This document shows positions 1 through 64,000 of a DNA stretch of 64,000 nt, piece after piece. Origin of the DNA: an uncultured Oscillospiraceae bacterium (GTDB lineage: Bacteria; Bacillota; Clostridia; Oscillospirales; Oscillospiraceae). How positions within the stretch are numbered: position 1 is the stretch's first letter; every line of letters begins with the position of its first letter. Under the pieces are notes generated by a model. The model was not told the origin of the DNA and did not search any database. It saw only the letters and a program-made list of their open reading frames with translations. The position numbers and the translations under genes were made by a program. The stretch is from positions 1 through 64,000 of the forward strand of contig CANRFC010000012.1 in assembly GCA_947629795.1 (NCBI GenBank), given 5' to 3'.

Positions 1-11
1 CGCAAACAGGG

Positions 12-54
12 CGAGAGGCCAACCCCTTTGGGCTGACCTCTCGTCTCTTTTTTT
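12..54 (+). terminator. Rho-independent terminator of a gene left of the window
   Basis: Imperfect hairpin with arms 12-25 and 30-43 (two mismatches), followed by a T-rich tract at 46-54. The T-run is on the + strand, so it ends a rightward gene lying outside the window and faces the end of psuG. Confidence 0.6.
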
Positions 55-95
55 ACTCATTTTGCAACGGGCCCGCTGTCGGGGAAATTTGACCT

Positions 96-1019
96 TTAGG
101 CCAGCTTGGAGAGCTCCATGGCGGTCCTGGCGGCCAGACGGGCGTTGTTGAAGACCAGCTGGATGTTGGAGTCCAGGCTGTCGCCGCCGGTGAGGTCCTT
201 GATCTTGGCCAGGAGGAAGGGGGTGGTCTCCTTGCCGTGGATGCCCTGGGCCTTGGCCTCGGCCACCGCGTCGTTGATGGCCTTGTTGATGACCTCGGGG
301 TCCATGGAGTACTCCTCGGGGATGGGGTTGGTCACCAGCATGCCGCCCTGGAAGCCCAGTTCCTGCTGGACGGCGAAGGCCTTGGCCAGCTCGGCGGGGG
401 TGTCGATCTCATAGTCCACGGCAAAGCCGGACTTCCGGGTGTAGAAGGCGGGCAGCTCCTTGGTGCCGTAGCCGATGACGGGCACGCCGTGGGTCTCCAG
501 GTACTCCAGGGTCAGGCCCAGGTCCAGGATGGACTTGGCCCCGGCGCAGACCACCATCACGGGGGTGTGGGAGAGCTCCTCCAGGTCAGCAGAGATGTCC
601 ATGGTGGTCTCGGCCCCCCGGTGGACGCCGCCGATGCCGCCGGTGGCGAAGATCTTGATGCCAGCCATGTGGGCGATGATCATGGTGGTGGTGACGGTGG
701 TGGCCCCGTCCTCACCCCGGGCCACCAGTACCGCCAGGTCCCGGCGGCTGGCCTTGGTGACGGCCAGGCCCTTCTTGCCCAGGTGCTCGATGTCCTCCTT
801 GGAGCAGCCGGCCTTCAGCCGGCCGCCGATGACGGCGATGGTGGCGGGGACGGCGCCGGTCTGGCGGATGATCTCCTCCACCTTCAGAGCGGTCTCCACG
901 TTCTGGGGATAGGGCATGCCGTGGGAGATGATGGTGGACTCCAGGGCCACCACGGGCTTGCCGGCGGCCAGGGCGGCGGCCACTTCGGGGGCTACGTCCA
1001 GGTACTTGTTGAGTTCCAT
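96..1019 (-). CDS. psuG: Pseudouridine-5'-phosphate glycosidase PsuG
   Basis: Cytosolic enzyme that reversibly splits pseudouridine 5'-phosphate into uracil and ribose 5-phosphate, using a divalent metal. The 307-residue product has the usual family length. Visible hallmarks are ALESTIISHG at residues 25-34 (E27 is the expected catalytic Glu), the GGRLKAG loop, GGIGGVHRGAE and NPIPEEYSMD. I chose the ATG at 1019 because GGAGGA lies 7 bases upstream; the in-frame ATG at 1034 has no ribosome site. It follows psuK by 47 bases on the same strand, so the two form a pseudouridine salvage operon. Identification is from family motifs and context. Confidence 0.95.
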   Translation of the reverse strand: MELNKYLDVAPEVAAALAAGKPVVALESTIISHGMPYPQNVETALKVEEIIRQTGAVPATIAVIGGRLKAGCSKEDIEHLGKKGLAVTKASRRDLAVLVARGEDGATTVTTTMIIAHMAGIKIFATGGIGGVHRGAETTMDISADLEELSHTPVMVVCAGAKSILDLGLTLEYLETHGVPVIGYGTKELPAFYTRKSGFAVDYEIDTPAELAKAFAVQQELGFQGGMLVTNPIPEEYSMDPEVINKAINDAVAEAKAQGIHGKETTPFLLAKIKDLTGGDSLDSNIQLVFNNARLAARTAMELSKLA

Positions 1020-1066
1020 AATGATTTCCTCCATATATGATGAATTTGATGAACAGGCAGATGGGG

Positions 1067-2149
1067 TCATTGGAAGGAACACCGGGCCTTGACGGCCTTG
1101 GCGTTGAGGGACGGGTTGATGGTCTCGGGGCTCTCGATGGCCAGGGCGGCGGCCGCCTGGGCCAGGGAGGCGGTGTGGAAGAGGTCGTTGCCCTCCAAGT
1201 ATGCCCAGACCAGGGCGGCCATAAAGGCATCCCCCGCCCCGGTGGCGTTGACCATGGTGGCCGGGAGGCACTTCTGGCGCAGGACGTGGGTCTGGTCGGC
1301 GGCCAGGAGCCCGTCAGAGCCCAGGGAGATGAACACCCGGCGCAGGCCGGTGTCCAGGAGGGTGCGGGCGGCCCGCTCCAGGCTCTCGTCATTGGTGATG
1401 GGCACGCCGGAGAGGAGCTCGGCCTCCAGCCTGTTGGGCTTGAGGGTGTGGAGCTTTCCCAGCACCGGTCTGAGCTTGACCGCCTTGGCGGTGGAGACCG
1501 GGTCGGCAAAGATGGGGGCCTTGGCATTCTCGCACAGCCACCGGATGGACTCCTCAGGGATGTTGGTGTCCACCACGATGGCCTGGGCGTTGTCCAGCAG
1601 AGCCTTCCGGGAGGCCAGGTAGGAGGGGGTGACGTGGTCGTAGATATCCATGTCGCTCACCGCCAGGGCCATGTCCCCGTCGGGGCCGGCGAGGAAGAGG
1701 TAGGTGGAGGTGGCGCCGCCGGGGACCTGGAGGGCCTGGGAGATGTCAATGCCCAGCTCCCCGCAGGAGGCGGCGATCTTCTGGGCGTAGAGATCGTCGC
1801 CAAAGGCGGTGAGGAGGTGGACGTCCAGGCCCAGCAAGGCCATGTTGTGGGCGATGTTCCGCCCCACGCCTCCCAGGGACATGCGGACCTTGCCGGGGTT
1901 GGAATCGGCGGGGACCAGGGCAGCGGCGGAGCGGCCGCCGATGTCCATGTTCACCCCGCCCACCACCACGGCATAGCTGGGGTTGCGCAGGACATAGCCC
2001 TTGCCGGCGATGTACCCCTTCTTCATCAGGTTGGAGATGTGGACCCCCACCGACGAGCGGGTGATGCCCAGCTTGTCGGCCAGGGCCTGCTGGGAGATCA
2101 TGGGGTCCTGGGCCAGAATGTTCAGAAGCTCCCGTTCCCGTTGGGTCAT
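1067..2149 (-). CDS. psuK: Pseudouridine kinase PsuK (PfkB family with N-terminal HTH)
   Basis: Phosphorylates pseudouridine to the 5'-phosphate that PsuG then cleaves. Residues 1-55 form a winged helix-turn-helix (ISQQALADKLGITRSSVGVH), as in E. coli YeiI-type kinases; residues from about 58 are a PfkB ribokinase fold. The signature NATGAGDAF is at 301-309, with D307 as catalytic base, and the N-terminal GGVNMDIGG and GGVGRNIAHN sugar-binding loops are intact. The 360-residue length fits HTH-PfkB fusions. AAGGAGGTG precedes the ATG. It is the first gene of the psuKG operon behind a strong promoter. The HTH may let the kinase regulate its own operon; that is inference. Confidence 0.92.
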   Translation of the reverse strand: MTQRERELLNILAQDPMISQQALADKLGITRSSVGVHISNLMKKGYIAGKGYVLRNPSYAVVVGGVNMDIGGRSAAALVPADSNPGKVRMSLGGVGRNIAHNMALLGLDVHLLTAFGDDLYAQKIAASCGELGIDISQALQVPGGATSTYLFLAGPDGDMALAVSDMDIYDHVTPSYLASRKALLDNAQAIVVDTNIPEESIRWLCENAKAPIFADPVSTAKAVKLRPVLGKLHTLKPNRLEAELLSGVPITNDESLERAARTLLDTGLRRVFISLGSDGLLAADQTHVLRQKCLPATMVNATGAGDAFMAALVWAYLEGNDLFHTASLAQAAAALAIESPETINPSLNAKAVKARCSFQ

Positions 2150-2194
2150 GGGGCGGCACCTCCTTGGAAAAGTTTATGGATTAAGCACATTTTT

Positions 2195-2222
2195 ATTATA
2201 CGCAAAACCGGGGAGATGTCAA
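2195..2222 (-). promoter_or_regulatory. Sigma-A promoter of psuKG
   Basis: Reading leftward, a consensus -35 TTGACA (2217-2222), a 16-base spacer and a consensus -10 TATAAT (2195-2200). It lies about 45 bases upstream of the psuK start. Confidence 0.8.
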
Positions 2223-2242
2223 GGGGGGAGAGAAAAAAAGCC

Positions 2243-2271
2243 TTGCCAGGGAGGAAAAAAGTTGATATGAT
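2243..2271 (+). promoter_or_regulatory. Sigma-A promoter of the exported protein gene
   Basis: TTGCCA (2243-2248), 17-base spacer, TATGAT (2266-2271), 60 bases upstream of the start at 2331. It is divergent from the psuKG promoter, and the two -35 boxes lie about 20 bases apart. Confidence 0.6.
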
Positions 2272-2330
2272 GAAGTTGCCAGACGAAAAGTCCCTTGTTT
2301 GAAGCATTTCGACACAAAGGAGGAAGAAGC

Positions 2331-3398
2331 ATGAAGAAGAGGATCCTGTCCCTGGCACTGGCCCTGGCCCTGAGTGCAGGGCTGACCGCGCTGCCCGCCG
2401 CGGCGGCGGAGATCACCGCCTATGACGCGGTGGAGGCGTTTGAGACGTTCGCAAGGACCTCCCTTGTCAGCCCTGATCCCGACTACTTCACCAAGCCCGG
2501 AGGTCACTTCTACGTGGACCTGGACGGGAACGGAGTGCCCGAGATGGGTGCCGTATACTACGCCTCTGTCGGGGGCGAAGGCGCCATCGGATTCTATTAT
2601 GTGGATGCCGACGGCAGCGTGAAGCAGATCAGGAGCACCGGCCTGAAGGGGGAGTTCACCTGGGTCTGGACCGATTTTTTCTACACCTCCATCGGAGGCA
2701 GCGGCGGTATTATCTTCTGGCTGTGCAAGCGCGCTGACGGCGCCTACCGCCTGTACGCCGACGTGGCCATCTACGGCATGGAGGACAGCGCCTGCATCGT
2801 GTACGACGGCGCAGGTTCCTTCAAGCGGGAGGTCTCCGGAGACAGGGCTTACGAGGCGGCAGGGGAGCAGGTCTTTTCCCTCATTGGCTCCACCTCCGCC
2901 CCCGACAAATTTGCCTTCTTCCCCCAGCCCGAGAGGCCCGTGCCGCCCCTGATGGCCTATGCCTCCACCCAGAGCGTCACCGTGAACGGCACCCCGGTGG
3001 AGTTCCAGATGTACGCCCTGAAGGACGAAAACGGGAACCCCACCAACTACGTAAAGATCCGGGATGTGGCCTATATCCTGAACGGCACCGCCTCTCAGTT
3101 CGAAGTGGGCTACTACAGCAACATGGTCCATCTGGTGAAGGGCTGGACCTATACCTCCAACGGGAGCGAGATGCGCACTCCCTTCTCCGGAGACCGGGCC
3201 TGTGTGAAGTCTCAGGCCCAGACCGATGTGAACGGGACGCTGATGGATCTGGACGCCATTGTTCTTTACGACGACGCCGGGGGCGGGTACACCTACTACA
3301 AGCTCCGGGATCTGGGGGCGGCCCTGGGGTTTGTGGTGGACTGGATCCCCGGGACAGGGATCGTTGTGGAGACGCCGGAATATTCCGGAAAGATCTGA
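2331..3398 (+). CDS. Exported protein with copper-amine-oxidase-N-like stalk domain
   Basis: A 355-residue exported protein. The start at MKKRIL is set by AAAGGAGG at 2317-2324. A signal peptide spans about residues 1-25, with a cleavage-like AAAAE. The middle region (about 30-200) is not recognised; it holds DLDGNG and GGEGAIGFYYVDADG stretches like those of calcium-binding or lipocalin-like exported proteins. The C-terminal 140 residues contain VTVNGTPVEFQMYALKDENG and a TYYKLRDLGAALGFVVDW segment typical of the stalk/copper-amine-oxidase-N domain common in Oscillospiraceae surface proteins. It is transcribed alone between its promoter and a bidirectional terminator. Its function is unknown. 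Confidence 0.8.
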   Translation: MKKRILSLALALALSAGLTALPAAAAEITAYDAVEAFETFARTSLVSPDPDYFTKPGGHFYVDLDGNGVPEMGAVYYASVGGEGAIGFYYVDADGSVKQIRSTGLKGEFTWVWTDFFYTSIGGSGGIIFWLCKRADGAYRLYADVAIYGMEDSACIVYDGAGSFKREVSGDRAYEAAGEQVFSLIGSTSAPDKFAFFPQPERPVPPLMAYASTQSVTVNGTPVEFQMYALKDENGNPTNYVKIRDVAYILNGTASQFEVGYYSNMVHLVKGWTYTSNGSEMRTPFSGDRACVKSQAQTDVNGTLMDLDAIVLYDDAGGGYTYYKLRDLGAALGFVVDWIPGTGIVVETPEYSGKI

Positions 3399-3412
3399 TA
3401 CGAGGCAAAAAA

Positions 3413-3442
3413 ATGGAGAGCTGCCGCAGGGCAGCTCTCCAT
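3413..3442. terminator. Bidirectional terminator
   Basis: Perfect 13-bp stem (arms 3413-3425 and 3430-3442, loop GCAG). T-rich DNA follows on the + side, and a run of seven A precedes it (3406-3412), giving a U-run for the leftward transcript. It separates two convergent genes. Confidence 0.9.
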
Positions 3443-3457
3443 CGTTTTATTTGCGGG

Positions 3458-4639
3458 TCAGGTTTTGTCCCCTTTGAACAGGGTCATGCACACCACGGAC
3501 AGGACGCCGGAGATGGTGAAGATCCACCACATGCAGTGGTAGCTGCCCGTGACGTCGGCGGCGGCGCCGATGACCCAGGACTGGAGCATGCCGCCGGCCT
3601 GGAAGATGAGGTTCTCCAGGGCGCACATGGTGGCGATGTGGGCCTCGGGAGAGCGGCGGATGCACAGGTCGGCCAGATGGGCCGAGGGGAGGTTCACCAC
3701 GACGCCGTAGAGCACGCCCACGCACAGAAGGGGAAGGTAGCCCCGGAGCTGGGAAAAGGCCAGGGTGCACAGGGCACCGCCCAGGAACAACAGGATCAGG
3801 AACCGGCGGGGGTCCCAGCCGAAGCGCTTGACCAGGGGGCCGGAGATACAGGCGGCGGCGATGCCCACGATGCTGTACACCGTGAGGAGCATCCCCCCGT
3901 AGATGCCGCTGAAGTGCAGGTCGCTCTTCATGTAGGTGTTCATCCAGGTGGCAAAGCCCACCGAGGCGAACATGGCGAACATGCCGCTCAGGGCCAGCAG
4001 GATCTGCTGCCGGTCGGCCAGGTAGAGCTTGGCGCCGTCCAGAAGGCCGGACTTGCCGGCGGCGGGCTTCTCCCCGGCGCGGACGTTGAGGAGCAGGAGG
4101 ACCACCACGGCCAGGCCCAGATAGGCCACCACACGGATGGTGGCGCGCCAGCCCAGGCTCTCGTTGAGGGGCTCGCCGAAGGAGTTGGCCAGCAGGATGC
4201 CCAGGGAGGGGGAGGAGAGCAGGATGCCCATGGCCACCGCCCGCTCTTTGCGCTGGAAGTACATGCTGACCACTTTGGAGCAGGAGGAGTAGATCCCGCC
4301 GCAGCACAGGCCCTCCACCGCCCGCACCGCCAGGCCCAGGCCGTAGGAGTCGATCATGGAGAACACCAGCGACCCGGCGGAGGCGATGCCCACGGTGACC
4401 ATCAGCAGGTACTTGGGTTGGAGCCGGTCGGCCAGGATGCCGCCGGGGATCTGCATGATGAGGTAGCCTACCATGAAGGCGGTCATGTACAGGCCCATCT
4501 GGGTGCTGCTGATCCGGAACTCGGCGCCCACGGTGCTCATCACCGGGCTCCAGATATAGCGGGTGAGGAAGGCAAAGGAATAGGCCAGAGTCACGGTGAA
4601 AAGCGCCAGCCACTTGCTGTGTCCGATCATATTCTTCAT
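3458..4639 (-). CDS. MFS transporter
   Basis: A 393-residue integral membrane carrier of the major facilitator superfamily with about 12 predicted helices. The first half carries RISSTQMGLYMTAFMVGYLIMQIPGG, the typical helix 2 region, followed by LADRLQPKY (the loop 2-3 motif), and the second half has LVKRFGWDPR. Such carriers take up small organic acids or peptide-like compounds. It is last in a four-gene leftward operon with an M20 amidohydrolase and two other membrane proteins, so it may carry the hydrolase substrate or product. The ATG at 4639 overlaps the stop of a four-codon leader, and the good ribosome site is 21 bases away. The substrate cannot be named. Confidence 0.88.
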   Translation of the reverse strand: MKNMIGHSKWLALFTVTLAYSFAFLTRYIWSPVMSTVGAEFRISSTQMGLYMTAFMVGYLIMQIPGGILADRLQPKYLLMVTVGIASAGSLVFSMIDSYGLGLAVRAVEGLCCGGIYSSCSKVVSMYFQRKERAVAMGILLSSPSLGILLANSFGEPLNESLGWRATIRVVAYLGLAVVVLLLLNVRAGEKPAAGKSGLLDGAKLYLADRQQILLALSGMFAMFASVGFATWMNTYMKSDLHFSGIYGGMLLTVYSIVGIAAACISGPLVKRFGWDPRRFLILLFLGGALCTLAFSQLRGYLPLLCVGVLYGVVVNLPSAHLADLCIRRSPEAHIATMCALENLIFQAGGMLQSWVIGAAADVTGSYHCMWWIFTISGVLSVVCMTLFKGDKT

Positions 4640-4650
4640 TGAACAATCAT
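4636..4650 (-). other. Four-codon leader ORF coupled to the MFS gene
   Basis: GGAGGA (4661-4666) is 10 bases upstream of an ATG at 4650 that opens a leader of four codons (Met-Ile-Val-Gln). Its TGA overlaps the MFS start codon as ATGA. The transporter start itself has no ribosome site at normal distance, so translational coupling is likely. Confidence 0.45.
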
Positions 4651-4758
4651 CTTTCTGAATTCCTCCACGCAAGATAAGCCGCCGCGCTCCGAGGCCGGAG
4701 ACCTTCCCGCAGATATGCCGCTTTGAGGAGCCTGAGGTGTTTTTTGGGGGCGCGGGTC

Positions 4759-5514
4759 TTACTTCTGCTCCCCGCCGTCCTCGGCGGCCTTCTTTTTCTT
4801 CTCGGCGGCCAGGGCCAGGAACACGTTGATGAGGATGGAGCTGACCACCACAAGGAAGGCCTGGTAGCTGCTGGGGATCACAGAGGAAAGGACGGTGAGC
4901 ATGAGCACGGACACCACCAGGGCGGTGACGGCGCACTTCCAGTTCATCAGGGCGAACTGGACGAAGATGGCGCCGAAGAGGGCGGGCAGGATGTAGGTCA
5001 GGATGCCCTGGATGGACTCGGGGAGCAGGCGGATGAGGTAGGTCCCCGCGATGACCATGATCACCAGGAAGCCGGTGTTGACGATGGTGGAGGCGATGAC
5101 GCCGATGGAGGCGATCACGTGCTCCTTGGGGCCGCCGGCAGGGCCGCAGTCCACGGCGGCCTTGGCGCCCAGGGCGCTGGGAAGGCGCATGTTGGACACG
5201 TTGCCGGTGAGGGAGGCCATATACTTGGCGGCGGGGCCCATGAGCAGAACATCGGTGATCAGGCTGGGCAGGTCGAAGAACACGTGGCCCATGACGCCGA
5301 AGATGGCCATGAAGGCGGTGAGGATGGGGGTCCAGCCGGGGAAGTAGCCCTTGATGAAGCCGAAATAGATGGCGGCGATGGTGCTGAAGGCCATGCCCAG
5401 GAGCAGGGTGATCTGTCCCCAGAAGTGGACCGACTTGTAGTACGCCTTGGAGGCTTCTTCATAGCCCAGAGCGGCATTGGTCGCCTCAGGGGCGGGATTG
5501 ACGTTGTTTTCCAT
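4759..5514 (-). CDS. Polytopic membrane protein, partner of the DUF5058-like protein
   Basis: A 251-residue protein with about seven hydrophobic helices, a short soluble N-terminus and a Lys/Glu-rich tail (AAEKKKKAAEDGGEQK). ATG 5514 follows AAGGAGGATCAAC. It starts 17 bases after the DUF5058-like gene. Two small multi-helix proteins side by side with an amidohydrolase and an MFS carrier suggest a two-subunit transporter, in the manner of the YjiG/YjiH pair next to isoaspartyl dipeptidase. I do not recognise a named family. The conserved-looking GPAAKYMASLTGN and ALGAKAAVDCGPAGG segments could be channel-lining loops, but this is inference. Confidence 0.7.
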   Translation of the reverse strand: MENNVNPAPEATNAALGYEEASKAYYKSVHFWGQITLLLGMAFSTIAAIYFGFIKGYFPGWTPILTAFMAIFGVMGHVFFDLPSLITDVLLMGPAAKYMASLTGNVSNMRLPSALGAKAAVDCGPAGGPKEHVIASIGVIASTIVNTGFLVIMVIAGTYLIRLLPESIQGILTYILPALFGAIFVQFALMNWKCAVTALVVSVLMLTVLSSVIPSSYQAFLVVVSSILINVFLALAAEKKKKAAEDGGEQK

Positions 5515-5531
5515 GTTGATCCTCCTTTGAT

Positions 5532-6266
5532 TTAACCCACAAAGACCGTTGCAATGGCGCCGATGAGGATGGCAAAGGCCAGCGCCCACTCTCTGAGCCA
5601 TTTGATGTTCTTCTTTTTCGCCAGGATGGTAAAGCACGCCATGGAGGTTGCGCCCAGCAGGACGGAGACGATGTACTTGGGCTGGAGCTCGGTGAACAGG
5701 GTGTTCTTGGATCCGCCGAAGTAGTTCAGGGAGGTGTAGCCGAAGGAGCCCAGGGCGGCGCTGATGCCCAGCACCCGCAGCACCAGGCTGTTGCCCCGCT
5801 GGGCGGCCTTGGTGGTGGCCATGGAGACGGGGCGGATGAAGATCAGGGGCAGCACCAGCATGGCGATACCGCCCAGGTTCATGGCGAAGATACAGGCGGT
5901 AAAGGCCTGGGGGCTGAAGTCGGGGGCACCCAGGGCGGTGCCCGCCGCCTGGGCGGCAAACTGGGCGGAAAAGCTCTCGTACATGGAGTTGCCGACGACG
6001 CTCAGCCGGGACAGGGTCAGGGGGCCGCCGATGCTGGTGATCAGGCCCAGGCCCACCACGAAAATGGACAGGGCCGGGCCCAGGGTGGAGATGATGCCCG
6101 CCCGCATGGAGCTGCTGACGTCGGCGGAGCTGATGCGGAACTCGGTCTTATACTTCATTCCCAGGCGCCAGAAGATCCACGCCTGGACAAAGACCAGCAG
6201 GACCAGGGGCGCGCAGCACAGCCACATTTCCAGACTGTTGGCAATTTTCATCGTTTCTTCCAACAT
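5532..6266 (-). CDS. DUF5058-like membrane protein
   Basis: A 244-residue protein with about six to seven helices. The segment GIISTLGPALSIFVVGLGL followed by GGPLTLSRLSVVGNSMYE resembles what I remember of DUF5058 proteins, which are found in Firmicutes beside peptidases and amidohydrolases. It lies between an M20 hydrolase and another small membrane protein in one operon, with gaps of 44 and 17 bases. A role in uptake of the hydrolase substrate is the simplest reading. The family name is from memory of the sequence pattern and could be wrong; membrane topology and operon membership are clear. Confidence 0.7.
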   Translation of the reverse strand: MLEETMKIANSLEMWLCCAPLVLLVFVQAWIFWRLGMKYKTEFRISSADVSSSMRAGIISTLGPALSIFVVGLGLITSIGGPLTLSRLSVVGNSMYESFSAQFAAQAAGTALGAPDFSPQAFTACIFAMNLGGIAMLVLPLIFIRPVSMATTKAAQRGNSLVLRVLGISAALGSFGYTSLNYFGGSKNTLFTELQPKYIVSVLLGATSMACFTILAKKKNIKWLREWALAFAILIGAIATVFVG

Positions 6267-6310
6267 GATTTATCCCTCCAATGAACAACGATTTTGGTTG
6301 TTTTTCTCTC

Positions 6311-7747
6311 TCAATCCTCGTCAAACGGGGTGGCGTCAGCGGGCAGGGGGGAGGTGTAGGGGTAGAGCTTCAGCTTCTTGTCCAGCTCCTCCCGGGCCGC
6401 CTTCATCAGTTCCGGCCGGCCCATGAACTCCGCCGCCGAGCAGGCCAGGGCCCTGGCCGCGCAGATCATGCCGGCCTGGCCGATATGGCTTCCGGCACAG
6501 ACCTCCTGCTGCCAGGAGTGGTTGCCGGTGCCCACGGTCTGGCACGCGATGCTGTACTGGCAATAGGGGGCCTGCCAGCTCACATCGCCGGCGTCGCCGG
6601 AGTAGGGCGCCGTGGTGCCCTCCAGCATGCAGTCGCCGATGCCGTCGTACAGGTCGTCGGTGGCGTGCTCGTCGGTGATGCCGTACATCATGCGCATATT
6701 TTCGATTTTCTCCTGGTCGGTGACCCCGACGTTGAGCAGCTTGGCAAAGGCCCAGTCCTCCTCGGTGAACTTGGGTCCGCCCACCAGCTTCAGGTTGGCC
6801 AGAGCCACATCGGAGAGGACGGCACTGGCAATGTTGTTGGAGGAGCAGCCCTTGGTCTCCTTGAGGACCTCCACGGTGGTCTCGGTCATCTGGGCGGCGC
6901 CCTGGGCGATATTGGTCACCCGCTGGAGCAGGGTGTCCACATCCGCCCGGGTGGGGGCCCGGAGCATGAACCAGATCTCAGCCAGTTCCGGGACGATGTT
7001 GGGGGCGATGCCGCCGTTGGTGACCACGCAGTGGATGCGGTTGCTCACCGGCATGTGCTCCCGCAGGAACTCCACGCCCATGTTCATCAGCATCACCGCG
7101 TCCAAGGCGCTGCGGCCCAGATGGGGGGTCACGCCGGCGTGGGCGGCCCGGCCGTGAAAGCGGAAACGCACCGAGTAGATGGCCAGAGAGGAGGCCTGGG
7201 TGCAGATGCTGGCGTTGGCCGGGTGCCAGGTGATAACGGCGTCGAGACCGTCGAACACGCCGTCCCGGGTCATAAAGACCTTGGCGCCGCCGCCCTCCTC
7301 GGCAGGGCAGCCGAAGAGCTTGATGGTGCCCTTGAGCGCGTTGGCGTCCATGGCCTGCTTCACGGCGATGGCAGCGGCACAGCTGCCGGTGCCGTAGAGG
7401 TTATGGCCGCAGGCGTGGCCGTTTTTGCCGTTGGGGGTCCGCACCGGGGCCACGTCGAAGCCCAGACCGGGCAGGGCGTCATACTCGGCCAGGATGCCGA
7501 TGGACGGGCCCTCACCCGTGGTGTAGCTGGCCACGAAGGCGGTGGGGATGTTGGCGGCACCGCGCTCCAGAGTGAAGCCGTTTTCCTCCAGCCAGCCGCT
7601 GAGCAGTGCCGCGGAATGATACTCCTGGTACTGCAGCTCGGGGTCATCCCAGATCTGTTTGCTGATGCCGATGATCTTTTCCTCGCTGGCGTCGATCCAG
7701 TCAAGGATCGTGCGATCGACGCCGGACTTGATCTCACTGTATGACAT
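6311..7747 (-). CDS. M20 family amidohydrolase, AbgB-like
   Basis: A 478-residue metal-dependent amidohydrolase close in length to AbgB (p-aminobenzoyl-glutamate hydrolase subunit B). Visible motifs are GHACGHNLYGTGS (metal His and AbgB-type Asn), GCPAEEGGGAK (metal/catalytic Glu pair) and the dimerisation segment FHGRAAHAGVTPHLGRSALDAV. C-terminal STP-like SYDAGDVSW is replaced by PYSGDAGDVSWQAP with a final HSWQQ. It should hydrolyse an N-acyl or aminoacyl amide in the cytosol. No abgA partner is present; instead it heads an operon with three membrane proteins. The ATG at 7747 follows AGGATGG. Exact substrate is unknown. Confidence 0.85.
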   Translation of the reverse strand: MSYSEIKSGVDRTILDWIDASEEKIIGISKQIWDDPELQYQEYHSAALLSGWLEENGFTLERGAANIPTAFVASYTTGEGPSIGILAEYDALPGLGFDVAPVRTPNGKNGHACGHNLYGTGSCAAAIAVKQAMDANALKGTIKLFGCPAEEGGGAKVFMTRDGVFDGLDAVITWHPANASICTQASSLAIYSVRFRFHGRAAHAGVTPHLGRSALDAVMLMNMGVEFLREHMPVSNRIHCVVTNGGIAPNIVPELAEIWFMLRAPTRADVDTLLQRVTNIAQGAAQMTETTVEVLKETKGCSSNNIASAVLSDVALANLKLVGGPKFTEEDWAFAKLLNVGVTDQEKIENMRMMYGITDEHATDDLYDGIGDCMLEGTTAPYSGDAGDVSWQAPYCQYSIACQTVGTGNHSWQQEVCAGSHIGQAGMICAARALACSAAEFMGRPELMKAAREELDKKLKLYPYTSPLPADATPFDED

Positions 7748-7879
7748 GCGCGTTCGCCATCCTTTCTGCTTTTGATTTTTTTGCCTGGAGTGCGGAGCAT
7801 TTCTCCCCTCTGACGTCCTCTCAAAACGTGATTCTTGAAAGTCCCCTTGCCTCAAGTTGCAAAATCAAAGCTTGCTCGC

Positions 7880-7908
7880 AGTATAGCACCCTCCTTTTTC
7901 CCATACAA
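7880..7908 (-). promoter_or_regulatory. Promoter of the amidohydrolase operon
   Basis: Leftward -35 TTGTAT (7903-7908), 17-base spacer, extended -10 TGC-TATACT (7880-7885). The predicted transcript has a leader of about 125 bases before 7747. Confidence 0.7.
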
Positions 7909-7910
7909 TA

Positions 7911-7933
7911 GCAATTTTTGACGGGAAAATTGC
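7911..7933. promoter_or_regulatory. Candidate operator, inverted repeat
   Basis: Perfect arms GCAATTTT (7911-7918) and AAAATTGC (7926-7933) around a 7-base spacer, immediately upstream of the -35 of the amidohydrolase operon. The rest of 7748-8190 is an AT-rich divergent regulatory region with no credible gene. Confidence 0.45.
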
Positions 7934-8025
7934 ATATAGTGGCAACATCGGACAATTTTCGACTTTTTCATAAGACTGCCCCGATTTTCCCTTTGAACAT
8001 TCTGACTAAAAATTCACTGATTCCA

Positions 8026-8054
8026 TTTACTTTTGCGTGCATGGTTGCTATAAT
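8026..8054 (+). promoter_or_regulatory. Promoter of the transposase-derived gene
   Basis: TTTACT (8026-8031), 17-base spacer, extended consensus -10 TGC-TATAAT (8049-8054). The leader to the GTG start at 8191 is about 130 bases. Confidence 0.7.
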
Positions 8055-8190
8055 GAGTCGAAAGACCGGCGGCTGTTTCGCCCCTGAAGAGGGCGCTCTG
8101 CCCATGTTGACAGCCTGAATATTCGTGCCGGAACCAATGGGAAAACATAGTGGCAAATTCTGCGGGATTTTTTGAGAGGGGGGACAGGCT

Positions 8191-9501
8191 GTGTGGATCA
8201 AGCGCACGACGGTCAGCCGCGGGGGAAGGCAGTACGCCTATCTGCAGCTGATGAAGTCCTTCTATCAGGACGGCCGCTCCCGGCAGGTGGTGGTTGCCCC
8301 TCTGGGGAGGGCGGACCGGATCGACCGGGCGCTGGCCCAGGAGCTGGCGGAGTCCATCACCGACAAGCCCTACATCTTCCTCCCGGCTCCCATGATGGAG
8401 CTGCTTCCCTGCAAGTTCTACGGAGAGACCTTTTTGCTCAGTAAGGGGATCGAGATCACCAGCCTGCGGCGGTTTCTGGAGGACCTGGCCAACTTCAAGG
8501 GCCTCTCCCGGGGGAGCGTGGACGCCCTGTTCCTCCTGGTGGCCTACTACTCCTTCCAGAAGCACAGGTCCACCATGAAGGATTTCCTGAAGGAGTATTA
8601 TATCCGGAATGAGAATGAAGTCTCCTACCGCTCCTTCGTGGATGCCTTGTTTCTCCTGCGGGATACTCCGCTGGTCCACCCCGGGATCCTGACCAACTAC
8701 GACCACCTGAAGAATTCCAGCCATCTGAAATGCTACTATCTCTTTGACTGCCGGGCCGATCCCCTCATCGCGGCCGAGGGCAGGCTCCGCCTTTCCATCA
8801 TGACCGACGGGACCGGCGGGCTCCTCTATTGCAAGAGTTACAGCAGGGAGGACCCGCCCACCCTGTATCCCGGCAAGGACACCATGTTCATCTCCAGCCA
8901 CTTCCCGCCGGGGCCGCTGCCCTTCGACTGGAAGGCCTGCCCCTGTCTCTGCCGCATCGAGCAGCGGCAGCTCAGCCGGCTGGTGGGCCGGAGGACGGTG
9001 GAGCAGTTCCTGGACCTCCCCTGTGAGCACCGCTACGGGGACCTGTTCTACTCCTTTTCCGACGTGGGGGATCACCGCCTGATCTGCCTCAGCCCGGGCT
9101 CCGGCCCGGTCAGGCAGCAGCCCCATGACCTTCTGATCACCAACCTCCGGGAGGATATCCCGGAGCTGCTGCGGCACTATTCCTATATGGACGGCGTGAG
9201 AGACTGCTTTTACGAGATCTTTCTGCCCCGGGATCTCTCGGCCCTCAGCGGCGAGCTGCCCGGGAGGGAGCTGCAGAATGTGCTGATCAACATCCAGTTT
9301 TTGCGGCTTTTCATTGAGGACCAGCTCAGCGTGCGGCTCAGTCCGCTCCATCTGTCTGCCGCCGACGCCTACGCCCTGTTCCGCAATAACCGGATCGCAT
9401 CGCTGGAGTACGGGAATCACCACCAGCTCATCCACACCGAATACTCCCCCATCCAGACCCAGATCCTTCAGATGCTGGCCTTCAACCGACCCTCGCCCTG
9501 A
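8191..9501 (+). CDS. Domesticated IS1634/IS4-type transposase-like protein
   Basis: A 436-residue protein starting at GTG 8191 behind GAGAGGGGGG. Its N-terminus (MWIKRTTVSRGGRQYAYLQL, then DGRSRQVVVAPLGRADRI) matches the opening of IS1634-family transposases, and the C-terminal LITNLREDIPELLRHYSY and the last 60 residues follow the same plan. The catalytic pieces are worn away: the YDVTT-like site reads YYLFDCRADPL, no ADRG-like second Asp segment is seen, and the Glu of the final IE-xx-FR motif is absent. It has its own promoter and terminator and no terminal inverted repeats were found. It is likely an exapted protein; its function is unknown. Confidence 0.7.
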   Translation: MWIKRTTVSRGGRQYAYLQLMKSFYQDGRSRQVVVAPLGRADRIDRALAQELAESITDKPYIFLPAPMMELLPCKFYGETFLLSKGIEITSLRRFLEDLANFKGLSRGSVDALFLLVAYYSFQKHRSTMKDFLKEYYIRNENEVSYRSFVDALFLLRDTPLVHPGILTNYDHLKNSSHLKCYYLFDCRADPLIAAEGRLRLSIMTDGTGGLLYCKSYSREDPPTLYPGKDTMFISSHFPPGPLPFDWKACPCLCRIEQRQLSRLVGRRTVEQFLDLPCEHRYGDLFYSFSDVGDHRLICLSPGSGPVRQQPHDLLITNLREDIPELLRHYSYMDGVRDCFYEIFLPRDLSALSGELPGRELQNVLINIQFLRLFIEDQLSVRLSPLHLSAADAYALFRNNRIASLEYGNHHQLIHTEYSPIQTQILQMLAFNRPSP

Positions 9502-9517
9502 CGGCGGCGCATCAAAA

Positions 9518-9570
9518 AAGCTCCCCCCGGAGCGGACAGGAAGGGAAACTGTCCGCTCCGGGGGGAGCTT
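9518..9570. terminator. Strong bidirectional terminator
   Basis: Perfect 21-bp stem (9518-9538 with 9550-9570, loop 11 bases), A-run 9514-9519 on the left and T-run 9575-9580 on the right. It serves both the transposase-like gene and asnS. Confidence 0.93.
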
Positions 9571-9589
9571 GCTGTTTTTTGAAGGCGAC

Positions 9590-10984
<1,395 letters not shown>

Positions 10985-11036
10985 AGCGTTTTCCCTCTCT
11001 ATCTCCCGCCGGGGCGGGGAAATTTCAGATAGGGAT

Positions 11037-11065
11037 ATTATAAGGGGTTTGGAGGGATTTTACAA
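11037..11065 (-). promoter_or_regulatory. Promoter of asnS
   Basis: Leftward TTGTAA (11060-11065), 17-base spacer, consensus TATAAT (11037-11042), about 50 bases upstream of the asnS start. Confidence 0.75.
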
Positions 11066-11091
11066 GCCCTTTCTATGGATATTCGGCCAAA

Positions 11092-11904
11092 TCAGAGCCC
11101 CAGAGCCCGCAGCTCGGAGACCAGGGAGACATAGAGCTGGGGCGGGTCCAGGGGGCCGTCCCCGCCCCGCAGAGGGCGGCGGCGGAAGTCGATCTGGTCC
11201 AGGTGGGACAGCCCCCGGCCGCCCGTGCCCCGCCAGACGCCGCGGAAGCCGGTCCAGCGGGCGGACCGGGCGGTCACCAGGCCGTCGTTCTCCCCCTCCA
11301 CCCGGCCGATGATGAGGTTCTGCCACCACAGGAAGACGTCGCTGCGGAAGCCGGACATGGCCCCGGCGCAGCTTTGGTAGAGGACGCCGGGGACGTCGGG
11401 GTTTTGGCGGTTGAATTCCTCTGCCCAGGCCGTGGTGAACTGGGAGCAGACCGAGGAGAAGTCGGGATCTTTGTCCCCCATGAGGCGGTAAAAACCGTTG
11501 ACGAAGACCCCCAGGAGCCGGAAGACCCATCGGGGCAGGCGCTGGAGGGCGTCCATGGTCCTGGAGCCGTGGTGGGGGGTGGCCACGGTGGTCAGGGAGG
11601 CCAGCCGGTCTCCGTACCCCAGGGAGGAGGCCAGATACCGGGCGTCCAGCCCACCCTTGGAGTGGGCGATGAGGTGGAGCTTTTCCGCCCCGGTCCGGGC
11701 CAGGACCTCATTCACCCGCCGGGCCAGGTGGGCGGCGTTTTCCTCCACGGTGCCCCAGCCGTCCTGTCCGCCGAAAAAGACCGCCGCCCCATGGCGGCGG
11801 AGAAGGTCTGGGATGCGGCCCCAGTAGCCCGGCCGCTTCCAGTCCCGGTGACCGGTGCCGTGGATGAGGAGGATGGGGTAGCGGGTGGCGCAGTCGGTGT
11901 CCAT
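11092..11904 (-). CDS. Alpha/beta-hydrolase lipase
   Basis: A 270-residue esterase or triacylglycerol lipase. The oxyanion segment ILLIHGTGHRDW starts at residue 11, and the nucleophile elbow is AHSKGG with Ser82, resembling bacterial family I lipases that work with GHSxGG. The conserved VATPHHGSR follows, as in true lipases. A clear Asp and His for the triad lie toward the C-terminus (SHLDQIDFRRR). There is no signal peptide, so it probably acts inside the cell. It is last in a four-gene operon headed by a LytTR regulator, 13 bases after the preceding membrane protein, which suggests a link to membrane or envelope maintenance. Confidence 0.85.
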   Translation of the reverse strand: MDTDCATRYPILLIHGTGHRDWKRPGYWGRIPDLLRRHGAAVFFGGQDGWGTVEENAAHLARRVNEVLARTGAEKLHLIAHSKGGLDARYLASSLGYGDRLASLTTVATPHHGSRTMDALQRLPRWVFRLLGVFVNGFYRLMGDKDPDFSSVCSQFTTAWAEEFNRQNPDVPGVLYQSCAGAMSGFRSDVFLWWQNLIIGRVEGENDGLVTARSARWTGFRGVWRGTGGRGLSHLDQIDFRRRPLRGGDGPLDPPQLYVSLVSELRALGL

Positions 11905-11917
11905 AGGTCGGCTCCTT

Positions 11918-12442
11918 TCAGTAGGTGGGGAGGAAAAACAGCCAGGGGGCGGTGACGATGGCCATGGTCAGGGCGATCTGATGCTTTTCCCGGCCGGAGA
12001 GGAGGGCGCAGCTCCTCATGGCCCGCTTGTCAAAGAAATAGATGCACACGCCGGCGATGGCCACGCCGGCCAGGGTCCAGAAAAAGGTCAGGGGATGGGT
12101 CCAGGGGCGGAGCATGTGGATGCCGAACATGGTGCTCTCCCACCACTCCACGAAGGGAGAGCTCCCCACCAGGCCGAAGTTGGCGATCCAAGAGGGGAGG
12201 AAGGCCAGGACCATCCACAGGATGCCTATGGCATCGGCGGCGAAGCCCAGGAGCCAAAACTTCCACCAGAGCTGCCCCAGGACGGCCTTCTTTTGGGCGT
12301 TCTTCAGGGCACACAGGGCGCAGAAGAGGACCAGGCAGTCGATCGCCAGGTTGCCGGGTAGGATGATGAGCCACGTCTGGGGGAACAGGACCAGCAGCCA
12401 GATGGGCAGCAGGACGTTGTAAAGGCGGATCTCCTTTTTCAT
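11918..12442 (-). CDS. Small multi-pass membrane protein
   Basis: A 174-residue protein with about five hydrophobic segments (near 10-30, 34-52, 65-88, 112-138 and 152-172). ATG 12442 overlaps the stop of the upstream membrane protein (ATGA), so the two are translationally coupled. It belongs to the LytTR-lipase operon. I do not recognise a family; it might be a second component of the LytTR-associated membrane complex. Confidence 0.7.
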   Translation of the reverse strand: MKKEIRLYNVLLPIWLLVLFPQTWLIILPGNLAIDCLVLFCALCALKNAQKKAVLGQLWWKFWLLGFAADAIGILWMVLAFLPSWIANFGLVGSSPFVEWWESTMFGIHMLRPWTHPLTFFWTLAGVAIAGVCIYFFDKRAMRSCALLSGREKHQIALTMAIVTAPWLFFLPTY

Positions 12443-13278
12443 GATGCGCTCCTTTCCCGCCGGATCAGGGCCCCCAGGGCATTCCCCGCCAGGGGGAAGA
12501 GGAGGGCGATCCAGACCAGGCTCCCGTTGTCCATGTGGGAGAAGAGCCTGGCCGGGAGGTCGAAGAGCAGAACAAAAACGGCGCACGCCAAGGGATACAG
12601 GGGGCAGAAGCCCTGCCGCCGGCCCAGAGAGAAGGCCGAGCAGAACCCGCCGATGGGGAGCAGCAGCCAGGGGTAGAGGATCCCGGAGAGGACGGGCACG
12701 TCGGGGGCGTCGCACAGCCGCAATACCAGGGGGAGGACCAGGCACAGCAGGGCGGCGAAGGCCGCGTGGGGGAGGGTCTCCCGCCACTTCAAGGGCGAGG
12801 GCCCGGCGGTGAGGCCCAGCTTGGAGCGGAGCTGGTCGGCCTCGGCCATCCAGCCCACCCACCGGCCCAGCCAGACCAGCAGGTAGATGAGGGCAAAGGG
12901 GAGCAGGAAGGTGAGGGCCAGGCCGGGAAGGGGCTCATGGGGGAAGTTCAGCACCACCCAGACCCACAGGGTGAGGGCCATGACCCCGAAATGGGCCAGG
13001 GAGCGGGCCAGAAGGGCCTTGCCCTCTCCGGCAAAGGGGAGGGTGGCCACCCCGATCTCCGCCCCGAACAGGGCGAACAGGGCGAAGGAGAGCAGCACCC
13101 CCAGCCACTCCAGCTCATAGGGGAAGCCGCAGGTGGGGAACAGAAAATCGGTGAACCGGCTGGAGCCGAAGAGGCTGAAGCAGCCCAGACAGTACCCCAC
13201 CAGGACATGGGCGGCCACGCCCAGGGCGGCCCCCAGAAGGATGGGGAAAAGGGCCTGCCTTTTCTCGACAAAAAGCAT
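12439..13278 (-). CDS. LytTR-associated polytopic membrane protein
   Basis: A 279-residue protein with about eight helices, starting at ATG 13278 behind AAAGGAGGTC. It directly follows a small LytTR regulator (23-base gap). In many Firmicutes a LytTR protein of this size is followed by a DUF3021 membrane protein that restrains it; this one is about twice that length and looks like two similar four-helix halves (both begin with a hydrophobic helix pair and each has a YPW or FPY motif). A role as inhibitor or sensor for the regulator is inference from gene order. Confidence 0.7.
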   Translation of the reverse strand: MLFVEKRQALFPILLGAALGVAAHVLVGYCLGCFSLFGSSRFTDFLFPTCGFPYELEWLGVLLSFALFALFGAEIGVATLPFAGEGKALLARSLAHFGVMALTLWVWVVLNFPHEPLPGLALTFLLPFALIYLLVWLGRWVGWMAEADQLRSKLGLTAGPSPLKWRETLPHAAFAALLCLVLPLVLRLCDAPDVPVLSGILYPWLLLPIGGFCSAFSLGRRQGFCPLYPLACAVFVLLFDLPARLFSHMDNGSLVWIALLFPLAGNALGALIRRERSAS

Positions 13279-13301
13279 GGGAGGGACCTCCTTTCCGGGG
13301 C

Positions 13302-13736
13302 TTACAGCCCCAGGGCCTTTTTGATGTTCTTCACGTTCCGGCGGGAGACCCAGCACACATGGCCCCCCCGGAGGGTGAGCCTGATGGTGCCCGAGAAGGC
13401 CAGGTCCAGGGCGGTCACCGCCTTCAGGTTCACCAGCTCGGAGTTGGAGGTCCGGGCGAAGGGCCGGGAGGCAAGGCGCTCCTCCAGTTCGTAGAGCCGG
13501 AGCTTCACCAGGAACTCCCCCTCGGGGGTGAGGGCGTAGACCTCCTTGTCCTGGGCGTAGAAGCACAGCACCCGGTCGGGCTCCAGGGGGACGGCCCGGT
13601 CCCCTTGCCAGCCGGGGATGGGGGAGAGAGGGGAGAGCAAGGCCAGGAGGGCGCGGACCTCGTCGTTCTCCTCCGGGGCGGTGACGGTGACCGTCACCCC
13701 CTGGGCCGACGGGTCCAGGTCCAGCTTCCATTCCAC
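13302..13736 (-). CDS. LytTR family DNA-binding regulator
   Basis: A 144-residue regulator starting at GTG 13736, behind AGGGGGGAG. The C-terminal LytTR domain (about 45-144) has the typical order VLCFYAQDKEVYALTPEGEF, LYELEERLASRPFARTSNSELVNLKAV and a final RRNVKNIKKALGL. There is no receiver domain, so it belongs to the stand-alone LytTR group that is controlled by an adjacent membrane protein. It heads the operon with two membrane proteins and a lipase and probably regulates it. Confidence 0.88.
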   Translation of the reverse strand: MEWKLDLDPSAQGVTVTVTAPEENDEVRALLALLSPLSPIPGWQGDRAVPLEPDRVLCFYAQDKEVYALTPEGEFLVKLRLYELEERLASRPFARTSNSELVNLKAVTALDLAFSGTIRLTLRGGHVCWVSRRNVKNIKKALGL

Positions 13737-13760
13737 GCGCGCTCCCCCCTTTCTGAGCTT

Positions 13761-13789
13761 AGTATAGAGAAAAAGTCCCCGGCTGTCCA
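13761..13789 (-). promoter_or_regulatory. Promoter of the LytTR operon
   Basis: Leftward TGGACA (13784-13789), 17-base spacer, TATACT (13761-13766), 25 bases upstream of the GTG start. The -35 box lies at the base of the preceding terminator hairpin. Confidence 0.65.
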
Positions 13790-13809
13790 TAGATTTGAGA
13801 CAGTCGGGG
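13777..13809 (-). terminator. Terminator of the HxlR gene
   Basis: Arms 13777-13787 and 13799-13809 (one G-T pair) followed leftward by ACTTTTTC. It ends the HxlR transcript and overlaps the -35 of the next operon. Confidence 0.7.
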
Positions 13810-13847
13810 GCATTTTCGGGATAAATGGCTTCTATGGCCTTCGGGGA

Positions 13848-14180
13848 TCAGAGCCGGTTCTGCTCGCCCCACTCGCACATCCGGTCCAGGATGGGAATGA
13901 GGGACTTTCCCCGCTCGGTCAGGCTGTACTCCACCTTGGGCGGGATCTGGGGATACTCCTCCCGGTGGACCAGCCCGTCCGCCTCCAGCTCCTTCAGGGT
14001 GGCGCTCAGGGTCTTGAAGGAGATGGTCCCGATGTACTTTTTCAGCTCATTGAAGCGGACGACCTCGTATCCCATCAGGGCATAGAGGATGAACATTTTA
14101 TATTTCCCCTGGATCAGCGACATGGTATAGCTGAAGCCGGTCTCCTCCAGGTTTCCGTCCCGGATGCACGTCAGGCCCAT
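13848..14180 (-). CDS. HxlR family transcriptional regulator
   Basis: A 110-residue winged-helix regulator. The core MSLIQGKYKMFILYALMGYEVVRFNELKKYIGTISFKTLSATLKELEADGLVHREEYPQIPPKVEYSLTERG is the canonical HxlR layout. ATG 14180 follows AAAGGAGAG. Many relatives sense reactive electrophiles or redox stress through a cysteine near the N-terminus; here a Cys lies at position 5 (MGLTC). It is divergent from two flavin reductase genes and a near-palindrome sits between them, so it most likely represses them. It is transcribed alone. Confidence 0.92.
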   Translation of the reverse strand: MGLTCIRDGNLEETGFSYTMSLIQGKYKMFILYALMGYEVVRFNELKKYIGTISFKTLSATLKELEADGLVHREEYPQIPPKVEYSLTERGKSLIPILDRMCEWGEQNRL

Positions 14181-14199
14181 TCTACACTCTCCTTTTGGT

Positions 14200-14226
14200 A
14201 AGTACCGCACTTGAATGTGCGTACTT
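14200..14226. promoter_or_regulatory. Candidate HxlR operator
   Basis: Near-perfect inverted repeat: AAGTACCGCAC (14200-14210), spacer TTGAAT, GTGCGTACTT (14217-14226), with one bulged base. It overlaps the -35 region of the flavin reductase promoter and lies 20 bases before the HxlR start. Confidence 0.65.
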
Positions 14227-14252
14227 GTTTTTTCTCTCATTCTTGCTATGAT
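14225..14252 (+). promoter_or_regulatory. Promoter of the flavin reductase genes
   Basis: TTGTTT (14225-14230), 16-base spacer, extended -10 TGC-TATGAT (14247-14252). The gene starts at 14307. Confidence 0.5.
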
Positions 14253-14306
14253 TATACTATCAACAGCGGGAAAAGTCAATTCCGCAGAATTTGGAGGAAT
14301 ATTATT

Positions 14307-14852
14307 ATGAGCAAGAAAATCGTAGTGATCACCGGAAGCCCCCGGAAAAACGGCAACAGCTTCGCCATGACCGACGCCTTTATCCAGGCGGCGGAGGCCA
14401 AGGGCCACACCGTCACCCGCTTTGACGCCGCCATGAAGAAGGTGGGCGGCTGCCATGCCTGCGAGACCTGCTTCAAGACGGGGAAGGCCTGCTCCTTTGA
14501 CGACGACTTCAATACCATCGCTCCGGCCATTCTGGAGGCCGACGCGGTGGTCTTCACCACGCCGGTCTACTGGTACTCCATCCCGGCGCAGATCAAGGGG
14601 GTCATTGACAGGCTGTTCTCCTTCGTGGTGGGCGGCAAGGACATCGCCGGCAAGGAGTGCGCCCTCATCACCTGCTGCGAGGAGAACGACATGTCCGTGA
14701 TGGACGGGGTGCGCATCCCCATCGAGCGCTCTGCCGCCCTGATCAAGTGGAACATGGTGGGCGAGGTGCTGGTCCCCGGCGTCCTGAACGAGGGCGACAT
14801 CGAAAAGACCGACGGCTGCAAGCAGGCTGCCGCCCTGGCGGAGAAGATCTGA
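14307..14852 (+). CDS. NADPH-dependent FMN reductase / iron-sulfur flavoprotein-like
   Basis: A 181-residue flavodoxin-fold oxidoreductase. The FMN phosphate loop is GSPRKNGNS (10-18), and TTPVYWYSIPAQIKGVIDR is the isoalloxazine-side loop. Cysteines at 49, 52, 55 and 62 (GGCHACETC and KACSF) give the compact CxxCxxC pattern of iron-sulfur flavoproteins, so a 4Fe-4S cluster is likely. Such proteins reduce quinones, oxygen species or electrophiles in anaerobes. TGGAGGAAT precedes the ATG. Position behind an HxlR operator suggests induction by redox or electrophile stress. Confidence 0.85.
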   Translation: MSKKIVVITGSPRKNGNSFAMTDAFIQAAEAKGHTVTRFDAAMKKVGGCHACETCFKTGKACSFDDDFNTIAPAILEADAVVFTTPVYWYSIPAQIKGVIDRLFSFVVGGKDIAGKECALITCCEENDMSVMDGVRIPIERSAALIKWNMVGEVLVPGVLNEGDIEKTDGCKQAAALAEKI

Positions 14853-14898
14853 GAGGGCCTACGCCCTGGAAAGTTCCATTCAGTAGACGGAGGTGGAG

Positions 14899-15525
14899 AT
14901 GGTGAGCAAGGTCTTATTGATCAACGGCAGTCCCCACGAGTTCGGCTGTACATACACGGCCCTGAAGGAGATCGGGGACACCCTGGGAAAAAACGGAGTG
15001 GAGTCCCAGCTCCTGTATCTGGGAAAAGCGCCGGTGGCGGGATGCATTGCCTGCGGCAAGTGCGGCGAGACCGGCCGGTGCGTATTTGATGACAAGGTCA
15101 ATGAAGTGCTGGAAAAGCTGGACGAGTACGGCGGGATCGTGGTGGGTTCCCCGGTATATTATGCCGGCCCCACCGGACAGCTCTGCGCCTTCCTGGACCG
15201 GCTCTTCTACTGCAGCGAGGACCGGATGGCGGGAAAGCTGGCCGCCTCCGTGGTGTCCTGCCGCCGGGGCGGCGCCAGCGCCGCCTTCGACCGGCTGAAC
15301 AAGTACTTCGGCATCAGCAACATGCACATCGTGGGGTCCCAGTATTGGAACCAGGTGCATGGCTTTACCCCCGACGATGTCCGCCGGGACCGGGAGGGCC
15401 TGCAGACCATGCGGACCCTGGCCCAGAACATGGCGTGGCTGCTGAAGAGCATCGAGACCGGGCGGGAGAAGGGCGTCCCCCTTCCCCAGTATGAAGAGAG
15501 ATTGAGAACCCATTTCATCATGTGA
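14899..15525 (+). CDS. NADPH-dependent FMN reductase / iron-sulfur flavoprotein-like
   Basis: A 208-residue flavodoxin-fold protein of the same family as the gene before it, 46 bases downstream. The FMN loop is NGSPHEFGCTYTAL, the cysteine cluster GCIACGKCGETGRC, and the second FMN loop GSPVYYAGPTGQLCAFLDR. GGAGGTG at 14889 lies 5 bases before ATG 14899 and 8 before GTG 14902, so the start is one of those two. Probable role: reduction of small oxidised or electrophilic compounds together with its neighbour. Most members share the C-terminal helix rich in Met and Arg (TMRTLAQNMAWLLKSI) seen here. Confidence 0.85.
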   Translation: MVSKVLLINGSPHEFGCTYTALKEIGDTLGKNGVESQLLYLGKAPVAGCIACGKCGETGRCVFDDKVNEVLEKLDEYGGIVVGSPVYYAGPTGQLCAFLDRLFYCSEDRMAGKLAASVVSCRRGGASAAFDRLNKYFGISNMHIVGSQYWNQVHGFTPDDVRRDREGLQTMRTLAQNMAWLLKSIETGREKGVPLPQYEERLRTHFIM

Positions 15526-15553
15526 TCCGTTTGCATGCCCCAAACCAAAAAAT

Positions 15554-15588
15554 GAGCAAGAGGCGGCGCGCCTCTTGCTCGTTTTTTT
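15554..15588 (+). terminator. Rho-independent terminator
   Basis: Perfect 12-bp stem (15554-15565 with 15569-15580, loop GCG) and a seven-T run at 15582-15588. The A-run on its left may let it work leftward as well for sdpI. Confidence 0.9.
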
Positions 15589-15602
15589 GACCTCGCATGG
15601 CG

Positions 15603-16250
15603 TCAGGACGCGGCCTTTTCCCGGTACCACTTCCAGCTCATGAAGGTGGTCAGGACCAATCCCCCCAGGAGGAGGACAAAAAAGACCGTGAAGAAGACTT
15701 TTTCCGGGGTCAGAAGGGCCAGGATGAGGGTGATGAGCCCGGTGAGGAAGAACATCCAGCCGCCCATGCGCTGGGTCTTGTTCCACACATCCGGGTCAGA
15801 GAGGGCCCAGGGGGTGCGGAAGCCAATGAACCAGCTGGGTTTGAGCTTTCCCATCAGGCTGCCCAGGACAATGAGCAGCGCCGAGACCAGAGCGCAGACC
15901 ACCCGGCCCACCTGGACGGCGCCGGGGCGGAGGGACTCGGTGAGGGTGATGGCCATCAGGACCAGGAACACCAGGGAGAAGACCGGGCCCAGGAAATCGT
16001 AAAGGCCCTGGAACTTCTCATAGTTTTTCCGCTTGGGGTCCAGCCGGGGCATGAATTGGAACAGCAGGGCGAAGACCACAGGGATGACTGCCAGGAGCCA
16101 GAGCCACATCCGGCCGCTGTATGACACCGAGCCGTCCAGGTTCCAGCGGATGGGGACCTGCTGGGGCAGACGCCCCCAGCACAGGGCCACCAGCACCGCC
16201 GGCAGCAGGGCCAGGGCCCACATCAGGCCGATGAGCTTCTTATTCTTCAT
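15603..16250 (-). CDS. sdpI: SdpI family membrane protein
   Basis: A 215-residue, six-helix membrane protein. The N-terminal half carries the DUF1648-type signature LPQQVPIRWNLDGSVSYSGR, and the C-terminal half the SdpI segment KLKPSWFIGFRTPWALSDPDVWNKTQRMGGWMF. B. subtilis SdpI protects against the toxin SdpC and sequesters the SdpR repressor at the membrane. The gene overlaps the ArsR-type regulator by 11 bases, the same order as sdpR-sdpI. No sdpC-like toxin is visible here, so it may serve in general envelope immunity. Confidence 0.88.
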   Translation of the reverse strand: MKNKKLIGLMWALALLPAVLVALCWGRLPQQVPIRWNLDGSVSYSGRMWLWLLAVIPVVFALLFQFMPRLDPKRKNYEKFQGLYDFLGPVFSLVFLVLMAITLTESLRPGAVQVGRVVCALVSALLIVLGSLMGKLKPSWFIGFRTPWALSDPDVWNKTQRMGGWMFFLTGLITLILALLTPEKVFFTVFFVLLLGGLVLTTFMSWKWYREKAAS

Positions 16251-16518
16251 GGTCGCGCTCTCCTTTCAGGGCGGCGATCCAGCCGGTGATCTCGTCCAGC
16301 ACCGACAGGTTCAGCTCGTAGTAGATGTACTTGCCCCGCCGCTCGTCGCTGACCAACCCGGCCTCCTTCAGCACGGACAGGTGGTGGGACACCGTGGCCC
16401 CCGTCATGTCGAACTGGGCGCCGATGTCCCCGGCGGTCTTGGCGCCGTCCTTCAGCAGGTCCAGGATGGCGCGCCGGGTGGGGTCGGACAGGGCTTTGAA
16501 GGTCGCTTGAAAACTCAT
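16240..16518 (-). CDS. sdpR: ArsR/SdpR family autorepressor
   Basis: A 92-residue winged-helix repressor: FKALSDPTRRAILDLLKDGAKTAGDIGAQFDMTGATVSHHLSVLKEAGLVSDERRGKYIYYEL. It lacks metal-binding cysteines and matches the SdpR group. ATG 16518 follows a GAGGTG site. It overlaps sdpI at its 3' end. By analogy it represses its own operon until SdpI holds it at the membrane; a short palindrome between promoter and gene supports autorepression. Confidence 0.9.
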   Translation of the reverse strand: MSFQATFKALSDPTRRAILDLLKDGAKTAGDIGAQFDMTGATVSHHLSVLKEAGLVSDERRGKYIYYELNLSVLDEITGWIAALKGERDHEE

Positions 16519-16529
16519 TTTGGCACCTC

Positions 16530-16576
16530 ACTTCGAAGTTCGTCTAAATGATAGCATGCCCCGGGAGGAAAGTCAA
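16530..16576 (-). promoter_or_regulatory. sdpRI promoter and candidate operator
   Basis: Leftward TTGACT (16571-16576), 17-base spacer, extended -10 TGC-TATCAT (16548-16553). A 10-bp perfect palindrome ACTTCGAAGT (16530-16539) lies just downstream, and GTCTAAAT occurs at 16542-16549 and again at 16594-16601. Confidence 0.65.
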
Positions 16577-16765
16577 GAGATATTTTGATGATTGTCTAAA
16601 TATTCCTCCTGTCCCAAAAGGAGGACTGGGGGAAGGGATTTTTTGCCTTAGTTGTATTGCGTTTCGGGACAAAGGGTGGTAGGATAAATGCCAGAAATAG
16701 AACAAACGTTTTATTCAGAGTGAGAAGGAGGTGCGCAGCCGCGAACAGAGTCCCACGGACTATGG

Positions 16766-16856
16766 TCGTGCCATCGGCACGATCTCTTCACGCCCTTTCG
16801 GATCCGCCCTCTGACCAAAAAAATATTTCGGTCTCACCCTTCGGGTGAAACCGAAA
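16766..16856. repeat. Copy 1 of a 91-bp repeat with terminator hairpin
   Basis: Matches 16946-17036 with three mismatches over 91 bp, offset exactly 180 bp. It contains hairpin TCGTGCC/GGCACGA and a terminator-like stem (16826-16839 with 16843-16856). The stretch 16577-17040 has no credible gene; it holds only these repeats and GC-rich spacer. Confidence 0.85.
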
Positions 16857-16945
16857 GGGGAGGCGGGTGGGATCGGGAAAAGACCATCCCGCGCCAGGGT
16901 CACAGGGTCAGCCTTGCGAAGTGGGTGGAGATCCACGGGCTAAAA

Positions 16946-17036
16946 TCGTGCCACCGGCACGATCTCTTCACGCCCTTTCGGATCCACCCTCTGACCAAAA
17001 AAATATTTCGGTCTCACCCTTTGGGTGAAACCGAAA
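16946..17036. repeat. Copy 2 of the 91-bp repeat
   Basis: Second copy, directly downstream (leftward) of the tRNA genes. Here the terminator stem is longer than in copy 1 and is the functional tRNA terminator. Confidence 0.85.
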
Positions 17037-17040
17037 TATT
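17002..17040 (-). terminator. Terminator of the tRNA operon
   Basis: Stem of about 18 bp (17002-17019 with 17023-17040, loop TTT, one mismatch) followed leftward by a U-run of about seven (A-run 16997-17003). It abuts the CCA end of tRNA-Tyr. Confidence 0.85.
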
Positions 17041-17125
17041 TGGTGGAGGAGGGTGGATTCGAACCACCGAAGGCATAGCCAGCAGATTTACAGTCTGTCC
17101 CATTTGGCCACTCTGGAACTCCTCC
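17041..17125 (-). tRNA. tRNA-Tyr (GTA)
   Basis: 85 bases including an encoded CCA (17041-17043). The acceptor GGAGGAG (17119-17125) pairs with 17045-17051. The anticodon arm CAGACTGTAAATCTG gives GTA, and a long variable arm is present as expected for tRNA-Tyr. Confidence 0.95.
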
Positions 17126-17128
17126 ATG

Positions 17129-17204
17129 TGGAGCTGGTTGACGGACTTGAACCCCCGACCTGCTGATTACAAATCAGCTGCTCTACCAACTGAGCTAAAC
17201 CAGC
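17129..17204 (-). tRNA. tRNA-Thr (TGT)
   Basis: 76 bases with encoded CCA (17129-17131). The acceptor GCTGGTT pairs with AACCAGC, the D-arm is TAGCTCAGTTGGTAGAGC, the anticodon loop reads TTTGTAA (anticodon TGT, reads ACA), and the T-arm is GGTTCAAGTCC. Confidence 0.95.
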
Positions 17205-17242
17205 AAGTCGCTCACCCAAAAGGTGATGCGGAAAAGCCACTG

Positions 17243-17263
17243 TACCAACTGAGCTAAACCAGC
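17243..17263 (-). pseudogene. tRNA-Thr 5' fragment
   Basis: 21 bases identical to the 5' end of tRNA-Thr (17184-17204), in the same orientation, between the tRNA promoter and the intact tRNA-Thr. The remainder cannot fold as a tRNA. It looks like a recombination scar in the tRNA array. Confidence 0.75.
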
Positions 17264-17287
17264 ATGGGCTGTCCAACAGCAGGACTT

Positions 17288-17316
17288 ATTTTAGCAGAAC
17301 AATAGGAGGTTGTCAA
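17288..17316 (-). promoter_or_regulatory. Promoter of the tRNA operon
   Basis: Leftward consensus TTGACA (17311-17316), 17-base spacer, extended -10 TGC-TAAAAT (17288-17293). Confidence 0.8.
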
Positions 17317-17490
17317 GAAGAAAGTTGTACGTTTTTTGGGGAATTGGGAAAAGGGGGACTCTCCCGGCCCTCCGGGACGCTCAGGCGGCCCAGCCCACCG
17401 CCTGGTGCCGGCGGTGCCGGGGGGAGATCTACCGGGGCGCAGGGCCTCTGTGCCCGGCATGCTTACGAGAAGAGGAGGAGACAGACCGAG

Positions 17491-17718
17491 ATGAAGCTGA
17501 AGGAGCTGGCGGTGAGTTACCGCATCCAGGCCGACGCGCTGCGCCACCGCATCCAGTTGGTGGAGGAGCTGCCCGCCCGGACCCGGGAGGAGGAGATGGT
17601 GAAGACCGAGCGGCTGCGGCTGCTGGAGGCCATGCGCCGGGATGTGCGGGACATGGCGGTGATCTGCGAGCGGTACTATGACCGGAGCTACCGCCGGAAT
17701 GAGAGATACTGCATCTGA
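17491..17718 (+). CDS. Small helical protein of a sigma-like module
   Basis: A 75-residue, mostly alpha-helical charged protein (MKLKELAVSYRIQADALRHR...), ending in an RSYRRNERYC-like tail. GAGGAGGAG lies about 10 bases before the ATG. Small proteins with the same style (a helical hairpin followed by YYxRSYRRN) precede the short sigma-like protein in many Clostridia, often near mobile elements. The function is unknown. Upstream, 17310-17490, is open in another frame and contains a CxxC..CxxC stretch (WCRRCRGEIY, LCPACLR), possibly a decayed zinc-ribbon gene of the same module. Confidence 0.65.
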   Translation: MKLKELAVSYRIQADALRHRIQLVEELPARTREEEMVKTERLRLLEAMRRDVRDMAVICERYYDRSYRRNERYCI

Positions 17719-17736
17719 TCAGCAAGGAGGGTACAC

Positions 17737-18060
17737 ATGAACACACGGTATCGCAGGGGCGGCATCTATGCCGCCGACATGGCGCACTACGCCAGGATGC
17801 TCTCGGAGGAGAACACCAACACCGAGGAGCTCGATCGGGTCAAGCTGGCCCTGTGGCGCTGTCTCCATGAGGACATCACCGAAAAACAGCGGCTCTATCT
17901 GCTGCTCTACTACGGCGAGGGGCTGAACATGAGCGAGATCGGGGAGCGCTTCGGGGTGGACAAGTCCACCGTCTCCCGGACCATCAAGCGGGGGGAGTCC
18001 CGGCTTCGCCGGTGCCTGCGCTATGGGGCCAAGCGATTTTTGCTGGCCGAGGAGGGTTGA
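17737..18060 (+). CDS. Sigma-70 region 4-like DNA-binding protein
   Basis: A 107-residue protein with a C-terminal sigma-region-4 helix-turn-helix (LNMSEIGERFGVDKSTVSRTI, about residues 66-86) followed by KRGESRLRRCLRYG. The N-terminal half (YRRGGIYAADMAHYARMLSEENTNTEELDRV) is typical of short sigma-like proteins found in integrative elements and prophages of Firmicutes. There is no region 2, so it cannot be a full sigma factor; a regulator role is likely. It follows the 75-residue helical gene by 18 bases with AAGGAGG before the ATG. Confidence 0.8.
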   Translation: MNTRYRRGGIYAADMAHYARMLSEENTNTEELDRVKLALWRCLHEDITEKQRLYLLLYYGEGLNMSEIGERFGVDKSTVSRTIKRGESRLRRCLRYGAKRFLLAEEG

Positions 18061-18085
18061 AAGATCCTCCGATCTGTGGTACGAT
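18057..18085 (+). promoter_or_regulatory. Promoter of the HAD phosphatase gene
   Basis: TTGAAA (18057-18062, overlapping the stop of the previous gene), 17-base spacer, TACGAT (18080-18085). Confidence 0.5.
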
Positions 18086-18129
18086 AGGCCCAAATTCGCC
18101 AAGGGGCGGGGAGCAAAGGAGAGAGGATC

Positions 18130-18774
18130 TTGAAGTATCGCGCGGCGCTCTTTGATTTTGACTACACCCTGGGGGACGCCACCGAGTCCATCTACGAGGG
18201 CTATTGCCACGGCCTGACGGAAATGGGCTATCCCCAGCCTGAGCTGGAGGCGGTGCGGCGGACGGTGGGGTATATGCTGGAGGATGGCTTCACCATGCTC
18301 ACCGGGGAGGCCGACCCGGCCCGGCGGCAGGAGTTCCGCCGCCTGTTCCAGCAGCGGGTGGACGGGCGGCAGGCCCAGATGACCAGGCTCTTCCCCGGGG
18401 CGGCCGAGCTGCTGGAGACCCTTCGGGCCCACGGGATCAAGACCGGCATCGTCACCAGCAAGCGGAAGACCACCCTGCTGACCATCCTGGAGCGCTACGA
18501 CCTGGAGCTGGACTTCACCGTGGGCGGTGAGGGGGTGGAGAGGCCCAAGCCTCATCCCCAGGGCCTTCTCATGGGTATTCAGGCCCTGGGCGCGGCCAAG
18601 GAGGAGGTCCTCTACTGCGGAGACACCCTCATCGACGCCGAGACCGCCCAGAATGCCGGGGTGGACTTTGCCGCCGTGTGCAACGGCATCACCGGGCCGG
18701 AGGCGTTTGAGGCCTTCCCCTACGTCCACATTGCCCCCGACCTCCCCGAGCTCCGGGCCTGGCTGGGGCTCTGA
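18130..18774 (+). CDS. HAD family phosphatase (phosphoglycolate phosphatase-like)
   Basis: A 214-residue cytosolic phosphatase. Motif I FDFDYT has nucleophile D9 and D11, motif II is VTSKRK, the Lys is in VERPKPHP, and motif III is CGDTLIDAETAQNAG. The cap is the small alpha-helical type (about 18-85). Such enzymes remove phosphate from phosphoglycolate, beta-phosphoglucomutase-like or nucleotide by-products; the substrate cannot be told. The start is TTG 18130, placed by AAAGGAGAGAGG; no in-frame ATG lies nearby. It is transcribed alone. Confidence 0.88.
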   Translation: MKYRAALFDFDYTLGDATESIYEGYCHGLTEMGYPQPELEAVRRTVGYMLEDGFTMLTGEADPARRQEFRRLFQQRVDGRQAQMTRLFPGAAELLETLRAHGIKTGIVTSKRKTTLLTILERYDLELDFTVGGEGVERPKPHPQGLLMGIQALGAAKEEVLYCGDTLIDAETAQNAGVDFAAVCNGITGPEAFEAFPYVHIAPDLPELRAWLGL

Positions 18775-18796
18775 GGGTATATAGACCGGAAAAAGT

Positions 18797-18829
18797 GCTC
18801 CCCTCTGCGGAAAACCCGCAGAGGGGAGC
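18797..18829. terminator. Bidirectional terminator
   Basis: Perfect 14-bp stem (18797-18810 with 18816-18829, loop AAAAC), T-run to the right and A-run to the left. The degV stop codon lies within the right T-run. Confidence 0.92.
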
Positions 18830-18834
18830 GCTTT

Positions 18835-19725
18835 TTATGCTTCCCGCCGGGTGCCGAAGTGGCACACCGACATCATGTCCGGGCCCACGTGGGCGCCGAT
18901 GATGGGGGAGATGGGCACGGCCACCACCTGGGTGCCGGGGGGCGAGACCTCCTCCACCATCCGGGCCAGCTCCCGGGCCTCTTCCGGGCAGCCGGCGTAG
19001 TCCAGCCAGACCAGGGGGGCGGCCTCCCCGAAGTCCAGATGGGCCCGGTAGAGCTCCACCATCCGGGCGATGGAGCGCTTGCGGCCCCGGACCTTTTCAA
19101 AGACAGACAGGGAGCCGTCGGGCTGGATGGTGAGCATGGGCTTGATCTGGAGCTTGCCCCCCAGGAAGGCCAGGGTGGGGGAGACCCGGCCGCCCCGCTT
19201 GAGGAAGTCCAGATCGGCCACGGTGAACCAGTGGTTCACGTTCTGAGCGTGCCCCTCCAGCCAGGCGGCATTCTCGGCCAGGGACATGCCCTTCTCCCGG
19301 TTGAGGGCGGCCTGGAGGGCGAAGAGCCCCTGGCCGCAGGCCGCCGAGCGGGAGTCCACGAAGCACAGCCGCCGGTCTGGGAAGCGGGCCTCCAGAGCCG
19401 CCTTGGCGGTCATGGCATTCTGATAGGTGGCCGACATCCCCGAGGAGAAGCAGCAGTAGAGCACATCCCGGCCGGCCTCCAGCTCGGGGGCGAAGAGCTC
19501 TTCATAGACGAAGGGGATGATCTGGGTGGTGGAGATGTCCACCTGCTCCCGCAGGGCGGCGTAGAGCCTGGCGCAGATGGCCTCCCGCTCCGGCTCAACC
19601 GGGGAGAAGGTATGGATGGTGCCCTGGAGGATATACTCCATGGGTACGCCCCGGATGTGGTGGCGGGCGCACAGGTCCGGGGGAAGGTCGGCAGCGGCGT
19701 CGGTGTAGATCACATAGTCCTCCAT
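18835..19725 (-). CDS. DegV family fatty-acid-binding protein
   Basis: A 296-residue DegV protein (FakB-like), which presents fatty acids to the FakA kinase for phospholipid synthesis. The family markers are IYTDAAADLP at the N-terminus, VDISTTQI (the Thr-Ser region binding the carboxylate), CCFSSGMSATYQNA, VDSRSAACGQGLF, FLKRGGRVSPT and a final IIGAHVGPDMMSVCHFG. Length is as usual. GAGAGGTAAGCC precedes ATG 19725. fakA is not within the window. It is transcribed alone toward a shared terminator. Confidence 0.9.
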   Translation of the reverse strand: MEDYVIYTDAAADLPPDLCARHHIRGVPMEYILQGTIHTFSPVEPEREAICARLYAALREQVDISTTQIIPFVYEELFAPELEAGRDVLYCCFSSGMSATYQNAMTAKAALEARFPDRRLCFVDSRSAACGQGLFALQAALNREKGMSLAENAAWLEGHAQNVNHWFTVADLDFLKRGGRVSPTLAFLGGKLQIKPMLTIQPDGSLSVFEKVRGRKRSIARMVELYRAHLDFGEAAPLVWLDYAGCPEEARELARMVEEVSPPGTQVVAVPISPIIGAHVGPDMMSVCHFGTRREA

Positions 19726-19744
19726 GGCTTACCTCTCTTTCTAT

Positions 19745-20010
19745 ATTATGTAAACTAAAGTGGGGACGCACGACCAATATTATGTCAATTAAAGGGCGCG
19801 GCGGAGGGGAGGATGAAAAGCGGACAGAAGAGTAAAAGTGCGGGAAAAAGAGCAGAAAATGCAGGGGTAAGGGCAGAAAATGCAGGGGAAAGAACAGGAA
19901 AAGCAGGCAAAAGAGCAGGAAAATGCGGAGGAAAGGCGCGAAAGACGGGGGAGGGAAGTGGCAAGGGGAGTGCGCGGAAATTGGAATTATGTAAATTTCA
20001 TTATGTAAAC
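19745..20010. repeat. Repeat-bearing intergenic region
   Basis: Four same-orientation copies of ATTATGTmAA lie at 19745-19754, 19779-19788, 19986-19995 and 20000-20009, bracketing a purine-rich minisatellite (about 19806-19978) built on AGAAAATGCAGGGG-like units with a period near 18-21 bases. The open + frame through it (KRAENAG-type repeats) has no ribosome site and is treated as non-coding. Confidence 0.6.
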
Positions 20011-22623
20011 TTAATCCTTCTTGCCGGAGAAGAGGGAGGTGATGTCGGACCAGATGCCCTTGAAGAGGTCCACTACACGCTGCCAAAAAGTTCGGTTATC
20101 TGTCTCTTTTACGGTGTTTTCCTCGGTTTCGGCCTCCTTAACGGTGATCTCCTGGGTGCGGAGGATGTACTGGATGCTCTCCGGCGTGCCGTTTCTGGAG
20201 GAGGTCATGGACACCGCGGGGGCCTGAGAGTCCATGTTTAACAGGGTATCTACTCCCCCGGTATGGGTCTCCCACTGGTCCTCTACCAGGCCGTTTAAGG
20301 TCTCCTTGGCCCCCGAGATGGTGCCCGTCTGTTCCAGGCCCACGGTGGAGCGGCGGAGGGCTTCGGCCAGGGCGGAGAGGGTCTGGTCGGTGCCGGCGTT
20401 CAGGTTGGGGCCGGAGGACTTGAGCAGGTCCTCGGCGCTCTGAAGGGCGGTCTTCATGCTGCCCAGGGCGGTCTGGAGGGAGCCCGAGGCGCTCTGGAGC
20501 TCGGTGAGGGTGCCCTGGAGGGTGGGTTCGTAGGTGTTGACCACGGTGTTGAGGTCGGTGAGGTCGGCCAGGGCGTCGTCGCAGACCTGGGTGAGGTCAT
20601 CCACGATGGCCCCGATGCGGTCCAGGTCGGAGAGGGTGAGGGCCCCGGAGCCCTCGTACTCCTTCATGGTCTTCAGCAGGTCCCGGCACAGCCGGGCCAG
20701 GTTGCTCAGGTCGCCTCCCATGCCCGAGTCCCCCACGGTCTCCACCAGGTCGGACAGGGAGCCCATCAGGTCGGCGGTGGGCTTGGTGAGGTTGGTGATG
20801 AGGCTGTTGACCTCATCGATCTTGTCATTGACACCGGGGAGAACGTATTGGTTGATGGAGGGGATCAGCTCGTTGACCTGGGTCATCTGCTCCAGCTGCT
20901 TTTCCATGGCGGCCTCGCCGCCCATGCCCTGGACGGTGTTCCAGAACTCATCGGCCTGCTTGGCTTGGGTAACGGCCCCCTTGCCCACGTCGGTCTGGGC
21001 TTTGAAGAGCTCGATATCCTGGGCGGCGGCAATGGCCCCGGCCTGCTCCTGGGTCAATTGCCCAGCGGCCACTGCTCCGGCCAACTGCTCGGCGGTCATT
21101 CCCATCATGGCGGTGGCCTGGGCCGTGGCGGTAGTCTCATCCAGTCCCGTTTGCTTAAGAGCGGCAATCAACTGCTGTTTTACACCGGCTTGGAATTGGC
21201 TGAAGGCACCCAAGATGATGAAGTCCTGGAAGGATGTGTTTTCAGGAAGGGAGCCTTTGCTGGCCTCATATTGGCCATGCAGGTTCTTTACAGTGTTCCA
21301 TTGGGTCTTGATCTCATCGGCGTCGGTCATGCCGCCCACACTGATGGGTTTCAGCTTTTCCAGAGCCGATATCCCCTTCGTGGCGTCCAGACGGCTCTCC
21401 AGGATGTCCAGGCGGAACTCCAGGTCCTCGGTCTCGTCCTCCAGGTCATCCAGCTGGTCGGCCAGGCTCTTGGAGATGTCGGTGGCCCGCTTGTTGTAGC
21501 TCTCCACGTCCCCCAACAGGGAGCGAAGGACGGCGGTGTCCTCCTGGAGGGCGGCCACGGTGTCCCGGGCGGCGCTGAGCTGGGGGGTGAGCTCCAGGGC
21601 GGTCTGGTGCAGGCCGTTGACCGCCTCCACCGTGTCGGTGACCGCCTGGGAGGCTTCGGTGAGGTAGGGGTCCATCCGGCCCAGGCTCTGGGTCAGGCCG
21701 TCCAGGCCGGCCAGGGCGGCGTCGGTGCTGTCGTAGACCTGGCCCTTGCCGGCGTTGACCTGGGAGCGGGCGGCGTTGAGCTTGTCCAGGCCGTTGGCGG
21801 TGGCGTTGAGGGAGCCGGACATGCCGTTGAGGGTGTCCAGGATGACGTCCAGGCTCTCGTCAATGGCGTCCAGGGAGTCCTTTCCCTCCTCCTTGACCTC
21901 CCGCAGGTCGGCGAGCTGGTCCAGCTGCTCCAGGGTGGCGGGGACGGCCAAGAGCATCAGGCCGGAGAACTCAAAGGAGTCCATGCCCACCCGGATGGCG
22001 TAGTGGTCCTCCTCTCCCGGCAGGACGGCGAAGAGCACGGCGCGCAGGTTGCCGATGAGCTGGATCTGGGCGCCGGGGGCCTCCAGGGAGGTGAGGTCGT
22101 CGTCATTGAAGACGGCGGCGGCCATGAGGACCAGGTTGGTCTTGAAGTACTCCCCGGCGGCGGGGTTGGGGGTGGCGTCCAGGTCGATCTCGATGAGCCC
22201 GGTCTTCCCCGCCAGGTCCTCGGCCCGGGCGGGGGCGCCGTTGAGCTTGTAGGACACGGCGATGCGCCAGGGCAGCTCCTCAAAGGGCCGGGCGGTGTCG
22301 GCCTGGAAGAAGAAGCGGTCGGGGGCCTCCCCATCGCCGGAGAAGTCGAAGGTCACGGCCCCGTCCTTCACCGCGGCCTGCCGGCTGTCGGTGAGGTTGG
22401 TGACGGCGTCGTAGGTCCCGTAGTCGGTGAGGGAGGTCCTGCCGTTCAGGCGGTAGCTCTTCACCACGCTGCCCTGGGTGAGGGCGCCGTAGGGGTCCAG
22501 GGTGGCGTAATAGGTCTCGTCATAGGCGGCGGGGAGCTCATAGGCCCCGGCGGGGAGGAGGACCGAGGCCAGCATGCAGGCGGTGAGGGCCAGGGCCCCG
22601 GTGCGCTTCCAGAAGGTTTTCAT
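20011..22623 (-). CDS. Exported coiled-coil protein, YhgE/Pip-like
   Basis: About 870 residues. A signal peptide spans 1-28 (TFWKRTGALALTACMLASVLLPAGA). Residues 30-220 form a beta-rich domain; residues about 230-800 are long helical, coiled-coil segments with repeated LDxLxxL spacing, the layout of YhgE/phage-infection-protein-like partners of MMPL transporters. A final amphipathic helix (FWQRVVDLFKGIWSDITSLFS) could tether it to the membrane. It lies 26 bases after the MMPL transporter gene, so it probably works with it outside the membrane. GTG at 22626 is an alternative start. No substrate can be given. Confidence 0.75.
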   Translation of the reverse strand: MKTFWKRTGALALTACMLASVLLPAGAYELPAAYDETYYATLDPYGALTQGSVVKSYRLNGRTSLTDYGTYDAVTNLTDSRQAAVKDGAVTFDFSGDGEAPDRFFFQADTARPFEELPWRIAVSYKLNGAPARAEDLAGKTGLIEIDLDATPNPAAGEYFKTNLVLMAAAVFNDDDLTSLEAPGAQIQLIGNLRAVLFAVLPGEEDHYAIRVGMDSFEFSGLMLLAVPATLEQLDQLADLREVKEEGKDSLDAIDESLDVILDTLNGMSGSLNATANGLDKLNAARSQVNAGKGQVYDSTDAALAGLDGLTQSLGRMDPYLTEASQAVTDTVEAVNGLHQTALELTPQLSAARDTVAALQEDTAVLRSLLGDVESYNKRATDISKSLADQLDDLEDETEDLEFRLDILESRLDATKGISALEKLKPISVGGMTDADEIKTQWNTVKNLHGQYEASKGSLPENTSFQDFIILGAFSQFQAGVKQQLIAALKQTGLDETTATAQATAMMGMTAEQLAGAVAAGQLTQEQAGAIAAAQDIELFKAQTDVGKGAVTQAKQADEFWNTVQGMGGEAAMEKQLEQMTQVNELIPSINQYVLPGVNDKIDEVNSLITNLTKPTADLMGSLSDLVETVGDSGMGGDLSNLARLCRDLLKTMKEYEGSGALTLSDLDRIGAIVDDLTQVCDDALADLTDLNTVVNTYEPTLQGTLTELQSASGSLQTALGSMKTALQSAEDLLKSSGPNLNAGTDQTLSALAEALRRSTVGLEQTGTISGAKETLNGLVEDQWETHTGGVDTLLNMDSQAPAVSMTSSRNGTPESIQYILRTQEITVKEAETEENTVKETDNRTFWQRVVDLFKGIWSDITSLFSGKKD

Positions 22624-22649
22624 CACAGTGCGCTTCCTTTCCTTGTGAT

Positions 22650-24857
22650 TCAGTGGGTCTCCGCGTTCCGGGAGACGGGGACGGCTTGGGGCTCTTCCGT
22701 GGCCTCGGGAGCCTCTGGGACCTCCGTGACCTCCACGGCCTCGGGGGCCCCGATGGACGGGGCATCCCCGGCGGGGAGGGCCTTCCCGGCCTTGGGGGTG
22801 CGCCAGTGGAGGGTGGTCTTGTTGATGAGGGGCTCAAAGACGCACAGCACCGAGGGCAGGATGAAGATGCTCACCGCCGCCGAGATGATGGCCCCCCGGG
22901 AGAGCATGAGGCAGATGCCCCGGACGATGTCCATGGTGGAGATGAGGGCCACCCCCAGGGTGGCGCAGAAGAACACCAGGGCCGAGGTGAGGATGGACAG
23001 GTCGGCGGAGGAGGCGGCGTCCCGGATGGCGGCGAACCGGTCTTTGCCCTTCTGGAGCTCCTCCTGGAACCGGGTGGTCATCAGAATGGCGTAGTCCACC
23101 GTGGCGCCCAGCTGGACGCAGCTGATCACCGTGGGGGCCACAAAGGCGATGGCGGTGCCGGTGAAGTAGGGGATGCCCTGGTTGATGTAGATGGCCAGCT
23201 CGATGGTGGCCACCAGGAGCACCGGGATGGAGAGGGACTTGAAGGTGATGGCCACCAGGAGGAGAATGGCCAGGATGGAGAGGTATCCCGTGACCTTGAA
23301 GTCCACGGCGGTGGTCTCGATGAGGTCGGCGGTCATGGCCCCCTCGCCGGTGATATACCCCGCTGGGTCGTAGCGGTGGACGATGCCCTTCAGGGTCTCC
23401 ACCTGCCCGGACACCTCGTCGGAGGCGGTCTCGTAGGAGGAGTTGACCATGAGGAGCTGATAGCCCCCCTGTTTGAGGATGCTCTTCACGCTGTCGGGGA
23501 TGAAGAAGTCGGGGATGCCGGCGGGGAGGAGCTTGTCGTAACCCAACACGCTGGTGACCCCGGGGACGGCCTCCAGCTCCTCGGTCATGGCAACCATGTC
23601 GCTGTGGCTCACCGAGTCGTCCATGACGATGAAGTGGGAGCAGGCCATGTCGAACTCGTCCTTGAGCTTTTTGGTGGCTACGATGGAGGGCATATCCTGG
23701 GGCAGGGCCTCGTCCATCTTGTAGTAGACCTGGGCGTGGTTGCTGGCGTACACCGCCGGGAAAAAGAGGAGCAGGAAGAGCACCACGAAGAACCTGCGGC
23801 GGCGGAGGATGAAGCCGTTGACCTTCCCCATGTCGGGCCGGAGACAGGGGTGGCGGTACTTCTGGATGGCGGAGTCCATCTGCAGGAGGATGGCGGGGAG
23901 CACCAGCACCACGGTGGCCACCCCCAGCACCACCCCCTTGGCCATGACGATGCCGATGTCCTTGCCCAGGGTAAAGCGCATGAAGCACAGGGCCAGGAAC
24001 CCGGCGATGGTGGTCAGGGAGGAGCCGGAGAGGGACTTGAAGGCGGAGACGATGGACACCGCCATGGCGTCCCGCTTGTCGGCATAGTTGCGGACCTCCT
24101 CCCGGTAGCGGTCGAAGAGGAAGATGGCGTAGTCCATGGTCACGCCCAGTTGCAGTACGGCGGCGATGGCCTGGGTGATGTAGGAGATCTCCCCCAGGAT
24201 CAGGTTGGTGCCGAAGTTGTAGAGCACCGCCAGGCCGATGGACAGCAGGAAGGCGATGGGCTGGAGCCAGGAGTCCATCATCAGGCTCATGGCTACCAGG
24301 GACAGGGCCACGGCCAGGAGGATGTACAGGGGCAGCTCCTTGTCGATCATGTCCCGGGTGTCCCGGATGAGCACCGAAAAGCCCGCCAGGAAGCAGTGCT
24401 CGTTACACAGGGCGCGCACGCTCCGGATGGCGGCCATGGTCTCCTCCGAGGCCCCGGGGTGGTCGTACTGGACCAGCATCATGGTGGCGTTGCCCGAGAA
24501 GAACATCTCCCGCAGGTCCTGGGGGATCATCTCCTGGGGGAACTGGATGCCGATGAGGTTGGACACCCAGATGGCCCCGCTGACGCCGGGGACCTCCTCG
24601 ATGCGCTCCGCCAGCTGGTTGGAGTACTCCGGCGGCATGTCCTCCACGATGAGCATGGTGGTGGCCGCCATGTGGAAGGGCTCCTCCAGCAGAGCCTCGC
24701 CCCTGGTGGAGTCCAGGTCCTGGGGCAGGTAGGTCAGGATGTCGTAGTTGATGCGGGTGGCGGCGGCGCCCAGGATGCTGGGGATGAGCAGCAGCACCGC
24801 GATGGTCACCACCAGCTTGGGCTTCCGGGTCAGGCCCTTGGCGATTTTTTCCAGCAA
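22650..24857 (-). CDS. MMPL/RND family transporter
   Basis: A 735-residue inner membrane transporter with two repeats of one helix, an external loop and five helices (12 in total). The proton-relay-like segments AAVLQLGVTMDYAIFLFDRYREE and SCVQLGATVDYAILMTTRFQEE each hold the paired Gly and Asp-Tyr typical of MMPL proteins. The C-terminal 40 residues are Pro/Glu-rich and cytoplasmic. Such proteins export lipids, siderophores or peptides. The start is TTG 24857 (LEKIAKGL). It is the first gene of a pair with a large coiled-coil exported protein and is divergent from a two-component system that may regulate it. Confidence 0.9.
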   Translation of the reverse strand: MLEKIAKGLTRKPKLVVTIAVLLLIPSILGAAATRINYDILTYLPQDLDSTRGEALLEEPFHMAATTMLIVEDMPPEYSNQLAERIEEVPGVSGAIWVSNLIGIQFPQEMIPQDLREMFFSGNATMMLVQYDHPGASEETMAAIRSVRALCNEHCFLAGFSVLIRDTRDMIDKELPLYILLAVALSLVAMSLMMDSWLQPIAFLLSIGLAVLYNFGTNLILGEISYITQAIAAVLQLGVTMDYAIFLFDRYREEVRNYADKRDAMAVSIVSAFKSLSGSSLTTIAGFLALCFMRFTLGKDIGIVMAKGVVLGVATVVLVLPAILLQMDSAIQKYRHPCLRPDMGKVNGFILRRRRFFVVLFLLLFFPAVYASNHAQVYYKMDEALPQDMPSIVATKKLKDEFDMACSHFIVMDDSVSHSDMVAMTEELEAVPGVTSVLGYDKLLPAGIPDFFIPDSVKSILKQGGYQLLMVNSSYETASDEVSGQVETLKGIVHRYDPAGYITGEGAMTADLIETTAVDFKVTGYLSILAILLLVAITFKSLSIPVLLVATIELAIYINQGIPYFTGTAIAFVAPTVISCVQLGATVDYAILMTTRFQEELQKGKDRFAAIRDAASSADLSILTSALVFFCATLGVALISTMDIVRGICLMLSRGAIISAAVSIFILPSVLCVFEPLINKTTLHWRTPKAGKALPAGDAPSIGAPEAVEVTEVPEAPEATEEPQAVPVSRNAETH

Positions 24858-25067
24858 GACGCTTCACCTTCCGGGGTCAGAGTTTTCGTTCGGGCCTATC
24901 TTAGCGGCGGCGGGGGGCGAAAGTCAACAAATTGGCCCTGCCTTTCATAAAGGTTCATTTTTGGGACCGGCTTCATTGTTTTTCATAGCCTTTCCCGCCC
25001 GGATGTGGTATGATAGCACCATCAAAAGGCCCCGCTTTGGGGCAAAAACAGGAAGGAAGAGACCTCT

Positions 25068-25796
25068 ATGGCCGAAAAAGAACGGGTGCTGCTGGTGGAC
25101 GACGACGTGTCCATCCTCCTGCTGGTCTCCGACGTGCTTACGGAGAAGGGACTGGCGGTGACCACCGCCCGCTCCGGCGAGGAGGCCCTGCAGCTCCTGG
25201 AGGAGCAGTCCTTTGACCTCATCCTGCTGGACATCATGATGAAGGGCCTCAGCGGGCTGGAGGTCTGCCGCCGCGTCCGGGGGGTGGTGGACTGCCCCAT
25301 CCTCTTTCTGAGTGCCAAGGACACGGTGGAGGATGTGGTCAAGGGCCTGGACCTGGGGGCCGACGACTACCTGGCCAAGCCCTTCAACCTGGAGGAGCTG
25401 GCCGCTCGGGTGATGGCCCACCTCCGCCGCCAGGAGCGCACCCTGCCCAACCGGGGCGAGCGGGAGGAGCCTATCCGGGTGGGGGAGATCGTCTGTGACC
25501 CCGCCAGCATGTCGGTGACCCGGGCGGGGGAGAATGTGAGCCTGTCCACCAGGGAGTTCCAGCTTCTCCACTACCTGATGAAGAACGCCGGGCAGACCCT
25601 CTCCCGGGACCGGATCTTCCACGACGTGTGGTGTACCGACTACGGGGACATCTCCACCGTGGCCATCCACATCAAGAACCTGCGCACCAAGCTGGACCCG
25701 GACTGGCGGTATATCAAGACGGTGTGGGGCTCGGGGTACCGCTTTGTCACCGAGAGCGCCTACGCCGAGGAGGAGGGGGAGCGGCATGGAGCGTAA
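25068..25796 (+). CDS. OmpR/PhoB-type response regulator
   Basis: A 242-residue two-component regulator. Receiver domain 1-120: acidic DDD 11-13, phosphoacceptor D55 in LILLDIMMKG, and Lys in YLAKPFN. A winged-helix DNA-binding domain follows (about 140-235), with LSTREFQLLHYLMKNAGQTLSRDRI and IHIKNLRTKL. It overlaps the kinase gene by 11 bases. A weak extended -10 TGG-TATGAT (25009-25014) lies upstream. Divergent from the MMPL operon, which is a candidate target. Confidence 0.95.
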   Translation: MAEKERVLLVDDDVSILLLVSDVLTEKGLAVTTARSGEEALQLLEEQSFDLILLDIMMKGLSGLEVCRRVRGVVDCPILFLSAKDTVEDVVKGLDLGADDYLAKPFNLEELAARVMAHLRRQERTLPNRGEREEPIRVGEIVCDPASMSVTRAGENVSLSTREFQLLHYLMKNAGQTLSRDRIFHDVWCTDYGDISTVAIHIKNLRTKLDPDWRYIKTVWGSGYRFVTESAYAEEEGERHGA

Positions 25797-26889
25797 GGAG
25801 CGGCGGTTTCCCCTCTCCAGCTGGCTCAGCGACCACCTGACCCACAAGATGGTGGCCCTCATCGTGGTCATCGGCTTTGTGGCCTGGCTGCTGCTGTGCG
25901 TGGTCTTCCTCTCCCGCCTGGACGAGGTCATCCGGAGAGCCTACACCTCCGCCCTGACGGGGGAGGTTCAGGAGGTGGTCATCCGGAACATCCATCAGCA
26001 GATGTTCCTGAGCCTGACCATCTTCAGCGTGTGCATCTTTGTGGGGCTGGCTGTGGCATTGTACCTGCTGGCCATCGCCCCCATCGGTCGGCTGCGGCAG
26101 GCCATGCGGCGCTACTACGAGGAGCGGGAGCGCCCCCAGCGCACCGACCGCCGGGACGAGGTGGGCCGGCTCCAGAACGCCTTTGCCGACCTGGTGGGGG
26201 TGGTGGAGAGCAAGGAGCAGGCCGAGCGGCGGCTCATCGCCTCCATCTCCCACGACATCAAGACCCCCCTGACCTCGGTGCTGGGGTATTCCCAGCGGCT
26301 GCACACCAACCACCTCACCGCCGAGAAGCAGGAGCAATATGTGGACCTCATCTATGAGAAGGCCCTGCGCATCAAGGCGGTGGTGGACGAGTTCGACGAG
26401 TACCTGGACTCGGGGCTGAGGGACGCCGCCCCCATGGCCCTCACCACTGCCGGAGACCTGTGCGGCAAGCTGGAGCGGGAGTACGCCGCCGAGGTGCGGG
26501 ACGCCGGGGTGGGCTTCACCGTGGTGTGCGCCTGCCCCCAGGAGAAGCTCATCTGCAACTGGGAGCACATGCGCCGGCTCTTCGGCAACCTCATCGACAA
26601 CGCCTTCCACCACGCCCGGGCCGAGCACCTGGAGCTCTCCCTCACCTGCCGCCGGGAGGGGGAGCAGCTGGTCTTCCTCTTCCGGGACAACGGGGTGGGA
26701 GTGCCCCCCGAGATGCTGGAGCAGATCTTCGAGCCCCTGTACACCTCCGACCAGGGCCGGAAGGTCTCCGGCCTGGGGCTGTCCATCTGCCGGAGCATCG
26801 CCCGGGCCCACGGGGGCACCATCACGGCGGAGAATGTCCACGAGGGCGGCCTGCGCTTCCGGGTGAGCCTCCCCCTGGCCAAGGTGTGA
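25786..26889 (+). CDS. Sensor histidine kinase
   Basis: A 367-residue membrane kinase. Helices 22-43 and 73-97 bracket a very short external loop (about 30 residues), so it probably senses the membrane or a partner transporter rather than a free ligand. HAMP-like 97-148; phosphoacceptor H156 in IASISHDIKTPLTSVLGY; N-box LFGNLIDNAFHHA; G1 FRDNGVGVPPEM; G2 GRKVSGLGLSICRSI. ATG 25786 overlaps the regulator. This is the intramembrane-sensing layout common for Firmicutes kinases beside transporters. Confidence 0.94.
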   Translation: MERKERRFPLSSWLSDHLTHKMVALIVVIGFVAWLLLCVVFLSRLDEVIRRAYTSALTGEVQEVVIRNIHQQMFLSLTIFSVCIFVGLAVALYLLAIAPIGRLRQAMRRYYEERERPQRTDRRDEVGRLQNAFADLVGVVESKEQAERRLIASISHDIKTPLTSVLGYSQRLHTNHLTAEKQEQYVDLIYEKALRIKAVVDEFDEYLDSGLRDAAPMALTTAGDLCGKLEREYAAEVRDAGVGFTVVCACPQEKLICNWEHMRRLFGNLIDNAFHHARAEHLELSLTCRREGEQLVFLFRDNGVGVPPEMLEQIFEPLYTSDQGRKVSGLGLSICRSIARAHGGTITAENVHEGGLRFRVSLPLAKV

Positions 26890-26917
26890 GCAAAAGCGGA
26901 GAAAACAGAATAAAAGG

Positions 26918-26960
26918 GCGAAAAAGTGCGGACCGTGGAAAACGGTCCGCACTTTTTCGC
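26918..26960. terminator. Bidirectional terminator
   Basis: Perfect 18-bp stem (26918-26935 with 26943-26960) that contains its own A5 and T5 tracts. It separates the kinase gene from the end of the convergent dnaB operon. Confidence 0.9.
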
Positions 26961-27024
26961 CTTGATAAGTCGCAGGGGCAGATCCCGGCTTGCGGGCTTG
27001 CCCTTTGGGGGCTCTTCTTTCCTC

Positions 27025-28176
27025 TCAGGGGCCGGCGAGCAGGATGTCAATGGCCCCCTGGAGGTAGTCCAGGTCGGCAAATTCGGTCCCGAACCCCACC
27101 GAGAACCGCACAGTCCCCTGGGGAAAGGTCCCCATCCGCCGGTGGGCCAGGGGGGCGCAGTGGAGCCCGCTGCGGGTGGAGACGCCGAACTCCCGCTCCA
27201 GGCGGAAGGCCATCTCCCCGTTGTCCCGGCCGGGAAAGTCCACCGAGACCACCCCCACCCGCTCCTGGGCGCCGGGGCCGGGGATGTGGAGCCCCTCCCC
27301 CTCATACTCGTGGAGGCGGGCGTAGAGCCAGGCCCCCAGCCGGCGGTGGCGCTCCATGAGCTCCCGGCCGTGGGCCTCGAAATAGCCCAGGGCGGCGTGG
27401 AGCCCGTAAAAGCCGGGGAGGTTCAGGGTCCCGGGCTCAAAGCGGTCGGGGAGGATGGGGGGCATGTCCAGGGACTCGGAGAAGCTTCCGGTGCCGCCGG
27501 AGACCAGGGGCTCCAGCTCCCCGACCAGTTCGGGGGCGAGGAGGAGGGCCCCCACGCCCTGGGGACCCAGCAGGCCCTTGTGCCCCGGCAGAGCCAGGGC
27601 GGAGATGCCCATGGCGGCCATGTCCACGGGCAGGTGCCCCACGGTCTGGGCGGCGTCCACCAGGAGGGGGACCCCCTTTTCCCGGCACAGGGCCCCGGCC
27701 TGGGAGACCGGCATGACGCCGCCGGTGACGTTGGAGGCGTGGGTGAGCATCACGGCCCGGGCTCCCTCTACCCGCTCTTCCAGGGCGGAGAGGTCCAGGA
27801 TGCCGGCGTCATCACAGGGCAGCAGCTCCACCGTGACCCCCCGGTGTTTGAGCTGTTCCAGGGGCCGGAGGACGGCGTTGTGCTCCATGGGGGTGGTGAG
27901 GACCCGGTCGCCGGGGCGGAGCAGGCCCTTGAGGAGAAAGTTGAGGGCATAGGTGCAGCCGGGGGTGAGGATGACCTGTTCCGGCCCCGGGCCGTTCACC
28001 AGGCGGCTCAGCCGCTCCCGGAGCTCCCAGACCACGTCCCCCGCGTCCCGGGCGGCGTCGGAGCTCCCCCGGCCCAGGTTGGCCCCCACGCCCTCCAGGC
28101 ACTCGCTCACCGCCTGAGCCACCCCCGGAGCCTTGGGGAAGGAGGTGGCGGCATTGTCCAGATAGACCCGTCTCAT
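27025..28176 (-). CDS. SufS-like cysteine desulfurase / class V aminotransferase
   Basis: A 383-residue PLP enzyme. [11 protein letters not shown] opens it; D174 in [14 protein letters not shown] Lys in [10 protein letters not shown] (K200), and the active-site Cys in TRSGLHCAP (C340) follow the SufS/CsdA pattern RxGxHCA. It would take sulfur from cysteine for iron-sulfur clusters or thio-modifications. ATG 28176 overlaps the stop of the upstream exported protein gene. It is the last gene of the long leftward operon. The gap after K200 lacks any SufU or iscU neighbour, so its acceptor is unknown. Confidence 0.88.
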
Positions 28177-29324
28177 AGCCGGGTCTCCAGGGTGGAGCGC
28201 CAGTCGTAGCGGTCCTCCCGGACCTGGGTGAGGACCCGGGAGACGGTGAAGGCGTTGGCCGGAAGGGTGAGCCGGGCGGGGCTGGAGGCCCCCTCCAGGC
28301 CCCGCAGGAGGGCGGCGGCGGTGTCCCCGGTGACGGTGGGCTCCCACACCAGCCAGCCCTCGGCGCGAAGGGCGTCGGCGGTCTCCGCCGGGACGGCGGC
28401 TATGCGGGTGTTGGTCCGGGCGATGTGCTTGAGCAGGTCGTTGGCCCTGTCCAGCTCTGCCAGGGCCCGCTCCGGGTCGGCCTCGTCCACCGTCAGGCCG
28501 ATGGCGTGGCCGGCGGAGACCGCCTTGCGGATGAACCTTGCCTGGGTGGCAAGGGAGTCAGGGGTGAAGAGGAGGAGCAGGGAGCTCTCAGACTGGGGCA
28601 GCAGGTCCAGAATGTCCTCCCCGGCCTGGGAGGCGTCCAGAGCCAGGTAGAGCTCCACATCCTCCCGGGTGACCACCGCCGGGTCGGGAGTGGCGGCGGG
28701 GGTGGGCGCGGGGGTGCTCACCGGGCCGGGAGCCTGGGTGGGCGCGGCCGAGGGGGCGGGCGTGGCCTGGGTCTGCCCCTTGTTGACGATGGCGTTGTAC
28801 CGGGAGGTCATGGCCAGGGCCATGGCGTTTAAAAAGGCGCTGTCGCTGAGGGAGGCCGAGGAGCTGGAGATGCGGATGAGGGTCCCCCGGTCGGTGGTGG
28901 GCAGGAAGGAGTAGGTCAGGCCGAAGTAGTCGCACACGGCGGAGGCGGGGATGTACACCGCCCGGTTGCGGATCACCGCCCGGAACTTCATCTCGTTGCC
29001 CTGGCCGTCCACGCACTGGCCCCCGTCCACCGAGAAGGTGAGACTGCCGGACAGGGCGTAGAGGGTGAGCACGGTGCCCTTGGACAGGTCCAGGCCGTAG
29101 TAGACCCCCAGGTCCACCCCGGTGGTGGCCTTGTCAAAGGCGGTGTAGGGGATATAGACCACCCCGTTCACCGTCACCGGGAGCAGGCCGCCGGGGAGGT
29201 CGCAGATCTTGTCGTTCACCGCCAGGAGGTAGACCGTCCCCGCGGCCCTGGCCCGCTGGACGGGGAGGAGGACCCCCAGAAGCAGGCACAGGGCGCAGAG
29301 GATGGAGAGGATGCGCTTTTTCAT
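28173..29324 (-). CDS. Exported protein: stalk domain plus pseudo-deacetylase-like domain
   Basis: A 383-residue exported protein. Signal peptide 1-27. About 30-165 is a copper-amine-oxidase-N-like stalk domain ([35 protein letters not shown]). A Pro/Ala/Thr linker follows (about 190-225). The last 150 residues have the order of a NodB polysaccharide deacetylase ([29 protein letters not shown], then [13 protein letters not shown], then [10 protein letters not shown]), but the metal-binding HxxxH and the catalytic Asp are not visible, so it should be inactive and may bind glycan. It overlaps the SufS-like gene by four bases. Confidence 0.65.
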
Positions 29325-29380
29325 GGGTGGACCTCCTTTCTCCTTTGGGAAACCCACAGGAAAGATGTTGGTCGATTTTC

Positions 29381-29459
29381 GTAAGGGCCGGCGTCCTCGC
29401 CGGCCCGTCTGCCCACGCCGAAGGGCAGGGGCCGGGCGGATGAGGACATCTGCCCTTAC
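29381..29459. repeat. Paired intergenic palindromic repeats
   Basis: Two facing units of one repeat family: 29381-29407 (GTAAGGG...GTCCTC...) and 29431-29459 in reverse orientation. The second overlaps the stop codon of ftsH. A third unit lies at 36144-36172. Confidence 0.55.
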
Positions 29460-31297
29460 TGTTCCTCGGACAGGAGGGCCTCAAAGGTCTCTCCGTCCAT
29501 GGTCTCGTGCTCCAGGAGATAGGCGGCCACCTTGTCCAGGCCGGCCCGGTCCCGGGTCAGGATGTTCTCACAGGTCTGACAGGCGGCGTCCAGAAGGGCC
29601 TTGACCTCCCGGTCGATGGCCCCGGCGGTCTCCTCGGAGTAGGGCTTGGCCTGGGCCATGTCCCGGCCGATGAAGACCTCGTCGTGGCCCGAGTCGAAGA
29701 CCACGCTGCCCAGTTTGTCGCTCATGCCGTAGCGCATGACCATCTTCCGGGCGATGTCTGAGGCCCGCTGGAGGTCGTTGCCCGCGCCGGTGGAGATGTC
29801 CCCCAGCACCAGCTGCTCGGCCACCCGGCCTCCCAGGCACACGGCGATCTGGTCGGTGAGCTCGGCCTTGGAGAGGAAGGAGCGGTCCTCGGTGGGCAGG
29901 TGGATGGTCATGCCGCCCGCCATGCCCCGGGGGACGATGGTGATCTGATGCACCGGGTCCTGGGTGGGCAGGGCGTGGATGACCAGGGCGTGGCCCGCCT
30001 CGTGGTAGGCGGTGAGCTTCCGCTCCTGTTCGATGACCACCCGGGACTTCTTCTCCGGACCGGCCAGGACCTTCAGCACCGACTCCTGGAGGGCGTCCAT
30101 GGTGATGAAGCCCTGGCCACGCCGGGCGGAGAGAAGGGCGGCCTCGTTGAGGAGATTTTCCAGGTCGGCGCCGGTGAAGCCGGCGGTGGACTTGGCCAGG
30201 ACGGACAGGTCCACATCTTCGGCCAGGGGCTTATTTTTGGCGTGGACCTTCAGGATGGCCTCCCGGCCCTTGGCGTCGGGGGCCCCCACGTAGACCTGGC
30301 GGTCGAACCGGCCGGGGCGCAGGAGGGCGGGGTCCAGGATATCCACCCGGTTGGTGGCCGCCAGGACCACCACCCCCTCGTTGGCGGCAAAGCCGTCCAT
30401 CTCCACCAGGAGCTGGTTCAGGGTCTGCTCCCGCTCATCGTGGCCGCCTCCCAGGCCGGCGCCCCGGCGGCGGCCCACGGCGTCGATCTCGTCGATGAAG
30501 ACGATGGCGGGGGAGTCCTTCTTGGCCTGGTCAAACAGGTCCCGGACCCGGCTGGCGCCCACGCCCACATAGAGCTCCACAAAGTCGGAGCCCGAGATGG
30601 ACAGGAACTGGACCCCGGCCTCGCCGGCCACGGCCTTGGCCAGGAGGGTCTTGCCCGTGCCGGGAGGGCCCACCAGCAGGATGCCCTTGGGGATGCGGGC
30701 CCCCAGGTCCAGGTAGCGCTGGGGCTCCCGGAGGAAGTCCACGATCTCCTGGAGCTCGGCCTTCTCCTCGTCGGAGCCCGCCACGTCGGCAAAGGTGACC
30801 TTTTTGCCCTCGGCGTCCGCCGGCTTGGTGCGGGCGTGGCTGAAGCGGCTCCCGGTGCGGTCCCCGCCCTGGGCCATGGCCTGGCGCTGGAGCATGGAGT
30901 ACCACATTCCGGCGCAGAGCAGGACCAGCAGCAGCCCGGGCAGCAGCTCCACCCACCAGGGCAGAACGGTATCCGGGAGGAAATTGTAGTCGGTGAGGAT
31001 GCCGGCGCGCTTCTGCTCCACCAGAAGGTCGTTGTACTCGTCGTAGAACAGCTCGGCGGAGTAGAGCTGGGCGGTGACGGTATCCTGGCCGTTCCAGGGG
31101 GTCTTGAGCTTCATGGTCAGGCGGTTGTCCTTCACCGTGACCTCCTGGGCCTGCTGCTGCTCCAGAATGGCGCGCACGTCGGCGGAGGAGGGCTCGGGCG
31201 GGGCGTCCATGGCCCGCAGGAGCATGAGGGAGCCTGCCAGAAGCAGGGCGATGAGGGCCAGAAAGCCCAGGTCGCGGGGGGTGATGCGGCTTTTCAA
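29456..31297 (-). CDS. ftsH: ATP-dependent zinc metalloprotease FtsH
   Basis: A 613-residue membrane-anchored AAA+ protease for quality control of membrane proteins. Helices at about 10-29 and 112-134 bracket a small external domain. Walker A is GPPGTGKT (210-217), Walker [12 protein letters not shown], second region of homology LRPGRFDRQ, and the zinc site HEAGH 432-436 with the downstream Asp in [10 protein letters not shown]. Length and layout match normal FtsH. It lies 27 bases after hpt, the usual tilS-hpt-ftsH order. A second FtsH gene lies at 54294. Confidence 0.96.
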
Positions 31298-31324
31298 GGG
31301 GATATCACGTCCTTCTTGGGAGGA

Positions 31325-31870
31325 TCAGGGGTGCTCGTACACACAGGGCTTGAGCACGCCGATGTAGGGGAGGTTGCGGTAGCGCTCGTCGTAGTCCAGG
31401 CCGTAGCCCACCACAAAGGCGTCGGGGACGGTGAAGCCCACGTAGTTGGCCTGGACGGGCTTGGTCCGGCGGGAGGGCTTATCCAGCAGAGTGGCCAGCC
31501 GGATGGAGGCGGGATGCCGGGCGTCCAGGAGCTGGAAGAGGTAGTGGAGGGTGTTGCCCGAGTCCAGGATGTCCTCCACCACAATGACGTCCTTGCCCTC
31601 GATGGAGTCACTCAGGTCCTTGATGATGTTCACCTGGCCGGAGGACACGGTGCCCGAGCCGTAGGAGGACACGGCCATGAAGTCCACCGTGCAGTAGCAG
31701 TCGATGGCCCGGGTGAGGTCGGCCATGAAGATGTAGGAGCCCCGCAGGACGCTGATAAGGATGGGCTCCTTCCCCACGTAGTCGGCGCTGATCTCCTTGC
31801 CCAGGGCCTGGACCCGGGCGCGGAGCTCCTCTTCGGAAATAAGGACCCGTTCAATGTCGTCGTGCATCAT
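31325..31870 (-). CDS. hpt: Hypoxanthine phosphoribosyltransferase
   Basis: A 181-residue purine salvage enzyme that makes IMP and GMP from hypoxanthine or guanine and PRPP. The PRPP loop VVEDILDSGNTLHYL, the flexible loop SSYGSGTVSSGQV and the final DYDERYRNLPYIGVLKP are intact. It starts with two Met codons (31870 or 31867) and overlaps the end of tilS by four bases, the classic tilS-hpt-ftsH cluster. Confidence 0.96.
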   Translation of the reverse strand: MMHDDIERVLISEEELRARVQALGKEISADYVGKEPILISVLRGSYIFMADLTRAIDCYCTVDFMAVSSYGSGTVSSGQVNIIKDLSDSIEGKDVIVVEDILDSGNTLHYLFQLLDARHPASIRLATLLDKPSRRTKPVQANYVGFTVPDAFVVGYGLDYDERYRNLPYIGVLKPCVYEHP

Positions 31871-33285
31871 GTCTCTTCATCCTTTTCTCTATATTTGATC
31901 TGGATATACCAGCCGTGCGCGGTTTGCGGGGCGAAGGGGGCGTCCACCCCCAGGGGCCAGACGGCGGCCAGGGCGCCGTCCACGTAAAAGGCGGGCAGGC
32001 CGTCCCGCTGTGCTAGGGAGATGCCCTTGTCCAGACACAGGCGCTTTACGGTGCGGGCCCCCTTGGCGCCGGGGAGGGTGAGCCGCTCCCCCGGGGGACA
32101 GGGCCCCACGGTGAGGACGGCCCCGGCGGGGAGGGAGAGGGCCAGGCCGCCGCGGAAAGGGACCTCCACGGGGTCCGGACCGCCGCTCCGGAGGGCGCCC
32201 TGAAGGCCCCAACTATCCTCCGGGAGGGCCTCCTGAGAGCCTGAGCTGCCGTCTTGGAGTTCCAGAAGGGTCAGGGTGTAGGCCCCCCAGGCCAAGGGTT
32301 TCCCCGGCGTCAGGGGGACCTGGGCGGGGAGGGCCTGCCGCCGGGAGAGGAAGAGTTGTCCCCGCTCCCGCCGGGCCGTCACGCCCTGGGGCAGGTCCAG
32401 GGAGCGCTCGTTCTCCAGGCGGAGCACGGCGTCCAGGTGGACCGCCCCAAAATCCTTCCGCCCCACGCCCAGCTTGTCCAGCAGCCCCAGGATGATCCGG
32501 GGGGCCAGAGGACCGGGGGCGGCTTCGAGCATCTGGAAGGGGAGGGAGACCCGGTCCTTTGTGACCTTCGCCCCGGCGGTATACCGCCGGACTTCCTCCT
32601 CCAAAGCGCCGTCCACCTCCCGCACCTGGGCGGCGGCGGCATTGATGTGCTCGGCGGCCCGGGGGTTGAGCTCCCGCAGAAGGGGCATCACCTGGGCGCG
32701 GAGACGGTTGCGGGTGTACGTTTCGTCGGTGTTGCTGGCGTCCTCCACATGGGGGATCCGGTACTCTGTGAGGTACTCTGCCACCTGCTTTTTGGTGGCG
32801 TGGAGCAGGGGCCGGACAATGTTGCCCTGGACGGGGGGGATGCCCCCCAGACCCTTGAGCCCGGTGCCCCGGATGAGGTTGAGCAGCACGGTCTCGGCAT
32901 TGTCGTCGGCGGTGTGGGCGGTGGCGATGAGGCCGCAGCCCTCGGTCTCGGCGGCCTGCCGCAAAAAGGCGTAGCGCAGGATGCGGGCCCCTTCCTCCAC
33001 AGACAGGCCCTCCCGCCGGGCGAAGGTCCTCACGTCTCCCCGGCCCACGGTGAGGGGGATGTGCCACTGCCGGCACAGGTCCCGGACAAAGGCCTCGTCC
33101 CGGTCGGCTTCCGCTCCCCGGAGCCGGTGGTTGAAGTGGGCGGCGGTGAGGGTGAGGTCCCCCTGCTGGGAGAGCCAGTGGAGCAGGCACACCGAGTCCG
33201 CCCCGCCGGAGACGGCGCAGAGCACCGAGGCGCCGGGGGGGAGCATGGCGTATTCCCTTGTGAGGAACTGGGCGTTTTCCTGCAT
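31867..33285 (-). CDS. tilS: tRNA(Ile)-lysidine synthase
   Basis: A 472-residue enzyme that turns C34 of tRNA-Ile(CAU) into lysidine. The PP-loop SGGADS is at 26-31, followed by AAHFNHRLRGAEADRDEAFV and TAHTADDNAETVLLNLIRGTG. Central and C-terminal TilS domains are present; the last domain holds SLPAGAVLTVGPCPPGERLTLPGAKGARTVKRLCLDKGI-type order. The ATG at 33285 follows TTTGGAGGCC. In operon with hpt and ftsH downstream. Confidence 0.94.
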   Translation of the reverse strand: MQENAQFLTREYAMLPPGASVLCAVSGGADSVCLLHWLSQQGDLTLTAAHFNHRLRGAEADRDEAFVRDLCRQWHIPLTVGRGDVRTFARREGLSVEEGARILRYAFLRQAAETEGCGLIATAHTADDNAETVLLNLIRGTGLKGLGGIPPVQGNIVRPLLHATKKQVAEYLTEYRIPHVEDASNTDETYTRNRLRAQVMPLLRELNPRAAEHINAAAAQVREVDGALEEEVRRYTAGAKVTKDRVSLPFQMLEAAPGPLAPRIILGLLDKLGVGRKDFGAVHLDAVLRLENERSLDLPQGVTARRERGQLFLSRRQALPAQVPLTPGKPLAWGAYTLTLLELQDGSSGSQEALPEDSWGLQGALRSGGPDPVEVPFRGGLALSLPAGAVLTVGPCPPGERLTLPGAKGARTVKRLCLDKGISLAQRDGLPAFYVDGALAAVWPLGVDAPFAPQTAHGWYIQIKYREKDEET

Positions 33286-33313
33286 GGAAGGGCCTCCAAA
33301 AGGGGGATGGACG

Positions 33314-34282
33314 TCAGGAGAGGTAGACCGGAGGGGTGTCCGCCGGGCGGATATCCAGGATGAGACGATGCCCGGAGGTATAGCGGACCTCGTACATCTG
33401 GGCGTGTTGGGCGTTCCACTGGATGGAGCGGTTTTCATTGTAGAGCCGGTCCGGGTCCAGGGAGAAGTCCAGGCCCCAGGGGACGAACAGGTTCACCCAC
33501 TTCCCATCGGTGTCGTCGCTGACGGCGCCGTACCGGGTGAGAAGGGCGGGCTGGCTGGCGGTATAGGGGCCGTCGATGTGCCACTGGCGGACCTTGGGAG
33601 AGAGCCAGACGGTGACGGTCTCGCACTGCCCGGCCTCAAGCTGGGCAATGTCCGAGCGGGTCCTCTCATAGAGGGAGGGGACCTCCTCGGAAAAGACAAC
33701 GAAGGCCATGAGGGCGCAGACCAGCAAAAGAGGGACCGGGCGCAGAAAGGCGGAGATCCGGCGCCGGGAGTGGAGCTCGTATTCCCTTATCAGGGCGTCG
33801 GCGCGCTCCCTTTTCTCCCATATCTCATACCACCAGGCGGGGGTGGGGTCGGAGCCGCTTTTGGTGTTGTAGCTGTACGGGTCGTCCACGGCAAAGTCGG
33901 GGCACTCCTCCACCAGTTCGGAGAAGGCCAGGGCCTTGCGGTAGGCCTCCCGGCGGGGCCTGCACCAGCGGTGGTGGCGGAGAAAGGTCCAGAGGGCCCA
34001 AAGGAGGATCAGGGCCGCAAGGGCCAGGATGACCGCCAGAAAGAGCAGGAAGGCGCGGTACCAGAGGGCCATCCCCTCCAGCAGGATGCGGGCGGGGGAG
34101 GCGGGTTGGAGCTCCGGAGCTTGGGCCAGCTCTGCCAGCAGGCCGTCGGGGGTGGGGAACAGGCCGGTGAGGAGGAACAGAAAGGCCAGGAGAATGAGAA
34201 GGGACAGGAGCAGGGGGAGCAGCGAAGCGGCGGCCGCCCGGCACCTCCCCCGCCCGGGGGCCGGGTCAGTACTCCTCTTCAT
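33314..34282 (-). CDS. Membrane protein of unknown function
   Basis: A 322-residue protein with three predicted helices (about 18-42, 70-98 and 195-213), a central cytoplasmic segment with Arg-rich helices, and a C-terminal extracytoplasmic domain of about 110 residues. ATG 34282 lies inside the dnaB end (overlap 17 bases). TilS follows 28 bases later. I do not recognise a family; the middle PRREAYRKALAFSELVEECPDF and the YTxNxx-like C-terminal end show no catalytic motif. Confidence 0.6.
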   Translation of the reverse strand: MKRSTDPAPGRGRCRAAAASLLPLLLSLLILLAFLFLLTGLFPTPDGLLAELAQAPELQPASPARILLEGMALWYRAFLLFLAVILALAALILLWALWTFLRHHRWCRPRREAYRKALAFSELVEECPDFAVDDPYSYNTKSGSDPTPAWWYEIWEKRERADALIREYELHSRRRISAFLRPVPLLLVCALMAFVVFSEEVPSLYERTRSDIAQLEAGQCETVTVWLSPKVRQWHIDGPYTASQPALLTRYGAVSDDTDGKWVNLFVPWGLDFSLDPDRLYNENRSIQWNAQHAQMYEVRYTSGHRLILDIRPADTPPVYLS

Positions 34283-35612
34283 ACCGCCGCTCCAGGGAGG
34301 TGAAGGTGGTGAAGTCGGGGAGCCACTGGAGGTAGACGGTGCCGGTCTCGCCGTGGCGGTTCTTGGCGATGATGCACTCGGTGAGGTTGGGGTCCTCGAT
34401 GTCCCGGTCGTAGTAGCCCTCCCGGTGGAGGAACATGACGATGTCGGCGTCCTGCTCGATGGCGCCCGACTCCCGCAGGTCGGAGAGCATGGGCCGCTTG
34501 TCCGCCCGGGTGACGCTGGCCCGGTTGAGCTGGCTGAGACACAGCACGGGGACATTGAGCTCCTTGGCCATGATCTTCAGGCTCCGGGAGATGTCCGAGA
34601 CGATCTGCTGGCGGTTGTCGCTCTGGCGGGAGGGCCCGCCGGCGGAGGTCATGAGCTGGAGGTAGTCGATGACCACCAGCCCCAGGTCGTCCACCCGGCG
34701 GCACTTGGCCAGCATGTCGGACACCGAGAGCATGGGGTTGTCGTCCACCATGATCCTGGTCTGGTTGAGGGAGGCGGCGGCGGCCGCGATCTTCCCCCAG
34801 TCCTCCTCGCTGAGCTGGCCGGTGACCAGCTTTTTGTTCTCCACAAAGGACTCGCCGGAGATGAGGCGCATGGCAAGCTGCTCCCGGCTCATTTCCAGGG
34901 AGAAGAAGACCACCGTCTTGCCGGCGTATTTGCCGGTGTGGAGGAGGATGTTCAGGGCCATGGAGGTCTTGCCCATGCCGGGGCGGGCGGCCAGGAGGAT
35001 GAGGTCGGACTTATTGAGGCCCGAGATGGCCGAGTCGATATCGGCCAGGCCGGTGGACAGCCCCGGCACCGCCGAGCCGCTGGCCGCCAGCTCGTTGAGC
35101 CGGTCGTAGACCCCCAGGATGACGGTGGAGATGTGCTCCAGGCCCTGGGCCGAGCGGCCCTGCCGGATGGCGTAGATGCGCTGCTCGGCGGACTCCAGGG
35201 CCTCCTGGGCGGTGGCGGTGCCCTCCTGGATCAGGTTCAGCACCGCCCCGCTCTCCTGGGCGATGCGCCGCAGGAGGGACTTGTCCCGGACGATGTTGAT
35301 GTAATCCTCCACGTTGGCGGCGGTGGGAGTGATGACCATGAGCTGCCGGACGTAGTCGTAGGAGGTGTTCTCGTCGTAGGTGCCGTTCTGCTTCATCTTG
35401 TCCAGGACGGTCACCGGGTCGATGGTCTCGGAGAAGTTGAACATGGAGCATACGGCCTCGTAGATCTCCCGGTTCTGCCGGAGATAGAAGTCCTCGGGCT
35501 TCAGGGCCTCCATGACCTGGGGCACACACCGCTCGTCGATGAGGATGGAGCCCAGCACCGCCTGCTCGGCCTCCACCGAGTGGGGCATCTGGCGGGAGAG
35601 AAGTTCATCCAT
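34266..35612 (-). CDS. dnaB: Replicative DNA helicase DnaB/DnaC
   Basis: A 448-residue hexameric helicase unwinding DNA at the replication fork. N-terminal domain 5-110 (PHSVEAEQAVLGSIL); RecA-like core with Walker A ARPGMGKTS (about 209-217), Walker B LGLVVIDYLQLM, and the H4 region ADIVMFLHREGYYD. ATG 35612 is set by GGAGGTG 6 bases upstream. It follows rplI in the order usual for Firmicutes (gdpP-rplI-dnaB). Confidence 0.97.
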   Translation of the reverse strand: MDELLSRQMPHSVEAEQAVLGSILIDERCVPQVMEALKPEDFYLRQNREIYEAVCSMFNFSETIDPVTVLDKMKQNGTYDENTSYDYVRQLMVITPTAANVEDYINIVRDKSLLRRIAQESGAVLNLIQEGTATAQEALESAEQRIYAIRQGRSAQGLEHISTVILGVYDRLNELAASGSAVPGLSTGLADIDSAISGLNKSDLILLAARPGMGKTSMALNILLHTGKYAGKTVVFFSLEMSREQLAMRLISGESFVENKKLVTGQLSEEDWGKIAAAAASLNQTRIMVDDNPMLSVSDMLAKCRRVDDLGLVVIDYLQLMTSAGGPSRQSDNRQQIVSDISRSLKIMAKELNVPVLCLSQLNRASVTRADKRPMLSDLRESGAIEQDADIVMFLHREGYYDRDIEDPNLTECIIAKNRHGETGTVYLQWLPDFTTFTSLERRYEEEY

Positions 35613-35675
35613 TTGGAGCACCTCCGGAAAGAAATTCAGTCATGGGGACAGGTCCAGGCGGCACGCCGGGCAGAC

Positions 35676-36122
35676 TTACGCCTCGCAGACCACCACGTTC
35701 ACCGTGCCGGTGACCTCGTAGCCCAGCTTGCACTTGAGCTGGTAGGTACCGAAGGACTTGATGGGCTCGTCCAGGACCAGCTTGGTCTTGGCGATGTCCA
35801 CCCCGTGCTGGGCCTTCAGGGCCTCGGAGACCTCCTTGGAGGTCACCGAGCCGAACAGCCGCCCGCCGGCGCCCGCCTTGGCGGGGATCTTGACCATGAG
35901 GGCCTTGAGCTTCTCGGCGGTCTCCAGGGCGGCGGCGCGCTCGGCGGCCTCCTGGGCCCGCTTGGCCTTCTCCTGCTGCTTCATGGTGTTCAGGGCCTCG
36001 GGGGTGGCGGCCACCGCCAGCTTCCGGGGGAGGAGGAAGTTCCGGGCGTAGCCGTCGCTGGCCTCGATGAGCTGGCCCTTCTTGCCCTGGCCCTTCACGT
36101 CCTGCTGCAAAATGACTTTCAT
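35676..36122 (-). CDS. rplI: 50S ribosomal protein L9
   Basis: 148 residues, the normal L9 length. N-terminal domain MKVILQQDVKGQGKKGQLIEASDGYARNFLLPRK, a long connecting helix (Ala/Lys/Glu-rich, about 42-75), and the C-terminal domain with GGRLFGSVTSKEV. It binds 23S rRNA domain V. Placed between gdpP and dnaB. Confidence 0.97.
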   Translation of the reverse strand: MKVILQQDVKGQGKKGQLIEASDGYARNFLLPRKLAVAATPEALNTMKQQEKAKRAQEAAERAAALETAEKLKALMVKIPAKAGAGGRLFGSVTSKEVSEALKAQHGVDIAKTKLVLDEPIKSFGTYQLKCKLGYEVTGTVNVVVCEA

Positions 36123-36143
36123 ATTCCAGACATCCTTTCTTTT

Positions 36144-36172
36144 GCGGGCGGGTGAGGACACCCGCCCCTTAC
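36144..36172 (-). repeat. Intergenic palindromic repeat
   Basis: Third unit of the family at 29381-29459: leftward it reads GTAAGGGGCGGG-TGTCCTCA-CCCGCCCGC. It folds as a stem with loop TCCT, between gdpP and rplI. It could also slow or terminate transcription, but no U-run follows. Confidence 0.55.
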
Positions 36173-36193
36173 GGGGTGGTGTAAGACCTGCGC

Positions 36194-38194
36194 TTATTCT
36201 TCCTCGCAGTATTTGTCGATGGCGGCCAGGAGGTCGGTCTTGACCTCCTCCACGGTCTTGTCGGGGATCTGGGCCCCGGCCACGGCGGCGTTGCCCCCGC
36301 CGCCCAGCTGCTCCACGATGACCTGGACGTTGGTCTGGCCCAGGCTCCGGGCCGAGAGGATGACCCGGCCGTCCTCATTGGGGAAGAGGACGAAGGAGGC
36401 GGACACCCCCGCCACGGTGAGCAGCTCGTCGGCGGCCTGGGCGGCGGTGACCCGGTCCACCGGGTGGTCCAGGGCGGAGACCGCCATGTCCCCCCGGTAC
36501 ATCTTGGCTTCCTTCATGATCTCATACCGGGTGATGGTGTGGCCCAGGTCGTTTTTGAAGAACCGGCGCACCTCGGTGGTGTCGGCCCCCGCCCGGCGGA
36601 GGAAGGCCGCGGCGTCAAAGGTCCTCGAGCCGGTGCGGATGGTGAAGTTCTTGCTGTCCAGCACGATGCCGGCCATGAGGGACTCGGCCTCCCGGCGCAG
36701 CAGGTCGGCGGGCTCCAGGATATACTGCAGAAGCTCGGTGACCAGCTCGGAGGCCGAGGAGGCGTAGGGCTCGTGGAAGCTCAGGGCGGCGCCCTCGATA
36801 TAGCTGGCCGCCCGGCGGTGGTGGTCGATGACCACCACCTTGTTCACGCACTCCAGCAGGTCGGGGGAGAGGACCTGCTCGGGGCGGTTGGTGTCCACCA
36901 CCACCAGCAGGGAGTTGACGTCGGCCTGGATGAGGGCGTCCTGGGAGGAGAGGAAGACCCCTTCGTACTCGGGCAGGGCGGAGAGCTCCTCCACCAGAGC
37001 CTCGGCGGGGTTGGGCCGGTCGTCCCGGACGATGTGGGCGGACACACCCCGCTTCCGGGCGATGGCCACGATGCCGGCGGCGGGGCCGATGCAGTCCAGG
37101 TCGGGGAACTTGTGGCCCATGACGAAGACCTGGGAGGCGTCCCCGATGAGCTCGCTGAGGGCGTTGGCCATCACCCGGCTCTTCACCTTGGTGTGCTTCT
37201 CGGTCTCCTGGGCCCGGCCGCCGTAGAACTCAAAGCTGAACTTGTTCTTCACCACCGCCTGGTCGCCCCCCCGGGACAGGGCCATCTCAATGGCCAGGGA
37301 GGCGAACTGGAACAGGTCGGTGAGGGTCTCGGCGTCCCGGCCCACGCCGATGGACAGGGTGGCGGGGAGCCCCGAGGGGTTGAGCACCTCGTGGATCTGG
37401 TCCAGCACGTCGAACTTCTTCTCCAGGAAGCCGGCCAGGTAACGCTGCTCGAAGAGGAAGAGGTAGTGGTCCCGCTCATACCGGCACAGAAGGCCGTGGG
37501 TGGGGGCGCACCACTCGTCCAGGCGGCGGTTGATGTCCGAGAGCATGGCCGACTTCAGGTTGTCGTTGACCCCCTTGAAGACCTCCTCGTAGTTGTCCAG
37601 CTCCAGGATAGCCACCACCGGGCGGGAGGCGGCGTACTCCTCCCGGCACTGGGACAGCTCGGTGACCTCCACCCAGTAGGAGGTGGCCAGGTAGCTGTCC
37701 TTCCCGGTGCCGTCGGTGCGGACCAGGTGGCCGAAGACCAGGAACCGCCTGCCATCGATGGTCACCTCGCCGGGGCACTGCTCCCGGCCCTCCATGAGCC
37801 AGCGGGGGTCGAAGCCGGGGACGGCGTCGGCGATCTTCAGATCGAAGAGGTGGTCCCGCTCCCCGGTGATCTGGAGGAACTTGTCGTTGGACCAGATGAT
37901 CTCCCCGGTGGCGGGGCGGAAGATGACCATGGGCAGGGGGGCATTGACCATGGTGTCCTTGGCGGCCACGTCCATGTTGTCGGACAGGGCGTCAATGTAC
38001 CCCACGATCTCCTTTTTCTGGGCCTCGGTGCGCCGGCGGAAGTAGATAAACAGGGCCAGCACCACCACGGCCTCGGCCCCGGCCAGGACATAGTGCCCCG
38101 CCAGGGCGGTGGCCACGGCAAAGGCGGCCAGGAAGATGAAATACACCCGGAAGCTGGTGGGCTCCAGCAGGTGGGAGAGTCCTTTCTTGTGCGT
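36194..38194 (-). CDS. gdpP: Cyclic-di-AMP phosphodiesterase GdpP
   Basis: Membrane enzyme that hydrolyses c-di-AMP to pApA. Two helices at the N-terminus, PAS-like domain, degenerate GGDEF (about 170-305), DHH domain (GHKFPDLDCIGPAAG, then VVVDTNRPEQV and VVIDHHRR) and DHHA1 end with GGGGNAAVAGAQ. From the promoter and the AAAGGAGG ribosome site (38203-38210), the only codon at normal distance is ACG at 38192-38194 (8-base spacing), giving 666 residues opening THKKGLSHLLEP, where relatives usually have Met near that point. An upstream ATG lies in the -10 box and cannot be used. First gene of the long operon to 27025. Confidence 0.92.
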   Translation of the reverse strand, partial: THKKGLSHLLEPTSFRVYFIFLAAFAVATALAGHYVLAGAEAVVVLALFIYFRRRTEAQKKEIVGYIDALSDNMDVAAKDTMVNAPLPMVIFRPATGEIIWSNDKFLQITGERDHLFDLKIADAVPGFDPRWLMEGREQCPGEVTIDGRRFLVFGHLVRTDGTGKDSYLATSYWVEVTELSQCREEYAASRPVVAILELDNYEEVFKGVNDNLKSAMLSDINRRLDEWCAPTHGLLCRYERDHYLFLFEQRYLAGFLEKKFDVLDQIHEVLNPSGLPATLSIGVGRDAETLTDLFQFASLAIEMALSRGGDQAVVKNKFSFEFYGGRAQETEKHTKVKSRVMANALSELIGDASQVFVMGHKFPDLDCIGPAAGIVAIARKRGVSAHIVRDDRPNPAEALVEELSALPEYEGVFLSSQDALIQADVNSLLVVVDTNRPEQVLSPDLLECVNKVVVIDHHRRAASYIEGAALSFHEPYASSASELVTELLQYILEPADLLRREAESLMAGIVLDSKNFTIRTGSRTFDAAAFLRRAGADTTEVRRFFKNDLGHTITRYEIMKEAKMYRGDMAVSALDHPVDRVTAAQAADELLTVAGVSASFVLFPNEDGRVILSARSLGQTNVQVIVEQLGGGGNAAVAGAQIPDKTVEEVKTDLLAAIDKYCEEE

Positions 38195-38234
38195 AGCGCT
38201 CGCCTCCTTTGAAGGGGACAATACTTGAATATAC

Positions 38235-38263
38235 ATTATAACAGAAGCAGAGGGAAAATACAA
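38235..38263 (-). promoter_or_regulatory. Promoter of the gdpP-rplI-dnaB operon
   Basis: Leftward TTGTAT (38258-38263), 17-base spacer, consensus TATAAT (38235-38240), about 40 bases upstream of the ACG start. Confidence 0.8.
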
Positions 38264-38294
38264 GTAAGACGGGGGCGCCGCAGAGACAAAAAGG

Positions 38295-38330
38295 GTCCCC
38301 CGGGAGGCCCTTGGGGGCCTCCCGGGGGAC
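38295..38330 (-). terminator. Terminator of the TetR-linked operon
   Basis: Perfect 16-bp GC-rich stem (38295-38310 with 38315-38330, loop TTGG) followed leftward by TTTTT (38288-38292). It ends the operon finishing with the lyase gene. Confidence 0.9.
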
Positions 38331-38352
38331 GGGAGAGAGGGAGTTTTGGCGT

Positions 38353-39810
38353 TTAAAGGCCCTTTTCCACCAAGGCAAAGGCGTCACTGACCTGCTTTTT
38401 GGCCTGGGTGAGCCAGGCCTCGTTGTCCCGGCGGTTCTTCTGTCCGGCCTCCAGCAGCTTCCGGGTGTCCTCGGGCTTGGGGGTGCCGCCGGTGACCTTG
38501 GCGTTGAGGCTGGCCAGGGGGTCCAGCATCTGGGCGATCTGCTCGTCGGTGCGCTCCACCACGAAGCCCACCGCCTTCACCGAGGCCTCCTTCATCAGCT
38601 CGCCGGTCATGTTCTCCACCGCCAGGCGGTCCTGGTCCATGAGGGTGTGGATCATGTTGCCCACGATGTGGTGGGTCTTGACGAAGGGCTCGCCCACCTC
38701 CATGGTGAGCTGCTCGGTCATGTGGGTGGCGGCGGTGAAGCCGTCCCGGGCCCGGGCCAGGGCCACGTCCTTGCGGATCCTGGAGCGCTCCAGAGCCAGG
38801 CGGAGCAGCTTCAGATCGCTGACGAGGCCGTCGGCGGTGTCGAAGATGGTGTAGCAATAGGAATAGGTCTCATAGATGGGGAAGAGGCTGATGCTGCCGC
38901 CGGAGGCGAAAGCGTTCAGCATCTGGGCGTACACCGGGGTGGCGCTCTTGCGCAGGGCGGCGCCGGGGTGGTAGTTCTTCTTCTGGGGCATGATGGAGGA
39001 GCCGCCGCAGATGCTGGCGTCGCCGTCCAGGATGCCGCACTCCGTGCTGGCGAAGAAGTCCAGGTCGTGGCCCACCCGGCTCAGGGTGCCGCTGAGGATG
39101 GCCATGGCGGCCTCTACCTCCAGGTAATAGTCCACCGCCGAGTTGGCCATGAGGGTGTTTTCCAGGGCCCCGTCGAAGCCCAGGAGCTCGGCCAGACGAT
39201 ACTTGTTGAGCCGGAAGGCGCTGCCGATCCCCGCCCCCGCTCCCATGGGACACTGGTTGATGATCCCGTAGGCGTGGCGCAGGCGGCTCAGGTCGTTTTC
39301 CAGGCAGAGGTGGATGCTCATGAGGTAGTGGCCCCAGGTGCCGGGCTGGGCGGGCTGGCCGTAAGTATAGTAGGGGATGACGGTCTCCATGTTCTCCTGG
39401 GCCTGGGCCTCCAGGGTCTTCTGGGTGGCAATGATCTCGTCCATGAGCTGCCACACGATCCGGCGCATGTTCATGCGGTGTTCCGTGAAGTAGATGTCGT
39501 TCCGACTGCGGCCCACGTGGAGCTTGCAGGCGGTGTCCATGCCGATCTGGTCATAGAGGGCCTGCTCGTAGACAAAGAAGATGTCCTGGCCGTGGGCGGC
39601 GTTTTTCAGGTCCTCCTCGGTGACCGAGGCCAGAACGGCTACCAGGCCCTTGTCGATCTTCTCATACTCCTCGCGGGTGAGAAAGCCCTGTTCCACCAGC
39701 ATCATGGCGTAGGCCCGGTTGAGCCAGGTCTCCAGATCGGCCCGGTACTTGCAGTCGTGGAAAAGCTCCTTCTTTTCTGTTTGGATATAGCTTTGCATCA
39801 ATTCGTCCAT
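38353..39810 (-). CDS. Argininosuccinate lyase-like protein (fumarase/aspartase superfamily)
   Basis: A 485-residue relative of ArgH. LHVGRSRND (97-105) and SSIMPQKKN (271-279) match the superfamily signatures, and the three-helix-bundle order is kept. The usual TH-x-Q catalytic His is replaced: here TYGQ (residues 149-152). No argG or other arginine genes are nearby; it ends an operon with an asparaginase-like protein and a Na+ symporter. It probably makes fumarate from a succinyl-amine substrate other than argininosuccinate, or works in reverse. Start chosen as ATG 39810 (GGAG at 9 bases); 39825 is the alternative. Confidence 0.75.
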   Translation of the reverse strand: MDELMQSYIQTEKKELFHDCKYRADLETWLNRAYAMMLVEQGFLTREEYEKIDKGLVAVLASVTEEDLKNAAHGQDIFFVYEQALYDQIGMDTACKLHVGRSRNDIYFTEHRMNMRRIVWQLMDEIIATQKTLEAQAQENMETVIPYYTYGQPAQPGTWGHYLMSIHLCLENDLSRLRHAYGIINQCPMGAGAGIGSAFRLNKYRLAELLGFDGALENTLMANSAVDYYLEVEAAMAILSGTLSRVGHDLDFFASTECGILDGDASICGGSSIMPQKKNYHPGAALRKSATPVYAQMLNAFASGGSISLFPIYETYSYCYTIFDTADGLVSDLKLLRLALERSRIRKDVALARARDGFTAATHMTEQLTMEVGEPFVKTHHIVGNMIHTLMDQDRLAVENMTGELMKEASVKAVGFVVERTDEQIAQMLDPLASLNAKVTGGTPKPEDTRKLLEAGQKNRRDNEAWLTQAKKQVSDAFALVEKGL

Positions 39811-39854
39811 AAGAGAATACTCCATTCATTAAGGCTTTTGGAAATGAGGAGGGC

Positions 39855-40550
39855 TCAGACCTGGGACAATTCCCGGGGGACGGGCCTTTTGTAAAAGCGG
39901 GTGAGGATGGGGCGCAGAACTCTGACCCAGAACTGGAGCAGGGGGCCGGTGAGCAGAAGACTGACCAGCGTCCCCCAGCCCCAGGTGCCTCCCAGGACCC
40001 AGCCGATGGCAAACCAGAGAACGTCTGAGAGGACACGGGCTGTCCCGATGGCAAGGCCGGTGCGCCGGGAAACACAGAGCATGATGATCTCCAGGCAGCT
40101 CCCGCCCCGGTCCGGGTAGAGGTAGACGGCGATACCGGCGGCGTTGATGACCAGGCCCAGAAGCATGTAGGCAAACCGGGCGGGATAGCTCTCCGGGACC
40201 GGGGGGAGAAGGGGGAGCATCAGGTCCACCATGGGCCCCAGGATCAGGGTGGTGAGGACGGTGGTCAGCCCCACAGAGTGCCTGTCCAGGAGAAAGCCCA
40301 CGGGGAAAATGATCAGGCCGACGATGACGATGGCGATCCCCAGATCCACATGGAAGAGATTGCTGATCCCCTCGTCTACCATATAGATGGGGGCCACGCC
40401 CACCCCGCTCTGGAAGGCCATTCGGGCGCCGTAGCCGGATATGGCCATGCCGGGGAGGATCAGAAGCAGGCTCCGCAGCAAGAGGGAGGGAGAGGGCGGC
40501 GCATCAGGATGGGCCCCTTCGCAGCCTGCCGGAGGCGGGATGGGGGTCAT
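39855..40550 (-). CDS. YczE/YitT-like membrane protein
   Basis: A 231-residue protein with about five helices. GMAISGYGARMAFQSGVGVAPIYMVDEGIS, LIIFPVGFLLDRHSVGLTTVLTTLILGPMVDLML and GIAVYLYPDRGGSCLEIIMLCVSRRTGLAIGTARVLSDV follow the YczE pattern, where GxGPwD-like motifs repeat. Relatives are poorly characterised membrane proteins. ATG 40550 overlaps the stop of the symporter (ATGA), so it is coupled to it. Possible role: export or transport of an operon-related metabolite. Confidence 0.8.
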   Translation of the reverse strand: MTPIPPPAGCEGAHPDAPPSPSLLLRSLLLILPGMAISGYGARMAFQSGVGVAPIYMVDEGISNLFHVDLGIAIVIVGLIIFPVGFLLDRHSVGLTTVLTTLILGPMVDLMLPLLPPVPESYPARFAYMLLGLVINAAGIAVYLYPDRGGSCLEIIMLCVSRRTGLAIGTARVLSDVLWFAIGWVLGGTWGWGTLVSLLLTGPLLQFWVRVLRPILTRFYKRPVPRELSQV

Positions 40551-41959
40551 GCCGCGGCAGAGGCCTTGCCGTTCATGCTCAGAGAGCCGGCGACACAGAT
40601 GACCAGGCTGATGGCGCAGGCAAAGATGTTGCCGATGGCGCCCTGGCCCATGGCGATGAAGACGATGTCCAGAATGACGCTGGAGGCGCAGCCGATGATC
40701 ATGGCGTAGGCAACGGCCTTGCTGTTCAGCTTCTTCCAGAAGAAGCCCAGCAGCACGGGGATGGCGACCACGGGGCCGAAGGCGTTGCCGCCGATCTTGA
40801 AGGCGGTGACGATGTCGGGCACCACAATGGCCAGAGCGGCGATGATGGCGGCGCCGGCGGCGATGATGACCCGGCTGGTGGTCAGAAGCTGCTTATCTCC
40901 CATGTTGGGCTTCATGGGCCGGATCACGTCGTCGGTGATGGAGGAGGTCAGCAGAAGCAGGAAGGAGTTGCCGGTGGTGATGAGCAGGGAGAGGATGATG
41001 GCAATGATGATGCCCCGGATGCCCACGGGCATATAGGTGGCGATAAGGCGGGGGACAAAGAGGGAGCCGTCGGTGATCTCGGGGAAGATCTGGCCGATCC
41101 ACAGAGCGGGAGTGGCGGACCAGAAGGTGACGACCAGGCAGACCGCGCAGGCAATGGCCTGGCCCTTGACGGCGGACTTGGTGTCCTTGGCGGCCAGGGA
41201 GTACTTGGAGTAGGAGGGCTCGCAGGACACGTTGAGCACATAGCTGACCATGTAGGAGAAGAACATGATGGGAGTCATGGAGAAGGCACCGTCCATGCTG
41301 AGCTGTTCGGGATTCACGTTGGCCATGGCGGTGGAGAGGCCGCCGGCGGCATTGGCAGCGGTCAAGGGGACGATCACCACGCAGACGATGAGGATGAAAA
41401 TGCTCTGCAGGGAATTGGTGACGGCCGAGCCCCACATGCCGGAGAAGAAGGTGAACAGCACGATGATGGACGCACCGATGATGATGCCCACGGTGGGGGA
41501 GCAGATGCCCAGGGACTCCATCATGGCGCCGAAGGACTTGAACTGGGCGGCGCAGGTGGACAGGCCCACGATGACGATGGACCAGGCGGAGATCTTCTGG
41601 GCCCGCTCACCGAAGCGGCGGGAGATGAAGTCGGGGATGGAGGAGGCGCCGGTATCCCGCATCTTTCCCACCAGGAAGATGAGGATGAACCAGCCGATGT
41701 ACCAGAAGATGTTGGTCATCATGCCGGAGATGCCGGTATTGTGGATGAGCTGATAATTGGAGAACAGGATCGAAGCGCCCATACAGGTGGAGATGATGGA
41801 GCCGGCGATGGTCCAGGTGCCCAGGCTCTGGCTGGCGGTGGTGAAGTCGGCGGCGCTCTTGACCTTCTTCTTCGCCAGGTACAGGCCGATGCCGATGAGG
41901 ATCACATTATAGAGGACGATCACAAGGTAGTCCGCACCGCTTAACAAACTGTTGTGCAT
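40547..41959 (-). CDS. Sodium:solute symporter (SSS family)
   Basis: A 470-residue carrier with 13 predicted helices and the LeuT-like fold. Early segment SQSLGTWTIAGSIISTCMGASILFSN and later LSLLITTGNSFLLLLTSSITDDVIRP are family landmarks; the Na+ site residues are expected in those two helices. It would import the substrate handled by the adjacent asparaginase-like and lyase-like enzymes. ATG 41959 follows AAAGGAGGAAACC, 25 bases after the asparaginase gene. Confidence 0.92.
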   Translation of the reverse strand: MHNSLLSGADYLVIVLYNVILIGIGLYLAKKKVKSAADFTTASQSLGTWTIAGSIISTCMGASILFSNYQLIHNTGISGMMTNIFWYIGWFILIFLVGKMRDTGASSIPDFISRRFGERAQKISAWSIVIVGLSTCAAQFKSFGAMMESLGICSPTVGIIIGASIIVLFTFFSGMWGSAVTNSLQSIFILIVCVVIVPLTAANAAGGLSTAMANVNPEQLSMDGAFSMTPIMFFSYMVSYVLNVSCEPSYSKYSLAAKDTKSAVKGQAIACAVCLVVTFWSATPALWIGQIFPEITDGSLFVPRLIATYMPVGIRGIIIAIILSLLITTGNSFLLLLTSSITDDVIRPMKPNMGDKQLLTTSRVIIAAGAAIIAALAIVVPDIVTAFKIGGNAFGPVVAIPVLLGFFWKKLNSKAVAYAMIIGCASSVILDIVFIAMGQGAIGNIFACAISLVICVAGSLSMNGKASAAA

Positions 41960-41984
41960 ACTGGTTTCCTCCTTTTACGTTCCT

Positions 41985-42992
41985 TTAATTTTCCGAACGG
42001 AAATACATATGGAAGCTCTCTCTGATCTGCTCGGGGGTGCACTCGCTCATGAGCAGCAGGGTCAGCAGGATGCGGGCCTTCGGGCAGTCCAACTGGCCCG
42101 TCATCAGGTAGTTTTTATAGATATAGCTGGGGGAGCCCTCAAAGTCGCCGTAGGTGCTGATGGGGGACTCGCCCTTTCCGGTGCGGGTGCCGATGACGAT
42201 GGGGAGCTTGTCCCCGTACTTTTTCCGCAGGGCCTCCAGCTTGTCGAAGATGGCAGGCACTATGTCACAGCAGCCGGTGCCGGCCACCACGATGCCGTCG
42301 TAGCCGTCCTCCTCGATGTGGTCGAAGACCTTGCCGTCCACGCCCAGATAGCAGTACTGAAACAGCACGTTCTTGGGCTCGGTGGACTTCACATTGAGCC
42401 AGGGCATCTTCCTGCGGACGGGGCGGTTGCGCAGGCTTGCACAGCCCTCGATGACCATGCCCAGGGGGAATTCCGACTGGAAGGCAAACCGGCCGGTGGG
42501 GTGCAGCTTCTGCACGTACTGGGCGGAGTGGATCCAGCCGTTGGTGACCACCACCACGCCCACGCCCCGCAGGGCGTCGGAGGCGGCGGCACTGACGGCG
42601 TCGAAGAGGTTGGCGGGACCGTCGGCGCTGTACATGTCCGAGGTACACATGCCGCCGGTGACCACCACAGGGGCGTCCACATCCTGGAGCAGCAGCTCAA
42701 AGCCGAAGGAGCCCTCCTCCATGCAGTCGGTGCCCATGACGACCACCACACCGTCGGCGCCATCCTCCCGGACCGCCTGGCGGATCTCCTTTGCCGCCTC
42801 TACAATATCTTTGGGCTGCATCATGTAGCCGGCGATGATGTCGGCCCGCTCCTTGAAGGAAAACCGGAGCTTGTTCTGAAACTGGGGCATGCTGCGGATC
42901 AGCGCAAAAAGGTCGATCCGCTCACCGGGAGTGCTGGTCGCGGTGATAGTCGCGCCGGATAAGAGCAGGACACAGATGTGCTTCACGGTCAT
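41985..42992 (-). CDS. Asparaginase-like amidohydrolase
   Basis: A 335-residue member of the bacterial asparaginase family. T15 in LLSGATITA corresponds to the nucleophile Thr, and GTD (87-89) to the second Thr-Asp pair, but the flanking HGTDTxEET reads MGTDCMEEGS. The SADGPANLFDAV motif (122-133) is intact. The catalytic Lys that normally follows it (AADKAS) is not present; the stretch reads AAASDALRG. It could be a divergent amidase acting on an asparagine-like substrate. First gene of the operon. GGAG lies only two bases before the ATG, so GTG 42986 may be the true start. Confidence 0.8.
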   Translation of the reverse strand: MTVKHICVLLLSGATITATSTPGERIDLFALIRSMPQFQNKLRFSFKERADIIAGYMMQPKDIVEAAKEIRQAVREDGADGVVVVMGTDCMEEGSFGFELLLQDVDAPVVVTGGMCTSDMYSADGPANLFDAVSAAASDALRGVGVVVVTNGWIHSAQYVQKLHPTGRFAFQSEFPLGMVIEGCASLRNRPVRRKMPWLNVKSTEPKNVLFQYCYLGVDGKVFDHIEEDGYDGIVVAGTGCCDIVPAIFDKLEALRKKYGDKLPIVIGTRTGKGESPISTYGDFEGSPSYIYKNYLMTGQLDCPKARILLTLLLMSECTPEQIRESFHMYFRSEN

Positions 42993-43088
42993 TTCTCCTT
43001 TCTCTTTTCTGCATATTTTGCGATATGGGCTTGGCTTTGATGCTCACCTCCCGGCCCCCTTGCGGCGGGCAAAAATTTTGAACACAAA

Positions 43089-43109
43089 TCAATGAATTTA
43101 ATTCATTGA
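43089..43109. promoter_or_regulatory. Perfect 21-bp palindrome, candidate TetR operator
   Basis: Arms TCAATGAATT (43089-43098) and AATTCATTGA (43100-43109) around a single T. It sits directly downstream of the leftward operon promoter, so a bound regulator would block transcription. Confidence 0.7.
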
Positions 43110-43119
43110 ATCTAAACCA

Positions 43120-43148
43120 ATAATATTCCCCCGAGCGGAAAATTGCAA
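43120..43148 (-). promoter_or_regulatory. Promoter of the asparaginase-symporter-lyase operon
   Basis: Leftward TTGCAA (43143-43148), 17-base spacer, TATTAT (43120-43125). The start site should be near 43113, four bases before the palindrome. The rest of 42993-43357 is AT-rich regulatory DNA with no gene. Confidence 0.65.
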
Positions 43149-43286
43149 CAGAAAAATGAGTTCAGCGGTCAAAACTGTAAGAAACGCTAAAAATGACGGG
43201 AAATTTTTGGATAATATGCCCGGTAAACGGAAAGCGGGAGCGGAGCAGGTACTTGCTGTATAAGGGGATAGGACGGTCGATTCCTG

Positions 43287-43316
43287 TTGACATTGCCTTG
43301 CTTTAGCGTCTATAAT
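43287..43316 (+). promoter_or_regulatory. Promoter of the TetR gene
   Basis: Consensus TTGACA (43287-43292), 18-base spacer, consensus TATAAT (43311-43316). Confidence 0.8.
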
Positions 43317-43357
43317 GAGCCAAATGGGTATTTACCGAAATAAAAGGAGAACGCGCC

Positions 43358-43960
43358 ATGACGAAGAGGAAGGAACAGGCCGACGCCGCCAGGGCGGCGA
43401 TCATCGAAGCGGGGCGGGAGCTGCTCAGCCAGCGGGAGGCCAAGGATATCAAGATCAAGGATATCATGAAGGCCTGCAGTCTCTCTCCCGGCCTGTTTTA
43501 TCACTATTTTGAATCCAAGGACGCCTTCATCGTGACCCTGGTCACCGAAAGCTGGGACCGTTCCTTTGATATCCTGAATGATCCCGATATCCCGCCCCTC
43601 CGCCGGCTGCGGGAGTACTGTACGGTCGTCCTCCAAAGCCTGATGAATGTCGACCCCCAACTGCGGCGGAACCTGAACACATACCGCATGAGCGATGTGT
43701 ACTCAAAGGAACGGGAGATCCACTATCGGGATGATGCGATGATGAACTCGGTAGAGGAATATATGAGGGATTGGATCGCGAAGGGGGAGTTTTCCTCCGA
43801 CCTCCCGGTGGAGTATATCGCCAAGCTGCTGGTCTACATTGTCCACGGCATCGACTTCAACGCCTCCCTCTACAAGCGGGAGTGGACCGACTGGTCCTGG
43901 TGCGACGAGTTCTTCGACCATGTGGAGGAGAGCCTTCTGAAGCCATACCTCCTGAAATGA
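43358..43960 (+). CDS. TetR family transcriptional regulator
   Basis: A 200-residue regulator. N-terminal helix-turn-helix about 20-60 (AIIEAGRELLSQREAKDIKIKDIMKACSLSPGLFYHYFESKDAF). The C-terminal ligand domain is Trp/Tyr-rich (WTDWSWCDEFFDHVEE), suggesting an aromatic or amphipathic ligand pocket. AAGGAGAACGCGCC precedes the ATG. It is divergent from the asparaginase-lyase operon, whose promoter carries a perfect palindrome, so it is the likely local repressor. Confidence 0.92.
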   Translation: MTKRKEQADAARAAIIEAGRELLSQREAKDIKIKDIMKACSLSPGLFYHYFESKDAFIVTLVTESWDRSFDILNDPDIPPLRRLREYCTVVLQSLMNVDPQLRRNLNTYRMSDVYSKEREIHYRDDAMMNSVEEYMRDWIAKGEFSSDLPVEYIAKLLVYIVHGIDFNASLYKREWTDWSWCDEFFDHVEESLLKPYLLK

Positions 43961-43977
43961 CCCCAGGGCAAAAAAGT

Positions 43978-44010
43978 ACCCCCCGGCGCGGGTGTTCCGC
44001 GCCGGGGGGT
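43978..44010. terminator. Bidirectional terminator
   Basis: Perfect 14-bp stem (43978-43991 with 43997-44010, loop GTGTT), A-run on the left, TTCTTTT on the right. Between TetR and the convergent permease gene. Confidence 0.88.
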
Positions 44011-44079
44011 GTTCTTTTACGTTTGGCAGGGTCCTCTACCGGACCTCCTATGGGAGCTCTTCTGCCTATGCAGAGACCT

Positions 44080-44727
44080 CTATCGGACTTCCTCCGGGTA
44101 CTTCTCCGCCAGGAAATCCCAGTTGGGGAAGAGCCGGGCCATCTCTTGGTCGCCGTAGTGCTCGTCCAGGGCTTGCTCCAGTTTGCCTTGGGGCGGCTGT
44201 CCCAGGCGCCGGGTGTGCCAGCGGTCCAGGGCCAGGCCGGTGGCGGCCAGGTCCAGTGCCAGGACTGCGCCCAGGATCAGGCACAGCAGCCGGCACTTCT
44301 TCCCGGTGAACCGCTCCACCAGCCGATCCAGCCTGGGGCAGACAAACCGGATGAGGACCAGCCCCAACACGCCCCAGAGCAGGGTCATCCGGAGGCTTAC
44401 CCGGCCGGCGAGGTTGAAGGGGTGGTGGCGGTAGTCCCAGGAGATGGCTCCGAAGGCGGCCAGCTGGAAGCCGCTGACCAGCCACTCGATGGCCGAGCCC
44501 GCCAGGGCGCATACCAGGAACTGGAGGGCGGCAGAGGACTTCTTCATCAGGTGGCTGAGGAGATAGCCTCCCACCGCCACGGCGCCGTAGAGCACGCAGA
44601 AGGGCCCCCACAGGGTGGCCGAGTGCCGCTCCCACCGGCCCAGCCGGAGGAGGCACCAGCCCCCTTCCAGGAGATAGCCCAGCACGCTGCCCAGGAGGAA
44701 GAGGCAGAAAAGCGCGGTGAATTGCAT
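44080..44727 (-). CDS. Putative ABC transporter permease, CmpB family
   Basis: A 215-residue membrane protein with about five helices. FCLFLLGSVLGYLLEGGWCLLRLGRWERHSATLWGPFCVLYGAVAVGGYLL is the characteristic start of the CmpB-type putative permease family, with GSAIEWLVSGFQLAAFGAISWDYRHHPFNLAGRVSLRMTLLWG following. The C-terminal 60 residues are cytoplasmic. Function of the family is poorly known. It is last of three genes after NfeD and SPFH; the 12-base gap suggests cotranscription. Confidence 0.85.
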   Translation of the reverse strand: MQFTALFCLFLLGSVLGYLLEGGWCLLRLGRWERHSATLWGPFCVLYGAVAVGGYLLSHLMKKSSAALQFLVCALAGSAIEWLVSGFQLAAFGAISWDYRHHPFNLAGRVSLRMTLLWGVLGLVLIRFVCPRLDRLVERFTGKKCRLLCLILGAVLALDLAATGLALDRWHTRRLGQPPQGKLEQALDEHYGDQEMARLFPNWDFLAEKYPEEVR

Positions 44728-44739
44728 GGGGAATGTCCC

Positions 44740-45678
44740 TTATTTCTCCGCCGGGGGGTCGCTGAGCAGCTCCTTGGCGCTGGCGGCCAGGCCGGCCAGG
44801 CCCTGGATCTCACTGGGGATGATGAGCTTGGTGGCCTTGCCGTCTGCCGCCTTCTGGAAGGCTTCCAGGGCCTTGAGCTTCACCACGGCCTCGGTGGGGG
44901 CGGCCTCGTTGAGCATTTTCAGGGCGTCGGCGGTGGCCTGCTGGACCTTCAGGATGGCCTGGGCCTCGGCCTCGGCGGCCATGATCCGGGCCTCCTTCTC
45001 GCCCTCTGCCCGCTTGATGGCGGCCTCCTTGGCGGCCTCGGCTTTGAGGATGGCCGACTGCTTCTCGCCCTCGGCCACCAGGATCTGGCTCTGCTTGGCG
45101 CCCTCGGCCTGGAGGATGGACTCCCGGCGCTCCCGCTCCGCCTTCATCTGCTTCTCCATGGCGTCCTGGATCTCCCGGGGCGGGATGATGTTCTTCAGCT
45201 CCACCCGGTTGACCTTGATGCCCCAGGGGTCGGTGGCCTCGTCCAGCAGGGCCCGCATCTTGGAGTTGATGATGTCCCGGCTGGTGAGGGTCTGGTCCAG
45301 CTCCAGATCGCCGATGATGTTCCGCAGAGTGGTGGCGGTGAGGTTCTCGATGGCGGACATGGGGTGCTCCACGCCGTAGGTGTAGAGCTTGGGGTCGGTG
45401 ATGGCGAAGTAGAGCACCGTGTCGATCTGCATGGTCACGTTGTCCTTGGTGATGACGGGCTGGGGGGCAAAGTCCACCACCTGCTCCTTCAGGGAGACCT
45501 GCTTGGCCACCCGCTCAAACACGGGGATCTTGAAGTGGGGCCCCACGCCCCACACGGTGTGGAAGGCGCCCAGACGCTCGATGACGAAGGCCCTGGACTG
45601 GGGCACGAACTTGATGTTCAGGGCCAGGATGAGCAGCACCAGGGCAATGAGAACGATGGGAATGATATACTTGAGCAT
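44740..45678 (-). CDS. SPFH/band 7 (stomatin, QmcA-like) membrane protein
   Basis: A 312-residue membrane scaffold protein. One N-terminal helix (about 4-22), the SPFH domain (about 25-190, with QSRAFVIERLGAFHTVWGVGPHFKIPVFERV and RDIINSKMRALLDEATDPWGIKVNRVELKNI), then a long Glu/Ala-rich coiled coil (about 190-265). Such proteins form ring-like cages that organise membrane proteases, notably FtsH. nfeD lies directly upstream, the usual partner. Confidence 0.94.
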   Translation of the reverse strand: MLKYIIPIVLIALVLLILALNIKFVPQSRAFVIERLGAFHTVWGVGPHFKIPVFERVAKQVSLKEQVVDFAPQPVITKDNVTMQIDTVLYFAITDPKLYTYGVEHPMSAIENLTATTLRNIIGDLELDQTLTSRDIINSKMRALLDEATDPWGIKVNRVELKNIIPPREIQDAMEKQMKAERERRESILQAEGAKQSQILVAEGEKQSAILKAEAAKEAAIKRAEGEKEARIMAAEAEAQAILKVQQATADALKMLNEAAPTEAVVKLKALEAFQKAADGKATKLIIPSEIQGLAGLAASAKELLSDPPAEK

Positions 45679-45681
45679 AGC

Positions 45682-46140
45682 TTACTCCTTTCCGTCTTGA
45701 ACGGGGGCCACGATGAGCTTGACCCCCTCGATGCGTAAGACCTTCACCACAGCCCCCAGGGGGATGGACTGGGGCGTCTCGGCGCGGGCGGTCCACTCGG
45801 TGCCGCCCACCTTCACCGCGCCGGTGCCCCGGAGGTCGTCGATGGCCTCGCTGACCACCGCCTCCCGGCCAATGACCCGGTCGGCGTTGGTGTGGATCTG
45901 TTTGGGGGTGAAGAATTTCCTGGCCAGGGGCCGGGCCAGGGCCAGAGTTACGGCGGAGACCACCAGGAAGACCCCCACCTGAAGCCACACATTGTCGGTA
46001 AAGAAGGTGGACAGAAGTCCGGCCAGGGCTCCGGCGGCGAACCAGATGGACACCAGTCCCACGGTGGCGGCCTCCACCACCGCGAAGAGGATGAGCAAAG
46101 CCAGCCAGATCACGCTGGGCAGCCATTCAGCCACGGTCAT
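45682..46140 (-). CDS. NfeD family membrane protein
   Basis: A 152-residue NfeD short form: four helices in the first 75 residues, then a C-terminal OB-fold (NADRVIGREAVVSEAIDDLRGTGAVKVGGTEWTARAETPQSIPLGAVVKVLRIEGVKLIV). It partners the SPFH protein three bases downstream. Start ATG 46140 follows AAAGGAGCTG. A -10 TACACT near 46155-46160, with TTTTCT 17 bases away, may be its promoter. Confidence 0.92.
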   Translation of the reverse strand: MTVAEWLPSVIWLALLILFAVVEAATVGLVSIWFAAGALAGLLSTFFTDNVWLQVGVFLVVSAVTLALARPLARKFFTPKQIHTNADRVIGREAVVSEAIDDLRGTGAVKVGGTEWTARAETPQSIPLGAVVKVLRIEGVKLIVAPVQDGKE

Positions 46141-46219
46141 CAGCTCCTTTCTTTGCTCAGTGTACCACAGGGACAGGGAAAAGAAAAGGCCGATTCGGTT
46201 ACAAATCCGCATCGGGCGG

Positions 46220-46249
46220 TTGACCCTTCGGCCTTCGTTATAGTATAAT
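46220..46249 (+). promoter_or_regulatory. Promoter of the methyltransferase gene
   Basis: TTGACC (46220-46225), 18-base spacer, TATAAT (46244-46249). Confidence 0.65.
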
Positions 46250-46289
46250 AAAAAATAACCGCAACATGATAGGAAAAAGAAGGTGCCTT

Positions 46290-47426
46290 ATGGCTGAATA
46301 TACCCTCTCCGTGTCGGTCCGCCTGGGGCTGGAGGGCGTGTGCGCCGACGAGCTGCGCCGCCAGGGCCTCGGGGACGTCCGGGCCGAGAACGGCCGGGTG
46401 CTCTGCACCGCCGACGCCCACGGCATCGCCCGGGCCAACCTGAACCTGCGCACCGGCGAGCGGGTGCTCCTCCGCCTGGGCCGCTTTGACTGCCCCGACT
46501 TCGATGCCCTCTACAACGGCGCCGCCGCTTTGCCCTGGGCCGAGCTGCTGCCCAGAGACGCCGCCTTTCCCGTCCGGGGCCGCTGCCTGGACTCCAAGCT
46601 CACCTCCGAGCAGCGCTGCGCCGCCGTCATCCGGGCCGCCGTGGGCGACGCCCTGGGGGCAAAATACGGCCTGGAGCGCCTGCCCGAGACCGGGGCGGTC
46701 TACCAGATCCGGTTCTTTGTCTTCAAGGACGTGATGGAGCTCTGCCTGGACACCTCCGGGGAGGGCCTTCACAAGCGGGGCTACCGGGCCCTGGGGGTGG
46801 CCGCTCCCCTCCGGGAGACCCTGGCCGCCGGCATGGTCCTCCTCTCCCGCTACCACGGCAAGGGAGCCTTCCGGGACCCCTTCTGCGGCTCGGGCACCAT
46901 CCCCATCGAGGCCGCCCTCATCGCCAAGAACCGGGCCCCCGGCCTGGAGCGGACCTTTGCCGCCCAGAAGTGGGCTTTCCTCCCCACTCAGGTCTGGCTG
47001 GACGAGGCTGAGCGGGCCATGGACCTGGAGTATGACGGGACCTATGACATCCTGGGTTCCGACATCGACCCCGCCGCCGTGGCCCTGGCCAGGGACAACG
47101 CCGTCAAAGCGGGGGTGGAGGACCTGGTGCGCTTCCGTCAGGCCGACGCCCTCACCTTCCGCCCGGAGGGCCCCGAGGGCCGGGTGGTGACCAATCCCCC
47201 CTACGGCGAGCGCATCTCCGACAAGGTTGAGGCCGAGGAGCTCTACGCCCAGTTCGGCCGCCTGTGGCGGCAGGCCCCTCCCGGCTGGAGCCTCTTCCTG
47301 CTCACCTCCCACACCGAGTTTGAGCGGGTCTTCGGACAAAACGCGGCCAAAAAGCGCAAGCTCTATAACGGCATGCTGAAATGTGACCTGTTCCAATACC
47401 GCTCCGGGGAGCAGAAAAAGAGATAA
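46290..47426 (+). CDS. THUMP-domain RNA methyltransferase (RlmL/YpsC-like)
   Basis: A 378-residue enzyme likely methylating a guanine N2 in 23S rRNA. An N-terminal ferredoxin-like/THUMP domain (about 5-160) is followed by the Rossmann core with motif I RDPFCGSGTIPIEAALIA, motif II GSDIDPAAVALARDNA and catalytic motif VVTNPPYGERI. ATG 46290 follows AAGGTG; the upstream ATG 46266 has no ribosome site. The diacylglycerol kinase follows by 17 bases. Confidence 0.9.
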   Translation: MAEYTLSVSVRLGLEGVCADELRRQGLGDVRAENGRVLCTADAHGIARANLNLRTGERVLLRLGRFDCPDFDALYNGAAALPWAELLPRDAAFPVRGRCLDSKLTSEQRCAAVIRAAVGDALGAKYGLERLPETGAVYQIRFFVFKDVMELCLDTSGEGLHKRGYRALGVAAPLRETLAAGMVLLSRYHGKGAFRDPFCGSGTIPIEAALIAKNRAPGLERTFAAQKWAFLPTQVWLDEAERAMDLEYDGTYDILGSDIDPAAVALARDNAVKAGVEDLVRFRQADALTFRPEGPEGRVVTNPPYGERISDKVEAEELYAQFGRLWRQAPPGWSLFLLTSHTEFERVFGQNAAKKRKLYNGMLKCDLFQYRSGEQKKR

Positions 47427-47443
47427 AAGGGGAGTGCGGGACT

Positions 47444-48376
47444 ATGCGCCATGTCCTCATCATCAACCCTTCCGCGGGGCGGAAAAAGAGCGCAAAGGAC
47501 CTTCTGGACCGGGCCGAGGCCGCCTTTGACGGCGACTTCGAGGCCTACTTCACCGAGAAGGCCGGGGACGCCAGGGAGCTCTCCCTCCGGGCCATAGAAA
47601 AGGGCGGCCCCCTGCGGCTCTACGCCTGCGGGGGCGACGGCACCCTCAACGAGGTGGTCAACGCCGCCGCCGGGGTCCCCGGCGTGGCGGTGACCAACGT
47701 GCCCATGGGCACCGGCAACGACTTCCTGCGCCTGTTCGGCAAGGAGGGGAGGGAGAAGTTCCGGGACCTCTCCGCCCTCAAGGACGGCCCCGAGATGACC
47801 TGCGACCTCATGGACTGCAACGGCATGCTGGGCCTGGACGTGATCTGCGCCGGCATCGACGCCCGGGTGGCCGCCGAGGTGGACCGCTATAAGCGCCTGC
47901 CCCTGGTGACGGGGGTGGGGGCCTACATCCTCTCCCTGGCGGTCAACGTGTTCAAGGGCCTCACGGTGCCCATGACGGTGGACATGGGGGACATCCACTA
48001 TACCGGCCCGGTGACCATCCTGTGCGCCTGCAACGGCCAGTACTACGGCGGCGGCTTCCGCCCGGTGCCCGAGGCCGACCCCACCGACGGGGTGCTGGAC
48101 ATGCTCCTCATCGGGGACCTGACCCTCCTCCAGTTTGCCCGGTATGTGGGCCTTTACGCCAAGGGGGGCTACAAGCAGGTTCCGGAGATCGTGAACGCCT
48201 GCCACGGCCGGGCCGTGACCTTCTCCTCAGACCGGGAGCTTACCGCCGTGGTGGACGGGGAGGTCCTGCGGGGCAAGTCCTTCACCCTGTGTCTCTCGGA
48301 GAAGAAGGTGTCCTTTTTCCGCCCTGTGGGGGTGGAGCTTCCTGCCGAAATTAGCACTCCAGTGGGGAGTTTGTGA
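47444..48376 (+). CDS. Diacylglycerol kinase family lipid kinase (DagK/YegS-like)
   Basis: A 310-residue lipid kinase, probably recycling diacylglycerol to phosphatidic acid. INPSAGRKK opens it, the nucleotide-binding GGDGTLNEVVNA sits near residue 65, and PMGTGNDFLRLFG, then a C-terminal beta-sandwich with DGVLDMLLIGDLTLLQF follow. The methyltransferase lies just upstream. Its 3' end contains TTAGCACTC, the left arm of a CIRCE element, 116 bases before the real CIRCE. Confidence 0.92.
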   Translation: MRHVLIINPSAGRKKSAKDLLDRAEAAFDGDFEAYFTEKAGDARELSLRAIEKGGPLRLYACGGDGTLNEVVNAAAGVPGVAVTNVPMGTGNDFLRLFGKEGREKFRDLSALKDGPEMTCDLMDCNGMLGLDVICAGIDARVAAEVDRYKRLPLVTGVGAYILSLAVNVFKGLTVPMTVDMGDIHYTGPVTILCACNGQYYGGGFRPVPEADPTDGVLDMLLIGDLTLLQFARYVGLYAKGGYKQVPEIVNACHGRAVTFSSDRELTAVVDGEVLRGKSFTLCLSEKKVSFFRPVGVELPAEISTPVGSL

Positions 48377-48396
48377 ACAGAAATTGAATTTTTTCA

Positions 48397-48433
48397 AAAT
48401 CGACCCCTATTTTTCCAAAATAGGGGTTGATTT
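48397..48433 (+). terminator. Terminator of the methyltransferase-dagK operon
   Basis: 17-bp stem with one G-T pair (48397-48413 with 48417-48433), then TTT. Its right arm overlaps the -35 of the groESL promoter. Confidence 0.85.
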
Positions 48434-48455
48434 TTTCGGGCCATAGAGGTATTAT
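48427..48455 (+). promoter_or_regulatory. groESL promoter
   Basis: TTGATT (48427-48432), 17-base spacer, TATTAT (48450-48455). Expected start about 48462, directly before the CIRCE element. Confidence 0.75.
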
Positions 48456-48466
48456 CATACGTGCGG

Positions 48467-48493
48467 TTAGCACTCGATTTCAAAGAGTGCTAA
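48467..48493. promoter_or_regulatory. CIRCE element (HrcA operator)
   Basis: Exact consensus TTAGCACTC (48467-48475), 9-base spacer, GAGTGCTAA (48485-48493). The HrcA repressor binds here to control groESL in heat shock. Confidence 0.97.
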
Positions 48494-48529
48494 TAAAATC
48501 ACAATGTTAGTTCGTAAAAATTTATATAG

Positions 48530-48826
<297 letters not shown>

Positions 48827-48853
48827 CCTGCTTCCTTTTGAAAAAGAAAGTAG

Positions 48854-50545
<1,692 letters not shown>

Positions 50546-50561
50546 GCAAAAAGCGCACCCA

Positions 50562-50588
50562 AAGGCCCGGCGGTCCCCGCCGGGCCTT
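50562..50588 (+). terminator. Terminator of groESL
   Basis: Perfect 12-bp stem (50562-50573 with 50577-50588, loop TCC) then TTTT. Another 12-bp hairpin (50700-50711 with 50724-50735) lies in the GC-rich gap before the next gene. Confidence 0.85.
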
Positions 50589-50814
50589 TTCATACGCGGG
50601 GCTGTCGGCGGAGCCGACACGGGCCCGCCGCGGAAACGCGAAGCGCAGGCAGCGCCGATCTGCACAGGCCCTGCACGATCTTTTGAGCCCCTTTGGACAA
50701 ACCAGCTCCTGCCGAGCGATCGACAGGAGCTGGTTGCTGTTCTGGGAAATCGGAATTCTACCGGGACAGAGCGGTTTCGGAGCAGATCATGAAATACCCG
50801 CGTTGTAGCCGGGA

Positions 50815-51102
50815 TCAAAACCATTTTCGGCATGCCCGCCGGAGAATTTCTTCGGTCTCGGCGGCTCCGGCTTCCAATATCCGCTTGTTTCGTTGGTATT
50901 CCGGGTCCGCATCCAGGAGCGCTTGTACCTCCGGTGTTATTTCCGGCGTGGGAGCGGAGGCAGAGGGACGGTACTCCGGGGCGGCGGTGTCGCTGTCCGC
51001 CTCCATCTCATCCAGAATGGCAGCGGTAAAAGCGTGGTCGATCCAGTCGGTGCCGGTGGGTTGGAATATTGGTTCACCAAAAAAGTCGTTCATGTGACCC
51101 AT
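50815..51102 (-). CDS. Small acidic hypothetical protein
   Basis: A 95-residue acidic protein (Glu/Asp/Pro-rich centre PEYRPSASAPTPEITPE, then a charged helix). AAAGGAGATATCGGCT precedes ATG 51102. Same strand as three other unknown genes upstream. Nothing recognised. Confidence 0.55.
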   Translation of the reverse strand: MGHMNDFFGEPIFQPTGTDWIDHAFTAAILDEMEADSDTAAPEYRPSASAPTPEITPEVQALLDADPEYQRNKRILEAGAAETEEILRRACRKWF

Positions 51103-51138
51103 AGCCGATATCTCCTTTTGCTTGTTGGCAATAGATGA

Positions 51139-51300
51139 CTATTTCTTCTTATTCCTTGGAGATGACCATGCAAAAATCGATGCCATGATCAAAATTGCTT
51201 CTATTATTATGGCCGCCTCGCCCTCAACGAACCAAGAGGCGATGAGGGCGCAGACTATGAAGGTTCCTACGAAGAAAAGAATAGCGATAATGAAGCCCAT
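51139..51300 (-). CDS. 53-residue two-helix membrane protein
   Basis: Too short for the usual length cut-off. ATG 51300 follows GGGGAGGATACAGTG, then MGFIIAILFFVGTFIVCALI, a charged turn (FVEGEAA), a second hydrophobic helix (IIIEAILIMASIFAW) and a basic end SSPRNKKK. It looks like a real small membrane protein. Function unknown; it is in the accessory patch 50815-52632. Confidence 0.7.
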   Translation of the reverse strand: MGFIIAILFFVGTFIVCALIASWFVEGEAAIIIEAILIMASIFAWSSPRNKKK

Positions 51301-51377
51301 CACTGTATCCTCCCCAATTTAGCATTTGCGGTACTTTTCTGTGCAGCAAATTCAGACGATGCCGCGCCATTTCTCCT

Positions 51378-51797
51378 TCAGCGGGGGCACCGCCTGGCGT
51401 CGGGCGGCACATTGAGCAGGGCGGAGTTTTGCCCCCGGGAGTTGAGGAAATACATCCCCTTGGGGAAAGATCTCCCTGTCCAGCGATCCACCTTGATAGA
51501 ACCATCACTCCAGTAGTCATGCTGGGGAGCGACAATGCTGCTGCCGGAGTAGAAGCAGTCCTCCCGGCGGGCCTCCTCAGCCCACAGCGAGATCCGATCC
51601 TGCTGCATCAGCCGGAAGTTCTCGTGACCCTGCTGAATCGGGTCGTTCGGGTTGGCGCGAACACTCAACCAAATCAGCCCGGCTGGGCCCGCCAGCCCCA
51701 GAATGGCAGCCAGCACGTCAGGACAGCCCAACATCATAAACAAGGCTCCGGTAAACGCCCACGCGAAATAAAGCACTGCGATGCCCATGGCAGCCAT
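51378..51797 (-). CDS. Hypothetical membrane protein
   Basis: A 139-residue protein with two N-terminal helices (about 3-22 and 27-48), then a polar cytoplasmic or external domain (residues 50-139) with SIKVDRWTGRSFPKGMYFLN. GAGGAGGAATT precedes ATG 51797. A 21-bp upstream element (51857-51877) is shared with the gene starting at 52632. No family recognised. Confidence 0.6.
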   Translation of the reverse strand: MAAMGIAVLYFAWAFTGALFMMLGCPDVLAAILGLAGPAGLIWLSVRANPNDPIQQGHENFRLMQQDRISLWAEEARREDCFYSGSSIVAPQHDYWSDGSIKVDRWTGRSFPKGMYFLNSRGQNSALLNVPPDARRCPR

Positions 51798-51856
51798 ACC
51801 ATAATTCCTCCTCGATTTGGGGTGGTTCCCCTTTGATGCTTTTATGATAGCAATAT

Positions 51857-51877
51857 ATCAGTCCTATAAAACGGACT
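51857..51877 (-). promoter_or_regulatory. Shared upstream element, copy 1
   Basis: Matches 52674-52694 at 19 of 21 positions. Leftward it reads AGTCCGTTTTATAGGACTGA; the TTTTAT serves as a possible -35, 16 bases before an extended -10 TGC-TATCAT (51844-51849). Each copy lies upstream of an unknown gene. Confidence 0.55.
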
Positions 51878-51882
51878 TACGT

Positions 51883-52632
51883 TCAATCGCAGTGCTCATA
51901 GTAATAATCCTCCGCGTCCTCATAGTCCCAGAAGTCATCGTAGTGGTCGTAGTAGAAGTCGTCGGGATGGATGTAGTCCTTGGCGTCAAAGGGATCGGGA
52001 TCATAGACCGGCGTGTAGGATTTCCGCTCCCACGGGTCGTCCCGGCTGTCCCAGACATCGGTGATCCGGCCGAACACACAGCGGGCAGTGAAGATCACCG
52101 CACCATCGCTGTTTTTGAAATCGTAGAGATTGGCCTTACAAACAGTCCCGTTTTTCACCTCGTTGTTATAGCGCAGACCGTCATGTACGCCCAGGCTGGT
52201 GATGTCGATCCAGTCCTCATCCATTCCCACATAGGGAACGCCACGCCGGGCTTCTGCCTTTTCCTCCTGAAGCCGCTGCTCCTCCTTTTGCCGCTCTCGC
52301 TCGCGGTAGGCAGGCATATCCGCTTCGATCTCCTGGCGGAGCTGGGCCACTTCATCCTTCCGGAAGAGGGGATAGATCCTGTCCAGTGCGAACCGGGCCC
52401 CTATGGTATCGCCGTCTTTCAGCCGGGACCTGGCCTCACAGTAATTGTACAGATCCGCAAAAACATCGTAGGGCTCCAACAGCAGACTGGCCTCGCTCCA
52501 GCGCTCCTGCTCCATGAGCGCACAGGCCTCCTCATAGACCGCCGACCGGGCCCGGTGCCGCTGACAGACGCCCAGAAGGCCGCAGAGGATGAGGATGCAG
52601 ACAATCGCTCTGACAGCTTTGGATCTCTTCAT
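51883..52632 (-). CDS. Membrane-anchored hypothetical protein with D/Y-rich tail
   Basis: A 249-residue protein: one N-terminal helix (about 7-25), a TPR-like helical region (about 30-110), a charged coiled coil (RERERQKEEQRLQEEKAEARR, broken here by context), then a beta-rich C-terminal domain (YVGMDEDWIDITSLGVHDG and YDFKNSDGAVIFTARCVFGRIT) and a final acidic aromatic tail (HYDDFWDYEDAEDYYYEHCD). Proteins with this GMxExxI-SLG domain and Asp/Tyr tail are frequent but unnamed in Clostridia. Start ATG 52632 (AGAGGTGA upstream). Confidence 0.65.
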   Translation of the reverse strand: MKRSKAVRAIVCILILCGLLGVCQRHRARSAVYEEACALMEQERWSEASLLLEPYDVFADLYNYCEARSRLKDGDTIGARFALDRIYPLFRKDEVAQLRQEIEADMPAYRERERQKEEQRLQEEKAEARRGVPYVGMDEDWIDITSLGVHDGLRYNNEVKNGTVCKANLYDFKNSDGAVIFTARCVFGRITDVWDSRDDPWERKSYTPVYDPDPFDAKDYIHPDDFYYDHYDDFWDYEDAEDYYYEHCD

Positions 52633-52673
52633 GGGAGTCACCTCTTCCCTTGATGGTTGTATCCTATCAGGCA

Positions 52674-52694
52674 ATCAGCCCCATAAAACGGACT
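52674..52694 (-). promoter_or_regulatory. Shared upstream element, copy 2
   Basis: Second copy of the element at 51857-51877, upstream of the 249-residue protein gene. Leftward it reads AGTCCGTTTTATGGGGCTGA, followed 16 bases later by TAGGAT. Confidence 0.55.
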
Positions 52695-52733
52695 CAACGC
52701 GGCAGCCTGCGCAGTTTGTAACAAGCCCTTGAC

Positions 52734-52754
52734 AACTACGATAAAATCGTAGTT
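52734..52754. promoter_or_regulatory. Perfect palindrome, candidate operator of the HigA-like gene
   Basis: Arms AACTACGAT (52734-52742) and ATCGTAGTT (52746-52754), spacer AAA, directly after a TTGACA at 52729-52734. It overlaps any promoter for the small gene pair that follows. Confidence 0.65.
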
Positions 52755-52769
52755 GGTTGCAAAGAGAGA

Positions 52770-52895
52770 ATGGACGTGCTCGAGAAGGAAAGCCTATACC
52801 TGCTTTTTGCATATCCTGAGAGCATACAGCCAAATCTGACGCCGGAGCAGACCCGGTTGATCCGGCGGGCGGTGGAGACAATCAAGGGGGAGTGA
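52770..52895 (+). CDS. 41-residue protein upstream of the HigA-like regulator
   Basis: ATG 52770 to TGA 52895: MDVLEKESLYLLFAYPESIQ, then a short helix LTPEQTRLIRRAVETIKGE. It overlaps the ribosome site of the regulator gene, so translation is coupled. In HigBA-type modules a toxin of about 100 residues normally occupies this place; this one is far too short to be that enzyme. Function unknown. Confidence 0.5.
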   Translation: MDVLEKESLYLLFAYPESIQPNLTPEQTRLIRRAVETIKGE

Positions 52896-52897
52896 AT

Positions 52898-53251
52898 ATG
52901 AAAAGGGAGCCCTGCTTTGAGTCCACCTTATCCATGGAGGAGATCGAGAAGAACTTTGAGGGTGTAGACTTCTTTTCCGGCCTGATGGCCGGGTTGGAGG
53001 AGGCCATTGCCTACGAAAGAGGAGAGGCGGCGGCGGAGACTTTTGCCAGAAAGCGGTCGCTGCCCGATGTGAACGTGACGGCGGTGCGCGGCGCCCTGGG
53101 CATGACCCAGCGGGCCTTTGCGGAGGTCTTGGGCGTGTCCTGCCGGACAGTGGAGGCGTGGGAGAGCGGCAGGAGCACACCGACCCCCACGGCAAAGAAG
53201 CTGATCTACTTGATCCAGGAGGACAACTCCCTGGTGCAGAAGCTGGTATGA
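52898..53251 (+). CDS. HigA/XRE-type antitoxin-like regulator
   Basis: A 117-residue protein with an N-terminal helical segment (about 10-45) and a C-terminal helix-turn-helix: NVTAVRGALGMTQRAFAEVLGVSCRTVEAWESGRSTPTPTAKKLIYLI, the HigA/NadS-antitoxin pattern. Start ATG 52898 follows AAGGGGGAG; GTG 52892 is an alternative. No intact toxin accompanies it, so it may be an orphan antitoxin acting as regulator, using the palindrome upstream. Confidence 0.8.
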   Translation: MKREPCFESTLSMEEIEKNFEGVDFFSGLMAGLEEAIAYERGEAAAETFARKRSLPDVNVTAVRGALGMTQRAFAEVLGVSCRTVEAWESGRSTPTPTAKKLIYLIQEDNSLVQKLV

Positions 53252-53254
53252 CGC

Positions 53255-53317
53255 AAGCCCCTCCTGCGCGTGATGGGGCGGGAGGGGCTTTTTCTGCCCG
53301 GCGGTCCTCCGCCGGGC
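53255..53317 (+). terminator. Two tandem terminators
   Basis: First hairpin 53255-53264 with 53281-53290 then TTT; second 53296-53304 with 53309-53317 then GTTTT. They isolate the HigA-like gene from the next. Confidence 0.75.
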
Positions 53318-53400
53318 GTTTTCTCTGTTCAACCGCGCCGAAGTGTGCTATGATGAGAGGGAAAAGGAGCCTGGCAGAGCCGAAAAGGAGGGGAGTGGAG

Positions 53401-54243
53401 ATGAAAAAGCGAGGGGTAAAAGCGGCGTTTTTTGCCCTTCTTTTGGCTGCGGTTGCCATTTTCTTCCTCTTGAACCGGCAGGTCTACCGGAAAAACGGCG
53501 TCACCCTGGACCTCTCCCTCCGGGACACCGGCCGAGTGACGGTCTCGGCGGAAAACGACCGCCGGCTCAAGCTCCGCCTGACCCTGGAGGGGGGCGAGGA
53601 GTATACCTACGACCTCCCCGGCGATGGCACCCAGGTCGTCTTCCCCCTCTCCCAGGGCCCGGGGAGCTACCGGGCGGAGGTCTTCGCCAACATCGAGGGC
53701 AATCGCTACGGATCCCTTGCCTCCCAAGACTTCCAGGCGTCCTTTGACCCCGCCGCGCCCTTCCTGTACCCCAGCCGGATGGTCTCCTACACCGGCGATT
53801 CCGCCGCCGTCCGGGCTGCCGAGACGTGCGTTGCGGGCCTGGCCGGGGACGCGGAGCGGACCGCCGCCGTGCTCACCTTCGTCACCGAAACGCTCACCTA
53901 CGACCAGGAAAAGGCGGGGTGGGTGGGCAGCGGCTACCTCCCCGACCCCGACGCCGCCCTGGCGGCGGGGAAGGGCATCTGCCAGGACTACGCCGCCCTG
54001 ATGGCAGCCATGCTCCGCTCCCTGGGCATTCCCTGCCAGATGGCGGTGGGCTGGCTCTCCAGCGGGGAGTACCACGCCTGGGTCCGGGTGTGGAGCGAAG
54101 AGGGAGGCCCCCTTCCCGGCTGGGACCTGGAGCTGAGGGCGGGGGAGTGGACCGTGCTGGACCCCACCTTCCTCTCCCAGGACCCCGGCCTGGCCGATTT
54201 TGTGGCCGATGAGAGCCACTACCCCGCCCGGTACGTCTACTGA
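53401..54243 (+). CDS. Exported transglutaminase-like protein
   Basis: A 280-residue protein with one N-terminal helix (about 6-25) and a C-terminal transglutaminase/protease-like domain. Cys in GKGICQDYAALMAAMLRSLGIPC, His in GEYHAWVRVW and Asp in VLDPTF give the catalytic triad. Middle residues 30-130 are beta-rich. It probably acts outside the membrane on proteins or cell-wall peptides. AAGGAGG precedes ATG 53401; an extended -10 TGC-TATGAT is at 53349-53354. Confidence 0.85.
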   Translation: MKKRGVKAAFFALLLAAVAIFFLLNRQVYRKNGVTLDLSLRDTGRVTVSAENDRRLKLRLTLEGGEEYTYDLPGDGTQVVFPLSQGPGSYRAEVFANIEGNRYGSLASQDFQASFDPAAPFLYPSRMVSYTGDSAAVRAAETCVAGLAGDAERTAAVLTFVTETLTYDQEKAGWVGSGYLPDPDAALAAGKGICQDYAALMAAMLRSLGIPCQMAVGWLSSGEYHAWVRVWSEEGGPLPGWDLELRAGEWTVLDPTFLSQDPGLADFVADESHYPARYVY

Positions 54244-54252
54244 GCGCAAAAA

Positions 54253-54282
54253 AAGGGCCCGTTCCGCCTGGAACGGGCCCTT
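54253..54282 (-). terminator. Terminator of ftsH2
   Basis: Perfect 13-bp stem (54253-54265 with 54270-54282, loop GCCT), followed leftward by a U-run from the A-tract 54248-54254. It may act weakly rightward as well. Confidence 0.85.
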
Positions 54283-54293
54283 GCTGTATGTGG

Positions 54294-56660
<2,367 letters not shown>

Positions 56661-56716
56661 CGAAAAGCCCCCTTTATTCTGCAGGATTCTACAATCGTAT
56701 CGTCGCGTGCTAAAGT

Positions 56717-56745
56717 ATCTTACCATACCGGGGGGTAAAATACAA
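56717..56745 (-). promoter_or_regulatory. Promoter of ftsH2
   Basis: Leftward TTGTAT (56740-56745), 17-base spacer, TAAGAT (56717-56722). A divergent extended -10 TGG-TATAAT at 56854-56859 serves rlmB. Confidence 0.65.
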
Positions 56746-56908
56746 GAAAACGGGGGGTAAATTTTCTGTGAACCAAAAATGACCGGATCCCGCACGGGAC
56801 CGCCCCGCCGGCCAAAGTTGAAACTCCCCCTTTTTCTCGGGAGAAAAATGTGGTATAATTCCAAAAAATGCGGTCGCACGCAACACGGAGAAAAAGGGGA
56901 GAGCTGCC

Positions 56909-57685
56909 ATGCCCGACAAGCAGAGGCCCTGGCGGGAGCGCCAGGAGGAGAACGACGGGATCATCGAGGGGCGCAACGCCGTCATCGAGGCCCTTCGGGC
57001 GGGCACGCCCATGGACAAGGTATACATCGCCAAGGGGGAGACCGACGCCGCCCTGGGCCACATCGCCTCAAAAGCCCGCGCCGCCGGCATCGCCGTGGTG
57101 GACTGCGACCGGCGGAAGCTGGACGGCATGAGCGTCACCCACGCCCACCAGGGGGTCATCGCCGTGGCCGCCGTCCGGGAGTACGTGGAGGTGGAGGACA
57201 TCCTGAAGGCGGCGGAGGAGAAGGGGGAGGCCCCCCTCATCGTGGTGTGCGACGAGCTCTCCGACCCCCACAATCTGGGGGCGGTGATCCGCACCGCCGA
57301 GTGCGCCGGGGCCCACGGGGTCATCATCCCCAAGCGCCGCTCCGCCGGGCTCACCGCCGTGGTGGCTAAGACCTCCGCCGGGGCGGTCTCCTACGTGCCG
57401 GTGGCCCGGGTGGCCAACCTTACCCAGTGCCTCAAGGAGCTGAAGGAGGCGGGGGTGTGGGTCTTCGGCACCGCCGCCGACGGGGACCGCACCCTCTACG
57501 AGGCCGACCTCACCGGGCCGGCGGCCATCGTCATCGGCTCGGAGGGCACGGGGATGTCCCGGCTGGTCTCCGAGACCTGCGACTTCAAGCTCCGCATCCC
57601 CATGAAGGGGAAGCTCAACTCCCTCAACGCCAGCGCCAGCGCCGCCATCTTCCTCTACGAGGCGGTGCGCCAGCGGCTGGGCTGA
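56909..57685 (+). CDS. rlmB: 23S rRNA (guanosine-2'-O-)-methyltransferase RlmB (TrmH/SpoU family)
   Basis: A 258-residue SPOUT methyltransferase. Substrate-binding domain 15-90 (IIEGRNAVIEALRAG), then motif 1 DELSDPHNLGAVIRTAECAGAHGVI, motif 2 IVIGSEGTGMSRLV and motif 3 IPMKGKLNSLNASASAAIFLYE. It 2'-O-methylates a guanosine of 23S rRNA. AAGGGGAGAGCTGCC precedes ATG. The pseudo-ATPase gene follows by 105 bases. Confidence 0.94.
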   Translation: MPDKQRPWRERQEENDGIIEGRNAVIEALRAGTPMDKVYIAKGETDAALGHIASKARAAGIAVVDCDRRKLDGMSVTHAHQGVIAVAAVREYVEVEDILKAAEEKGEAPLIVVCDELSDPHNLGAVIRTAECAGAHGVIIPKRRSAGLTAVVAKTSAGAVSYVPVARVANLTQCLKELKEAGVWVFGTAADGDRTLYEADLTGPAAIVIGSEGTGMSRLVSETCDFKLRIPMKGKLNSLNASASAAIFLYEAVRQRLG

Positions 57686-57789
57686 GGCCCTCTCCGGGGC
57701 CGCGGAGCGGCCCCGGTCCCGCCCGGAGGGGCGGCAGGCGGAGAGAGCTCTGCCGGTTGACATAACACAGAAAGAAAGGCGGTGGCCCC

Positions 57790-60267
57790 ATGGCGAAGGA
57801 CGACGAGAGCTTCAACGATGAATTTTCTCTGGAGGCCATCCTGGCCGAGTTCGCCACCAACCACACCCCGTCGGAGGAGCCGGCGTCCAAGGAGGGATCG
57901 GACTCTGCGGAGAGACCGAAGCCCAAGGGGGAGCCGACAACGGCACCGCTCCGGGAGGAGACGCCCTCCGCCCCGACTTCGCGAAGAGGGGAGACGCCCC
58001 CGACCCCTCCAAAGGGGGGGGAGGAGCCCGGGAAGGAGCCGCCCATCGGGGAGAAAATGCCTCCCACGCCGACCGCCCCGAAAGATGAGGTCCAAAAGAT
58101 GCCTGACGAGGCCGAAAGACCGCGGGTAGAGGTGAAAGAGCGGCGGGTAAAGCGCCCCAAAACCGCCCCTCAGAACGGCAAAAAAGCCCCTGTCAAGCCC
58201 AGAAATTGGGAGGAGGACACCATCCCCTTCCCGGTCCCGCCCCCGCCCCAGGAGCCCGAGACCCCCGGCTGGCGGGAGGATACCATCCCCTTCCCCCTCC
58301 GGCCCCGGCAGGACGCCGCCCCCACCGGCAAAAAGCCCCACCGGGAGGAGGACGACCCCGACGCCACCAAGGTGCTGGAGTTTGTCCCCAAGGGCGGAAA
58401 GCCCAGTGACGACGCGGCTTTGGAGGAGCGCAGCCCCCTGGCCGCGGGCCTGGACCGGCTGAAAAAGAAGGCCGACGAGTTCGCCGGCCACATGTACGAG
58501 GAAGAGGGCGTGGAGGACGATGAGAGGCTCCGCAAGGCGGAGAAGCTCATCCCCGGCGTGGACGAGGAGGAGGGGAGCCCGCCTCCCCGGCCTCCCAAGC
58601 GGCTGAAGCGGCCCGCCCCCGACCTCCACCCCGGCGAGCTGGCCAAGCGGTACGACAGGGGCCTGAAGTCCCTGCGTTTCCGCCGGGACGTGGTGCTCTT
58701 CCTCTTCGTCCTGGCCTTTTACCTCACCCTGGCGGAGCATCTGCCCCTGCCCATCCCCACCCCCCTGGCCCGGAACGCCGCCTGGCGGTGCTATGCCCTG
58801 GCGGCCCTTCAGGGCGGGGCCATGCTCCTGGGGGCCGACGCGGTGCTGCTGGGCCTGGTGCGGCCCTTCCAGTTCCGGGCGGGGATGGACACCATGATCG
58901 CCCTGTCCAACATCGCGGTGCTGGCCGACGCTCTCACCATCCCCGGGCTCACCGGGGGCATGGGGCGGCAGCCCTACTGCGCCATCGCCATCCTGGGCCT
59001 GGGGCTCACCCTCACCGGCCAGCAGCTAAAGCGTCGGGGCCAGCGGCTGGCCTGCAAGACCGCCGCCTCGGCGTCCCAGCCCTACCGGGTCACCCGGGAC
59101 GCGGGGGCCTGGAACGGCAAGGACACCTACGCCAAGTGGTCCGGGGCCCTCACCGGCTTTGGCAGCCAGATGCAGGGCGCCGACGGGGCCGAGCGCATCT
59201 TCAGCGCCTTCGTGCCCCTGCTTATGGGCCTCTGTGCCGTCTTCGCCGTCATCTCCTCCCTGGGCCGGGGACGGCCTCAGGATCTGCTGTGGAGCCTGGC
59301 GGCCATCTTTACCGCCGGGGCGTCCTTCTCGGCTACCCTTTGCTTCGGCCGGCCCTGGCAGCGGCTGTGCGCCCGGCTGTTCAAGTCCGGCGCTGCCCTG
59401 GCGGGGTGGGAGGGGGTCACCAACACCACCGGGGCCTCCAACATCCTGCTCTATGACGCCGACCTCTTCCCGCCGGGGGCGGTGAAGTTCAACGGCATCA
59501 AGATCATGGAGGGCTTTGCCGCCGACAAGGTCATCTCCTGCACCGCCACGGTGATCCGGGACGGGGGCAGCGAGCTGGAGAAGGTCTTCCACGACCTGCT
59601 GCGCAGCCAGGGCACCATCTACCGCAAGGGGGAGGGGGACCTGACCCCCTATGAGGGCGGGGGCCTGTCCGAGACCATCCGGGACGAGCTGATCTTGGTG
59701 GGGTCCTGGTCCTTCATGGAGCTGATGAAGGTCTCCCTGCCGGCGGGGCTCAACGTGAAAAACGCCGTGTTCTGCGCCATCGACGGGGAGCTGGCGGGCA
59801 TCTTCGCCCTCAACTACCACCTGCCCCAGGCGGTGCCCCAGGCTCTGGACAGCCTCATCCGTAACCACATCACCCCAGTGCTTTGTACCCGGGATTTCAA
59901 CATCATCCCCTCCATGCTCCGCTCCCGGTTCAAGCTGCCGGTGGACAAGCTGGAGTTCCCCTCCATCGAGCGCCGGCGGGAGCTCTCCGACGCCGGGCTG
60001 GAGCACGACCCCACTCTGGCCGCCGTGCTGTGCCGGGAGGGGGTGGCCCCCTACGCCGAGGCGGTGGTGGGAGGCAAGCGCCTGCGCGCCGCCGTGCGGC
60101 TCTCCGCCGTCCTGGCCTGCGCGGGCTCGGCGGTGGGGGCCCTGCTGGGGTTCTACCTCACCTTCGTGGCGGCCTACGAATCCCTGACCCCCACCAGCCT
60201 GCTGGTCTTCCTGCTGATGTGGCTGGTGCCCACCTTCCTCATCTCAGGGTGGGTGGATCGGTACTGA
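57790..60267 (+). CDS. P-type-ATPase-like membrane protein with broken catalytic site
   Basis: An 825-residue protein. Residues 1-295 are Pro/Glu/Lys-rich and disordered, with EDTIPFP repeated (about 141 and 163). Helices begin near 299 and the rest follows P1B-ATPase order: helix pairs, an actuator-like segment (about 400-445), SATLCFGRPW before the helix normally carrying CPC, then LFKSGAALAGWEGVTNTTGASNILLYDADLFPPGAVKFNG where the phosphorylation motif DKTGTLT reads DADLFPP (D556). The later GDx-like site is TRDFN (700-704). Two final helices end it. It should not hydrolyse ATP normally and may be a regulator or partner. Confidence 0.75.
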   Translation: MAKDDESFNDEFSLEAILAEFATNHTPSEEPASKEGSDSAERPKPKGEPTTAPLREETPSAPTSRRGETPPTPPKGGEEPGKEPPIGEKMPPTPTAPKDEVQKMPDEAERPRVEVKERRVKRPKTAPQNGKKAPVKPRNWEEDTIPFPVPPPPQEPETPGWREDTIPFPLRPRQDAAPTGKKPHREEDDPDATKVLEFVPKGGKPSDDAALEERSPLAAGLDRLKKKADEFAGHMYEEEGVEDDERLRKAEKLIPGVDEEEGSPPPRPPKRLKRPAPDLHPGELAKRYDRGLKSLRFRRDVVLFLFVLAFYLTLAEHLPLPIPTPLARNAAWRCYALAALQGGAMLLGADAVLLGLVRPFQFRAGMDTMIALSNIAVLADALTIPGLTGGMGRQPYCAIAILGLGLTLTGQQLKRRGQRLACKTAASASQPYRVTRDAGAWNGKDTYAKWSGALTGFGSQMQGADGAERIFSAFVPLLMGLCAVFAVISSLGRGRPQDLLWSLAAIFTAGASFSATLCFGRPWQRLCARLFKSGAALAGWEGVTNTTGASNILLYDADLFPPGAVKFNGIKIMEGFAADKVISCTATVIRDGGSELEKVFHDLLRSQGTIYRKGEGDLTPYEGGGLSETIRDELILVGSWSFMELMKVSLPAGLNVKNAVFCAIDGELAGIFALNYHLPQAVPQALDSLIRNHITPVLCTRDFNIIPSMLRSRFKLPVDKLEFPSIERRRELSDAGLEHDPTLAAVLCREGVAPYAEAVVGGKRLRAAVRLSAVLACAGSAVGALLGFYLTFVAAYESLTPTSLLVFLLMWLVPTFLISGWVDRY

Positions 60268-60301
60268 AAGACCGGAAAAAGGGACGACGACTCCGAAGAA
60301 A

Positions 60302-60342
60302 CAAAAACCCGCCCCGGGCTTGCTTGACAAACCGGGGGCGGG
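60302..60342 (-). terminator. Terminator of the small peptide mRNA
   Basis: Arms 60308-60317 and 60332-60342 (one bulged base) followed leftward by TTTTTGTTT (60299-60307). It ends transcription coming from the right; the antisense promoter is embedded in its loop and right arm. Confidence 0.75.
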
Positions 60343-60352
60343 CGGGTATAAT
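60324..60352 (+). promoter_or_regulatory. Consensus promoter for an antisense RNA
   Basis: Exact TTGACA (60324-60329), 17-base spacer, exact TATAAT (60347-60352), pointing into the 3' part of the small peptide mRNA. No gene on this strand follows for about 600 bases. Confidence 0.85.
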
Positions 60353-60358
60353 GGGAAC

Positions 60359-60453
60359 AGAAGGGAAGACCGGCTCAGTTGACGGTCAGCCCAAACGGAA
60401 GTAGGTATGAACCGTTAACCGCCTGGTGCCAGCCGGGCGGTTAACACGCTTTT
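60359..60453 (+). ncRNA. Candidate antitoxin antisense RNA
   Basis: Predicted from the consensus promoter to a hairpin (60414-60423 with 60436-60445) followed by CACGCTTTT. About 95 bases, no ORF. It is complementary to the 3' end of the small peptide mRNA, including its last codons. The 3' end is the least certain part. Confidence 0.6.
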
Positions 60454-60536
60454 GGGGTCATGTAGACCAGCAGCCAAAGAACTGCCAGAGAAATGACGGT
60501 GAAACGCAGGGCTTTCGCCCAGCGCCCGTTCCCCAT
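60441..60536 (-). CDS. 31-residue membrane peptide, candidate type I toxin
   Basis: ATG 60536 to TAA 60441. A basic start (MGNGRWAKALR), one hydrophobic helix (FTVISLAVLWLLVYM) and a TPKAC end. AAGGGGGTGAT lies 5 bases upstream, an excellent ribosome site, but it is paired in a hairpin with the DNA just before it. The mRNA ends can pair over 11 bases (60577-60587 with 60370-60380). Antisense RNA overlaps its 3' end. This is the architecture of hydrophobic type I toxins such as Fst or TxpA; the sequence itself is not a member I recognise. Confidence 0.7.
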   Translation of the reverse strand: MGNGRWAKALRFTVISLAVLWLLVYMTPKAC

Positions 60537-60543
60537 AGGCCAT

Positions 60544-60565
60544 CACCCCCTTTCTCAAGGGAGTG
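60544..60565 (-). promoter_or_regulatory. Hairpin masking the ribosome site
   Basis: On the leftward mRNA, CACTCCCTT (60557-60565) pairs with AAGGGGGTG (60544-60552), loop GAGA, nine pairs with one G-U, covering the ribosome site of the 31-residue peptide. Confidence 0.7.
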
Positions 60566-60612
60566 GCTAACCGCCAAACTGAGCCGGGACCTTCCGCCCC
60601 AAACCCAAGGGG

Positions 60613-60618
60613 ATCATA
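60613..60618 (-). promoter_or_regulatory. Extended -10 of the small peptide mRNA
   Basis: Leftward TGA-TATGAT (60613-60618); an overlapping second TATGAT is at 60618-60623. No convincing -35. Predicted mRNA start near 60606. Confidence 0.45.
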
Positions 60619-60652
60619 TCATATTTCCCCCAAAAGCGCAGGGGAACGGCTC

Positions 60653-60681
60653 TTGACATTTCTCCCGGGGAGTGATACACT
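60653..60681 (+). promoter_or_regulatory. Promoter of thrS
   Basis: TTGACA (60653-60658), 17-base spacer, TACACT (60676-60681). It is divergent from the small peptide promoter. Confidence 0.75.
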
Positions 60682-60687
60682 TCCCTT

Positions 60688-60925
60688 GTCAAAATGGCAC
60701 TGACGGAGAACGAACTGTCTGGCGGCGCTCAGAGAGGGATGGGGAGCTGAGAACATCCTGCGATGCGCGGACGGGGAGACCGCTCCCGAGCCGCCCGGGA
60801 TGACCGGGCCGGGCCCCTCCCGTTACAGAGGACACGAGCGACGGCATTTGCCGTAAGCAGGGTGGAACCGTGGGACATTGTACGTCTCACCCCTGGAAAA
60901 AACAGGGGTGAGGCGTTTTGTTTTA
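60688..60925 (+). promoter_or_regulatory. T-box riboswitch controlling thrS
   Basis: Leader with the T-box core AGGGTGGAACCG (60859-60870), a stem I region with a probable Thr specifier ACA near 60753-60755, and a terminator stem (60883-60895 with 60903-60915) followed by TTTTGTTTT. Uncharged tRNA-Thr would stabilise the antiterminator; the tRNA-Thr(TGT) in this window reads ACA. Confidence 0.93.
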
Positions 60926-60954
60926 CCCCAGGAACGAACACAGGAGGTAATATC

Positions 60955-62715
60955 ATGGCAGAAGAAAACAATCAGTATACCTTTGAGAACGAGCAGTATC
61001 GCAAGACCTACTGGCACACCTGCTCCCACGTGATGGCCCAGGCCGTGAAGCGGCTGTGGCCCGAGGTGAAGCTGGCCATCGGCCCCTCCATCGACGAGGG
61101 CTGGTACTACGACATGGACGCCCCCTTCGCCTTCACCCCGGAGCATCTGGAGCAGATCGAGGCCGAGATGCGGAAGATCTGCAAGGAGAAGCTGAAGCTG
61201 GAGCGCTTCGAGCTGCCCCGGGCCGAGGCCCGGAAGTTCATGGAGGACAAGGGCGAGCCCTTCAAGGTGGAGCTCATCGACGACCTGCCCGAGGACGCTA
61301 CCATCTCCTTCTACAAGCAAGGGGAGTTCACCGACCTGTGCGCCGGCCCCCATCTGGACTCCACTGGGCGCATCAAGGGCAACGCGTTGAAGCTCACCGC
61401 CTGCAACGCCGCCTATTGGCGGGGAGACTCCAGCCGGGAGACCCTCCAGCGCATCTACGGCATCGCCTTCCCCAAGAAGGACGAGCTGGACGCGTATCTG
61501 GCCCGCATCGAGGAGGCCAAGAAGCGGGACCACCGGAAGCTGGGCAAGGAGCTGGGCCTGTTCATGCTCCGGGACGAGGGCCCCGGTTTCCCCTTCTTCC
61601 TGCCCAAGGGCATGGTGCTGAAAAACACCCTGCTGGACTACTGGCGGCAGGTCCACAAGAAGTACGGCTATGTGGAGATCTCCACCCCCATCATGCTCAA
61701 CCGCCAGCTTTGGGAGCGCTCCGGCCACTGGGACCACTACAAGGACAACATGTACACCACCGTCATCGACGACGTGGACTTCGCCATCAAGCCCATGAAC
61801 TGCCCCGGCGGCATGCTGGTCTACGCCAGCGAGCCCCACTCCTACAAGGAGCTGCCCCTCCGGGTGGGGGAGATCGGCCTGGTCCACCGGCATGAGCTCT
61901 CCGGCGCCCTCCACGGGCTGTTCCGGGTGCGCTGCTTCAACCAGGACGACGCCCACGTGTTCATGACCCGGGACCAGATGCAGGACGTGATCCAGGAGAC
62001 CGTGCGGCTCTTCGATGAGGTCTACTCGGTCTTTGGCCTTTCCTACACCATTGAGCTCTCCACCATGCCTGAGGACCACATCGGCACCGTGGAGGAGTGG
62101 GAGAAGAACCAGGACATTCTGAAAAAGGCCATCACCGCCATGGGCAAGGACTTTGTCATCAACGAGGGCGACGGCGCCTTCTACGGCCCCAAGCTGGACT
62201 TCCACCTGGCCGACTCCCTGGGCCGGACCTGGCAGTGCGGCACCATCCAGCTGGACTCCCAGCTCCCCGAGCGGTTCGAGCTGGAGTACACCGGTGAGGA
62301 CGGGCAGAAGCACCGCCCCGTCATGATCCACCGGGTGGTGCTGGGGTCCATCGAGCGGTTCATCGGCGTCATCACCGAGCACTTCGCCGGGGCCTTCCCG
62401 GCGTGGCTGGCCCCGGTGCAGGTGAAGGTGTGTACCATCACTGACCGGGCCGACAACTACGCCAAGGCCGTGGCTAAGGAGCTGGACGCCGCCGGCTTCC
62501 GGGTGGAGACCGACCTGCGCAACGAGAAGATCGGCAAGAAGATCCGGGAGGCCACCATGGAGAAGGTCCCCTATATGCTGGTGGTGGGCGACCGGGATAT
62601 CGAGAACAAGACGGTCTCGGTCCGCCACCGCTCCGGCGAGGACCTGGGGGCCATGAGCCTGGCCGACTTCACCGCCAAGCTCAAGGCGGAAGTGGATTCC
62701 AAGGAGATCAAGTAA
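60955..62715 (+). CDS. thrS: Threonyl-tRNA synthetase lacking the TGS domain
   Basis: 586 residues. Editing domain with HTCSHVMAQAVKRLWPEVKLAIGP and the FTDLCAGPHLDSTG/CNAAYWRGDSSRETLQRIYG zinc-like editing site; catalytic core with motif 1 (YVEISTPIML), IKPMNCPGGMLVY, motif 2 HRHELSGALHGLFRVRCFNQDDAHVF and motif 3 HRVVLGSIERFIG; anticodon-binding domain 500-586. The N-terminal TGS domain (about 60 residues) of typical ThrRS is absent; AGGAGGTAATATC fixes the start at ATG 60955. T-box controlled. Confidence 0.96.
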   Translation: MAEENNQYTFENEQYRKTYWHTCSHVMAQAVKRLWPEVKLAIGPSIDEGWYYDMDAPFAFTPEHLEQIEAEMRKICKEKLKLERFELPRAEARKFMEDKGEPFKVELIDDLPEDATISFYKQGEFTDLCAGPHLDSTGRIKGNALKLTACNAAYWRGDSSRETLQRIYGIAFPKKDELDAYLARIEEAKKRDHRKLGKELGLFMLRDEGPGFPFFLPKGMVLKNTLLDYWRQVHKKYGYVEISTPIMLNRQLWERSGHWDHYKDNMYTTVIDDVDFAIKPMNCPGGMLVYASEPHSYKELPLRVGEIGLVHRHELSGALHGLFRVRCFNQDDAHVFMTRDQMQDVIQETVRLFDEVYSVFGLSYTIELSTMPEDHIGTVEEWEKNQDILKKAITAMGKDFVINEGDGAFYGPKLDFHLADSLGRTWQCGTIQLDSQLPERFELEYTGEDGQKHRPVMIHRVVLGSIERFIGVITEHFAGAFPAWLAPVQVKVCTITDRADNYAKAVAKELDAAGFRVETDLRNEKIGKKIREATMEKVPYMLVVGDRDIENKTVSVRHRSGEDLGAMSLADFTAKLKAEVDSKEIK

Positions 62716-62741
62716 AAGCAGGCCTGTCAAAGCGGCAGGAG

Positions 62742-62770
62742 AGCCGTCCCCTTCGGGGGGCGGCTTTTTT
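62742..62770 (+). terminator. Terminator of thrS
   Basis: 10-bp stem (62742-62751 with 62756-62765, loop TTCG) and six T. Confidence 0.9.
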
Positions 62771-62811
62771 GCGCAAACGGGGCATACTGGAGGGAAAAGG
62801 AGGTCTGTGCC

Positions 62812-63429
62812 ATGAAAAATGAGAAGGCCATGTTTGCCCTGAGCTATGGGCTGTTTGTCCTCGCCGCCCGAGAGGGCGAGCGGGACAACGGGTGCATCAT
62901 CAACACCGCCATGCAGGTCACCGTCACGCCCAACCGCATCCTGTTCACGGTGGACAAGTCCAACCTCACCCACGACATGGTGGGGGAGACCGGGCTTTTT
63001 ACCCTGTCCATTCTCTCGGAGGAGGCCGGGTTCGGGCTCTTTCAGCGCTTCGGGCTCCGGTCCGGCCGGAACGGGGACAAGTTCGCCGGCTTTGCCGGGG
63101 CCGAGCGGGGGGAGAACGGCATCCTGCGGCTGACCCAGGGGGCCAACGCCTGGATCAGCGGCCGGGTGGTCTCCACCACCGACCTGGGGACCCACACCCT
63201 GTTCCTGGCCACGGTGGAGGACGCCGACCTGATCTCCGCCGTCCCCAGCCTCACCTACGCCTACTACCAGGACCACATCAAGCCCAAGGCCCGCCAAGGC
63301 GCTCCCTCGGGACAGAAGCGCTGGGTGTGCCGGGTGTGCGGCTACGTCTATGAGGGGGAGGAGCTCCCCGAGGACTTCATCTGCCCCATCTGCAAGCACC
63401 CCGCCAGCGACTTTGAATTGATGGAGTGA
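62812..63429 (+). CDS. Flavin reductase-rubredoxin fusion (high-molecular-weight rubredoxin)
   Basis: A 205-residue two-domain protein. Residues 1-155 are a flavin reductase-like FMN-binding domain (GLFVLAAREGERDNGCIINTAMQVTVTPNRILFTVDKSNLTHDMV). Residues 168-205 are a rubredoxin iron site: VCRVCGYVYEG and CPICKHPASDFE, four Cys. Homologues pass electrons from NAD(P)H reductase to flavodiiron oxygen or NO reductases. AAAGGAGGTCTGTGCC precedes ATG. Transcribed alone after thrS. Confidence 0.92.
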   Translation: MKNEKAMFALSYGLFVLAAREGERDNGCIINTAMQVTVTPNRILFTVDKSNLTHDMVGETGLFTLSILSEEAGFGLFQRFGLRSGRNGDKFAGFAGAERGENGILRLTQGANAWISGRVVSTTDLGTHTLFLATVEDADLISAVPSLTYAYYQDHIKPKARQGAPSGQKRWVCRVCGYVYEGEELPEDFICPICKHPASDFELME

Positions 63430-63526
63430 GACCGTCAGAAAACCTTCACCTTTTCTTCATCTGGCCGAAAAGAAAACTTGAGCCCCCTCTGGTAGACTGG
63501 ATATACCAATATGAGGAGGCTGAGAT

Positions 63527-64000
63527 ATGGAACCCATCTTAGACGTACAAGGGCTGCAAAAGACCTACGGAGGCAGGGGGAGCCGCACCGACGCCCTCCG
63601 GGGGCTGGACCTGCGGGTCTTCCCCGGGGAGTTCGTGGGCATCATGGGGCCCTCGGGCAGCGGCAAGACCACGCTTTTGAACTGTGTCTCCACCATCGAC
63701 GCTCCCACCGCCGGGCGCATCACGGTGGAGGGCGCCGACCTCACCGCCCTGAGGGGCAAGGCGTTGAGCAAATTCCGCCGGGAGCGGCTGGGCTTTATCT
63801 TCCAGGACTGCAACCTGCTGGACACTCTGACCGGGCTGGAGAACATCGCCCTGGCCCTGACCATCGGCGGCGCCGACCCCCGGCAGGTGGAAAGGCGCGC
63901 CCGTCAGGCCGCCGGGCTCCTGGGGGTGGAGGGGGTGCTGGACAAGTTCCCCTACCAGATGTCCGGGGGCGAGCAGCAGCGGGTGGCGGCGGCCCGGGCC
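63527..64000 (+). CDS. BceA-type ABC transporter ATP-binding protein (5' part)
   Basis: The first 158 residues; the window ends inside the gene. Walker A GPSGSGKTT, Q-loop FIFQDCNLLDTLT and signature MSGGEQQRVAAARA are present. GGRGSRTDALRGLDLRVFPGEFVGIMGPSGSGKTTLLNCVSTID is typical of the BceA/MacB-like family for antimicrobial peptide resistance, so a large FtsX-like permease should follow. GAGGAGG lies 7 bases before ATG 63527. Confidence 0.93.
   Translation, partial: MEPILDVQGLQKTYGGRGSRTDALRGLDLRVFPGEFVGIMGPSGSGKTTLLNCVSTIDAPTAGRITVEGADLTALRGKALSKFRRERLGFIFQDCNLLDTLTGLENIALALTIGGADPRQVERRARQAAGLLGVEGVLDKFPYQMSGGEQQRVAAARA

Follow-up and report, generated by a model that had tools for sequence, protein, structure and literature searches.

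An asparaginase-family enzyme paired with an ArgH-superfamily lyase in a TetR-linked operon of an uncultured Oscillospiraceae bacterium: a candidate route for cleaving N-substituted asparagines

The stretch of DNA analysed here, called the window, comprises 64,000 nucleotides from an uncultured Oscillospiraceae bacterium. Between positions 38353 and 43960 it carries a set of five genes, whose reading frames are all intact and for which the families named in the original prediction were borne out. On the minus strand, in the direction of reading, lie the genes of an asparaginase-family enzyme of 335 amino acids (41985–42992; PF00710 and PF17763), an SSS-family sodium:solute symporter of 470 amino acids (40547–41959; PF00474, 109 bits), which has only distant relatives among solved structures, a YczE/YitT-family membrane protein of 231 amino acids (39855–40550; PF02588 above its cut-off, the YczE model below), and an ArgH-superfamily C-N lyase of 490 amino acids (38353–39825; PF00206 and PF14698). 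The fifth gene, on the plus strand and divergent from the others, encodes a TetR-family regulator of 200 amino acids (43358–43960; PF00440 and PF17922). Its G+C content of 56% is below that of the neighbouring genes.

From the asparaginase to the lyase, the genes are spaced by 25 nt, a 4-nt overlap (symporter and YczE-like gene), and 29 nt. Together with a promoter-like site in front of the asparaginase gene (TTGCAA-17-TATTAT, 43148–43120, minus strand) and a rho-independent terminator hairpin behind the lyase gene (38330–38295, minus strand; 16 pairs, T-rich tail, MFE z-score of -4.9), this spacing points to one transcript for the four genes, in agreement with the predicted single promoter and terminator next to the TetR gene. 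The promoter-like site matches the consensus at 9 of 12 positions, such sites being no more frequent in the operon region than in shuffled sequence. For tetR, a perfect sigma-70 match is found (TTGACA-18-TATAAT, 43287–43316, plus strand). A perfect palindrome of 21 bp with 10-nt arms, TCAATGAATTTAATTCATTGA (43089–43109), lies where the operon transcript would begin, 10 nt downstream of the -10 box; it occurs once within the window, where none would be expected by chance, and is a good candidate for the TetR operator.

The asparaginase-family enzyme had been described as keeping T15 and the T-D pair while lacking both the catalytic lysine and the histidine of HGTD. Aligned to AnsB, the asparaginase II of E. 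coli, its residues T15, T88, D89, and K162 correspond to T12, T89, D90, and K162, the lysine in the PDB alignment as well as in the family alignment, so that all four catalytic residues are kept and the claimed loss of the lysine is contradicted. The histidine is indeed replaced (MGTD), but its absence alone is not odd, since QGTD is found in all five other members of the branch that were compared, namely the copy of a further cluster of this genome (see below), one from Rubrobacter, two from Streptomyces, and one relative from the phylum sample. Changes are found at the substrate contacts, all three type II contacts being altered with respect to AnsB: Ser58 is replaced by Gly55, Gln59 by Tyr56, and the Glu283 column holds Pro288, the latter being the least certain position of the alignment in a gap-rich hairpin region with indels. 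The hairpin glutamate is common to the five other branch members, and the Ser58 position is lost also in both Streptomyces copies. The proline at the hairpin column, GATI in place of GGTI, and GCCD in place of the G-x-G-H motif distinguish the window enzyme from the other branch members. In addition, it does not reach the cut-off of the type II asparaginase model TIGR00520 (153.2 versus 314.3 bits), and has no obvious signal peptide.

In characterised asparaginase, Ser58 anchors the alpha-carboxylate of the substrate (PMC6667453). In PGA, Glu68 and Glu294' contact the alpha-amino group, Glu294' being the equivalent of EcAII Glu283' (PMC7567106); by our own reading, Glu68 corresponds to the Gln59 position. 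With these contacts changed and the catalytic set kept, the part recognising a free amino acid is altered and the hydrolytic centre retained, which fits an N-substituted asparagine without proving it. The residue arguments for this enzyme and for the lyase rest on alignments of about 30% identity; the predicted structures are weak (mean pLDDT of 49 and 60), that of the asparaginase being too poor for use.

In the lyase, GRSRND, SSIMPQKKN, and TYGQ instead of TH-x-Q were all found as predicted (S107, R108, and N109; T154-Y155-G156-Q157; S276 and S277; PQKKN at 280–284; followed by H286 and P316). GRSRND, the catalytic Ser-Ser pair, the MPQKKN loop, and a fold match place it in the ArgH/EDDS-lyase superfamily, and the residues shared with ArgH imply a similar chemistry. 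However, it fails the motif tests for the substrate of ArgH. The stretch YNxDxQEDK, which we take to bind arginine, is present in the ArgH of E. coli (YNKDMQEDK) and Paenibacillus and absent here, the histidine of TH-x-Q is replaced by Tyr155, and Asp287 is likewise missing. The score against the argH model TIGR00838 is 271.0 bits, under the cut-off of 279.5, and that against the aspA model is 43.7 bits versus a cut-off of 681.2. The argG gene is absent from the whole genome, which is 98.6% complete, while the search control was positive in 14 of 14 genomes; the predicted absence of arginine biosynthesis genes thus holds for argG, the one gene that the search covered. On the grounds of the motif tests and the lack of argG, an assignment as argininosuccinate lyase of arginine biosynthesis was rejected.

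The closest solved structure by sequence is EDDS lyase (6g3d, E 5e-52), ahead of the argininosuccinate lyases, and a Foldseek search with the lyase model, itself of moderate quality, also placed EDDS lyase first by a narrow margin. EDDS lyase cleaves N-substituted aspartates in a reversible reaction whose products are fumarate and an amine (PMC9486952, PMC12363623). The enzyme of Chelativorans sp. BNC1 (6g3d–6g3i) shares with the window lyase the Ser-Arg-Asn, the SSIMPQKKN loop, and the catalytic serines, and both lack the histidine and the arginine-binding motif of argininosuccinate lyases. Identity is about 27–28%, and the pockets differ at three positions. In a sequence alignment over residues 44–482, for which the numbering was checked, the EDDS lyase pocket residues R112, N113, Q159, N288, D290, and Y320 (PMC12363623) face R108, N109, Y155, N284, H286, and P316, so that R112, N113, and N288 are conserved while Q159, D290, and Y320 are replaced by Y155, H286, and P316. 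Unlike the window lyase, EDDS lyase has no known pairing with an asparaginase.

A second asparaginase-lyase cluster was found in the same genome, outside the window (L009 5953–12545; G000:C6). It encodes a LysR regulator, a DUF819 permease, an asparaginase, and two tandem ArgH-like lyases, with the permease before the asparaginase and both lyases behind it. The cluster lies directly downstream of apparent rnf-type electron-transport genes. Its asparaginase is 43% identical to that of the window, and its lyases have GRSSGD where the window lyase has GRSRND; transporters and regulators differ between the two clusters (SSS and TetR versus DUF819 and LysR). In the phylogenetic analysis, the two asparaginases are sisters (support 97/95), whereas the window lyase groups with a lyase of another genus (genome G025; 100/100) and the second-cluster lyases group with lyases encoded on plasmids of Variovorax, Bradyrhizobium, and Thioclava (99/98). 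A single clade for the lyases of both clusters was rejected (AU p 7e-55; 16 rows with thin sampling). This means that one asparaginase line has been coupled to two lyase lines. By a rough count, the chance of two such neighbours among about 2,700 genes is of the order of 1 in 10,000 or less; a common origin of both clusters would lower the weight of this figure, not the inference that the pair is kept. The recurrence of the pairing in one genome is more than chance and constitutes the strongest new evidence of this study.

Ordinary enzymes for the same metabolites are encoded elsewhere in the genome, all above their cut-offs: a type I asparaginase (266.8 bits, cut-off 260.5), an aspartase (701.9, cut-off 510), FumC (708.8, cut-off 664.75), and PurB (386.8, cut-off 326.2). 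Both asparaginase-lyase pairs are therefore extra, and a plain redundancy of asparagine, aspartate, or purine housekeeping is unlikely.

Outside this genome, the conserved gene order that the original prediction expected of some relative did not appear in the samples searched. Among 300 genomes of the family, the window lyase has one relative above threshold, that of G025 (39% identity), whose gene stands in another context in a genome (87% complete) without this asparaginase; no close relative of the second-cluster lyases was found there. The window asparaginase line is absent from all 15 other congeners, and in the samples of the order and of the class it gave no match above threshold. Five matches were found at the level of the phylum, none with an adjacent lyase, and a phylum sample yielded no further lyase of the window type. 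Peptide-pattern scans of the genome contig collection, which are insensitive, recovered one lone Chloroflexi asparaginase and no pair. Searches of the viral contig collection gave no pair either, nor did those of the plasmid collection, where relatives of the lyase adjoin other catabolic genes and an AnsB-type asparaginase lies near one of them only in Bradyrhizobium, about 4 kb off and on the opposite strand. The module seems to be rare and of recent assembly or acquisition, and we found no description of the pair in the open-access literature.

At a confidence close to even, we read the operon as a TetR-controlled system that imports and cleaves an asparagine with a substituted alpha-amino nitrogen, for instance of the opine-like or Amadori type. 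In the route that we infer, as to its substrates, order of reactions, transport roles, operator function, and inducer, the SSS symporter would import the N-substituted asparagine with sodium ions, and the cytoplasmic asparaginase-family enzyme would use the usual Thr/Thr-Asp-Lys chemistry to hydrolyse the side-chain amide, so that ammonia is released and an N-substituted aspartate remains. In the lyase, a conserved serine (Ser276 or Ser277, in the SSIMPQKKN loop) would then abstract the C-beta proton and release fumarate and the free amine. Since a lyase of the EDDS type should need both carboxylates of the aspartate, deamidation most likely comes before the elimination. Fumarate would enter the fumarase/aspartase pool of the cell, and the amine, for which the operon holds no enzyme, would be used or exported, perhaps through the YczE-like protein. 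TetR would repress the operon via the palindrome at 43089–43109 until the substrate or product binds. This order of import, deamidation, and release of fumarate from a succinyl-amine had been predicted, and, apart from the part concerning the lysine, it is the best fit to the kinship with EDDS lyase, the lack of argG, the second pairing, and the ordinary enzymes encoded elsewhere.

Asparagine opines and Amadori compounds are the candidate substrates. There is a precedent in the Salmonella fra pathway, where an N-substituted asparagine is the proposed substrate of FraE, a member of the asparaginase family (PMC4072780). Like the window operon, the fra locus for fructose-asparagine combines a transporter with such an enzyme; it continues with a kinase and a deglycase, whereas the window operon has a fumarate-forming lyase, and neither it nor the second cluster contains an ORF for a sugar kinase or deglycase. 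Furthermore, FraE is periplasmic, while the window enzyme has no apparent signal peptide. Import genes and an asparaginase for an asparagine conjugate are also found in the region for succinamopine, an asparagine opine, on pTiEU6. In that system, the proposed first step is cleavage of the conjugate by an opine oxidase, and the paper mentions no lyase (PMC6733357).

The two pairs would then represent a two-step opening of N-substituted asparagines, with two lines of ArgH-superfamily lyases serving two conjugates in one genome; that this is an undescribed route is a possibility we hold with less than even confidence. If true, it would be a third kind of route for asparagine conjugates such as opines and Amadori products, besides the fra deglycase and the opine oxidases. 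It would also explain the three ArgH-like genes of a bacterium without argG, which automatic annotation pipelines tend to label as argininosuccinate lyase, and it would provide natural lyases with altered amine pockets, usable for making N-substituted aspartates.

Bacillus ansAB is an operon of an asparaginase and an aspartase, in which deamidation is followed by the release of fumarate. The window operon could be a duplicate of this kind for free asparagine, its ArgH-like protein acting as an aspartase that yields fumarate and ammonia. The combination of an asparaginase, a fumarate-forming lyase, and a transporter matches this logic, as does the intact catalytic set of the asparaginase. We regard it as rather unlikely, given the ordinary asparaginase and the above-cut-off aspartase elsewhere in the genome, the altered alpha-amino and alpha-carboxylate contacts, and the position of the lyase on the ArgH/EDDS branch, the ansAB lyase being of the AspA type.

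The pocket changes of the asparaginase would also fit another amide, and this weighs against the reading as an enzyme for N-substituted asparagine. With Ser58 and Gln59 replaced and the motifs altered to GATI and GCC, the enzyme could take a substrate unlike L-asparagine, such as N4-substituted asparagine, D-asparagine, or a larger amide, with the lyase taking the product or another part of one conjugate. The lyase, though, would require a succinyl-amine if it acted in the manner of EDDS lyase, and the pairing is repeated, which makes this alternative unlikely. It is more improbable still that the two enzymes are linked in the operon without acting in sequence, the lyase joining an amine and fumarate or belonging to another pathway. 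EDDS lyase is reversible (PMC9486952), but the sodium-dependent importer and the divergent TetR gene point to uptake and breakdown, and an asparaginase is ill-suited to a synthetic route. Despite a TIGR00838 score near the cut-off, it is hardly credible that the lyase serves arginine biosynthesis as a true argininosuccinate lyase and that the asparaginase next to it is unrelated: the genome has no argG, and YNxDxQEDK, the TH-x-Q histidine, and Asp287 are all missing from the enzyme.

Further lyase genes came to light during the searches. A third transporter-lyase unit of the same genome (L012 7131–10913; G000:C23) comprises a LysR regulator, a CitMHS-type anion transporter, and an adenylosuccinate-lyase-like protein scoring just under the PurB cut-off, with the true PurB encoded elsewhere. 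Within the window, an ORF of 765 amino acids on the minus strand (48536–50833) has no Pfam match. On three plasmid loci (L016, L019, and L039), ArgH-like lyases annotated as argininosuccinate lyase adjoin transporter and catabolic genes; in Variovorax, for instance, the neighbours include genes for an Asp/Glu racemase and a member of the agmatinase family. Adjacent ArgG-like and ArgH-like genes were seen on a viral contig of IMG/VR (L044 4692–7236).

Follow-up and report, generated by a model that had tools for sequence, protein, structure and literature searches.

Next to thrS in an uncultured Oscillospiraceae bacterium lies a short stretch of DNA that raises the question of whether a small membrane peptide and the RNA opposite to it form a toxin and its antitoxin. 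The window, that is, the whole 64-kb stretch of DNA that was analysed, carries there on its minus strand a 31-codon ORF together with a ribosome-site hairpin, mRNA ends that can pair with each other and a terminator, and has an antisense promoter on the opposite strand. The initial annotation read these elements as a type I toxin-antitoxin locus. Comparison with related loci supports this reading, and the locus is, with high probability, a type I module that encodes a new putative toxin peptide. The comparison bears on the ORF, both promoters, the structures of both strands and the dispersal of the module, which are taken up in turn below.

Layout of the window copy and its site beside thrS

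The minus-strand elements begin with a probable promoter and a short hairpin in the leader; next come the 5' arm of the end pairing, the Shine-Dalgarno hairpin and the 31-codon ORF, and after these a hairpin across the stop codon, the 3' arm and the terminator (Table 1). A plus-strand promoter that matches the consensus at 12 of 12 positions is directed back through all of them, and it is one of three perfect matches to TTGACA-17-TATAAT in the 64 kb, both strands considered. The ORF with its hydrophobic helix, the 9-bp ribosome-site hairpin and the leftward terminator with its U-run (TTTTTG after the hairpin), all listed by the initial annotation, are present on reading the sequence. The 11-bp complementarity between the mRNA ends is likewise exact, but it is merely the outer half of a 22-bp end pairing, because the inner arms (60565-60575 and 60381-60391) pair as well. 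The antisense promoter had been described as perfect and located inside the terminator; the match is indeed 12/12 and the -35 lies within the terminator hairpin, but the -10 lies outside it. No -35 can be recognised in the toxin promoter of the window copy, which amounts at best to an extended -10 and by its sequence looks weak. The fold of the minus-strand RNA is well below that of shuffled sequence in energy (z -7.55).

Table 1. Features of the module and its surroundings, with positions in the window
Feature	Position	Strand	Basis
Putative toxin ORF, 31 codons, MGNGRWAKALRFTVISLAVLWLLVYMTPKAC	60441..60536	-	Sequence; same-length peptide in 59 distinct ORFs
Hairpin masking the Shine-Dalgarno, CACTCCCTT-GAGA-AAGGGGGTG, 9 bp	60544..60565	-	Sequence, alignment pairs, wobbles
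End-to-end pairing, outer 5' arm, CCGGCTCAGTT	60577..60587	-	Sequence; compensatory changes in relatives
End-to-end pairing, outer 3' arm, AACTGAGCCGG	60370..60380	-	Sequence; alignment
End-to-end pairing, inner 5' arm, GGCGGTTAGCC	60565..60575	-	Helix 99.3% paired in 26 sequences
End-to-end pairing, inner 3' arm, GGCTGACCGTC	60381..60391	-	Sequence; alignment
Start-codon helix, 5' side UGGGG; partner 60453-60457 (CCCCA)	60531..60535	-	98% paired in relatives (helix 5)
Hairpin within the ORF, includes GGGCGAAAGCCC (60509-60520)	60504..60525	-	Codon 7/codon 9 pairing
Hairpin within the membrane-helix codons	60467..60488	-	Helix 8: CG13/GC7/AU2/UA2
Hairpin spanning the stop codon, apparently selected on the antisense strand	60414..60445	+	Wobbles; stem pairs GC15/AU11, AU19/GC7
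Predicted toxin mRNA terminator	60302..60342	-	Hairpin up to -29.8 kcal/mol, then TTTTTG
Predicted antisense (antitoxin) promoter TTGACA-17-TATAAT, 12/12; predicted start about 60359	60324..60352	+	Sequence, family
Probable toxin promoter, extended -10 TGATATGAT (TGA-TATGAT)	60613..60621	-	Sequence
Insert extent relative to congeners (4-16 nt there)	60268..60650	.	Congener comparison

In congeners, only 4-16 nt separate the upstream 825-aa gene from the thrS promoter, with the T-box next, while the gap from gene to T-box in the window is 423 nt. The short arrangement occurs in at least five sampled congeners, and since the site is empty in them, the module is regarded as an insert between the upstream gene and thrS, as had been proposed. 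Judged against the congeners, about 380 bp is added in the window, the less simple alternative being its loss from all other congeners. The upstream gene (57790-60267, +) has 65-71% identity to its congener counterparts over the C-terminal half; its designation as a 'pseudo-ATPase' could not be confirmed, as it has no Pfam match at 1e-4. Apart from the T-box leader of thrS (60690-60897, +), which scores 79.2 bits, below the gathering score of 93, the comparison with Rfam gave no match to a known RNA family here. This leader has its own promoter, TTGACA-17-TACACT, at 60653-60681. A terminator scan of the plus strand from the antisense promoter to the T-box (60353-60690) found none, and the antisense RNA may therefore read into the thrS T-box leader.

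The peptide and its dispersal in Oscillospirales

The peptide is composed of a cationic N-terminus, one hydrophobic helix and a YxxPKAC end. Fifty-nine distinct ORFs share its length of 31 aa; there are also variants between 26 and 33 aa long, and throughout them the reading frame is kept between the ribosome site and the stop-codon hairpin. Codons 2-12 have a pN/pS ratio of 0.43 and the hydrophobic stretch, where hydrophobic residues are swapped for one another, has one of 0.81; these values understate selection on the protein because RNA structure depresses the synonymous rates. Searches of Pfam, NCBIfam and PHROGs with the peptide gave nothing significant. The window peptide has no match to PF16935 (Hol_Tox) at E up to 10, Hol_Tox is absent from the families matched by 77 relatives of the peptide at E up to 1, and the PXXXG(C) motif (PMC7472228) is absent from both the window peptide and the consensus.

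Searching 60 relatives at the DNA level revealed additional loci of this type in several genomes, frequently two in the same genome; there were shorter matches as well. Where the match is strong, it encodes a peptide of the form MGNGRxAKALRF-helix-YISPKAC behind the same ribosome site. With a peptide profile, members were found in 48 of 401 genomes of Oscillospiraceae, covering 31 of 106 genera, many of them carrying several copies and tandem pairs, and clear matches were also found in other families of Oscillospirales. An exact DNA pattern occurs on 32 genome contigs, among them contigs of isolates of Oscillibacter, Flavonifractor, Pseudoflavonifractor, Acutalibacter and Anaeromassilibacillus, and on 10 viral contigs. 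One viral contig has a copy of the module between endolysin and tail genes, and another has a copy beside tail genes; plasmids and named phages gave no match at the DNA level. In total, about 90 non-identical loci, often in tandem, were collected from Oscillospirales chromosomes and from phage or prophage contigs. The conservation of the ORF and its ribosome site, on which the initial annotation had made its reading depend, is thereby found in many related genomes.

Small single-helix proteins are often regulators, and the locus could accordingly be a regulated gene for a harmless membrane protein, such as a regulator of a membrane complex, under antisense-RNA control and with no toxin-antitoxin pair. 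The lack of a match between the peptide and any known toxin family would agree with this, but the tandem arrays, the patchy presence (48 of 401 genomes) and the dispersal to unrelated sites and phages do not, and the RNA frame, in one case even an array, is held in common with Hol_Tox peptides. A selfish toxin module fits these observations better, and the harmless protein is considered an unlikely explanation.

Evidence for two opposing RNAs

When 26 cores are aligned, 96.0% of the cells in the predicted mRNA structure are paired. Two-sided changes were counted at 21 pairs and 86 cells, against 12.7 pairs and 29.9 cells (sd 4.4) in shuffles, of which 0 of 500 reached the observed value, and against 6-14 cells in slid-partner controls. 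Among the conserved helices are two hairpins inside the ORF and a helix in which the start codon pairs with the last part of the ORF, while pairs of the Shine-Dalgarno hairpin vary on both sides in the alignment (CG17/UA9, UA13/CG9). Base 1 of codon 7 and base 2 of codon 9 are combined in the 59 ORFs as G-C in 24, A-T in 21, G-T in 11 and A-C in 0; residues 7 and 9 (Ala/Ala, Thr/Val, etc.) co-vary because the mRNA pairing demands matching bases.

The direction of G-U wobbles was counted on a strand-neutral alignment of the arms, in which both kinds of wobble are treated alike. Wobbles that pair on the mRNA strand outnumber those that pair on the antisense strand by 169 to 55 in the end pairing and by 69 to 9 in the Shine-Dalgarno hairpin, while the stop-codon hairpin has 1 on the mRNA strand and 85 on the antisense strand; since the loci share ancestry, the wobble and covariation cells are non-independent, and the weight rests on the contrast between helices within the same loci. 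The bias of the stop-codon hairpin comes mainly from three stem positions that form a C.A mismatch in the sense RNA and a G-U pair in the antisense RNA. Because wobble direction assigns the helices to opposite strands, the comparative evidence indicates that toxin mRNA and antisense RNA are both real, and the selection of one hairpin on the antisense strand is what would be expected if both RNAs exist. An alternative hairpin, in which the 3' arm of the stop-codon hairpin pairs with the bases that follow, has a stem score of 0.92, modestly above the 0.60 of a tail-swap null, and its sequence types are strongly matched (GGCTAAC/TTAG 28:1, GGTCAAC/GTTGA 24:3).

These data also bear on two other explanations of the locus. 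The initial annotation named a structured plus-strand RNA as the finding that would speak against it, and such an RNA, acting for example on the downstream thrS with the ORF as a by-product, could draw on the better promoter of the plus strand, its direction towards the thrS T-box, before which no terminator was found, and the selection of the stop-codon hairpin on that strand. However, most of the structure is kept with minus-strand wobbles. The toxin strand is the one that conserves the pairing of the ends, the hairpin at the ribosome site and the helices within the ORF, and its consensus fold has a lower energy than that of the complementary strand (-76.4 vs -62.1 kcal/mol). The copies elsewhere, where their neighbours were examined, adjoin other genes, and the peptide is conserved, which together make a plus-strand product extremely improbable. 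Alternatively, the module may be a miniature transposable element or repeat with an incidental ORF and with pairing ends that are simply inverted repeats at its termini. In keeping with this, the copies are dispersed, repeats in inverted orientation lie close to their ends and the site is empty in congeners. However, the repeats lie inside the two promoters, their G-U pairs are strand-biased as counted above, compensatory changes keep the pairing, conservation extends to the ORF with its length and ribosome site, and no target duplication was recognised. A transposable element is therefore very improbable, although less so than the plus-strand product.

The promoters point to the type I module as well. 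Among 91 non-identical loci, the antisense promoter matches at 12/12 in 74 and at 11/12 in 15, at a near-fixed distance from the stop codon; this count is somewhat flattered because the promoter was required for inclusion, with a cut-off of just 9/12. The toxin promoter of the same set matches at 12/12 in 20 and at 11/12 in 40, and most relatives have TTGACA/TATAAT-like toxin promoters, unlike the window copy. The antisense promoter is thus closer to the consensus than the toxin promoter, as expected if the antitoxin must exceed the toxin. Of 75 loci, 47 have a toxin-strand terminator at or just past the antisense promoter and 46 have an antisense-strand terminator at the toxin promoter, compared with 8 of 120 control segments, suggesting that both RNAs are able to span the module.

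A simple scan of the 75 loci found no canonical internal antisense terminator. A possible one, consisting of the stop-codon hairpin and a U-run opposite the KAC codons, is suggested by the retention of AAAAGC-GTTRACC in loci whose ORF is shortened, but a few unpaired bases separate the hairpin stem from the U-run and 0 of 75 loci passed the scan. In three loci (L028, L043 and L056), the ORF ends early, yet AAAAGC-GTTRACCGCC, which encodes KAC elsewhere, is kept ahead of the hairpin, suggesting that the motif has a role in the antisense RNA.

If the module is transcribed in this organism as predicted, the minus strand would give an mRNA of about 300 nt for the 31-aa single-helix membrane peptide. 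The full-length mRNA would be translationally inert, with its ends paired over 22 bp, its Shine-Dalgarno held in the 9-bp hairpin and its start codon paired with the end of the ORF. The stronger opposite promoter would produce an antisense RNA that overlaps either the 3' part of the mRNA or the whole of it. This RNA may pair with the mRNA, competing with the mRNA 5' end for the 3' arm, and the duplex may be marked for RNase III, as with RatA and SR4. Upon loss of the antisense RNA or trimming of the mRNA 3' end, the peptide would be made and the membrane damaged. The likely use is the maintenance of the DNA that carries the module, because its copies occupy prophages and dispersed insertions.

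Relation to known systems and the shared RNA frame

The locus has the general marks of type I systems: a short hydrophobic single-helix ORF with a ribosome site, an antisense promoter of its own on the opposite strand, whose RNA is predicted from sequence to overlap the toxin mRNA, and a conserved mRNA structure that would block translation. The txpA/RatA and bsrG/SR4 systems of Bacillus subtilis (TxpA-BsrG or Hol_Tox, PF16935) similarly have a short hydrophobic peptide, a convergent antisense RNA and a frequent prophage location, but the window peptide is not a Hol_Tox by profile. Their antisense RNAs overlap the 3' end of the toxin only and lead to RNase III decay (PMC3531473, PMC8309996), whereas the promoters here bracket the whole module. 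Fst/par (pAD1 RNA I/RNA II) shares convergent promoters, a 5' stem-loop at the Shine-Dalgarno and a sequestered 5' end (PMC7472228); it differs in its PXXXG motif, in its direct repeats DRa/DRb, in place of which inverted repeats stand at the module ends here, and in its shared internal bidirectional terminator; the simple scan of 75 loci found no such internal terminator, and terminators lie at the outer ends. AapA/IsoA of Helicobacter and hok/Sok have the 5'-3' end pairing that inactivates the full-length mRNA, local Shine-Dalgarno hairpins and multiple chromosomal copies (PMC6733600). They encode other peptides in another phylum, and the Shine-Dalgarno hairpin here, unlike their transient one, is predicted to belong to the most stable fold.

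Knowledge of type I systems in Clostridia is limited, and the validated modules are confined to Clostridioides difficile (review, PMC6563280). These modules, for instance CD2517.1-RCd8, are also composed of convergent overlapping genes with prophage copies (PMC6563280), but their toxins are 34-59 aa long with lysine-rich ends and are set apart from the window peptide by this description. Many type I toxins are reported to have a charged C-terminal tail (PMC6563280), which the window peptide does not have. By analogy, the module probably works like Fst/par, AapA, hok, txpA/RatA and bsrG/SR4, and the tests run place it outside both Hol_Tox and Fst. Among type I systems it appears to represent a new family of toxin, with an RNA frame that seems common to several toxins. 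A search of the open-access literature found no description of such Oscillospiraceae modules.

The frame, that is, both promoters, the CGGTTAGCC...GGCTAACCG ends and the Shine-Dalgarno hairpin, also surrounds Hol_Tox genes of Oscillospirales. In seven of eight Hol_Tox-profile loci, the antisense promoter (10-12/12) lies 84-93 nt past the stop codon, and most such loci found in Oscillospiraceae have the same ends and hairpin. One array of four modules (L140, (-) 735-1908) is composed of two Hol_Tox peptides, scoring 32.2 and 34.7 bits (Pfam cut-off 23.3), and two KAM-ending peptides like that of the window. This common frame and the resemblance to known systems suggest that the window peptide is toxic.

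Other peptides occur in the same frame. L009 (1537 and 1910) and L142 (1539, -) have quite different peptides of 22-23 aa, MEYIAAIILILILMYLLKDKTK, MEYLSVIIIILILAIAYNQSVKK and MELVFLVISLVVLWKIFSDIKK. A class-wide search with the Shine-Dalgarno hairpin pattern gave one further locus with another peptide, L142, which is outside Oscillospirales. The frame, made up of two convergent promoters, pairing ends, the Shine-Dalgarno hairpin and an antisense-strand hairpin, may be an Oscillospirales chassis for several unrelated toxin peptides, one of them new, in which the fold shapes the peptide and the stop-codon hairpin acts in the antisense RNA; the chances for and against this reading are about even.

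The family provides a large number of loci for comparison from gut commensals, some of them cultured, such as Oscillibacter, Flavonifractor and Pseudoflavonifractor, and in this set both RNAs can be deduced from sequence alone. The direction of G-U wobbles offers a general test for which strand of an overlapping sense/antisense pair owns a structure. If the chassis reading is true, the toxin peptides would be interchangeable components of a single regulatory RNA, and this would go some way to explaining the unrelated look of type I toxins across genomes.
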